Below, piece after piece: positions 1 to 36,020 of a stretch of DNA of 36,020 nt; the stretch's first letter is position 1; the number at the start of each line of letters is the position of its first letter. The notes below the pieces were generated by a model that was not told the origin of the DNA, searched no databases, and was given only the letters and a program-made list of their open reading frames with translations. The DNA comes from Pseudomonadota bacterium. Its GTDB lineage: Bacteria > Pseudomonadota > Alphaproteobacteria > Rhodospirillales > Magnetospirillaceae. The DNA lies in assembly GCA_021848545.1 (NCBI GenBank), contig JAJZUL010000032.1, positions 1 to 36,020 of the forward strand, in the 5' to 3' direction. Position numbers and translations under genes: made by a program.

Positions 1-473
1 ACCAGCACCTGACACCGCGACAACAGGGCGCCGTTCAGTTCGAAGGAGGGATTCTCGGTGGTGGCCCCCACCAGCACGACCGTCCCGTCCTCGACATAAG
101 GCAGAAACCCGTCCTGCTGGGCGCGGTTGAAGCGGTGGATTTCATCGACGAACAGCAAGGTGCCCTGGCCGGCCTGACGGCGTTTGCGCGCCGCGTCGAA
201 CACCTTGCGCAGATCGGCGACCCCGGAGAACACCGCCGATAGCGGCTCGAACGCCAGTTCGGTGCGGTCGGCCAGCAGGCGGGCGATGGTGGTCTTGCCG
301 CAGCCGGGCGGTCCCCACAGGATGATCGAGGCCAGCCGGCCGGCCGCGACCATCCGGCCCAGCGGCGCGTCCGCCGCCAGCAGATGGTCCTGACCGACCA
401 CCTCGTCCAGCCGGGCCGGCCGCAGGCGGTCGGCCAACGGACGGTCGGCGTCGCTTTCGAACAGCGTCTTCAC
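1..473 (-). CDS. rarA: Replication-associated recombination protein A (RarA/MgsA), 5' part only
   Basis: AAA+ ATPase of the RarA/MgsA/WRNIP1 family, known to act at stalled replication forks with SSB and the clamp-loader system. The visible 157 residues carry Walker [10 protein letters not shown] (residues 54-62), Walker [12 protein letters not shown], sensor-1 [12 protein letters not shown] and the start of the arginine-finger region (LLSRCQ). The N-terminal block [20 protein letters not shown] is typical of the family. The only workable start is GTG at 473, because an in-frame TGA lies three codons upstream; the Shine-Dalgarno is weak. The gene runs out of the window at base 1, so the C-terminal tetramerisation half is not seen. 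Identification is firm from the motifs; the exact start is less sure. Confidence 0.93.
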
Positions 474-540
474 GACCGCTCACCAGAAACATACGGGGCC
501 GCCATCATCGCCCGAAAACGGGGCGACGGCAAAAGCAATA

Positions 541-567
541 CGGGCCCGCCGGAAACCGGCGGGCCCG
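541..567 (-). terminator. Hairpin downstream of tRNA-Leu(GAG)
   Basis: A perfect 12-bp GC-only stem (541-552 with 556-567) with a 3-nt loop begins 7 bases past the tRNA CCA end on the minus strand. It is followed by a short T-rich stretch (TATTGCTTTTG). The stem is very strong and the T tract only moderate. It probably ends the tRNA transcript and also shields rarA from read-through. Confidence 0.75.
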
Positions 568-573
568 TATCGT

Positions 574-658
574 TGGTGCGGCCGGGGAGACTCGAACTCC
601 CACGGCTTGCGCCACACGCACCTCAAGCGTGCGCGTCTACCAGTTCCGCCACGGCCGC
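574..658 (-). tRNA. tRNA-Leu (anticodon GAG)
   Basis: An 85-nt class II tRNA with encoded CCA. The 7-bp acceptor stem pairs GCGGCCG with CGGCCGC. The D-arm has the leucine-type GGCGGAACTGGTAGACGC. The anticodon stem CACGC/GCGTG closes the loop TTGAGGT, which places GAG at positions 34-36. A long variable arm is present, and the T arm contains GTTCGAGTC. It reads CUC and CUU codons. It has its own promoter upstream (714-742) and a hairpin downstream (541-567), so it appears monocistronic. Confidence 0.97.
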
Positions 659-713
659 AACCCGGTAGAACTTCGCGGCCCGGGTCCAAGACCCTTGCCA
701 ACGAAGAGACAGC

Positions 714-742
714 GGAATACCAAATCGGCCATAGCGAATCAA
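714..742 (-). promoter_or_regulatory. Sigma-70-type promoter for tRNA-Leu(GAG)
   Basis: On the minus strand there is a -35 TTGATT (737-742), a 17-bp spacer and a -10 TATTCC (714-719), about 55 bp before the mature tRNA 5' end. It lies close to the lipB start on the other strand, so the two genes are divergently transcribed. Found by eye from consensus and spacing; not tested. Confidence 0.55.
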
Positions 743-756
743 GCACGGCTTTCCGG

Positions 757-1398
757 ATGGCCCCGCCCCCCCCCGAAATCGAGTGGCGCGTTTCCAGCGC
801 CCCCGTCGATTATGACCATTCCCTGGCGGTGATGGAGGAAAGGGTCGCCGCCATCCGGACGGGTGCGGCCGGCGAATGCGTGTGGCTGCTGGAACACCCG
901 CCGCTATACACCGCCGGCACCAGCGCCCGCGACGAGGATCTGCTCGATTCGGACCGCTTTCCCGTTTATCGCACCGGACGCGGCGGGCAATACACCTATC
1001 ACGGCCCCGGACAGCGCGTGTGCTACGTCATGCTGGACCTGAACGAACGCGGCCGCGACCTGCGCCGCTATGTCCACGATCTCGAGGAATGGCTGATCCG
1101 AACCCTGGCCCGTTTCGACGTGAGCGCCCAGCGCCGCGACGGACGGGTGGGTCTGTGGGTGGAACGCGGCCGGGGGCGCGAGGACAAGATCGCCGCCATC
1201 GGCGTGCGCGTGCGCCATTGGGTGACCTTCCACGGCGCCGCGCTGAACATCGACCCCGATCTCGGCCATTACGCCGGGATCGTGCCCTGCGGCATCCGTG
1301 CCCACGGGATCACGTCGCTGGCCGATCTCGGCGTCAAAGCCGACCGGGCGGCGGTGGACAAGGTTCTGGCCGAGACCTGGCCCGCGGTGTTCGGATAG
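757..1398 (+). CDS. lipB: Octanoyl-[acyl carrier protein]:protein N-octanoyltransferase (LipB)
   Basis: Transfers octanoyl groups from ACP to the lipoyl domains of 2-oxoacid dehydrogenases and glycine cleavage H protein; this is the first step of lipoate assembly in the cytoplasm. The 213-residue product has the family signature [13 protein letters not shown] (74-86), the catalytic lysine in KIAAIGV (Lys144) and the acyl-accepting cysteine in [11 protein letters not shown] (Cys178). Length is normal. ATG 757 is chosen because earlier in-frame starts would lie inside the tRNA-Leu gene and give a non-family N-terminus. No strong Shine-Dalgarno is visible. lipA is not in the window. Confidence 0.95.
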
Positions 1399-1449
1399 AG
1401 CGACGCCCCTGAAATCTGAAACGTCTGGTTCAATCTTGGACGCGTCGCT

Positions 1450-1587
1450 CCAGCGAGCATTGAGCGAGCGGCCAAGCGCGCGGACGCGCGCGCCCGGCGA
1501 GGGCTAAATAAAAGCGTTTCGAGCATTGAGCGAGCGGCCAAGCAGCCGGACGGCTGCGCTTAGGCAGAGGGCCAAATATAAAGCGTT
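1450..1587 (-). repeat. Two tandem units of a ~63-70 bp intergenic repeat (family A)
   Basis: Unit 1 (1450-1519) and unit 2 (1520-1587) share GAGCATTGAGCGAGCGGCC, then a GC-rich inverted repeat around CGGACG, then an (A/T)-rich end finishing AAGCGTTT. The same family, in reverse complement, forms the tandem array at 23536-23753 beyond sdhB. Here it lies between the convergent genes lipB and clpA. No coding potential was accepted. Confidence 0.75.
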
Positions 1588-1622
1588 TAGACCGTGATGC
1601 AGATTTTCTGCGTCACGGTCTA
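1588..1622. terminator. Strong hairpin between convergent lipB and clpA
   Basis: A near-perfect 16-bp stem (1588-1603 with 1607-1622; one T-G wobble) with a TTT loop lies 20 bp past the clpA stop on the minus strand and at the far end of the lipB 3' region. It lacks a clean T tract on either strand, so termination is likely but not certain. The convergent position argues for a bidirectional role. Confidence 0.55.
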
Positions 1623-1642
1623 GAACCGCCGGCCTTTCGCTT

Positions 1643-3943
1643 CTATTCCGCCATTTCCGGCACGATTTCCGCCGGATGGCCCTTGGACGGCACCACGTCG
1701 AAGACCAGCTTCTTGCCGTCCTCGCCGACATCGACCTTGACCAATCCGCCCTTGGCCAGCTTGCCGAACAGCAATTCCTCGGCCAGGGGCTTCTTGATGT
1801 ATTCCTGGATGATGCGGGCCAGGGGACGGGCGCCGAACAGCGGATCGTACCCCTTGCGGGCCAGCCAGGTGCGGGCGGCGTCGGTCAGTTCGATGGCGAC
1901 GTCGCGATCGTCCAACTGGGTTTCCAGCTGCATCACGAACTTGTCCACCACCTGGGCGACGATGTCCGGTCCCAGGCCGGCGAAGGGAATGACCGCATCC
2001 AGCCGGTTGCGGAATTCCGGCGAGAACATGCGGTTGATGGCGTCCTGATCCTCGCCTTCGCGGATTTCGCGACCGAAGCCGATGGCCGGCTTGGCCATGT
2101 CGGTGGCGCCGGCATTGGTGGTCATGATCAGGATGACGTTGCGGAAATTGACCACCTTGCCGTTATGGTCGGTCAGCCGCCCGTGATCCATCACCTGCAG
2201 CAGAACGTTGAACAGATCGGGATGGGCCTTTTCGATCTCGTCGAGCAGCAGCACGCTGTGGGGATGCTGATCGACCGCGTCGGTCAGCAGACCGCCCTGA
2301 TCGAACCCGACATAGCCGGGCGGCGCGCCGATCAGCCGCGAGATGGAATGGCGTTCCATATATTCCGACATGTCGAAGCGGGTCAGTTCGATGCCCATGA
2401 TCTTCGACAACTGGCGGGCGACCTCGGTCTTGCCGACGCCGGTGGGTCCCGAGAACAGGTAACAGCCGATGGGCTTTTCCGGTTCGCGCAGGCCGGCACG
2501 GGCCAGCTTGATCGCCGACGACAGGGCTTCGATCGCCTGATCCTGGCCGAACACCAGGGTCTTCAGATCGCGCTCCAGGGTACGGAGCGCCTCCATATCG
2601 TCCAGCGACACGCTTTTGGGGGGGATACGGGCGATCTTGGCGATCACCGTTTCCACGTCGCGGACGGTGACCGTCTTGCGCCGCTTCGATTCCGGCAACA
2701 GCATGCGCGCCGCGCCGACCTCGTCGATGACGTCGATGGCCTTGTCGGGCAGCTTGCGGTCGGTGATGTATTTGTCGGCCAGTTCCACCGCCGCCTTGAT
2801 GGCGTCGCCCGTATAGCGAACCTTGTGGTGGCTTTCGTAATAGGGCTTGAGGCCGTTCAGGATCTTGATCGAATCCGCGACCGAGGGCTCGTTGACGTCG
2901 ATCTTCTGGAACCGGCGCACCAGGGCGCGGTCCTTTTCGAAATAGGTGCGATATTCCTTGTAGGTGGTCGAGCCGATACAGCGCAGCGCCCCCGAGGCCA
3001 AAGCCGGCTTCAGCAGGTTGGAGGCGTCCATCGACCCGCCCGACGTGGCCCCGGCGCCGATCACCGTGTGGATCTCGTCGATGAACAGAATGGCGCCGTC
3101 ATGCTGTTCGAGTTCGCTCACCACCGCCTTCAGGCGTTCCTCGAAATCGCCGCGATATCGGGTTCCGGCCAGGAGCGCGCCCATGTCGAGGGAAAAGATG
3201 GTCGCATCCTTCAGCACGTCGGGGACTTCGCCCTTGACGATGCGCCGGGCCAGACCTTCGGCGATGGCGGTCTTGCCGACGCCGGGATCGCCGATATAGA
3301 GCGGATTGTTCTTCGAGCGCCGGCACAGGATCTGGATGGTGCGCTCGATCTCGGGTTCACGGCCGATGAGGGGATCGATCTTGCCCTGACGCGCCTTCTT
3401 GTTGAGATCGACGCAATAGGCGGTCAGCGCCTCCTGGCCCTTTTTCACCACCTTTTCGCCGGACGCTTCCTCGTCGGCGCCCTGAACCGGACGCGCCTGG
3501 CTGCGCCCCGGCGCCTTGGCGAGGCCATGGCTGATGTAATTGACCGCGTCCAGACGGCTCATATCCTGAAGCTGGAGGTAATAGACGGCGTGGCTTTCCC
3601 GTTCCGAGAACAGGGCGACCACGACGTTGGCGCCGGTCACTTCTTCGCGGCCCGACGATTGGACATGGATCGCCGCGCGCTGCACCACCCGTTGGAAACC
3701 GGCGGTGGGCTTGGGTTCGACGGCGCGCGGGGCCACCAGCTCGGTGAGATTGGTATCCAGGAATTCGGTGAGGTCACGGCGCAGACGGTCGATATCGACG
3801 GTGCAGGCGCGCAGGACCGCGACCGCATCCTGGTCCTCGGTCAGCGCGAGGAGCAGGTGTTCGAGCGTCGCATATTCGTGACGGCGCTCGGTGGCGTAGG
3901 CCAGGGCGCGGTGCAGGCTCTGCTCCAGGTTGCGCGACAGCAT
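1643..3943 (-). CDS. clpA: ATP-dependent Clp protease ATP-binding subunit ClpA
   Basis: Hexameric AAA+ unfoldase that feeds substrates to ClpP. The 766-residue product has the double Clp-N repeat (about 1-145). The first AAA module has Walker [10 protein letters not shown] (218-226) and Walker B LFIDE (286-290). The second AAA module has Walker [10 protein letters not shown] (499-507) and [10 protein letters not shown] (565-574). An IGFG loop (in PAIGFGREI) fits docking to ClpP. There is no long middle coiled-coil domain, so it is ClpA and not ClpB. ATG 3943 has a GGAAGGA ribosome-binding site. clpS lies 19 bp upstream on the same strand, the usual clpS-clpA operon. clpP is not in the window. 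Confidence 0.97.
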
Positions 3944-3962
3944 GGTGGCGATCCTTCCGAAG

Positions 3963-4295
3963 CTAATCCTTTTCGAGGGTACATTGCAGCGGATGCTGGT
4001 TCTGACGGGCCAGATCCATGACCTGGGTCACCTTCGTTTCCGCCACTTCATAAGTATAGACGCCACATATCCCGACACCGCGGGTATGCACGTGAAGCAT
4101 GATGCGGGTCGCTTCTTCCCGGTTCTTGCCGAAAAAACGTTCGAGCACATGCACGACGAATTCCATCGGCGTGTAATCGTCGTTCAGCATCAGCACCTTG
4201 TACATGGACGGCTTTTTGGTCTTGGGGCGGGTCTTGATGACCACCCCGGTCTGGTTGCCGTCGTCGTCGTGTTTGTCGTCCCGGTCGTCGCTCAT
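3963..4295 (-). CDS. clpS: ATP-dependent Clp protease adaptor ClpS
   Basis: Small adaptor that recognises N-degrons and hands them to ClpA. The 110 residues contain an acidic, disordered N-terminus ([10 protein letters not shown]) and the ClpS core. The core has the [18 protein letters not shown] stretch (Asn-Asp pair and hydrophobic pocket residues), then [19 protein letters not shown]. Length and motif order are typical. It lies 19 bp before clpA and is probably co-transcribed. The Shine-Dalgarno upstream of ATG 4295 is weak (GAAGCG). Confidence 0.97.
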
Positions 4296-4348
4296 CGCTT
4301 CGCGTGCTGGAATGGTGTCCGAAAGAAACCCGCCGCGGGTTCTCCGCT

Positions 4349-4354
4349 ATCATA
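4349..4354 (-). promoter_or_regulatory. Possible -10 element of clpS-clpA
   Basis: TATGAT on the minus strand, 54 bp before the clpS start, matches five of six -10 consensus bases. The -35 region 17 bp upstream is poor (TTTCGG). Weak call. Confidence 0.3.
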
Positions 4355-4430
4355 TTGGGTGCGGGGGGCGGCCGAAAAGGGGCGCATGGCCGTCCCACCG
4401 CTCCGGCATACGAAAAAAGCCCTACCGGGG

Positions 4431-4928
4431 TCAGCCGGCCGGCCGCGCCATGCGCCCGGCGGCGGCCCCGATACGGGCGCCGATGGGCGTGAAAGCCTCC
4501 TCGAACATTCTGACCGACAGGTCGGACAGACGCCCGCCCCCCTCGATCACCCGGTCGAATCCGGCCCGGGTGGCGCCGGCCTGGATATCGAGCAGATCGC
4601 CCAGATTGCGCACGCCCATCATCCGACGCGACGCCGCGACGCTTTCCTCGACCGAGGCCTGAACGAACCCGACCATCATCTGGCTCATATCCTGAAACCC
4701 GCGGGCGAAAACCGCGCCGGCCTCGACCAGGGCGTCGAAAGCATCGACGCCGAAACCCATCGCTTCCTCACAGGACCGGAAAGCGGCGGACTGGACGCCG
4801 GTCACCGCGTCCAACGGATCGGGAGAAATCGAGGGGGAAGAGGGGGATTCCGTCCGACCGGCGGTCGCGGGGACGTCGGCCGGGACGGGAAGCGCGGGGG
4901 CGGCTGATTTGCTTTTGGCGGTCGTCAT
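4431..4928 (-). CDS. Phasin family protein
   Basis: The 165-residue product has a Pro/Ser/Ala-rich N-terminus (1-40), then an all-helical amphipathic domain with the phasin pattern: FRSCEEAMGFGVDAFDALVEAG, FQDMSQMMVGFVQASVEESV and the C-terminal R(M)FEEAFTPIGARI. Phasins coat polyhydroxyalkanoate granules; some members have other roles, and no PHA gene is adjacent. ATG 4928 is preceded by AAGGAG. The gene lies upstream of clpS on the same strand with a 135-bp gap, and a weak CCC-N5-GGG stem followed by six Ts lies just past its stop. It is therefore probably a separate unit. Confidence 0.75.
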   Translation of the reverse strand: MTTAKSKSAAPALPVPADVPATAGRTESPSSPSISPDPLDAVTGVQSAAFRSCEEAMGFGVDAFDALVEAGAVFARGFQDMSQMMVGFVQASVEESVAASRRMMGVRNLGDLLDIQAGATRAGFDRVIEGGGRLSDLSVRMFEEAFTPIGARIGAAAGRMARPAG

Positions 4929-5085
4929 GGCACCGAAACTCCTTGGCGCTGGGGGCGTGAAGGCGGCGCGACCTCAGGGGTGGGATTCCGGAGGAAGCCC
5001 ACGCGCACCGCGACCCGATCAGGCTAGGGCCGGACGCGCCTGGGTCAAACGGTATTTTTGCAGTGCAGCATTTCCCCGCTCATAC

Positions 5086-5118
5086 CAAATCCCGATGAGT
5101 CACCCTCATCGGGATTTG
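5086..5118. repeat. Perfect 14-bp inverted repeat
   Basis: CAAATCCCGATGAG (5086-5099) pairs with its exact complement at 5105-5118 around a 5-nt loop, between the phasin gene and the 3' end of the putative lipoprotein gene. There is no T run on either side, so it is not a canonical terminator. It could terminate transcription of the minus-strand gene ending at 5184, or be a single copy of a dispersed palindrome. Apart from this hairpin I see nothing in 4929-5183. Confidence 0.6.
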
Positions 5119-5183
5119 ATTAAGCCCGCGCGGCGCCTGAGCGAAACCCGCTCGCGATCGGTCGTAGACCGTGAGCGACGGTA

Positions 5184-5882
5184 TCACTGCACCAGCCCGT
5201 GTTGCCCCACCGTCAGCAGAAACGAGACCACGTTGCCCTTGGCGGCCTCCATTTCCCATTGCGAATCGTAACGCAGGACATGGGCGCGGGCCAAAGGAAC
5301 GCCGGTGGGGTCCAACGCCAGAAGCGGCTTGACGAAGGTCAGCGCGGTAAAGGCGGCCGACGGGTATTTCCAGGCGGTGAAGCCGAAATGGCCGTGACGG
5401 CAATAGGCCGCCGTCCAAAAGAAGCTGCGCGACGGCAGATCAAGACCCACCGGCGGCGGGCCGAACATGCCCGACGTGGTGAAGGCGGCGACCAGCGTCC
5501 GGTACTGGGCCGGGTCCAACTGCACCCGCGCCGCCTTCGCCCGCCACGGCTTCAAAAGATCGCCGAGCGACACTTGATCGACATCGGCCGGCCCCCTCAC
5601 CCGTGCGATCAGCAGATGACGCGCCGAATCGAGGTCGTACATGCGCAACTGCCGTTCATAGACCCCGTTATAGACCAGCCGATAGCGGTCCGGGGTCCCG
5701 GCGGCGCAGGTGGCGCGGATATCGTCGCCGCCGATATAGGACCGCCACTCCAACTTGCGCGCCACGGGATTGCCGATGTCGCCGCCCCGATAGGCGCACC
5801 CCGCCGGAATCGACAGAACCGCCACCGATAACGGAACTGCCACCCTCCTCCAGAATCGGCCGAATCGCGCCAATACGCCCAT
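5184..5882 (-). CDS. Uncharacterised exported protein, possible lipoprotein
   Basis: I do not recognise the family. The 232-residue product starts with an arginine-rich n-region and a hydrophobic stretch (VAVPLSVAVLSIPAGCAYRG), then Cys at about 27. The PAGC box is a poor lipobox because proline replaces leucine at -3, so lipidation is uncertain. The rest looks like a folded periplasmic domain with LVYNGVYERQLRMYDL and a central FFWTAAYCRHGHFGFTAWKYP block. Start 5882 is preferred over ATG 5891 because AAAGG sits 8 bp before 5882 but directly abuts 5891. It is an isolated minus-strand gene. Confidence 0.7.
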   Translation of the reverse strand: MGVLARFGRFWRRVAVPLSVAVLSIPAGCAYRGGDIGNPVARKLEWRSYIGGDDIRATCAAGTPDRYRLVYNGVYERQLRMYDLDSARHLLIARVRGPADVDQVSLGDLLKPWRAKAARVQLDPAQYRTLVAAFTTSGMFGPPPVGLDLPSRSFFWTAAYCRHGHFGFTAWKYPSAAFTALTFVKPLLALDPTGVPLARAHVLRYDSQWEMEAAKGNVVSFLLTVGQHGLVQ

Positions 5883-6103
5883 GGTTTCCATCCTTTGCGC
5901 CGGAAAGCCAACACAAGATATAGGGGTCGCACGCCACGATTCCCGTTACGGACAGTAGTGACGACAATTGGGCAAAAACGTGGCGGCATCGCGCCCCGCG
6001 CCGCGGCGACTTCCCCTCGCCCCCCATCCTCTTCCATTTATTTCTTTGCCAACCACGTTTTGTTCTTCCGGCAGGAAAGATTCCGATACCGGCATCTCGC
6101 CAC

Positions 6104-6132
6104 TGGACAGCGAATCCTAAATTTTTTATCTT
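6104..6132 (+). promoter_or_regulatory. Candidate promoter of the DD-carboxypeptidase gene
   Basis: -35 TGGACA (6104-6109), a 17-bp spacer and -10 TATCTT (6127-6132), about 50 bp upstream of the coding start. The surrounding 5883-6181 stretch has no gene and no other clear signal. Confidence 0.45.
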
Positions 6133-6181
6133 CTGCGAAGCAAGATTACTGAAATCACCACCGGAACGGAAGGTCGAGGAA

Positions 6182-7576
6182 TTGAGCTTGGCCCGTTGCT
6201 TCTATGGCGCACTGCGCCGCTTTGCCCCCGTAATGGCCATCACCCTGGTCGCGGCGACCATGGCGATCATCGGCGGCGCGGCCCGCGCCTCGGCGCGAAT
6301 CGACGCCTCGATCCTGATCGACGCCACCACCGGCAAGGTGCTCAGCGCGCACAACGCCGACGTCCACGTCTATCCGGCGTCGCTGACCAAGCTGATGACT
6401 CTCTACCTGCTGTTCAATGCCCTGGACAAGCACCGGGTCACCCTGAACACCATGTTCACCGTCTCGGCCCACGCCGCCGCCCAGCAGCCGTCCAAGCTGG
6501 GATTCATCCCCGGGCAGAAGATTTCGGTGCGCGACGCCATCGAGGCCATCGTCACCAAATCGGCCAACGACGTGGCGGTGGCCGTTTCGGAGAATTTGGG
6601 GGGCACCGAAGCCCATTTCGTCCAGGAGATGAATCGCGAGGCCCGGCAATTGGGCATGACGAACACCGTCTATCGCAACGCGTCCGGCCTGCCCAACCGC
6701 TATCAACACACCACCGCCCGCGACATGGCGATCCTGGCCCGCGACATGATTCGCAATCACTGGAAATATTATCACTTCTTCTCGGTGCATCGCTTCGTCT
6801 GGCACGGCCAGGTCATCCCCACCCTTGACCGGCTGGTGGTGAGCTATCCCGGCGCCGACGGGCTGAAGACCGGCTTCATCGACGCGTCCGGATTCAATCT
6901 GGTGAGTTCGGCGGTGCGCGGCGGCCATCGGCTGATCGGCGTCATCTTCGGCGGCATCACCGCCGCCCGCCGCAACACCCATATGGAGGCCATGCTCGAT
7001 CGCGGCTTCGCCCAATACGGCCTGCCTCCCGCCGCGCCGCTGGCCGATCGGCTTTACGCCGAACGCCATCACATCCGGATGGCGCGCCGCGATTACGTCG
7101 AACCCGCGGTTTTCCACCCCGCCGTCCAGCGCCGCGTCGCCGCGCGCCCCGCTTCGAACCAGGAAGCCCTGGCGCACCGGATCGCGCTTCAGCGTGAACG
7201 TCTGCGCCGCATGGAAGCGCGCCTGGAACGGATGCGCAGCCAGGAAGCGGCCCGCCGGCAACCGCCCGCCCCGCGCCGGGTCGCCGCCCGCCGTCACCAT
7301 ATCGTCATCGCCGGACGTTCCCACCGGTCGGCCTGGGGCATCCAGGTCGGCGCCTATGGCCAGTACCGGCCGGCGCGGCGCGCCGTCACCGTGGCGGTGC
7401 ACAAGCTGGGCCCCAATGTCCGCATCGCCGCCACCCATGTCGCCCGCCGGCGGTACGGCCGCAATTTCCTGTACGAGGCCCGGCTGTTCGGCTTCACCCT
7501 GCCCCAGGCCCGCGCCGCCTGCATGCGGCTGCAGGATCGGGGTCAGGATTGCGCCCTGGTGGCGCCGGCGGCCTGA
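6182..7576 (+). CDS. D-alanyl-D-alanine carboxypeptidase (peptidase S11) with C-terminal SPOR domain
   Basis: Penicillin-binding protein that trims the terminal D-Ala from peptidoglycan stem peptides in the periplasm. The 464 residues hold a signal peptide (cleavage near ARASA, about 38) and the S11 catalytic motifs SLTK (67-70), SAN (127-129) and KTG (229-231). A basic linker of roughly 100 residues follows, rich in Arg, Ala and Glu and probably helical (ALAHRIALQRERLRRMEARL). A SPOR domain (about 380-462) would bind denuded glycan at division sites. The start is TTG 6182 (GGAAGG 8 bp before) or TTG 6188 (GAGGA 7 bp before); no upstream ATG exists. The DacA-like domain plus SPOR architecture occurs in other alphaproteobacteria. 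Confidence 0.9.
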   Translation: MSLARCFYGALRRFAPVMAITLVAATMAIIGGAARASARIDASILIDATTGKVLSAHNADVHVYPASLTKLMTLYLLFNALDKHRVTLNTMFTVSAHAAAQQPSKLGFIPGQKISVRDAIEAIVTKSANDVAVAVSENLGGTEAHFVQEMNREARQLGMTNTVYRNASGLPNRYQHTTARDMAILARDMIRNHWKYYHFFSVHRFVWHGQVIPTLDRLVVSYPGADGLKTGFIDASGFNLVSSAVRGGHRLIGVIFGGITAARRNTHMEAMLDRGFAQYGLPPAAPLADRLYAERHHIRMARRDYVEPAVFHPAVQRRVAARPASNQEALAHRIALQRERLRRMEARLERMRSQEAARRQPPAPRRVAARRHHIVIAGRSHRSAWGIQVGAYGQYRPARRAVTVAVHKLGPNVRIAATHVARRRYGRNFLYEARLFGFTLPQARAACMRLQDRGQDCALVAPAA

Positions 7577-7594
7577 TCGCCCCCCCCGTCGGGG

Positions 7595-7701
7595 CCATCC
7601 AAAGTCGTCATGCGCGGGCTCGTCCCGCGTATCCACGCCGCTCCACCGGCGCCGTGCCGGACGGAAAGACGTGGATGGCCGGGACAAGCCCGGCCATGAC
7701 G
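7595..7701 (+). repeat. 107-bp intergenic repeat (family B), copy 1
   Basis: Contains two inverted elements: CATGCGCGGGCTCGTCCCGCG and, near the end, GGCCGGGACAAGCCCGGCC. GTCGTCATG and CATGACG lie at its ends. Copy 2 at 12116-12222 differs at two positions only. It resembles the dispersed palindromic repeats common in alphaproteobacterial intergenic DNA. The reading frames in it are artefacts. Confidence 0.85.
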
Positions 7702-7736
7702 GGGGTGTGTGGCCCGATCCATCCGCGCCGCCGTCG

Positions 7737-7768
7737 CCATCCAAAGTCGTCATGCGCGGGAATGACGG
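7737..7768 (+). repeat. Truncated copy of the 107-bp repeat (family B)
   Basis: CCATCCAAAGTCGTCATGCG, identical to the left end of copy 1, runs directly into AATGACGG, which resembles the right end. The element looks internally deleted. It lies between copy 1 and the cytochrome operon. Confidence 0.65.
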
Positions 7769-7860
7769 CGATTTCGCATTTTCGAAGTGTGGTATCATTG
7801 TCACACTCATTGATCTTTTGTCATCTTGCGGCCCATTCCCTTACTTTCGTCGTGCCTACT

Positions 7861-7874
7861 TTGATGTTCGTCAA
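7861..7874 (+). promoter_or_regulatory. FNR/FixK/Anr-type binding site upstream of the cytochrome operon
   Basis: TTGATGTTCGTCAA matches the TTGAT-N4-ATCAA consensus at nine of ten defined positions. Its centre is about 101 bp before the ATG at 7969. A class II site would put the start of transcription near 7909, with CCTAGT (7895-7900) as a weak -10. This suggests oxygen-responsive control of the two cytochromes. No regulator gene is in the window. Confidence 0.6.
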
Positions 7875-7968
7875 AGGCGGCCCCGGACGACCCTCCTAGT
7901 CTCGGCCTTGCGGCTTCGGCCGAAGAACCGCCGCGGCGCGCGCGGCCAGGAGGGAAGGAGAAAAAGCC

Positions 7969-9369
7969 ATGTCAGATCAATACGGACCACCCTTAGTCGA
8001 AGCGGCCGGCCGCCGCTCGTGGTCCATCAGCCTTAAGGTGGGCACTGCAGTCGCCGCCGTTGGCGCGCTGGTGACCCTGGCCGGCCCGGCCAAGGCGGTG
8101 CCGAGTTTCGCCCGCCAGACCGGCTTGGCCTGCGAAGCCTGCCACACCATTTTCCCGCAGCTGACCCCCTTCGGTCGCCGGTTCAAGCTGAACGGTTACA
8201 CCCTGACCACCGAACACGGCGTTTCGGATGTGGACAGCAAGGGTAACAGCATTCTGTCGCTGGCCAAGTTCCCGCCGATTTCGGCGATGATCCAGGTGAC
8301 CGACACCTGGTGGCAGAACACCGACAAGAATGGCGGCCAGGGCGGCCAGGGCAGCGTCCTGTTCCCGCGCCAGTTCAGCCTGTTCTATGCCGGCCGCATC
8401 ACCAATCGCATCGGCGCCTACAGCCAGTTGACCTATGAGGGCAACGCCGACCATCTCAGCATCGACAATACCGACATCCGCTATTCCGACCATACCGCCC
8501 ATGACACCTGGGTGTGGGGCGTGTCGCTGAACAACAATCCCGGCGTCCAGGATCTCTGGGAAAACAATGCCGGCGCTTGGGCGTTCCCCTTCATCAAACC
8601 CGGCAGCAAGGGCGGCAAGTACTGGAATGCCGGTACGCAGCCGGAGATCATGAGCCTGGGCCAGACCACCGCCGGCCTGACCGCCTATGGCTTCTATGAC
8701 AATTCGCTGTATTTCGAAGCGGGTGTCTATCGCTCCGCCGTTCCGGGGCACATGACCTACACCCTGGCCAACTCCAACGCCAACAGCGGCACCATTTCCG
8801 GTTACGCGCCTTACTGGCGTTTGGCCTATGAAAAGGATTGGGGCCACAATTCCGCGGAAGTCGGCACCACCGGCATGTATACGCGCATGACCTCGGGGGG
8901 CACGACCAACCTCGTCAACAACGCCATCAGCACCTATACCGATATGGGCTTCGATGCCCAGTACGAGCACATCAAGAACGACAATACGCTCGAGCTGACC
9001 GGTAATTACTGGCACGAATGGCAGGATAATGCCGCTGACGGGGCCGCCGGTTACTGGTCCGTCAACCAAGCCCAAGACGTCTCCAACGCGCATAACAATG
9101 CCGACTTCTTCGAAGGCGTCGGTACCTATTACTGGCAGCGTAAGATCGGCGGTTCGCTCGGTTACGTCTATCAGACCGGGTCGAAGGATCAGCTGGCGTA
9201 CGGCACCAAGTCGCCGACCACCGACTTCGAGACCTTGGAAGTGGATTACCTGCCCTGGCTGAACACCAAGTTCAGCGTGCAGTACAACATCTACAACGAA
9301 GTCAATGGTTCCACGAGCGGTGCGTCCGACTACAACAGTCTGATGCTCGGCATGTGGACGGCCTTCTAA
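7969..9369 (+). CDS. Fused monoheme c-type cytochrome / outer-membrane porin (Cyc2-like)
   Basis: The 466-residue product has a signal peptide ending near AKA (41-43). A short cytochrome segment follows at once: PSFARQTGLACEACH (45-59), with one CxxCH heme site at 55-59, then FPQLTPFGRRFKLNGYTL. The remaining ~380 residues are Gly/Asn/Tyr/Thr-rich alternating strands, such as RQFSLFYAGRITNRIGAYSQ and YWRLAYEKDWG. The chain ends in Phe (MLGMWTAF), as outer-membrane barrels do. This order and the ARQTG-CxxCH-FGRxFK-GY pattern match Cyc2, the cytochrome-porin that takes electrons from Fe(II) outside the cell. The family also has members of unproven function, so iron oxidation here is inference. 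AGGAGGGAAGGAG precedes ATG 7969. The di-heme cytochrome gene follows after 13 bp. Confidence 0.82.
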   Translation: MSDQYGPPLVEAAGRRSWSISLKVGTAVAAVGALVTLAGPAKAVPSFARQTGLACEACHTIFPQLTPFGRRFKLNGYTLTTEHGVSDVDSKGNSILSLAKFPPISAMIQVTDTWWQNTDKNGGQGGQGSVLFPRQFSLFYAGRITNRIGAYSQLTYEGNADHLSIDNTDIRYSDHTAHDTWVWGVSLNNNPGVQDLWENNAGAWAFPFIKPGSKGGKYWNAGTQPEIMSLGQTTAGLTAYGFYDNSLYFEAGVYRSAVPGHMTYTLANSNANSGTISGYAPYWRLAYEKDWGHNSAEVGTTGMYTRMTSGGTTNLVNNAISTYTDMGFDAQYEHIKNDNTLELTGNYWHEWQDNAADGAAGYWSVNQAQDVSNAHNNADFFEGVGTYYWQRKIGGSLGYVYQTGSKDQLAYGTKSPTTDFETLEVDYLPWLNTKFSVQYNIYNEVNGSTSGASDYNSLMLGMWTAF

Positions 9370-9382
9370 GGGGAGAGCAGCT

Positions 9383-9994
9383 GTGAAGACGATCTTCGCT
9401 ACCACAGGCTTCGCGCTGGCTCTCGCCACCGCAGGCATCGTCACCGCGGGCAACAGCGTCGCCGCCGTTCCCGCCGCCGTCAGCAGCACCTGCAGCACCT
9501 GTCACGGTGCCGATGGGATCAGCTCGGTTTCGACCTTCCCGAACCTCGCCGGCCAGGAGAAGAGCTACCTCGAAACCCAGCTGAAGGCGTTCCGCGACCA
9601 TTCGCGGGCCGACGCCCGCGCCCAGGCCTATATGTGGGGCATCGCCGGACCCTTGAGCGACAGCTCGATCTCGGCTCTGGCCACCTACTTCTCGGAGCAG
9701 GCTCCGGCGGCGGGCCAGCCGGTCGCCGACGCGGCCCTGGTCGCCCAGGGCAAGGCGATCTTCGACAACGGCGTTGCCAGCCAGGGCATCCCGGCCTGTC
9801 AGTCCTGCCATGGCGCCCAGGCCCAGGGCATGGCCACCTTCCCGCGTCTGGCCGGTCAGCACCGCACCTATCTGGTGCAGCAGCTGATGGCCTTCCATGA
9901 CGGGTCGCGGCAGAACGCGATCATGAATGCGAACGTCAAGAATATGACGGAGGCGCAGGCCCAAGCGGTCGCCGCCTACATTCATACCCAGTAA
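9383..9994 (+). CDS. Periplasmic di-heme cytochrome c4-type protein (Cyc1-like)
   Basis: The 203-residue product has a signal peptide (cleavage near SVAA, about 28) and two class I cytochrome domains with heme sites CSTCH (37-41) and CQSCH (139-143). Likely distal Met ligands are Met84 (AYMWGIAGPLS) and Met181 (AIMNANVKNMT). The repeated FPNLAGQ / FPRLAGQ after each heme is typical of cytochrome c4. Start GTG 9383 has GGGGAG 8 bp before it. It lies 13 bp after the cytochrome-porin gene and is followed by a strong terminator, so the pair forms one operon. The expected role is carrying electrons from the outer-membrane cytochrome to a terminal oxidase or the bc1 complex; this is inferred from the cyc2-cyc1 pairing known in iron oxidisers. 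Confidence 0.9.
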   Translation: MKTIFATTGFALALATAGIVTAGNSVAAVPAAVSSTCSTCHGADGISSVSTFPNLAGQEKSYLETQLKAFRDHSRADARAQAYMWGIAGPLSDSSISALATYFSEQAPAAGQPVADAALVAQGKAIFDNGVASQGIPACQSCHGAQAQGMATFPRLAGQHRTYLVQQLMAFHDGSRQNAIMNANVKNMTEAQAQAVAAYIHTQ

Positions 9995-10012
9995 TAGCCT
10001 GCCTTCACCTGA

Positions 10013-10046
10013 GACGTCCGCCCGACAGGGCGGGCGTCTTTTTTTT
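10013..10046 (+). terminator. Rho-independent terminator of the cytochrome operon
   Basis: GACGTCCGCCC (10013-10023) pairs with GGGCGGGCGTC (10028-10038; one T-G wobble) around a GACA loop and is followed by eight Ts (10039-10046). Textbook structure. Confidence 0.95.
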
Positions 10047-10147
10047 CCGCCCCGGATCGGGGCCTATTCTCCGCTGGTTTCCGCTCCCTTCATCTGTTTC
10101 AATCGCCGACGACAGGGTGCGGTAAAAGCGATCGAGGAGGGGGGACC

Positions 10148-11002
10148 ATGAACAAGTTTTCGCTGGCGCTGGCGGTCTGCGCCGCCGCCCTGATGACCGG
10201 GTGCAGCACCGCCGTGGTTCCGGCCGGTCCGGCCCAGGCCGCGGCCCTGGCGCAAAACGCCCCGCTGCCGGCGGGCGCGGCCCGCGTCTACGTCCTGCCC
10301 ACCCATTCCTCCAGCCTGTACGGCCGTCTCAACGGCCGGGCCACCGTCGCCCTGTTCCAGTTGGGCTTTTCCCACGGCGTCACCGTGGGCAGCACCAACG
10401 CCCACACCTATGTCGTCTTCGACATCGGCGCCGGCAGCTACGACCTCCGGGCCGAGGCCGACCCCATTTCCAAGGTCACCAAAACCATGACCTTCGTCGC
10501 CGGCCAGACCTATTATCTGCGGCCGACCTTCTTCCGCTCGGGCGACAATCTCAAATGGGGCCAGCCGCTGAAGAACATGGCGCTGGAGCCGGTTCCCGCC
10601 GCCACGGCCCGCGCCGAGATCGCCAAGATGCGGATGTCGGCCATTCCGGCCGAGGGCAAAATCTTCCTGGCCCGCACCCTGGCGCCGCATCCGCAGGGCT
10701 ACGGCTATAACGGGACCATGCCCTATTCCTATATGCCGTCGCCGCCGGTCGCGCCCACGGCCGGCCCGGCGCCCGCGGCCCAGCCGACGCCCGCGGCGGC
10801 GGCCCCGGTTCCCGCCCCCGCTCCGCAACCGGCGCCGCAGGCCGTGGCGCCCCGGCCCGCCGCCCAGACGCCGGCTGCGGTGAAAACCGAATCCACGGTG
10901 CTTGAGGAAAAGCTCAGGGCGCTGAAGAGCATGGAGAAGCAGGGATTGATCACCCGGCAGGAGTTCGACGCCAAGCGAAAATCCCTGCTGGGCGCCTATT
11001 GA
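10148..11002 (+). CDS. DUF2846-like lipoprotein with C-terminal SHOCT-like helix pair
   Basis: The 284-residue product starts with a good lipoprotein signal (LMTGC, Cys19). The core (about 45-150) has the DUF2846 pattern: ARVYVLP, YVVFDIGAGSYDLRAEAD and FVAGQTYYLRPTFF. A Pro/Ala linker follows (about 198-245). The C-terminal segment LEEKLRALKSMEKQGLITRQ to KRKSLLGAY looks like a SHOCT domain. It probably sits on the inner face of the outer membrane or the outer face of the inner membrane; the function is unknown. GAGGAGGGGGGACC precedes ATG 10148. rluC begins 22 bp after its stop, so the two may be co-transcribed. Confidence 0.8.
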   Translation: MNKFSLALAVCAAALMTGCSTAVVPAGPAQAAALAQNAPLPAGAARVYVLPTHSSSLYGRLNGRATVALFQLGFSHGVTVGSTNAHTYVVFDIGAGSYDLRAEADPISKVTKTMTFVAGQTYYLRPTFFRSGDNLKWGQPLKNMALEPVPAATARAEIAKMRMSAIPAEGKIFLARTLAPHPQGYGYNGTMPYSYMPSPPVAPTAGPAPAAQPTPAAAAPVPAPAPQPAPQAVAPRPAAQTPAAVKTESTVLEEKLRALKSMEKQGLITRQEFDAKRKSLLGAY

Positions 11003-11024
11003 TCCGAACGGGCGGCGCGGCGTC

Positions 11025-12017
11025 ATGCCCGTTCAAATGTTGACCGTGACCGCGGACGAGGCCGATCTGCGCCTCGACCGCTGGTTCAAGCGCCGGTTCC
11101 CCACCCTCGGTCACGGCCAGTTGGAAAAATGGCTGCGCACCGGACAGGTGCGGGTGGACGGCAAGCGCGCCAAGGCCGGGCAGCGCCTGGAAACCGCCCA
11201 GGAAATCCGGGTTCCGCCCTTCACCGAAGACGCGGCCGACGCGCCGCGTCCGCCACCGGCCCGCCCCGTGGACCCGGCCCTGGCGGCGTCGTTGCGCGAC
11301 CGGGTGCTGTACCGCGACGCCGACGTCATCGTGCTCGACAAGCCGGCGGGACTGGCGGTTCAGGGCGGTACCGGCATGGCCGACCATCATCTCGACGCCA
11401 TGCTCGACGCCTTGCGCTTCGATGCCGACGAACGGCCGCGTCTGGTTCATCGCCTGGACAAGGATACGTCGGGCGTTCTGCTGCTGGGCCGCAATGCCAC
11501 GGCCACCGCCCGGCTGGCCGCCGCCTTTCGCAGCCGCACCGCCCGCAAATGCTATTGGGCGCTGGTGGCCCGCGTGCCGAAACCGCTGACGGGACGTATC
11601 GACGCGCCCCTGGCCAAGATGGCCGGACGGATGGGCGACAAGGTCGCGGTGGACGAGGAGGAGGGGAAGCGCGCCGTCACCTGGTACCGGGTGGTCGATC
11701 ACGCCGGACGCCGCGCCGCCTGGCTGGAGATGGAGCCGCGCACCGGCCGCACCCACCAATTGCGCGCCCATTGCGCCCTGCTGGGCACGCCGATTCTGGG
11801 CGACGGCAAATATGGCGGCAAGGACGCCCTCATCGAAGGCCTGGGCATCAGCCGCAAGCTGCACCTGCATGCCCGCGCCATCCGCATGCCCCACCCCAAA
11901 GGCGGGATCATCGAGGTGCAGGCGCCGCTGCCCGAGCATCTGGCGGCCAGCTTCGCCGCCTTCGGCTTCGACGAACGGACGGCCGGCCCGCCCTTTACCG
12001 CTTTCGACGAGGAATAA
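11025..12017 (+). CDS. rluC: 23S rRNA pseudouridine synthase, RluC/RluD family
   Basis: The 330-residue product has an N-terminal S4 RNA-binding domain (about 13-65: LRLDRWFKRRFP, LEKWLRTGQVRVDG). The pseudouridine synthase domain follows, with the catalytic aspartate in HRLDKDTSG (Asp145) and the downstream motif GRTHQLRAH. Gene order rluC, HAD phosphatase, ATP12 is familiar from alphaproteobacteria, here interrupted by an opposite-strand gene. RluC rather than RluD is a judgement from length and context. It may be translated together with the preceding lipoprotein gene. Confidence 0.9.
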   Translation: MPVQMLTVTADEADLRLDRWFKRRFPTLGHGQLEKWLRTGQVRVDGKRAKAGQRLETAQEIRVPPFTEDAADAPRPPPARPVDPALAASLRDRVLYRDADVIVLDKPAGLAVQGGTGMADHHLDAMLDALRFDADERPRLVHRLDKDTSGVLLLGRNATATARLAAAFRSRTARKCYWALVARVPKPLTGRIDAPLAKMAGRMGDKVAVDEEEGKRAVTWYRVVDHAGRRAAWLEMEPRTGRTHQLRAHCALLGTPILGDGKYGGKDALIEGLGISRKLHLHARAIRMPHPKGGIIEVQAPLPEHLAASFAAFGFDERTAGPPFTAFDEE

Positions 12018-12054
12018 TACGCGTTCCAGGCGGTTTTGACGTCTGGAACGCGTA
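12018..12054. repeat. Inverted repeat directly after the rluC stop
   Basis: TACGCGTTCCAG (12018-12029) pairs exactly with 12043-12054 across a 13-nt loop that contains TTTT. It starts at the base after the TAA of rluC. It is probably the 3' end structure of the rluC transcript, although no T tract follows. Confidence 0.5.
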
Positions 12055-12115
12055 TCCAGCGGCCATCATTGAGGCTGCGGGCAAGCGCCCGGCCATCCGC
12101 GCCGCTCCGCCGTCG

Positions 12116-12222
12116 CCATCCAACGTCGTCATGCGCGGGCTCGTCCCGCGTATCCACGCCGCTCCACCGGCACCGTGCCGGACGGAAAGACGTGGATGGC
12201 CGGGACAAGCCCGGCCATGACG
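12116..12222 (+). repeat. 107-bp intergenic repeat (family B), copy 2
   Basis: Same orientation as and nearly identical to 7595-7701 (two differences over 107 bases), with a similar CATCCGCGCCGC lead-in. It lies between the convergent ends of rluC and the secreted protein gene. Nothing else is seen in 12055-12260. Confidence 0.85.
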
Positions 12223-12260
12223 GCGGAATCAACAGATTCCGAAACCCGAGGTCGGAACCC

Positions 12261-12971
12261 CTACTTCTTGCGCGAAACCGGCTCGGCCTTGAAGCTGATG
12301 CGGTTCTTCTGAACGTGGAAGATTATCGCCACCGGCTCGGTCTTGTCGCAGGCCTCGACGCTCCAGATTTCACGCCACGCGCCCGAAATGACATGGCCCT
12401 GCTTGTCGAGCTTGGCCGGGATCAGAACCTTCTGCAACCGGGTGTCGGCGATGATCGCCGTCGACGGGTTGCGGCAGGCGGCGGCCTTCATACCCAACGT
12501 CAGCGCGGCCGCTTCGACCTTGCCCTGGGTCTGCATGACAACGGGAGCGCCGGTTTCGCCCGGCAGCAGCAGGCCGATCTTGGGCGGCTTGTCCGGGCGG
12601 GCGGTGGCCAGCACGTTGAAGGTCACATTGTGGCCGCAACGATCGACCTGGAACAAATCCTTCCACGCCCCCGCCACGGGATGGGCGACCCCCGCCTTGA
12701 ATTCCGGCATCGCCAGAATCACGAAGCCCGACCGGTTCAGGATCTTGGCCTTGCATTTCGGGTCGATCTGGTGCGCGCCACCGTGGATATAGGTCCGCAC
12801 CACCTTCATATAGGGGTCGCTCTTCACATAGCCGATCAGGCGCTTGATGGCGTGCTCGGCCGCCGCCTTGGTCAGGGCGGCGTGATTTTCGGCGGCGCGG
12901 GCCGCCGGCCCGCCGACGACGGCGGCGGCGATGGCGAAAAGGGCGAAAACGGAAAGAACGACGGACCGCAT
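12261..12971 (-). CDS. Secreted protein of unknown function with an internal duplication
   Basis: I do not recognise the family. The 236-residue product has a clear signal peptide (cleavage near ARA, about 26). The rest seems to contain two related halves: AGAWKDLFQVDRCGHNVTFNVL and SGAWREIWSVEACDKTEPVAII share a GAW(K/R)-(L/I)(F/W)-V-x-C-hydrophobic strand pattern. Each is preceded by a cysteine (KCKAKI, AACRNP) about 40-50 residues earlier, which fits one disulphide per half. GGGAGG precedes ATG 12971. The gene is transcribed against rluC and divergently from the HAD gene. Confidence 0.75.
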   Translation of the reverse strand: MRSVVLSVFALFAIAAAVVGGPAARAAENHAALTKAAAEHAIKRLIGYVKSDPYMKVVRTYIHGGAHQIDPKCKAKILNRSGFVILAMPEFKAGVAHPVAGAWKDLFQVDRCGHNVTFNVLATARPDKPPKIGLLLPGETGAPVVMQTQGKVEAAALTLGMKAAACRNPSTAIIADTRLQKVLIPAKLDKQGHVISGAWREIWSVEACDKTEPVAIIFHVQKNRISFKAEPVSRKK

Positions 12972-13120
12972 GGACGGACCTCCCAGACACGGATGGGCCG
13001 CACCATAACCGAAAGCGGAACCCGCGTCAGCGTCCGTCGCGCCGCTGTTGGTTCGCGGCCCGTCATCGGCTACCCTTCAAACCGTACGGTCATTGAAACG
13101 GCCGCCGATCGGAAACCCTC

Positions 13121-13831
13121 GTGACCGCCCAGCACGCTCCCGCGCCCCACCTTCCCCTCCGTTTGGCCGTTTTCGACGTCGACGGAACCCTGGTGGATTC
13201 GGAACACGACATCGTCACGGCGATGACCGGTGCCTGGGCCAAATTCGGGCTGGGCGCGCCCTCCCCCGCTTCGGTGCGGGGCATCATCGGCCTGTCCCTG
13301 GTGGAGGCCTGCGCCGTTCTTCTGCCCTGGGCCTCCCACACCACCCACCGCGCCGTGGCCGAAGCCTATAAGGAAAGCTTCAAGGCGATGCGGCTGTTGC
13401 CCGGCGCCCACGAGCCGCTGTTTCCCGGTGTGGTCGCCGCCCTGGAACGGGTGGAGGCGGAGGGATGGCTGCTGGGCATCGCCACCGGCAAATCGCGCCG
13501 CGGCCTCGATTCGGTGTTGGCCGCGCACGGGCTGGCGGGGCGTTTCGTCACCCTTCAGACCGCCGACGACAATCCCAGCAAGCCCCACCCCGAAATGCTG
13601 CTGCGCGCCGCGGGAGAAGCGGGCGTTCCGCCGGGACGGGTGGTGATGATCGGCGATACCGCTTACGACATGGCGATGGCCGGCGCCGCCGGCGCGACCG
13701 GAATCGGGGTTTCGTGGGGCTATCAGGGCACGGACGCCCTGACGCTGGCCGGCGCCCATACGGTGATCGAGACCTTCGAGGCTCTGCCCGGAACCCTGGC
13801 GGCATTGGCGAGGGATTGGTCGTGCGATTGA
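13121..13831 (+). CDS. HAD-superfamily (subfamily IA) phosphatase, phosphoglycolate phosphatase-like
   Basis: The 236-residue product carries the HAD motifs: DVDGTLVDS (nucleophile Asp19, Asp21), the motif II threonine in GIATGKSRRG, the motif III lysine in NPSKPHPEML, and motif IV GDTAYDMAMA. The helical cap between motifs I and II marks subfamily IA. The substrate cannot be fixed from sequence; Gph-type is likely. The start is GTG 13121 with no strong Shine-Dalgarno. Its 3' end overlaps the ATP12 start by 10 bp, so the two are translationally coupled. Confidence 0.88.
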   Translation: MTAQHAPAPHLPLRLAVFDVDGTLVDSEHDIVTAMTGAWAKFGLGAPSPASVRGIIGLSLVEACAVLLPWASHTTHRAVAEAYKESFKAMRLLPGAHEPLFPGVVAALERVEAEGWLLGIATGKSRRGLDSVLAAHGLAGRFVTLQTADDNPSKPHPEMLLRAAGEAGVPPGRVVMIGDTAYDMAMAGAAGATGIGVSWGYQGTDALTLAGAHTVIETFEALPGTLAALARDWSCD

Positions 13832-14523
13832 ACCGGCGGGCCTACCAAGCCGTCACCCTCGCCGCCGCCGAAGGCGGCGTTTCGGTCCGCCTGGACGACA
13901 AGGATCTGACCACGCCGGGGGGGCGCGCCCTGATCCTGCCCAATCGCGCCCTGGCCGAGGCGATCGCCGCGGAATGGGCGGCCCAGGAAGCGACCATCCG
14001 CCCCGAAACCATGCCCCTGACCCAATTGGCGGCCACCGCGCTCGACCGCATCGCGCCCGAGCGGGCCGGCATCGCGAAAGCGGTTCTGGCCTATGGCGGC
14101 ACCGATCTGCTGTGTTACCGCGCCGACGCCCCCGCCGATCTGGCCCAGCGCCAAAGCGCGGCCTGGCAACCCTTGCTGGATTGGGCGGAGACCCGTCTGG
14201 GGGCGCGGCTGATTCCCACGCCCGGCATTCTCGCCATCGCCCAGCCGCCCGCGTCCCTGGCGGCGCTGGCCGCCCATCTCGACCGGCTCGACATCTGGCG
14301 GCTGAGCGCAGTGCAGGCCGCGACCGCCGCGTCGGGCTCGCTGATCCTGGCTTTGGCCCTGGCGGAGGGACGGATCGACGGCGCCGGCCTGTTCACCCTG
14401 TGCCAGCTGGACGAAACCTATCAGGCCGAACGCTGGGGCGAGACCGAGGAGGCCAAACCGCGCCGCGACGCCCTGGCCGCCGATCTCGCCGCCGCCGCCC
14501 GCTTTCTGGACCTGCTCCGGTAG
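13822..14523 (+). CDS. ATP12-family F1-ATPase assembly chaperone
   Basis: The 233-residue product matches ATP12, which in mitochondria binds free F1 alpha subunits before assembly. Features are the N-terminal RLDDKDLTTPGGRALILPNRALAE block, AEWAAQEATIRPETMPLTQLA, then AYGGTDLLCYRADAP. The C-terminal half is helical and ends with CQLDETYQAERWGETEEA, a family hallmark. The start is GTG 13822, with GAGGG 7 bp before it, inside the end of the HAD gene. The family is largely restricted to alphaproteobacteria and mitochondria, which supports the taxonomic call. Confidence 0.92.
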   Translation: MRLNRRAYQAVTLAAAEGGVSVRLDDKDLTTPGGRALILPNRALAEAIAAEWAAQEATIRPETMPLTQLAATALDRIAPERAGIAKAVLAYGGTDLLCYRADAPADLAQRQSAAWQPLLDWAETRLGARLIPTPGILAIAQPPASLAALAAHLDRLDIWRLSAVQAATAASGSLILALALAEGRIDGAGLFTLCQLDETYQAERWGETEEAKPRRDALAADLAAAARFLDLLR

Positions 14524-14529
14524 CCGGCC

Positions 14530-15225
14530 TCACGACATATTATAAACCAGCGGGTCGGCGAGCCCGGCCTCGGCGAAGCCCTTCAGGCGCAAACGGCAGG
14601 AATCGCAGCGGCCGCAGGGCCGGCCCTGTTCGTCGGGGTCGTAACAGCTCGACGTCAGGCCGTAATCGACCCCCAGGCTTACCCCCGTTCGGATGATCTC
14701 GCCCTTGGTCAGGCGCAGCAGCGGCGCATGGATGGTCAGATGGCGGCCTTCGATGCCGGCGCGGGTGGCGAGGTTGGCCATGCGCTCGAACGCCTCGATA
14801 TAGGCCGGGCGGCAATCGGGATAGCCGGAATAATCCACCGCGTTGACGCCGATGAAGATGTCGGCCGAATCCAGCACTTCGGCGAAGGCCAGCGCGAAAG
14901 ACAGCATGATGGTGTTGCGGGCGGGCACATAGGTGACCGGAATGCCGGTGGCGATGGCGGCGTCGTCCCGGTCCTTGGGCACCGCCACGTCGCCGGTCAG
15001 GGCCGACCCGCCGAAGGCGCGCAGGTCGATATCGACGATCTCGTGGCGCTCCGCCCCCAGGGCCGTCGCCACCCGGCCGGCGGCCTCGACCTCCACCGCG
15101 TGGCGCTGGCCGTAGCGGAAAGACAGGGCGTTGACGCGAAACCCCCGATCCCGGGCGATGGCCAGCGTGGTCGCCGAATCGAGTCCGCCCGACAGCAGGA
15201 TGACGGCTTTGGGAGCGCTGCCCAT
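14530..15225 (-). CDS. queC: 7-cyano-7-deazaguanine synthase (QueC)
   Basis: Converts 7-carboxy-7-deazaguanine to preQ0 with ATP and ammonia in queuosine synthesis. The 231-residue product has the PP-loop SGGLDS (12-17), the central [17 protein letters not shown] block and the zinc-binding C-terminal cluster [17 protein letters not shown]. It lies 6 bp downstream of panD on the same strand and converges on the ATP12 gene, whose stop is only 6 bp away with no visible terminator between. queD, queE and queF are not in the window. Confidence 0.96.
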
Positions 15226-15231
15226 GGCGGC

Positions 15232-15774
15232 CTACAGCGAAAAATGGGTCTGGACGAACGCGTCGATGTCGGCCTCGCTCCAGTGCTTGGCCTTGAGATC
15301 GGCGCGCACCGCGGCGATATCCACGTTGGGCCAGGTATGGCAGCTTTCCAGGGTCTGGCTGTCGGCATCGACGATGCGGAAATCATGGGCGCGGGCGTCG
15401 CTGCGAAAGACCTCGTAGGTCAGCATCTGATCGATCTGATTGCCGGGCAGAAAGGTCAGGATGCGCGGTTTCAGACCGTAAAGCGCCTCGGGTCCGGCGA
15501 CATATTCGGTGGCGGCGATGATCAATTCGTCGCCGGTCTGGCAGGTGCGGGCGGCGGCGCCGTTGAGCACGCAGCAGCGCGATCCCGCCGGCCCGTGAAT
15601 GACATAGGTGGACAGACGCGCCCCGGAATTCTTGTTCCAGATATCGACGAATTCCATGGGATAGATGCCGGCCATCGCGCATTGCTCGGGGTCGAGCGTA
15701 ATGGAGCCGTGGTAATTGAGATCGGCGCTGGTGACGCGAATCCCATGCAGCTTGGCGCGGATGACCTTCAACAT
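15232..15774 (-). CDS. panD: Aspartate 1-decarboxylase (PanD) with C-terminal extension
   Basis: Pyruvoyl enzyme that makes beta-alanine for pantothenate. The N-terminal 115 residues match Pan[18 protein letters not shown], with self-cleavage expected between Gly23 and Ser24, then [31 protein letters not shown] and [12 protein letters not shown]. The normal fold should end near [14 protein letters not shown] (about 101-114). The product continues to 180 residues with an unmatched tail that includes [20 protein letters not shown] and the helical [16 protein letters not shown]. PanD is usually 115-140 residues. The reading frame is continuous, and queC begins 6 bp after the stop. The start ATG 15774 has only a weak Shine-Dalgarno. 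Confidence 0.92.
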
Positions 15775-15858
15775 GAACGACGCTTTCGACGATGACAGGA
15801 GCGCTGTGCCGGTAACGCTCTAAACCCGCCGCCGCCGCGCCGCAATGTTTTTACGCTT

Positions 15859-16002
15859 AGAGCCCGACCCGAAAATCGGCAGGGTGAGCCGAAAATGGCG
15901 GTTTTCGAGACCCGCAGCGGAGCGTACTTCATGTACGTGAGCAGCGGATGCGCAGAAAATCGCCATTTGCAGGCCGCCCTGGCGATTTTCGGGTCGGGCT
16001 CT
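15859..16002 (+). repeat. 144-bp nested palindromic repeat (family C), copy 1
   Basis: The outer arms are a perfect 20-bp inverted repeat (15859-15878 with 15983-16002; AGAGCCCGACCC at the left tip). Inside, AAATGGCG pairs with CGCCATTT, and CGTAC-N5-GTACG lies at the centre. The right tip overlaps the TAA stop (16004-16002) of the minus-strand gene. Copy 2 is at 17007-17150 in the same orientation. It could fold into one long hairpin and act as a terminator. Confidence 0.88.
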
Positions 16003-16472
16003 TATATGCCGATATCCGGGGTGGCGTTCAGGGCGTAATCGACGTGAAAACCGCTGATCATCCAGCGGCCGTGGCGCTCGACCACCGCCAGGCGGATGGT
16101 GGCGCGACCGTTCGCGTAAACGGCCTTGGCGACGTAGGCGGCGGCCACCGTCCGGCCGGAACCGAAACCGGTGGACATAAGGGACTGCCTGTCGGCCCCC
16201 TCGTAATGAACCAGCGGACCCAATTGGGCGAAGCGGTGGAAGACGGCGGCCAGCCGCGCCCGGCTGAGGTTCTGGCGCAAACCGGGGCTGGCGCGGTCGA
16301 GAAGCTGCTTTTCGCTCCATTGCGCGGTGATCGCCGGAACGGCCTTGTCGACATAGGTCCGGCCTTCGCGGTTGAGCGCCTGGCCCCGATAGGCGACGAA
16401 CGCCACGGCGACGACGACGCTGGCCGCCAGGGCCACCGTCACCACGCCGATGATTTGAAAGAATTTGCGCAT
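16002..16472 (-). CDS. Membrane-anchored protein of unknown function
   Basis: The 156-residue product has one N-terminal membrane segment or uncleaved signal (IIGVVTVALAASVVVAVAFVA, about 7-27), then a soluble domain probably in the periplasm. The end of the chain, ATIRLAVVERHGRWMISGFHVDY, is the alternating-strand pattern seen in NTF2-like and DUF4019-like folds; this is only a resemblance. Its stop codon lies inside the right arm of the 144-bp palindrome. It is divergent from the small gene at 16628. Confidence 0.7.
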   Translation of the reverse strand: MRKFFQIIGVVTVALAASVVVAVAFVAYRGQALNREGRTYVDKAVPAITAQWSEKQLLDRASPGLRQNLSRARLAAVFHRFAQLGPLVHYEGADRQSLMSTGFGSGRTVAAAYVAKAVYANGRATIRLAVVERHGRWMISGFHVDYALNATPDIGI

Positions 16473-16627
16473 TCACCATTCCGGGTTAACCCATAAAGTA
16501 GAACCCAACCAGACCGGGTTCAATGGCGAGGGAGCATCGGCGGAAAAGATTTGCCTTCGCCATCCGGGCGACGCACTATCGCTGGGGTTTGGGGGATATC
16601 GGCCCCATACATGTGGGACAGGACACC

Positions 16628-17008
16628 ATGAACGCCGCAAAGCTCGCCAAGGTGCTGGCGCTGGCCGCCTCGGATAACGAGGCGGAGGCGGTTCAGGCGC
16701 TTCGGGCCCTGCGGCGGATGGTGGAATCCCAGGGCTCGGATCTGGTGGCCCTGGCCGGGCGTCTGGCCGACGGGCCGGAGATTCTGGGACAATACGATCT
16801 TGGCCGCGCCGCCGAAGCCGCCGCCGCCGAAATCCGGCTGAAGGCGCAATTGAGCGGCGCGCTGGATGCCCTGGACGCGGCCCTGGCCGAAAACGCCCGC
16901 CTTTCGGCCCGCCTCAGCGAGGGCGAACCCGCGCAGAGCAAACCGCGCCCGACCGGCCGGGGACGCGGGCGGCGCGCGCCGGACGAGCGCCAATATTCCC
17001 TGCTCTAG
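16628..17008 (+). CDS. Small protein with a DUF2786-like N-terminus
   Basis: The 126-residue product begins KLAKVLALAASDNEAEAVQA, which resembles the LAKxLALA-S-N-EAxxA helix pair found at the start of DUF2786 proteins. A second helical region rich in Ala, Leu and Arg follows (AEIRLKAQLSGALDALDAAL). A basic, disordered tail (RPTGRGRGRRAPDERQ) suggests nucleic-acid contact; this is inference. ATG 16628 is preferred over an in-frame ATG at 16523 because the upstream 35 residues look non-coding and GGACAGGAC sits just before 16628. The stop codon is at the left tip of palindrome copy 2. Confidence 0.65.
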   Translation: MNAAKLAKVLALAASDNEAEAVQALRALRRMVESQGSDLVALAGRLADGPEILGQYDLGRAAEAAAAEIRLKAQLSGALDALDAALAENARLSARLSEGEPAQSKPRPTGRGRGRRAPDERQYSLL

Positions 17009-17150
17009 AAGCCTGACCTGAAAGTCGGCAGGGTGAGCCGAAAATGGCGGCTTTCGAGAACCGCAGCGGAGCGTACTTCATGTACGTGAGCAGCGGAAGC
17101 GCAGAAAACCGCCATTTGCAGGCCGCCATGACGAGTTTCGGGTCAGGCCC
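17007..17150 (+). repeat. 144-bp nested palindromic repeat (family C), copy 2
   Basis: Same orientation and length as 15859-16002, with roughly nine in ten bases matching; the core GCGTACTTCATGTACGTGAG is identical. The outer arms here are less perfect, while the inner AAATGGCGG / CCGCCATTT pairing is kept. It starts at the TAG of the preceding gene and ends 5 bp before the stop of the cheZ-like gene, so it fills the gap between two convergent genes. Confidence 0.87.
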
Positions 17151-17155
17151 TGAAC

Positions 17156-17710
17156 TTACCCGAACAGCTTGTCGATATCGGTCTGGGCCAGCAACTGATC
17201 GACCTTGGCCTGATCCACGCCCTTGCCCGGCAGTTGCGGGCCGTGCAGGTAGCGTTTGTACTCGTCCTTCTCTTCCTTGATCTCGACCACCACCTTGTCC
17301 AATTCGTCGCGGCCCCAGGTCAGGATGATGGCGTTGACCCGCTCCTCGATGAATTTCAGCGAATTGACCACCTTGCTGACCCGCTGGCCGGTAATGTCCT
17401 GAAACGAACAGGCCTCGAAAATCAGGTTGATGCGCTCGGTGACCCCGTCGAACTTCTCCGTCAAGGCGGGATCGTCGGACAGGGTACGGGCCTCGTCCAC
17501 CAGGGAATCGATGCCCTCGCAGCTTTCCATGATGGTGTTGGTGGCGCCCTCGGTGGCGCTGACCACCTCGTCCAATTCCTCCGACATGCTGCCGAAGTGA
17601 TTGTCGGAATCGGGCTTCAGGGCCGCCAGTTCCTTGCGAATTTTCTGTAGATGGCTGAACAGTCCCAAAAGTTCCCGTTTCAGCACGGTGTTGGCGGCGT
17701 CCTCGGTCAT
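17156..17710 (-). CDS. cheZ: CheZ-type protein phosphatase (chemotaxis)
   Basis: The 184-residue, almost wholly helical product contains EACSFQDITGQRVSKVV, in which Asp105 and Gln109 correspond to the CheZ catalytic Asp and Gln. It ends with an amphipathic segment (VDQLLAQTDIDKLFG) like the CheY-docking tail of CheZ. The expected role is dephosphorylating phospho-CheY. ATG 17710 is chosen over ATG 17731 because AGGGAGAAAGG sits 7 bp before it. No other chemotaxis gene is in the window. The fold call is good, but the partner is unknown. Confidence 0.8.
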   Translation of the reverse strand: MTEDAANTVLKRELLGLFSHLQKIRKELAALKPDSDNHFGSMSEELDEVVSATEGATNTIMESCEGIDSLVDEARTLSDDPALTEKFDGVTERINLIFEACSFQDITGQRVSKVVNSLKFIEERVNAIILTWGRDELDKVVVEIKEEKDEYKRYLHGPQLPGKGVDQAKVDQLLAQTDIDKLFG

Positions 17711-17786
17711 CGGCCGGCCTTTCTCCCTCATTCGTTTCGTCTGGGCGCGATGTCCGGCCGTCGATCCCCTGCGGCCATGCCGCCCG

Positions 17787-18086
17787 TCAATCGGGGTCGC
17801 GCCCCTCGTTCATCATGGTCCTGAGGGCCACCGCCACCAGCTTGGCCCGTTGATCGTCGGACAGGTCGGCCAGAACCTGCTGCTTGGCATGGCGCACGGC
17901 CATGGCATTGCGGATCAGTTCCGCGCGCTCGGGCGTCATCACCTTGCGCATGTCGGCCTGCGCCTGGGCGATCGCCCGCTCCCGGCCGGCCCGCGCGCCA
18001 GTGGCCCGGCCCTTCGCCGTATCGCCCTTTTCCAGGGCGCGGCGGGCACGGTCGTCCAGAAACAGCGATTTGAGGAACCCGAACAT
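17787..18086 (-). CDS. Small helical protein of unknown function
   Basis: The 99-residue product is charged and probably all helical, starting MFGFLKSLFLDDRARRALEK. The end, DLSDDQRAKLVAVALRTMMN, is a second amphipathic helix. There is no signal peptide and no recognised domain. ATG 18086 follows GGATGAGG. It lies 76 bp upstream of cheZ on the same strand and may be co-transcribed, which would hint at a chemotaxis or motility link; this is inference. Confidence 0.65.
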   Translation of the reverse strand: MFGFLKSLFLDDRARRALEKGDTAKGRATGARAGRERAIAQAQADMRKVMTPERAELIRNAMAVRHAKQQVLADLSDDQRAKLVAVALRTMMNEGRDPD

Positions 18087-18147
18087 GCCTCATCCTACGC
18101 CTTCGGCCGGATCGGCGAAAGGGATGCGTCAGGACAGATTCATGCCA

Positions 18148-18167
18148 ACATAAACATATCTTTATGT
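18148..18167 (+). promoter_or_regulatory. Candidate operator upstream of ahcY
   Basis: ACATAAA-CATATC-TTTATGT is a perfect 7-bp inverted repeat in an otherwise GC-rich region, ending 5 bp before the -35 element. ahcY is controlled in several proteobacteria by the ArsR-family SAH sensor SahR, which binds AT-rich palindromes; assigning this site to such a regulator is inference. I saw no SAH-riboswitch-like structure. Confidence 0.5.
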
Positions 18168-18172
18168 CACCC

Positions 18173-18201
18173 TTGTTTCTGCGGGCGATGGCTGGTACAA
18201 G
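18173..18201 (+). promoter_or_regulatory. Candidate promoter of ahcY
   Basis: -35 TTGTTT (18173-18178), a 17-bp spacer and -10 TACAAG (18196-18201), about 35 bp before the coding start. The inverted repeat at 18148-18167 is directly upstream. Confidence 0.45.
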
Positions 18202-18234
18202 TCATCGATCCCCATTTCCGGAGGCACGGATTTC

Positions 18235-19632
18235 ATGAGCACCCCCGCCTACAAGGTCGCCGACATCTCTTTGGCCGATTGGGGCCGCAAGGAAATCGTC
18301 ATCGCCGAGATCGAGATGCCCGGCCTGATGGCGCTGCGCGAGGAATACGGCGCGGCGCAGCCCCTGAAGGGCGCGCGCATCGCGGGCTCTCTGCACATGA
18401 CCATCCAGACCGCGGTGCTGATCGAGACCCTGAAGGCGCTGGGGGCCGACGTGCGCTGGGCGTCGTGCAACATCTTCTCGACCCAGGACCATGCCGCCGC
18501 GGCCATCGCCGCCACCGGCACCCCGGTCTTCGCCGTCAAGGGCGAAAGCCTGGAGGATTACTGGGATTACACCCACCGCATCTTCGATTGGGACGATGGC
18601 GGCAACCCCAACATGATCCTGGATGACGGCGGCGACGCCACCCTGCTGATCCATCTGGGCCAGGCCGCCGCTTCCGATCCGTCGCTGCTGGACAAGCCCA
18701 CCTGCGAAGAGGAAGAGATCCTGTTCGCCGCCATCAAGGCCAAGCTCGCCACCGATCCCGGCTGGTACGCTCGCAACGCCGCCGCCATCAAGGGCGTCAC
18801 CGAGGAAACCACCACCGGCGTCCATCGCCTGTACGAGATGGAAAAGAAGGGCACCCTGTTGTGGCCCGCCATCAACGTCAACGATTCGGTGACCAAGTCG
18901 AAATTCGACAATAAATACGGATGCCGCGAATCCCTGGTGGACGGCATCCGCCGCGCCACCGACGTGATGATGGCCGGCAAGGTGGCCGTGGTCTGCGGCT
19001 ATGGCGATGTCGGCAAGGGATCGGCCGAATCCCTGGCCTCCCAGGGGTGCCGGGTGGTGGTCACCGAAATCGACCCGATCTGCGCCCTGCAGGCGGCGAT
19101 GGAGGGCTATGAAGTCACCACCATGGAAGAGGCGGCGCCGCGCGGCGACATCTTCGTCACCACCACCGGCAATGTGGACGTGATCACCGTCGACCATATG
19201 CGGGCGATGAAGGACCGGGCCATCGTCTGTAACATCGGCCATTTCGACAGCGAAATTCAGGTGGCCGGCCTCAAGAACTTCAAATGGCACCCGGTCAAGC
19301 CGCAGGTGGACGAGATCGAATTCCCCGATGGCAAGCGGATCATCCTGCTGGCCCAGGGACGGCTGGTCAATCTGGGCTGCGCCACCGGCCACCCCAGCTT
19401 CGTCATGAGCGCATCCTTCACCAATCAGGTGCTGGCGCAGATGGACATTTTCGGCAATCCCGGCAAGTACGGCAAAAAGGTCTATGTCCTGCCCAAGCAT
19501 CTGGACGAGAAGGTCGCCGCCCTGCATCTGGCCAAGCTGGGGGTGAAGCTGACCCGATTGTCGAGCAAGCAAGCCGCCTATATCGGCGTCGATCAGGCCG
19601 GGCCGTTCAAGCCCGACGCCTATCGCTACTGA
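18235..19632 (+). CDS. ahcY: Adenosylhomocysteinase (SAH hydrolase)
   Basis: Splits S-adenosylhomocysteine into adenosine and homocysteine, closing the methyl cycle. The 465-residue product shows [21 protein letters not shown], the [18 protein letters not shown] substrate block, and the NAD site [28 protein letters not shown] follows, and the chain ends with the conserved KPDAYRY that completes the neighbouring NAD site in the tetramer. Length fits the longer bacterial form with the extra ~40-residue insert. GGAGG precedes ATG 18235. A candidate promoter and operator lie just upstream. Confidence 0.98.
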
Positions 19633-19650
19633 TCCCCGCGACACCGGAAA

Positions 19651-19673
19651 GGCGGCGCCATCACGGCGCCGCC
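19651..19673. terminator. GC-rich hairpin after ahcY
   Basis: GGCGGCGCC (19651-19659) pairs exactly with 19665-19673 around ATCAC, 18 bp past the ahcY stop. No T run follows, so it is a possible Rho-dependent or attenuating 3' structure. Confidence 0.4.
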
Positions 19674-19813
19674 GCCGGGGGCGGCGCATCTTCCGTCGCC
19701 AAGCGCAAGCGAGACGCTTTATCCCCCTTCGTCCAAGCGGTAAAATGCCATAGTGCCATTAAGTTCGCCGGACGCCCCCTTTGGGAATTCCGGCACACAA
19801 TCAAGGACTAGGC

Positions 19814-20194
19814 ATGAACAGGGACGACGACGCCTTGCGGACCGTTGGGGTCAACGGACGTGAATTCACTTTCGAGCGGACCCACCCCAACAAGGACGGG
19901 CGCCGGATCGGCGAGCGCACCGTCGCCGCCATCTGGGTCAGCCCCATGCAATCGCGCAAGACCCTGGCCAACGCCACCGTCAACGAATTCGACGATGGCG
20001 TTTTGTACGGCCCGTCCTCGGTACCCGGCGTATTCAGCGATTTTCCCGGCGCCGCCGCCGCCGAGGTCACCGTCCGTTGGCTGGAACTGGCCAACCATCA
20101 TCTCGCCAACAGCGTCAAGCGCCAGCGCGAGCTGATGATGATGGCCGCCGGAATCCTGGCGGTCATCGCCATTATCGCGATAGCGTTCCGATAA
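19814..20194 (+). CDS. Small protein with a C-terminal membrane anchor, unknown function
   Basis: The 126-residue product is soluble and mixed in composition for about 105 residues, then ends in a single hydrophobic helix (MMMAAGILAVIAIIAIAF). It is therefore probably tail-anchored with its bulk in the cytoplasm. I recognise no domain. ATG 19814 has AAGGA 8-10 bp before it; an upstream in-frame ATG (19781) has no such site. The next gene (DsrE-like) starts 83 bp downstream on the same strand. Confidence 0.65.
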   Translation: MNRDDDALRTVGVNGREFTFERTHPNKDGRRIGERTVAAIWVSPMQSRKTLANATVNEFDDGVLYGPSSVPGVFSDFPGAAAAEVTVRWLELANHHLANSVKRQRELMMMAAGILAVIAIIAIAFR

Positions 20195-20277
20195 AACGAC
20201 AACGGGCGAAAGACGCGCCCTTCCGCCCAGCCGCCCCTGATGCCCCACAGCACTTACGAACCAGAGGAACCCGCGTC

Positions 20278-20829
20278 ATGCCCCATACGACGTGCCTTCG
20301 CCGGCCACGAGCAGCGCCTTTCCTTCGTGCCGCGGCCGTGGCGTTGGCCATCCTTGCCGCGCCCCTGATCGCGCGCCCCGGCTTCGCCGCCAAGGCGCCG
20401 AGCTTCCCCAACGTCCCCGATGTCCCGGTTCCCCACGGCGTCAGCTATGGCGGCTATTTCAAGACCCACAAGCTGGTCCGCATCGTTTTCGGCGTGTCCA
20501 ACGACGTGTCCCTGAAGGAATCGCTGACCAACGCCGCCTATACCATCAAGTATCTGGTGCCGCGGCATGTCCGTTACCGGATACAGATCGTGCTCTACAG
20601 CGGCGCGGTGCGGGCCGGCGACGAATTCAGCAACCGCTATGGCGGCTATGCCCCCCTGATCCGCGCCCTGCATGCCCACGGCGTGCAATTCCGCGTCTGC
20701 CACAATTCCATGAAGGCCGTCGGCCTGACCGCGGACCAGCTTTACGGCTTCATGAAGGTCGTGCCGGCGGGCATCCTGCAACTGACCAAGAAGCAGATGC
20801 AGGGCTACGCCTATATCAATAACGGCTGA
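20278..20829 (+). CDS. Exported DsrE/DsrF-like family protein
   Basis: The 183-residue product has an N-terminal export signal (about 1-38, AAAVALAILAAPLIARPGFA). The mature part follows the DsrE-like pattern: LVRIVFGVSNDVSLKESLTN, IQIVLYSGAVRA, and the single cysteine in VQFRVCHNSMKAVGLTADQL, which matches the sulphur-carrying or structural Cys of the family. The end is VVPAGILQLTKKQMQGYAYI. Cytoplasmic DsrEFH moves sulphur; exported single-domain versions are common but undefined, so no substrate is assigned. GAGGA lies 8 bp before ATG 20278. A strong terminator follows 10 bp after the stop. Confidence 0.8.
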   Translation: MPHTTCLRRPRAAPFLRAAAVALAILAAPLIARPGFAAKAPSFPNVPDVPVPHGVSYGGYFKTHKLVRIVFGVSNDVSLKESLTNAAYTIKYLVPRHVRYRIQIVLYSGAVRAGDEFSNRYGGYAPLIRALHAHGVQFRVCHNSMKAVGLTADQLYGFMKVVPAGILQLTKKQMQGYAYINNG

Positions 20830-20839
20830 GCAAAAAAAT

Positions 20840-20870
20840 AGGCGGAAGAGCTTGCGCTCTTCCGCCTTTT
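20840..20870. terminator. Bidirectional Rho-independent terminator
   Basis: AGGCGGAAGAGC (20840-20851) pairs perfectly with 20856-20867 around TTGC. A T tract follows on the plus strand, and seven As precede the stem, giving Ts on the minus strand. It serves both the DsrE-like gene (plus) and pgk (minus). Confidence 0.95.
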
Positions 20871-20886
20871 CATCCCGAGGGATGAT

Positions 20887-22080
20887 TTACTTCGCGCTGG
20901 CCTCAAGAGCCGCGACGCCCGGCAGGGTCTTGCCTTCCAGCCATTCCAGGAAGGCGCCACCGGCGGTCGAGACGTAGGAGAACTTGGCATCCACCCCGGC
21001 CTTGGCCAGGGCCGCCACCGTATCTCCGCCACCGGCGACGGTAAGCAGTTTGCCCTGCGCGGTGCGCTGGGCGGCGGCCTGGGCGACCGCGTTGGTGGCC
21101 TTGTCGAAGGGAGCGATCTCGAACGCCCCCATCGGCCCGTTCCACACCAGGGTCTTGCACCCGTTCAGCCGGTCGATGACCGCCTCGGCGGCGGCCGGAC
21201 CGGCATCCAGGATCATCATGTCGTCGGGCACCGCATCGGCCGCAACCACCTTGTTGGGGGCGTTTTCGGCGAATTCGGAGGCCACCACCACATCGACCGG
21301 CAGGACGATATGACAGTTGGCCGCCTTGGCCTTTTCCATGATCGACCGCGCGGTGTCGGCCATTTCCTTCTCGCACAGCGACTTGCCGACCTTCATGCCC
21401 TGAGCGAACATGAAGGTGTTGGCCATGCCGCCGCCGATGATCAGGTAATCGACGCGGGAGACCAGATTGCCGAGAAGGTCGAGCTTGGTCGACACCTTGG
21501 CGCCGCCGACGACGGCGGCCACCGGCTTCTCCGGATGCCCGAGCGCCTTGCCCAGGGCTTCCAGTTCGGCCTGCATCAGGCGGCCGGCGGCAGCCGGCAG
21601 CAGATGGGCCAGACCTTCGGTCGAGGCATGGGCGCGGTGGGCGGTGGAGAAGGCGTCATTGACGTAAAGATCGCCGTTGGCGGCCAGAGCCTTGGCGAAG
21701 GCCGGGTCGTTCTTTTCCTCTTCCGGATGGAAGCGGACATTCTCCAACAGAACGATGTCGCCGTCCTTCATGGCGGCGACGGCGGCTGCCGCCGAGGCCC
21801 CGACGCAATCGTCGGCCCAGCCCACATTCTTGCCGACGGCCTTGGACAACGGGTCGAGCAGCAGCTTCTGCGAGTACTTCTCGTCCCGGCCCTTGGGACG
21901 GCCGAAGTGGGTCAGGATGATCACCTTGGCCCCGCCGGCCGCCAACTGCTTCAGCGTGTCGGCGGACCGGTCGATGCGGGTGGTGTCGGTGACCTTGCCG
22001 TCCTTGGCCGGAACGTTGAGGTCGGCCCGGACCAGGACCCGCTTGCCCTTGACGTCGAGCTTGTCGATGGTGCGGAACAT
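20887..22080 (-). CDS. pgk: Phosphoglycerate kinase
   Basis: The 397-residue product interconverts 1,3-bisphosphoglycerate and 3-phosphoglycerate. Motifs are [16 protein letters not shown] at the N-terminus, [44 protein letters not shown] and WNGPMGAFE, then the nucleotide loop [15 protein letters not shown] 22080 has a GGGGG ribosome-binding site; the open frame continues upstream into gap in another frame, but that part is not pgk. It lies 11 bp after gap in the same operon and ends at the bidirectional terminator. Confidence 0.98.
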
Positions 22081-22091
22081 CGGACCCCCGC

Positions 22092-23105
<1,014 letters not shown>

Positions 23106-23279
23106 CTAGAGATCTCGGACATGACGGAGCGGGCCACGCATCCAGCCCCGGAAAACCAGCCGGTACCGGGGGAATGCCGCCGCCTCGGATTGTTGTTGGG
23201 CTTCGGACCAGCCGAGTTGCTGCTAAACCATATCGCATACTCGCCCGAACGAATCCAGTCCTGAAATTGCATTCGGCAC

Positions 23280-23480
23280 TGAATGTTGCGAATGCGTTAC
23301 TGAAAAGCGAGATGCCCCTCGAAAGGTTAATTCGCACCCAGGCATCATGACAATGTATAAATATCACAAAACAAGCCAAGAAATATTCGCTAAAGCGACG
23401 CGCGAGCAGACATTGATTGTATATTGATGTTTTTTCATGTGCGTGATGGAAATATATATCAATTTATTATTGCCCATCCG
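23280..23480. other. AT-rich gene-free stretch upstream of gap
   Basis: Roughly 200 bases of clearly AT-rich sequence (for example ACATTGATTGTATATTGATG and GAAATATATATCAATTTATT) in a window that is otherwise strongly GC-rich. I found no convincing gene or clean promoter in it. It may hold distant control elements for gap-pgk, a small RNA, or the remnant of an insertion. Confidence 0.5.
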
Positions 23481-23535
23481 GGCGGCAACGAAACGAAGCC
23501 TGTCCGCATCGCGAGCGGGACGCCCGTTTGATACC

Positions 23536-23753
23536 TTTGGCCGCTCGCTCGATGCTCGCTTGTAGATTTCGCCCTCTGCCTAAGCGCGGCCGTCCGGCCG
23601 CTTGGCCGCTCGCTCAACGCTCGCTGGTAGATTCAGCCCTCGCCGGGCGGGCGCGTCCGCGCCCTTGGCCGCTCGCTCAACGCTCGCTGGTAGATTCAGC
23701 CCTCGCCGGGCGGGCGCGTCCGCGCCCTTGGCCGCTCGCTCAACGCTCGCTGG
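23536..23753 (+). repeat. Tandem array of a 63-bp repeat (family A), 3.4 units
   Basis: Units start at 23536 (divergent, 65 bp), 23601, 23664 and 23727 (partial). The 23601 and 23664 units are identical over 63 bases. Each has TTGGCCGCTCGCTC(A/G)A, a spacer, then a GC-rich inverted repeat around CGTCCG. It lies 28 bp past the sdhB stop. The same family occurs in reverse complement at 1450-1587 after lipB and clpA. Confidence 0.9.
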
Positions 23754-23781
23754 GGCACGATGCCCCTATCCGCCGCCCGCG

Positions 23782-24564
23782 TCAGAACTTCCGTTCCACC
23801 AGCTTCTCCTTGATGGAGGCGATGGCCTTGGCCGGATTGAGACCCTTGGGGCAGGTGCTGGTGCAGTTCAGGATGGTATGGCAGCGATACAGCTTGAACG
23901 GATCGTCCAGCGCATCCAGCCGTTCGCCGGCGAATTCGTCGCGGCTGTCCTCGATCCAGCGGGCCGCCTGCAACAGGATGGCCGGCCCCAGAAAGCGTTC
24001 GCCGTTCCACCAATAGCTGGGGCAACTGGTCTGGCAGCAGAAGCACAGAATGCATTCCCACAGCCCGTCCAGCGCCACCCGTTCCTCGGGCGATTGCAGA
24101 CGTTCGCGATCGGGCGGCGGCGGGGTCTGGGTCTGCATCCAGGGTTCGATCGACGCCAGTTGGGCATAGGGCATGTTGAGATCGACCACCAGATCCTTGA
24201 TCACCGCCATGTGGGGCAAGGGATAGATGTCGATCGTTCCGGCCACCTCGGCGATCGGCTTCAGACAGGCCAGGGTATTGGTCCCGGCGATGTTCATGGA
24301 GCAGGACCCGCAAATGCCTTCCCGGCAGGAGCGGCGGAAGGTGAGCGTCGAATCGATCTCGTTCTTGATCTTGATCAGCGCGTCCAGAACCATCGGCCCG
24401 CATTCGTCGAGATCGACCACATAAGTGTCCAGACGCGGATTGCCGCCGGCATCGGGATCGAAGCGATAAATGCGGAAGGTTTTGACATTGGTCGCGCCGG
24501 CCGGCGCCGGATGGGACCGCCCGGCCTGAACCCGGGATTTGGCGGGCAGGGTAAATTCGACCAT
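23782..24564 (-). CDS. sdhB: Succinate dehydrogenase iron-sulfur subunit
   Basis: The 260-residue product passes electrons from FAD to ubiquinone. The N-terminal ferredoxin domain has the 2Fe-2S ligands [20 protein letters not shown] followed by Cys. The C-terminal domain has [17 protein letters not shown] and the [14 protein letters not shown] stretch for the 4Fe-4S and 3Fe-4S clusters. It is the last gene of sdhCDAB, 13 bp after sdhA. No hairpin terminator is clear, but the tandem repeats begin right after it. Confidence 0.98.
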
Positions 24565-24577
24565 CGCCGTACTCCCG

Positions 24578-26362
24578 TCAATAAACGCGCGTCTTGGGTT
24601 CGATGTAACTGACCTCGTCAGTCAGCGTGTAGGTATGGACCGGACGATAATCCAGCCGCACCCGGCCCGCTTTGACCCAGGCCAAGGAATGTTTCATCCA
24701 ATTGGCATCGTCGCGGTCGGGGAAATCCTCGTGGGCGTGGGCGCCGCGCGATTCCTTGCGGGCCTCGGCCGAGGTGACGGTGGCCAGGGCGCAATCCATC
24801 AGGTTTTCCAGTTCCAGCGCCTCGACCAGATCGGAATTCCAGATCATCGAGCGGTCGTTGACGCGCATATCGGCCAAGGAGGCGAAGACGTCGGCCAGCT
24901 TGCGGCAGCCGGAAGCAAGCGAGTCCGAGGTGCGGAACACCGCCGCGTCGCTTTGCATCACCGTCTGCATCGCCAAGCGGATGTCGGCGGCGGGCTTGGC
25001 GCCGTCGGCATGGCGCACCCGCTCCAGCCGCTCGATCGCCGCATCGCCCGCGCCCGCCGGCAAAGGCGGCAGCGAGGCGCCGGGAGTCATGGTGTCGCGG
25101 CAGCGCAACGCGGCGGCGCGGCCGAATACGACGATATCGAGCAGCGAATTGGTGCCCAGCCGGTTGGCGCCGTGGACCGACACGCAGGCCGCTTCGCCGA
25201 TGGCCATCAGGCCCGGCACCACCCGGTCGGGATCGCCGGGCGCGGGATTGAGAACCTCGCCATGCAGATTGGTGGGAATGCCGCCCATGTTGTAATGGAC
25301 CGTGGGCAGGACCTGGATCGGCTCGCGGGTGACATCCACTCCGGCGAAGATCCGCGCCGTTTCGGAAATGCCCGGCAGCCGCAGATCCAGGGTCTCGGCG
25401 CCCAGATGTTCCAGATGCAGGTCGATATGGTCGCCATGGGGGCCGGTTCCCCGTCCCTCGCGGATTTCCACGGTCATGGCGCGGGACACCACGTCGCGGC
25501 TGGCCAGATCCTTGGCGTTGGGGGCGTAGCGTTCCATGAATCGCTCGCCGGCCGAATTGGTGAGATATCCGCCCTCGCCACGGGCGCCTTCGGTGATCAG
25601 GCAACCCGACCCGTAAATGCCGGTGGGGTGAAACTGCACGAACTCCATGTCCTGAAGCGGCAGACCGGCGCGGGCCACCATGCCGTGGCCGTCGCCGGTG
25701 CAGGTATGGGCGGAGGTGCAGGAGAAATAGGCCCGCCCGTAGCCGCCGGTGGCCAGCACCACCCTGGCCGCGCGGAAGCGGTGCAACGCGCCGTCTTCCA
25801 GATTCCAGGCCATCACGCCGCGACAGACGCCCTCACCGTCCATGATCAGGTCGAGAGCGATGTATTCGACGAAGAACTGGCAGCGATGCTTGAGGCATTG
25901 CTGGTAAAGGGTGTGCAGGATGGCGTGGCCGGTGCGGTCGGCGGCGGCGCAGGCGCGCTGCACCGGCGCCTCGCCGAAATTGCGCATGTGACCGCCGAAA
26001 GGCCGTTGGTAGATGCGCCCATCCTCGGTCCGGGAGAAGGGAACGCCGAAATGTTCCAGCTCGTAGACGGCGGGAATGGCCTCGCGGCACATATATTCGA
26101 TGGCGTCCTGGTCGCCCAGCCAGTCCGACCCCTTGACGGTGTCGTACATGTGCCAGCGCCAGTTATCCTCGGCCATGTTGCCCAGCGCCGCGCCGATGCC
26201 GCCCTGGGCCGCCACCGTATGGCTGCGGGTGGGAAAGACCTTGGTGATGCAGGCGGTCTTGAACCCCGCGGCGCCCATCCCCAAGGTGGCGCGCAGGCCG
26301 GCGCCGCCGGCCCCCACCACCACCACGTCATAGCTGTGATCGACGATGCGATAGCCGGCCAT
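24578..26362 (-). CDS. sdhA: Succinate dehydrogenase flavoprotein subunit
   Basis: The 594-residue product holds covalent FAD and the succinate site. It begins with a dinucleotide fold ([19 protein letters not shown]), then [18 protein letters not shown] with the flavinylated histidine. [20 protein letters not shown] and [20 protein letters not shown] follow, with the catalytic Arg in the latter region, then [19 protein letters not shown]. The C-terminus [10 protein letters not shown] is typical. It lies 6 bp after sdhD and 13 bp before sdhB. Confidence 0.98.
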
Positions 26363-26368
26363 CGGCTC

Positions 26369-26749
26369 CTACCCCCCAAGCGCGATCTTGAGTATCGACA
26401 CCGCCATGAACGTGGCCAGCGCGATCGCCGCCAGACGCAGGCCGATCAAAGCCGACCATTTGGCCACGGCGTGATGGACGTAATCCTCGATCACCACCTG
26501 CACCCCCAATTGGGCGTGCCAGACGGCAGCCAGCACCGCCAGCAGCATCAAGGTGGCGTTGAGCGGGCGATCGAGCCAGGCTTTCACCGTCCCGTAATCG
26601 GCCCCGGACAAAGTGATCAGAGAGATCACCAGCCACACCGCCAAGGGCGCCAGGGCGATGGCGGTCAGGCGCTGATGCCAGAAATGATCGGCTCCGGATC
26701 GGGCGGACCCCAGGCCGCGGGCGCGACCCACCGCGGAACGCAGGCGCAT
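26369..26749 (-). CDS. sdhD: Succinate dehydrogenase membrane anchor subunit SdhD
   Basis: The 126-residue product has three membrane helices (about 28-48, 62-82, 98-122). The heme b ligand is expected at His78 in VWHAQLGVQVVIEDYVHH, whose Asp-Tyr pair matches the quinone-site residues of SdhD. ATG 26749 has GGGAGGGGAGGAC before it; an in-frame ATG at 26767 would overlap the sdhC stop and is possible. It belongs to sdhCDAB. Confidence 0.92.
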   Translation of the reverse strand: MRLRSAVGRARGLGSARSGADHFWHQRLTAIALAPLAVWLVISLITLSGADYGTVKAWLDRPLNATLMLLAVLAAVWHAQLGVQVVIEDYVHHAVAKWSALIGLRLAAIALATFMAVSILKIALGG

Positions 26750-26763
26750 GTCCTCCCCTCCCT

Positions 26764-27147
26764 TCATCGGATCAGGACGGCGGCCCAAACCGCCACGGTC
26801 AGAAGGATCGTCGCCACGATCACCAGCCGCCCCGACCGGCGGGCGCGGGACAGGTCCAGGCCGCGTCCGGCGTCCCAGGTCAGATGACGGATGCCGTTGG
26901 ACAGATGGTAGAACAGGGCCACGCTGAACCCCAGCAACACCAATCGGCCCAGGATCGACCCCATCACCGCCTGGACGATGGAATAGGCGCCGGGGCCGGC
27001 GGCGGTGGCGGCCAGCCACCACGCCCATAACAGCAATCCCGCCGCCAGGGCCACACCGGTTCCCCTGTGGATGATGGACATCAGCACCACCAGGGGCAGA
27101 CGGTAAACCTGAAGATGGGGGGATAAAGGCCGCTGATCGGCGGGCAT
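26764..27147 (-). CDS. sdhC: Succinate dehydrogenase cytochrome b556 subunit SdhC
   Basis: The 127-residue product starts RPLSPHLQVYRLPLVVLMSI, the SdhC signature, with SIIHRGTG at the quinone site. It has three membrane helices and the heme ligand His81 in FYHLSNGIRHLTWD. ATG 27147 follows GGGGAG; a GTG at 27192 is a less likely start. It is the first gene of the sdhCDAB operon. Confidence 0.95.
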   Translation of the reverse strand: MPADQRPLSPHLQVYRLPLVVLMSIIHRGTGVALAAGLLLWAWWLAATAAGPGAYSIVQAVMGSILGRLVLLGFSVALFYHLSNGIRHLTWDAGRGLDLSRARRSGRLVIVATILLTVAVWAAVLIR

Positions 27148-27201
27148 GTCGAACTCCCCGATGTCCGCGGGCGCAATCGTGCCTTGCGGCACCGCAATAC
27201 G

Positions 27202-27230
27202 GTCTTATCCCTTCGCCGGGGATGAGTCAA
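27202..27230 (-). promoter_or_regulatory. Candidate promoter of sdhCDAB
   Basis: On the minus strand, -35 TTGACT (27225-27230), a 17-bp spacer and -10 TAAGAC (27202-27207), about 55 bp before the sdhC start. The -35 is good and the -10 moderate. Confidence 0.5.
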
Positions 27231-27337
27231 CGCAAGGCGGCACGGTGCGGGGTGATCGGGCGAAGGCGGCTTGGAGCGGAGCGACCAGGCCGCTGAGGCC
27301 GCCGCAGCGTGCGGAGAGGCCCCATCGGGGCCCCGGA

Positions 27338-27414
27338 GCGCAAGCGAAGATAACCCAGAGATATTGCGCAAGCGAAGATAACCCAGAGATCGCGCAGGCG
27401 AGGATAGCCCGGGG
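27338..27414 (+). repeat. Three short direct repeats upstream of sdhC
   Basis: A 25-base unit, GCGCAAGCGAAGATAACCCA plus GAGAT, occurs at 27338-27362 and 27366-27390 without change, and degenerately at 27392-27414. The GCGCxxG(C)GAxGATA core also appears in the family D repeats at 28239 and 35898. It lies upstream of the sdh promoter in the divergent gap before the LysE-type gene. The spacers are too short for a CRISPR. Confidence 0.75.
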
Positions 27415-27456
27415 CGCGGACGCGACCGCCCGGCGATGAGGGAAATACACATAATC

Positions 27457-27486
27457 CAGGGGAAGCGGGCGAACCCGCTTCCCCTG
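27457..27486. repeat. Perfect 13-bp hairpin with CGAA tetraloop
   Basis: CAGGGGAAGCGGG (27457-27469) pairs exactly with 27474-27486. It sits in the gap between divergent sdhC and the LysE-type gene, where a terminator for neither is needed, and no T run follows on either strand. Its role is unknown; it could end a small RNA or be protein-bound. Confidence 0.65.
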
Positions 27487-27608
27487 ACGCGCCCGGTAAA
27501 GGGAGTTGTTCGGACAGGCGGTTTCTGGTTAGGTCGCCCCGCGCTCTGATTTATCGATTTTGGGCGGGGCGCGTCGCATCCCGCTTCGAACAAACAAGGG
27601 GATTATCG

Positions 27609-28235
27609 GTGGAGGTGGCGTTTCTACGCGGTGTGGCGATCGGTTTCGCCATCGCCGCTCCCATCGGTCCGGTTGGCATCCTGTGCATCCGCAAAGCCCT
27701 GGCCGACGGTCGTCTCGCCGCCATCGTCGCCGGGCTGGGCGCCGCCCTGGCCGATGCCATTTTCGGCGCCGTGGTCGGATTGGGCCTGACCGCCGTCTCC
27801 GCCTTCCTCGCCCACCACGAAGTCGCCTTCAAGCTGGTCGGCGGCGCTTTCATGCTGATCCTGGGGGCGCGAACATGGCGCGCCGCCGCCATCTCGGTGG
27901 AAAACGGCGAAAACGGCCCCGGCATGTGGCGCGATTTCCTGTCCACCTTCATCATCACCATCACGAACCCCGCCACCATCCTGGGCGTGATGGGGGTTTT
28001 CGCCGCCATCGGCACCTCGTCACGTCCCACCGGTCTGGCTCAGGCCTGGCTGCTGGTGGGGGGGATATTCCTGGGCTCGGTGCTGTGGTGGCTGGTCCTG
28101 TCCACCACGGCCTCGGCGGCCCGCACCCGCCTGACCCCCGACCGCATGCGCCTGTTCAACCACATATCGGCCACGGTGCTGATCGGGTTCGCGATCGTGG
28201 TGCTGGGAAGTTTGGTGATTCCCGGATTTTTTTAG
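27609..28235 (+). CDS. LysE/RhtB family amino-acid exporter
   Basis: The 208-residue inner-membrane protein has about six helices. The N-terminal GFAIAAPIGPVGILCIRKAL matches the LysE PxGPxxxxxxxxxL signature, and the middle FIITITNPATILGVMGVFAA matches the second conserved block (NP motif). The substrate cannot be told from sequence. GTG 27609 has AAGGGG 7 bp before it; a GTG two codons later is an alternative. The stop falls in a T run. It stands alone, divergent from sdhC. Confidence 0.88.
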   Translation: MEVAFLRGVAIGFAIAAPIGPVGILCIRKALADGRLAAIVAGLGAALADAIFGAVVGLGLTAVSAFLAHHEVAFKLVGGAFMLILGARTWRAAAISVENGENGPGMWRDFLSTFIITITNPATILGVMGVFAAIGTSSRPTGLAQAWLLVGGIFLGSVLWWLVLSTTASAARTRLTPDRMRLFNHISATVLIGFAIVVLGSLVIPGFF

Positions 28236-28238
28236 CGG

Positions 28239-28440
28239 GCCTCAGACGCCGACGCTCGCGCTTGGCTTATCCTCACTCGCTTGCGCTCGCTCCGGCGCGC
28301 TGGTCTTGGTGCTCCGCTCCGCTTCGGGCGCATAGTCGGAGCTCACGCTTAGTTTGTTGGTTTGCCTCAAGCGCCGGCGCTTCGCTTGGCTTATCCTCAC
28401 TCGCTTCGCTCGCTCCGGCGCGCTCAACGCGCATAGTCGT
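28239..28440 (+). repeat. Two copies of an intergenic repeat (family D)
   Basis: Copy A (28239-28340) and copy B (28364-28440) share GCCTCA-(A/G)-(A/C)GC, CGCTTGGCTTATCCTCACTC, CGCTCGCTCCGGCGCGCT and a final GCATAGTCG. TTTGTTGGTTT lies before copy B. A third copy in reverse complement is at 35898-35983. They fill the space between the LysE-type gene and fzlA, which converge. Nothing else is seen in 28236-28496. Confidence 0.8.
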
Positions 28441-28496
28441 CGCTGCGCTCCTCCGGGTGCCGGTGGTCGAGAATTGTGGGGGCGGGGGCGGGTAAG

Positions 28497-29165
28497 TCAG
28501 AAATCCAGGTCGGCGTAGTGCCGGGCGGGGTGCAGGCCGGGGAGTTGGTCGGCGAGCAGGGCCCGGAAGGACGGGCGCGACTTCACCCGCGCATACCAGT
28601 CCCGCGCCCCCCCATGGCTGTCCCAGGGGACATCACCCAGGTAATCCACGCACGACAAATGAGCGGCGGCGGTGATGTCGGCCAGGGTGAAATGGGAACC
28701 GGCCAGCCAGGTGCGGCGCTCGGTCAACCATCCCAGATATTCGAGATGACGGTGGATGGCGGCGTAACCCGCGCGGATCAGGCGCGAATCCGGCTCGCCG
28801 CTCTGGCCCAGGCGCTTCACCACCTTCTCCCCCACCATGGCCAGGGTGACCTCGCGGTGGAACTTGCCGTCGAACCAGCCCACCAGCCGGCGCACCTCGG
28901 CGCGGCCCTGGGGATCGGCCGGCAGCAACGGCGGGTCGCGATGCAACTCGTCGAGATATTCGGCGATGGCGGTGCCGTCGGCCAGGATCGTTCCCGCTTC
29001 CTCGACCAGAACCGGAACCTCGCCGGCGGCGTTCAGTTCAAGGAATTCGGGCCGATTCTCCCACGGCCGTTCCAACTCGACCTCGAAATCGATCTTCTTT
29101 TCCGCCAGGACCAGCCGGACCTTGCGTGAAAAGGGGCAGAGCGGAAAATGATGAAGAATCCTCAT
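28497..29165 (-). CDS. fzlA: FtsZ-binding glutathione S-transferase-like protein FzlA
   Basis: The 222-residue GST-fold product has an N-terminal thioredoxin-like domain (ILHHFPLCPFSRKVRLVLAE) and a helical C-domain. FzlA is a GST homologue that bends FtsZ filaments and is essential for constriction in Caulobacter. The characteristic stretches are RRLVGWFDGKFHREVT, AAHLSCVDYLGDVPWD, WYARVKSRPSFRALLAD and the C-terminal HYADLDF. Catalytic GST activity is not expected. ATG 29165 has AAGGACC upstream. It is 51 bp downstream of ptsN on the same strand. Confidence 0.88.
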   Translation of the reverse strand: MRILHHFPLCPFSRKVRLVLAEKKIDFEVELERPWENRPEFLELNAAGEVPVLVEEAGTILADGTAIAEYLDELHRDPPLLPADPQGRAEVRRLVGWFDGKFHREVTLAMVGEKVVKRLGQSGEPDSRLIRAGYAAIHRHLEYLGWLTERRTWLAGSHFTLADITAAAHLSCVDYLGDVPWDSHGGARDWYARVKSRPSFRALLADQLPGLHPARHYADLDF

Positions 29166-29216
29166 CGTGAAGGGTCCTTAAACGGGCCTTTCCGTCTCGG
29201 GCACGGCGCGGGCATT

Positions 29217-29681
29217 TTACGCCGCGCGGCTTGCCGGCGACTCGGTCAGCAGAGCATACAGGGCTTCGGCGTTATCGGTCCCGCGCAATTTCTCGCAAGT
29301 CCCCTTATCGCGCAACAGGCGCGATACCCGCGCCAGCGCTTTCAGATGATCCGCCCCAGCCGTTTCAGGCGCCAGCAGCAAAAAAATCAGGTCGACCGGC
29401 TGCTCATCGATGGATTCGAAATTGACCGGACGTTCCAGGCGGGCGAACACCCCGTACAGACGCTCCAGGCCCGGAATCTTGCCGTGGGGAATGGCGATGC
29501 CGCTTCCTACCCCGGTCGTTCCCAGGCGTTCGCGCTCCAGAAGCACGTCGAACACCAGCCGTTCCCGCAACCCGCACAGTTCGGCCGCCCGCCGAGCCAA
29601 TTCCTGAAGAACCTGCTTTTTCGAGGTGACGCGAAGATTGGGAATGACGGCAACAGGGGAAATAAGATCGGCAATGTCCAT
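29217..29681 (-). CDS. ptsN: Nitrogen regulatory phosphotransferase EIIA (PtsN)
   Basis: The 154-residue EIIA-Ntr domain has the phospho-accepting His66 in GSGIAIPHGKIPGLERLYGV. It also has the family block VDLIFLLLAPETAGADHLKA followed by LARVSRLLRD. It receives phosphate from the PTS-Ntr (EI-Ntr and NPr) and regulates potassium and stress responses in many proteobacteria. ATG 29681 is chosen; a GTG two codons earlier (29687) is an alternative. It lies 165 bp downstream of rpoN. The ribosome hibernation gene hpf, often found between these two, is absent. Confidence 0.95.
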   Translation of the reverse strand: MDIADLISPVAVIPNLRVTSKKQVLQELARRAAELCGLRERLVFDVLLERERLGTTGVGSGIAIPHGKIPGLERLYGVFARLERPVNFESIDEQPVDLIFLLLAPETAGADHLKALARVSRLLRDKGTCEKLRGTDNAEALYALLTESPASRAA

Positions 29682-29846
29682 GAACACCCAACCTTTTCTC
29701 GATGTCCTGCCTCTACCGCCCGGAGACGGCGTTCCGGAAAACCACGGGTGGTCGCTCGTAAGGGGGCGGACATTAGGTCGACGCCCGCGGTGGAGTCAAG
29801 CGCGACGCTCCCATGAGAGGCCGGCGACACCCTGATCGCAACCCGT

Positions 29847-31343
29847 TCAAAATCCCAAGGATTTCTCCCGCCGACGCTGAACTGACGACGAAATCCCCAT
29901 CGCCTCGCGATACTTTGCCACCGTCCGCCGCGCGATGTCGATTCCTTCTCCCTTCAAAATTTCGACGATGCGGTCGTCGGACATCACCTGATCGCCTTCG
30001 CCGTCGATCAGGTCGCGGATGCGATGACGGACCGATTCGGCCGAATGGGCGCTGCCGCCGTCGGCCGATCCGATCGCCTGGGTGAAGAAATATTTCAGTT
30101 CGTAGATGCCGCGCGGGGTGGCGATGTATTTGTTCGAGGTCACCCGCGACACCGTGCTTTCATGCATGCCGATGGCCGAGGCGATGTCGCGCAGGACCAG
30201 CGGCTTCAGATGCTGGATACCCAGGCGGAAAAAAGCGTCCTGCTGCGCCACCAGCTCGGTGGCGACCTTGAGGATGGTGGTGGCGCGCTGGTGCAGGGAT
30301 TTGACCAGCCAATTGGCCGACTGATACCGCTCGGACAGATAGCTCTTGTCTTCACGGGTCTTGGCGGCGCCGGCGACCTTGGCGTAATAGCGGGTATCCA
30401 CCAGAACCCGCGGCAAGGTGTCGGCGTTAAGCTCGACCAGCCAGCCGCCGTCAGGGCTACGCCGCATCAGCACGTCGGGCGTCACCGGCTGAACCACCAG
30501 ATGTTCGAACCTGAGGGCCGGTTTCGGGTCCAGGGCCTTGATCTCGCCGATCATGTCGGCCATATCCTCGGCATCGACGCCGCAGACCCGCATCAGGCCG
30601 GCCATATCCCGGCGGGCCAGCATCGGCAGATTATCGAGCAGGGCCTGCATGGCCGGGTCGAGCCGATCGCGTTCGGCCAGTTGCAGGGCCAGACATTCCT
30701 TGAGCGATCGGGCCAGAACGCCGACGGGATCGAAGCGCTGCATCCGGGCCAGAACCGCCTCGACCCGCGCGATGTCGCAGCCGAGCGTCGCCGCCACCTC
30801 GCCCAAATCGCCGGCCAGATAGCCGGCCTCGTCGAGCATGGCCACCAGATGCAGCCCGATCAGCCGGTCGGCGGGATCGGGAATATCCATGTTGAGCTGG
30901 GCGACCAGATGGTCGCGCAGGGACTCGCCCCCGGCCAGGGTCTGTTCGAGATCGGCTTCGCCCCCCTCGAAATCGAGCCGCCCGCCCGAACGCCCCCACT
31001 GGGCGAACGCCTCGCCCTCGACCCCGTCCACATAGCTGTCATTGTTGTAGAGGTTGTCGTAATCGACATCGAGAGTCTCGTCGCCGGCGCCGCCGCTCAC
31101 ATTTTCCAGCATCGGCTCGTCGGCGGTCGATTCGGCCGGCGCCTCGGCCGGGGGTTCGCCCTCGGCCGCCTCCGCCCGGTCGCCGTCTTCGCGTTCCAGC
31201 AACGGATTGCGTTCCAGTTCCTGGTCGATGAAGGCCGCCAGTTCCAAATTCGACAATTGCAGCAGCTTGATCGCCTGCTGCAATTGGGGCGTCATGACCA
31301 ACGACTGGGTCTGGCGGACATCCAAACGGGGAGCAAGGGCCAT
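29847..31343 (-). CDS. rpoN: RNA polymerase sigma-54 factor
   Basis: The 498-residue product has the glutamine/leucine-rich activator-interacting region (RQTQSLVMTPQLQQAIKLLQ), an acidic linker (about 50-120) and the core-binding domain. The C-terminal DNA-binding part contains the helix-turn-helix IGMHESTVSRVTSNKYIATP and the RpoN box (ARRTVAKYRE) near the end. It directs transcription from -24/-12 promoters with enhancer-binding proteins. It lies 24 bp after lptB and is probably part of the lpt transcript. Confidence 0.98.
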   Translation of the reverse strand: MALAPRLDVRQTQSLVMTPQLQQAIKLLQLSNLELAAFIDQELERNPLLEREDGDRAEAAEGEPPAEAPAESTADEPMLENVSGGAGDETLDVDYDNLYNNDSYVDGVEGEAFAQWGRSGGRLDFEGGEADLEQTLAGGESLRDHLVAQLNMDIPDPADRLIGLHLVAMLDEAGYLAGDLGEVAATLGCDIARVEAVLARMQRFDPVGVLARSLKECLALQLAERDRLDPAMQALLDNLPMLARRDMAGLMRVCGVDAEDMADMIGEIKALDPKPALRFEHLVVQPVTPDVLMRRSPDGGWLVELNADTLPRVLVDTRYYAKVAGAAKTREDKSYLSERYQSANWLVKSLHQRATTILKVATELVAQQDAFFRLGIQHLKPLVLRDIASAIGMHESTVSRVTSNKYIATPRGIYELKYFFTQAIGSADGGSAHSAESVRHRIRDLIDGEGDQVMSDDRIVEILKGEGIDIARRTVAKYREAMGISSSVQRRREKSLGF

Positions 31344-31367
31344 GGCGTTCGATCCGGCTCCCTCGGC

Positions 31368-32159
31368 CTACAGAGTGAAGCGTTCGCCGAGATACACGCG
31401 GCGCACCCCCTCATGCGCCACGATCTCGCCCGGCTTGCCCTCCATCAGCACCTTGCCGTCGTGGAGGATATAGGCGCGGTCGATGATATCCAGGGTCTCG
31501 CGCACATTGTGGTCGGTGATGAGAACCCCGATGCCGCGATCCTTGAGATGGGCCACCAGATCGCGGATATCGGAAACGGCGATGGGATCGATACCCGCCA
31601 ACGGCTCGTCCAGCAGAATGAAATGCGGTCGGGTGGCCAGGGCGCGGGCGATCTCGCACCGGCGGCGCTCGCCGCCCGACAGCGCCAGGGCCGGCGCCCG
31701 GCGCAGGTGGGTAATGGAGAATTCCGCCAGCAACTCCTCCAGGGCATGCATCCGCGCTTCGGGGTCCGGCTCCGCGACCTCCAACACCGCCAGGATATTG
31801 CCCTCCACCGTCATGCCCCGAAAAATCGAGGCTTCCTGAGGCAGATAGCCTACACCCAGGCGCGCCCGACGGTACATGGGAAGGGCGGTGACATCGACGC
31901 CGTCCAGCGCGATGGTCCCGCCATCGGGGGAAATCAGACCGGTGATGCAATAGAAACAGGTGGTCTTGCCGGCGCCGTTGGGACCGAGCAGACCGACCGC
32001 CTCGCCCCGGCGCACCGAAATCGACACGTCATCCAGCACCTGCCGGCGCTTGAACCGTTTGCTGATGTGTCGCGCCACCAGACCCGACCCGTCACCAACC
32101 GTCTTTCCCGATATGGAGGATGCCGAAACGGAACCCAAGGGCATTGCCCCATTCTTCAT
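31368..32159 (-). CDS. lptB: LPS export ABC transporter ATPase LptB
   Basis: The 263-residue product has Walker [10 protein letters not shown] (59-67), the Q-loop in YLPQEASIF, signature [15 protein letters not shown], Walker [13 protein letters not shown] and the H-loop in [10 protein letters not shown]; this is the LptB pattern. It powers LPS extraction by LptFG. The N-terminus has about 20 extra residues rich in Ser and Gly. ATG 32159 overlaps the lptA stop as ATGA, so the two are translationally coupled; ATG 32144 is an alternative. Confidence 0.97.
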
Positions 32160-33124
32160 TGCTTCGCCCCGCCGACCGCGGCACCGGTCGCGCCATCCGG
32201 CCCCGCCCCGGGACTATTCGCCTGCTTTTTCGGCACCAAAACCCCCCGCACCCTTTGGCTGGCGCCCTTGCTTCCCGGTGGGCCGCCGAACAGCCGGCTG
32301 ATGCCGGTGTTGAGATCGACCCGGGCGTAACCGCCATTCAGCACGTTCTTGCCCTTGGTGATCTTAACCGAGCCGGTCATGGTGACGATACCGGTTTCCG
32401 CGTTGTAATGGCCGCGGTCGCCGCTCACGCTTTCCTGGGGCGTGGTCAGAACCACATGACCGAAGGCATCGACCAGATGCAGCCGCAACTGGCCGTTACC
32501 GCCGACACCGGCCGAATCGGCGGTCGTTCGGGCGGCGCGCGCCACCGGCTTTCCCCGCGCCGCTTCGTCCGGGGCCTTGACGAAATAGGCGATCAGGGTA
32601 TCGCCCTTGAGCGTCCGCCCCTTGCTGGCGGCCGTCGCATCGCCCGTCAGCACCGCCTTGCGCTGAAGCTCCCAATAGTCCAGAGATTTCCATGCCTGGA
32701 ACGATTCCGTCGGCGTCACCAGCCGCGCCGGCTGTCCGTGCAGCACGAAATGATCGGTGTCGAGATTGTAATGGCCGTGATCGCCGGTGCCGGTATCGGA
32801 GGGATTGGTGATGACCACATGGCCGTCGGCGTCCAGACGCCAGATTTCGTTGCCGCCTCCCTTTTTGTGGTACAGGGCGGTCAGCGTATCGGCGGTCACG
32901 GTCATGGCTCCGCGCGTGGCCTTGGCATGGCCCCGGGCGACCACCTGACTGGCCTTGGACTGCCATTCCAGGCCGTTATCGGCCGTGATGCGGATCGGGT
33001 GGGCGGCCGACCCCGCATCGGTCGGGCCCGGCGCCGCTGTCGCCGCCGGAGAAGCGGCGGCGACATTCGCCGGAATACAGAACGCCGCCAGCCACAGAAT
33101 CGGCCGCATCCCTCGCCAGATCAT
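32156..33124 (-). CDS. lptA: LPS transport periplasmic protein LptA, long form
   Basis: The 322-residue product has a signal peptide (cleavage near AAA, about 24) and OstA/LptA beta-jellyroll segments. The first is [20 protein letters not shown] through [18 protein letters not shown] second related one (about 218-275) contains [21 protein letters not shown]. coli LptA is 185 residues, so this version appears to carry two jellyroll units in one chain. A Lys/Gly/Pro-rich tail follows. Both ends overlap neighbours by 4 bp (lptC, lptB). Confidence 0.93.
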
Positions 33125-33819
33125 TTCCGCCTCCGTTGCGTCCCAGAAGTGGCGTCGAGCCCGGCCGCGCGGGCCCCGTCGAGAACGACCGACGAGCGGC
33201 CGAGCACGCGCACGTCGCCGCCATGGTCGGTTATGGCGAATCCCTCGCCGGCCAGGACGCCGGGCGGCCCCTGGCCGGTGACCGGCCGCGACCCGGTCAC
33301 CGTGTTGGTCTTGAAATCGACCCTGGCCGCCGTGCTGTGCAATTCGTATCCCTGCGCCTGATACAGATCGACCTTGCCGGACAGGTCGAGCAGATGCCGC
33401 TTTTGATACAACACGCCGCGGGTGGCCTCGATGATGACCGGCACGCCCGAGCTGGTGGTGAAATCGGCGGTCGGCGACGTCAGGTCGTACACCTCCGCCT
33501 GCCCCGGCACGGGCGTCGCCCGTTCGGCGGTCACCGTATAGGGACGATTGTCGGAATCGAGACCGTAATAGCGGGCCTTGACCATGGCCAGGGAATGGAC
33601 GGCGTGGGGATCGAGATTGGCGAAGCCGACCCGGAACTGATTGTCATCCATGACGATTTTCGGCCAGATCACCACCACCGCCAGCATCACCAGCGCCGCC
33701 GACAGCAGCACGACCTTCATCACCCGGACGAAACGGGTATAGGAATGATGCGGGTTGGCGGGATCGCCCGGACGGAAGCGGCGGCGCAATTCTGAAAACC
33801 GGTTGGACACGAACGCCAT
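33121..33819 (-). CDS. lptC: LPS export protein LptC
   Basis: The 232-residue bitopic inner-membrane protein has one N-terminal helix (VMKVVLLSAALVMLAVVVIW, about 33-52) followed by a periplasmic jellyroll. The blocks are ADFTTSSGVPVIIEATRGVL, LSGKVDLYQAQGYELHSTAA and FKTNTVTGSRPV. It bridges LptB2FG to LptA. It lies 15 bp after kdsD and overlaps lptA by 4 bp. Confidence 0.95.
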   Translation of the reverse strand: MAFVSNRFSELRRRFRPGDPANPHHSYTRFVRVMKVVLLSAALVMLAVVVIWPKIVMDDNQFRVGFANLDPHAVHSLAMVKARYYGLDSDNRPYTVTAERATPVPGQAEVYDLTSPTADFTTSSGVPVIIEATRGVLYQKRHLLDLSGKVDLYQAQGYELHSTAARVDFKTNTVTGSRPVTGQGPPGVLAGEGFAITDHGGDVRVLGRSSVVLDGARAAGLDATSGTQRRRK

Positions 33820-33834
33820 CCCCGCCGTCCCCGG

Positions 33835-34818
33835 TCAGGCGACGCCGGCGCGCAGGCAATCGTGCAAATGAAGCACCCCGACGGGACGGTCGCCCTCGAC
33901 CACGAACAGGCTGGTGATGGATTTGGCGTTCATGATGCCGAGCGCCTCGGCGGCGAGCATCGACGGCGGCACGGTCTTGGGCGAAGGCGTCATCACGTCG
34001 CGGGCGGTCAAGGCCAGGAAATCGGATTGCATATGGCGGCGCAGATCGCCGTCGGTGACGATTCCCTGCAACCTTCCGTCATCCCCCACCACGCCGGCGC
34101 AGCCCAGGCTTTTCGTGGTCATGACCACGATCACCTCGGCCATCGGCATGGCCGGCGCCACCAGGGGCAGGCCCTTGCCCCCATGCATCAGCTCGCTCAC
34201 CTTGAGCAGACGCCGGCCCAATTGACCGCCGGGATGGAACACCTTGAAATCGGCCGCCGAAAAATTCTTGCGCTCCAGCAGGGCGACCGCCAGGGCGTCG
34301 CCCAGAGCCAGCATCATGGTCGTCGAGGTGGTCGGCGCCAAACCCATGGGGCAGGCTTCCGGCTCCGGTGGCAGGATCAGGGCGATATCGGCCGATTGGC
34401 CGAGGGTGCTGTCGCTTTTGGCGGTGATCGCCAGCAGCGGAATGGAAAAACGCCGGGCAAAGGCGACGATGTCGCCCAGTTCGGGCGTATTCCCGGAATT
34501 GGACAGCGCCACCACCGCGTCGCCGGGGGTGATCATGCCGAGATCGCCGTGGCTGGCCTCGGCCGGATGGACGAACAGCGCCGGCTGGCCGGTCGAAGCG
34601 AAGGTCGCGGCGATCTTGCGGGCGACATGCCCGCTTTTGCCCATCCCGGTCACCACCACCCGGCCCTGGAGGGCGGCAAGCACGGCGACCGCCTGGGCGA
34701 ACTCGGCCCCCAGGGAACCGGCCAGCGCCGAAAGGGCCTCGGATTCGGAAGCCAATACCCGGCGCCCCGCCTTGATATCGGATTGGGCGGCGGACCCGTC
34801 GCGAATGTCGATGGTCAT
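33835..34818 (-). CDS. kdsD: Arabinose-5-phosphate isomerase (KdsD/KpsF)
   Basis: Converts ribulose-5-phosphate to arabinose-5-phosphate, the first step of Kdo synthesis. The 327-residue product has a SIS domain (VVVTGMGKSGHVARKIAATF, about 54-73; PAEASHGDLGMI; ALSNSGNTPEL). Two CBS domains follow in the C-terminal 120 residues (LGCAGVVGDDGRLQGIVTDG, KSITSLFVVEGDRPVGVLHL). ATG 34818 is chosen with GGAAA upstream; ATG 34842 would add eight residues and has no better site. It heads the lptC-lptA-lptB-rpoN run. Confidence 0.95.
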   Translation of the reverse strand: MTIDIRDGSAAQSDIKAGRRVLASESEALSALAGSLGAEFAQAVAVLAALQGRVVVTGMGKSGHVARKIAATFASTGQPALFVHPAEASHGDLGMITPGDAVVALSNSGNTPELGDIVAFARRFSIPLLAITAKSDSTLGQSADIALILPPEPEACPMGLAPTTSTTMMLALGDALAVALLERKNFSAADFKVFHPGGQLGRRLLKVSELMHGGKGLPLVAPAMPMAEVIVVMTTKSLGCAGVVGDDGRLQGIVTDGDLRRHMQSDFLALTARDVMTPSPKTVPPSMLAAEALGIMNAKSITSLFVVEGDRPVGVLHLHDCLRAGVA

Positions 34819-34874
34819 GAAGCGTTTCCGCGAAAAGAACATGCACGCCGCAGGCCATTCGCTGCGGCGGCAAT

Positions 34875-34880
34875 AACTAT
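34875..34880 (-). promoter_or_regulatory. Possible -10 element before kdsD-lpt
   Basis: TATAGT on the minus strand, about 57 bp before ATG 34818, in the short gap after the RNase D gene. No good -35 at 16-18 bp. Weak call. Confidence 0.3.
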
Positions 34881-34941
34881 ACGAAAGACCGGACCAACCA
34901 AAAGGTAAAACCTCATGCGGCCGATCGAACCCGGGGCACCG

Positions 34942-35562
34942 TCAATGGGCGAAGATATCCTCGTCCGGCCACCCGGCAAGATCGAGATCGGCGCGATCGG
35001 GAAGGAAGCGGAAACACGCCTCGGCCAAAAAGCGCCGGTCTTCGCGATCCAGCAACCCCTCCAGCTTTTCCTTCAGCCGGTGAAGATACAGAACGTCGGA
35101 AGCGGCGTAGGCCAGCTGATCGGCATTCAGTTCGTCCGCGCCCCAATCCGAGGTCTGCTGCTGTTTCGACAATTCCACGCCGATGAGATCGCGGCACAGA
35201 TCCTTGAGGCCGTGGCGGTCGGTATTGGTCCGGGTCAGCTTCGAGGCGATCTTCGTGCACCAGACCGGCTGGCACCGCACGCCCAGATGACGGCGGATCA
35301 TCCCCACGTCGAAACGAGCGAAATGGAACAGCTTCACCACTTTGGGATCGGCGAACAGACGTTTGAGATTGGGCGCCTTGTCGGCTTGCTCGGGGCCGGC
35401 CGCCAGATGGACGACATGGGCGTCGCCGTCGCCGGCCGACAATTGCACCACGCACAGGCGGTCGCGCTGAAGGCTGAGCCCCATGGTTTCGGTATCGACG
35501 GCCACCACGGAACCGAAATCAACGGCGGCGGGCACGTCTTCGCGGTGATAGAAGACTGTCAT
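34942..35562 (-). CDS. Short RNase D-like 3'-5' exonuclease
   Basis: The 206-residue DEDDy exonuclease has Asp23 and Glu25 in AVDTETMGL (motif I), Asp85 in HFARFDVGMI (motif II) and Tyr151/Asp155 in LAYAASDVLYL (motif III). E. coli RNase D is about 375 residues with two HRDC domains; none are present here. This is the short form common in alphaproteobacteria. It probably trims tRNA or other small-RNA 3' ends. It starts 109 bp after a tRNA-Leu gene on the same strand, so it may share its transcript. Confidence 0.9.
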   Translation of the reverse strand: MTVFYHREDVPAAVDFGSVVAVDTETMGLSLQRDRLCVVQLSAGDGDAHVVHLAAGPEQADKAPNLKRLFADPKVVKLFHFARFDVGMIRRHLGVRCQPVWCTKIASKLTRTNTDRHGLKDLCRDLIGVELSKQQQTSDWGADELNADQLAYAASDVLYLHRLKEKLEGLLDREDRRFLAEACFRFLPDRADLDLAGWPDEDIFAH

Positions 35563-35670
35563 TTAACCTCCCCCGCCATTCGGCCGGCATCTCTCCGGAC
35601 CGGACGCTCTCCTTTTCGGACCGAACGTCCCCGGATCGCCATCCGGTCCGAACCGCCTTGAAGCGGGAGA

Positions 35671-35757
35671 TGGTGCCCAGGAGAAGACTCGAACTTCCAC
35701 GACCTTGCGATCACTAGAACCTGAATCTAGCGCGTCTACCAATTCCGCCACCTGGGC
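35671..35757 (-). tRNA. tRNA-Leu (anticodon CAG)
   Basis: An 87-nt class II tRNA with encoded CCA. The acceptor GCCCAGG pairs with CCTGGGC, and the D-arm is GGCGGAATTGGTAGACGC. The anticodon stem CTAGA/TCTAG closes TTCAGGT, giving CAG at 34-36. A long variable arm and GTTCGAGTC in the T arm are present. It decodes CUG, the most used leucine codon in this GC-rich sequence. A competing pair of inverted repeats lies downstream (35615-35652), but no T tract is seen before the RNase D gene. Confidence 0.97.
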
Positions 35758-35794
35758 AGGTGGTCGCGGACGGGCTGGCCGTCCGAGGGGCAGA

Positions 35795-35823
35795 GGGATA
35801 TCCGAGACGACACACGCTGTCAA
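35795..35823 (-). promoter_or_regulatory. Sigma-70-type promoter for tRNA-Leu(CAG)
   Basis: On the minus strand, -35 TTGACA (35818-35823, full consensus), a 17-bp spacer and -10 TATCCC (35795-35800), about 38 bp before the tRNA 5' end. The best promoter match in the window. Confidence 0.7.
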
Positions 35824-35897
35824 CAGCTTGTTGCGGCCCCACCGCCCCCGCCCCCACAACCCTCGACCCACGGCACGCCGGAGGCGGCGTCAGCCGC

Positions 35898-35983
35898 CGA
35901 CTATGCGCATTGAGCGCGCCGCAGCGCCCGCAGGGCGCGAGGATAAGCCAAGCGCGAGCGCCGGCGCTTGAGGCCAACCAACA
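35898..35983 (-). repeat. Intergenic repeat (family D), third copy
   Basis: Read on the minus strand it contains TTGGTTGGCCTCAAGCGCCG, then CGCTTGGCTTATCCTCGCGC and CGCATAGTCGG, matching the copies at 28239-28440. Nothing that looks like a gene is present from 35824 to the end of the window. Confidence 0.75.
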
Positions 35984-36020
35984 AAAACCCACCCCCACCC
36001 CTTTACCCACCGCACCCCGA

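Follow-up and report, generated by a model that had tools for sequence, protein, structure and literature searches.

The Cyc2 family of monoheme cytochrome-porins has been defined by the motif A-x-P-x-F-A-R-[QK]-[TY], a CxxCH site, a P-x-L sequence and a predicted 16-strand porin, as set out by Keffer et al. 2021 (PMC8406198). In Acidithiobacillus, the rus operon as described places cyc2 before cyc1 and also holds cup, cox, rus and cta (PMC10654088). In At. ferrooxidans, the stand-alone Cyc1B and Cyc2B are reported to be raised during Fe(III) reduction, and the model outlined in the same source for H2-driven Fe(III) reduction involves bc1, c4, Cyc1 and Cyc2 (PMC7735108). Published accounts also include relatives of Cyc2 in alphaproteobacteria, cyc2 and cyc1 genes that stand alone, and Cyc2 proteins beside mono- or di-heme cytochromes (PMC10654088, PMC10715153). 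The Cyc2-Cyc1 pair analyzed here is a further case of this arrangement already published for alphaproteobacteria.

The pair lies in a window of 36,020 nucleotides, the whole stretch of DNA analyzed, from a draft alphaproteobacterial genome of 85 contigs. The first gene (7969..9369, + strand, stop codon included) is preceded by 108 bp of the span 7861-10046 and, as the earlier note had stated, encodes a 466-residue protein with a single CxxCH (C55-H59) and a C-terminal Phe. It is the only match to this protein in a search of its own genome. The N-terminus ahead of CxxCH, AVPSFARQTGLACEACHTIFPQLTPFGRRFKLNGY, resembles a signal peptide when read by eye, with a hydrophobic stretch running to PAKA and a helix at residues 20-36 in the predicted model. 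The family motif is found as A43-V-P-S-F-A-R-Q-T51, followed by GLA and by CEACH from C55, while P63-Q-L65 lies four residues downstream of H59; with one CxxCH and 466 aa, the protein also exceeds the 365 aa minimum applied to single-CxxCH members. Motif spacing differs from the published description, which places the motif five residues upstream (PMC8406198), whereas three residues separate T51 from C55; loci presumed to belong to cluster 1 share this three-residue gap.

The AlphaFold model contains 16 strands, each of at least three residues, with a pLDDT of 80.4 and a pTM of 0.80, and porins head the Foldseek matches (query TM-scores of only 0.40-0.48 among the 50 matches listed). The strand-rich barrel anticipated in the earlier note is thus borne out by structure prediction. 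The segment A43-Y77 (8095..8199, + strand), AVPSFARQT-GLA-CEACH-TIF-PQL...FKLNGY, is conserved in both alignments described below (A1 and A3) and presumably forms a heme plug at the barrel mouth; its residues 41-50 are modeled with a pLDDT below 50. Searches of Pfam and NCBIfam returned no family for the 466-aa protein up to an E-value of 10, and a sequence search of the PDB gave chance-level matches only (best E-value 0.65 with the single sequence, 0.23 with a profile). Since no Pfam or NCBIfam family matches, membership of the Cyc2 family is supported by motif, predicted fold and relatives.

Thirteen bp downstream, as had been noted before, a second gene (9383..9994, + strand, GTG start) encodes a 203-aa di-heme cytochrome c4 with two CxxCH. 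Its closest solved structure is 1h1o (178.4 bits vs 112.8, 104.5 and 101.2 for other c4 cytochromes; 49% identity), an entry labeled cytochrome C-552 in the PDB match, which we take to be Cyc1 of Acidithiobacillus ferrooxidans. Sequence comparison thus supports a Cyc1-like assignment. The second heme motif reads CQSCH in the window protein vs CMECH in 1h1o, whose Glu is presumably linked to rusticyanin binding; this Glu is found in none of the nine Cyc1-like copies of the family. In a sample of 396 Pseudomonadota, 1h1o matches at E-values of at most 1e-35 occur in three genomes, own included, and in all three the matching gene adjoins a cyc2 homologue.

An intrinsic terminator (10011..10046, + strand) follows the pair, with a 13-pair stem at 10011-10040, eight T at 10039-10046 and an energy of -26.8 kcal/mol vs a shuffled mean of -12.5 (z -5.75). 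It had been called perfect, a word slightly too strong because the 13 pairs include two of the G-U type; the terminator itself stands. By their spacing and this terminator, the two genes are shown to form a single predicted transcription unit. A sigma-70 scan returned one site, on the minus strand (shuffled mean 0.6). Upstream of cyc2, the window and eight relatives share no inverted repeat whose exact arms span at least seven bases, as a common operator would provide. Beyond the terminator lie unrelated genes, without cup, coxBACD or rus. A lipoprotein gene at 10148..11002 (+ strand) encodes a weakly DUF2846-like protein with a SHOCT-like C-terminus, the Pfam matches of the window copy being under the gathering score. 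It adjoins the cyc2-cyc1 pair in six of nine family genomes, and in the five other than this one its homologues lie upstream of cyc2 and are divergent. From this gene neighborhood, the lipoprotein may be a third part of the Cyc2-Cyc1 system.

Compared with the Acidithiobacillus rus operon (PMC10654088), the locus shares the order of cyc2 and cyc1 and a Cyc1-like protein whose closest solved structure is 1h1o, but no cup, cox, rus or cta follows and the terminator stands directly after cyc1. By description it resembles the stand-alone At. ferrooxidans Cyc1B/Cyc2B cluster (PMC7735108), likewise made of two genes for the same two protein types. As in the Acetobacteraceae, an alphaproteobacterial Cyc2 adjoins a c-type cytochrome; the lineage is another one and, while acidophilic Acetobacteraceae are described as keeping cytochrome c oxidase (PMC10715153), none was found here.

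Conservation of the pair was assessed among 61 genomes, own included, in which a di-heme gene directly follows cyc2 in nine of 16 homologous places (in one, G003, cyc2 carries an in-frame stop). In one further place the di-heme gene lies about 360 bp from cyc2, interrupted by a contig end. CxxCH is kept in all 15 places that have an N-terminus, the sixteenth, L014, being without one. On a wider scale, at least 587 relatives are encoded among the 599 pattern-matched stretches listed. The best-scoring 80 of these relatives, the named loci, of which three are repeats of genomes counted elsewhere, include Bacteroidetes, Gemmatimonadetes and Acidobacteria; a Cyc1-like gene directly follows cyc2 in 39, there is no such neighbor in 36, and five are not assessable. 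Alignment of 74 Cyc2-like homologues gave 31 invariant columns, an invariance that is partly selection because the homologues were fetched by patterns from the same heme segment. Alignment A1 covers 13 of the 16 homologous places, excluding L005 (in-frame stop), L014 (N-terminus missing) and L013, which the motif filter missed despite its FAAQTG and CxxCH. Of the 80 named loci, 72 contributed a total of 73 ORFs to alignment A3; L083, L090, L094 and L095 had no usable start, and L039, L078, L081 and L092 no motif-bearing ORF of 400 aa.

The starting set for a quick tree, in which long branches are flagged, was 129 motif-bearing rows; repeat loci and the partial L014 were excluded, as were five rows whose first 200 residues were identical to those of another row. 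The alphaproteobacterial branch forms its own well-supported clade, outside a group of 14 rows presumed to be cluster 1, and the tree is not used to assign clusters. A homologue of 31% identity is encoded on plasmid pACRY03 of Acidiphilium cryptum JF-5, and some 500 bp downstream of it lies a gene for a c-type cytochrome; the homologue reads FAAQT and so is missing the motif Arg, as read from the same neighborhood in L098. Plasmid CP084173.1 of Acidithiobacillus ferrooxidans was considered as a source of AfCyc2 and rejected, its neighborhood being the same as that of pACRY03.

Taken as Cyc2-like and Cyc1-like, identities that the earlier note had proposed and that motif, predicted fold, solved-structure match and conserved pairing support, the two genes quite probably specify an electron conduit across the cell envelope. 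The 466-aa protein would be exported, receive one heme c and fold into a 16-strand outer-membrane porin, whose periplasmic mouth would be plugged by the N-terminal heme segment, and the di-heme c4 would act as its soluble periplasmic shuttle. Single electrons could thereby cross via one heme between extracellular iron and the periplasm, where they would be exchanged with quinone via a second bc1 cluster and its c4. The model starts from the motif, the predicted fold, the conserved pairing and the transcription unit; from these we infer export, heme attachment, location and the iron substrate. Because searches for COX1 and COX2 relatives in the draft genome found only a bo3 quinol oxidase and a NorB-type protein, no cytochrome c oxidase is recognized, and we lean for this reason toward quinone exchange through the second bc1 cluster rather than delivery to such an oxidase. 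This divergent cluster, on contig C7, reads Rieske - c4 - cytochrome b - cytochrome c1 on one strand, with a neighboring SDR gene on the opposite strand and a [NiFe] hydrogenase beside it. It appears similar to the Acidithiobacillus pet operon (cycA-sdrA-petA-petB-petC) in gene content, while order and strand differ, and is a plausible downstream partner of the pair. The suggestion of a possibly new donor and downstream partner was therefore too strong: such pairs are in print and a pet-like bc1 is encoded in the same genome.

The direction of flow is the main point on which readings diverge. As the draft yielded no ordinary cytochrome c oxidase, the conduit may run outwards rather than inwards, and Fe(II)-to-oxygen respiration appears no more likely than outward flow to Fe(III) or flow uphill into quinone. 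In the reading that survives best, while falling somewhat short of an even chance, quinol formed with electrons from H2, sulfur or organics would pass electrons through the second bc1 and its c4 to Cyc1, Cyc2 and extracellular Fe(III). Apart from the oxidase complement, the hydrogenase and SDR genes beside the bc1 cluster and the SoxB and SoxA-type genes of the genome are consistent with it, as are the use of Cyc1 and Cyc2 in the At. ferrooxidans Fe(III)-reduction model with its raised Cyc1B/Cyc2B (PMC7735108) and the pACRY03 homologue near a c-type cytochrome gene in A. cryptum JF-5, described as an iron reducer (PMC8790237). However, an oxidase operon could sit in a gap of the draft, the eight other pair-bearing relatives have two to nine COX1 matches each (only that of G002 was classified, as CtaD), and biochemically evidenced Cyc2 proteins are reported as Fe(II) oxidases in the family description (PMC8406198).

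The inward alternative, a tentative one that ranks second, would take electrons from Fe(II) through Cyc2 and Cyc1 either to a bc1 working in reverse, for reducing power and CO2 fixation, or to an oxidase missed in the draft. It agrees with roles published for Cyc2/Cyc1 and petI (PMC2754497, PMC10654088), with a form I type RuBisCO in the genome (PRK04208, 811.3 bits vs a cut-off of 438) and with the operon for an aa3 oxidase that lies on the same strand some 1 kb downstream of the pair in the family relative G002. Against it stand the lack of any cytochrome c oxidase found in the draft and of detected rusticyanin: model TIGR03095 had no match in the genome at an E-value of 0.01 or below, though the control genomes did not pass the model's own cut-off either, and across 15 genomes three (G008, G315 and G417) gave weak matches under that cut-off. 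That neither rusticyanin nor oxidase lies beside the pair, as first noted, holds for the window. The proposed Fe(II) uptake thus has partial support: the conduit type stands, while a route from Fe(II) to O2 is unsupported here because the draft yielded no cytochrome c oxidase. A photosynthetic electron sink was also considered and rejected, with no Photo_RC match in nine genomes.

Exchange with Mn(II), humics or another cell in place of iron seems rather improbable. The family is very wide and spans several phyla, the authors who described it regard the role of many members, above all those of cluster 3, as uncertain (PMC8406198), and a study of Mn(II) oxidation with Cyc2 exists (PMC9040806), but nothing at the locus points positively to a substrate other than iron. 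That the protein is an ordinary porin without redox role, its CxxCH being structural or due to chance, is very improbable, since, although a plain 16-strand barrel makes up the larger part of the chain, CxxCH is kept wherever the N-terminus is present and a Cyc1-like gene so often follows.

These readings matter as cyc2 serves as a marker of iron oxidation, and in At. ferrooxidans models Cyc2 works in both directions. The present case would caution that cyc2 does not by itself prove Fe(II) oxidation. Going further, the organism could be an autotroph without any cytochrome c oxidase, in which the stand-alone Cyc2-Cyc1 pair, aided by the lipoprotein, serves as a terminal ferric reductase fed by H2 or thiosulfate via an acquired Acidithiobacillus-like pet cluster; this proposal is unlikely as a whole, but if true, electrons would leave the periplasm mainly through Cyc2. 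With bc1, bo3, hydrogenase, Sox and RuBisCO genes accompanying the pair, and no detected cytochrome c oxidase, this genome would offer a clean natural test of the direction in which such conduits run.

The two genes form a compact plus-strand unit in which an open reading frame for a 466-residue Cyc2-like protein (7969-9369) is followed 13 bp downstream by one for a 203-residue di-heme Cyc1-like protein (9383-9994). A strong intrinsic terminator, with its stem at 10011-10040 and a T run to 10046, ends the unit. Purine-rich stretches, read directly from the sequence, lie 5' of both start codons, and cyc2 has a single match in its own genome, an 85-contig assembly of 3,169,679 bases with a listed completeness of 99.75%. 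The leader upstream of cyc2 carries a 9-pair stem-loop (AGTGTG...CACACT, 7786-7807), and the first of two 94% identical copies of a 125-bp dispersed repeat (7581-7705 and 12102-12226) is located about 260 bp upstream of the gene. Other repeats in the window are a 63-nt unit present four times in tandem (23519-23772), the copies matching the reference one at 63-100% and having inverted counterparts around 1447-1580, and a 142-bp repeat (15861-16002 and 17010-17151, 92% identical) in which inverted arms of 48 nt make up most of the first copy.

Cyc2 proteins have been described as recognizable by the motif A-x-P-x-F-A-R-[QK]-[TY], placed five residues upstream of CxxCH, together with P-x-L four residues downstream of CxxCH (Keffer et al., 2021, PMC8406198). 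The window protein reads AVPSFARQT-GLA-CEACH-TIF-PQL, and its T51-C55 spacing of three residues is the same in the compared proteins presumed to belong to cluster 1, one of the published Cyc2 subgroups. A whole-protein search retrieved 16 homologous places; CxxCH is present in all 15 that include the N-terminus, and the invariant columns of 13 aligned places include A43, P45, A48, Q50, T51, C55, C58, H59, P63 and L65, while R49 varies. Over 74 homologues from the named collection, 31 columns are invariant, a count influenced by the selection of these proteins with patterns drawn from the same N-terminal heme segment of the window protein. The 16-strand barrel anticipated by the earlier note was recovered in an AlphaFold2 model built on this alignment (16 strands, pLDDT 80.4, pTM 0.80); the exact place of the plug is not fixed by the model, since residues 41-50 have pLDDT below 50. 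The list of 50 Foldseek matches consists almost wholly of named porins (OmpT, OmpC, OmpF and relatives) and includes three designed metalloproteins, with a best E-value of 7.4e-10 and TM-scores on the query of 0.40-0.48. Neither Pfam nor NCBIfam returned a matching family, and sequence comparison with solved structures gave no relevant match. Membership of the window protein in the Cyc2 family is well supported.

The 16 places are distributed over 14 of the 61 genomes compared, this one included. In nine of them (L001-L009, this genome and eight relatives of the same family), a di-heme gene lies directly 3' of cyc2, and at L010 a partial c4 gene lies about 360 bp past cyc2 and runs off the contig. 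The cyc2 copy of L005 (genome G003) contains one in-frame TAG, which may reflect either gene decay or an error in sequencing. A scan of the named collection gave at least 587 relatives among at least 599 pattern-matched stretches. Among the best 80 of these relatives, which appear to include three of the compared genomes (L017, L020 and L029 as G002, G034 and G315), a Cyc1-like gene lies just downstream in 39, none was found in 36 and five could not be judged. By title, 24 of these 36 are Bacteroidetes, Gemmatimonadetes or Acidobacteria, several with a mono-heme gene there instead, and eight are Proteobacteria. A family-profile search matched 64 of 397 sampled Pseudomonadota genomes at E<=0.001. 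Two families, f64 and f83, account for 41 of these, mostly with matches over the N-terminal third, and we guess them to be Zetaproteobacteria carrying cluster 1 Cyc2. A quick tree of 124 rows places the window protein in a nine-row clade (SH-aLRT 100) with seven family relatives and a MAG locus (L050). This clade lies outside a 14-row group, taken as the cluster 1 type, with 13 rows from f64 and one from another family; the ninth pair-bearing family copy (L009) is placed elsewhere.

Several individual loci show further arrangements. A Gemmatimonadetes MAG (L059) has two cyc2-type genes in tandem, and a HiPIP gene is found near the pair in Caballeronia sp. SBC1 and two proteobacterial MAGs (L099 4924-5235, L035 10215-10517, L037 5789-6097). 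The same gene layout surrounds a cyc2-like gene on an At. ferrooxidans YQ-N3 plasmid and on the Acidiphilium cryptum plasmid pACRY03 (L097/L098), reflecting either transfer or mixed assembly.

Compared with solved structures, the di-heme protein matches cytochrome c-552 (1h1o) best, at 178.4 bits, followed by c4 proteins at 112.8, 104.5 and 101.2 bits. We take 1h1o to be Cyc1 of At. ferrooxidans. Consistent with this, Cyc1 is called cytochrome c552 in PMC7735108. A search with 1h1o through a sample of 396 Pseudomonadota genomes gave matches at E<=1e-35 in three (this genome, G315 and G341), and in each the match directly adjoins a cyc2 homologue. From these matches, a 1h1o-like c4 subtype appears to go with cyc2, and the threshold misses some pairs, as G008 carries the pair yet gives no such match. 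The Glu of the second heme motif of 1h1o, CMECH, is Ser in the window protein and occurs in none of the nine family copies. This residue is presumably tied to rusticyanin; no mention of Glu121 was found in the papers listed for it.

A lipoprotein gene (10148-11002, plus strand) is a possible third component. It has homologues next to cyc2 in G002, G007, G008, G013 and G019, five further genomes of the family, and is thus close to the pair in six of nine pair-bearing family genomes. In the five relatives it is divergent and upstream, within about 0.6 kb of cyc2, whereas in the window it is downstream on the same strand. G016 and G034 have no homologue in the stretches examined around cyc2, and absence from G003 cannot be judged because its contig stops just 5' of cyc2. 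No further match was found in 193 loci (1.76 Mb), mostly cyc2 neighborhoods, so that copies may exist elsewhere in the genomes. Pfam gave low-scoring DUF2846 and SHOCT matches; in five copies, a single SHOCT match reaches the cut-off.

This genome has two cytochrome c1 genes, one standard (280.4 bits) and one divergent (47.9 bits), and eight relatives have one each. The divergent gene terminates a minus-strand cluster on contig C7, Rieske - di-heme c4 - cytochrome b - cytochrome c1, in which the Rieske protein matches TIGR01416 (176.6 versus a cut-off of 97.4) and the c4 scores 127.3 bits to ordinary c4 proteins versus 72.3 to 1h1o. Beside it, on the opposite strand, is an SDR gene (best NCBIfam model the YciK family, 188.3 bits, below the cut-off of 269), beyond which lies a [NiFe] hydrogenase. 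Acidithiobacillus pet operons hold c4 (cycA), SDR (sdrA) and petABC (PMC2754497, PMC10654088); the C7 cluster resembles their published gene content but differs in order and strand. Five plasmid records match the divergent cytochrome c1 at 31.5-37.7% identity (Alteromonas, Legionella, Aeromonas and two from Neisseria), none alphaproteobacterial. In six MAG loci of Ignavibacteriales, Bacteroidetes and Acidobacteria (L060, L068, L086, L087, L089, L096), a bc-type cytochrome b gene, 29-33% identical to that of the C7 cluster, is no more than about 1.5 kb from cyc2, which hints at cooperation between Cyc2 and a bc complex in other lineages. The genome also encodes SoxB (845.1 versus a cut-off of 550) and form I type RuBisCO (811.3 versus 438); its RuBisCO-family matches number four, at 421 to 468 bits for three strong ones and 70.9 for a weak one.

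The predicted Cyc2-Cyc1 pair most likely moves single electrons across the outer membrane, which would pass via the lone plug heme of Cyc2 and be exchanged to or from periplasmic Cyc1. Unlike family membership, the direction of flow is not well supported. At somewhat less than even probability, the conduit may run outwards, to Fe(III). Two COX1 matches were found in this genome at E<=1e-5. One is CyoB (TIGR02843, 1122.5 versus a cut-off of 1020.35), next to the CyoA gene, at which the only COX2 match also lies; the other, with a NorB cytochrome c-like domain (PF22085, 122.5 versus 29), is probably a quinol-dependent nitric oxide reductase. Therefore, these searches found no cytochrome c oxidase, subject to gaps in the 85-contig assembly, which favors outward flow, as does the hydrogenase next to the pet-like C7 cluster. 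Outward flow also fits a published model in which electrons from H2 reach Fe(III) through bc1, c4, Cyc1 and Cyc2 (PMC7735108; reviewed in PMC8790237); stand-alone Cyc1B/Cyc2B are raised under H2-driven Fe(III) reduction, yet less abundant than Cyc1A/Cyc2A (PMC7735108).

Inward flow, from Fe(II), is only slightly less probable. It would agree with the Fe(II) oxidation by Cyc2 proteins for which biochemical evidence exists (PMC8406198), with the autotrophy genes and with relative G002, where an aa3 oxidase operon begins 0.98 kb downstream of cyc1 (ctaC 196.7 versus a cut-off of 147.7, ctaD 733.1 versus 670.75, followed by genes judged by eye to be ctaG- and ctaE-like). Five pair-bearing relatives (G002, G007, G013, G016 and G034) have COX2 matches at 172 to 182 bits, and each of the eight pair-bearing relatives has two to nine COX1 matches, G002 being the only one in which they were classified (CtaD, CoxB). 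Without an oxidase, inward electrons could be fed uphill to quinone. The rusticyanin model had no match in this genome at E<=0.01, in a search lacking a strong positive control since none of 14 control genomes passed its cut-off, and the reaction-center family is absent from all nine pair-bearing family genomes searched.

Published precedents include cyc2 and cyc1 as stand-alone genes in Acidithiobacillus, Cyc2 relatives from alphaproteobacteria (both PMC10654088) and, in Acetobacteraceae, Cyc2 adjoining a cytochrome with one or two hemes (PMC10715153). Narrow searches of open-licence literature found nothing beyond PMC10654088 on Cyc2 together with Telmatospirillum, a member of Rhodospirillales, and, among the matches listed for Cyc2 and iron reduction, none with the phrase 'no cytochrome c oxidase'. 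What is new may be the setting, namely a Cyc2-Cyc1 pair accompanied by a pet-like cluster and a linked lipoprotein in a genome with no detected cytochrome c oxidase.
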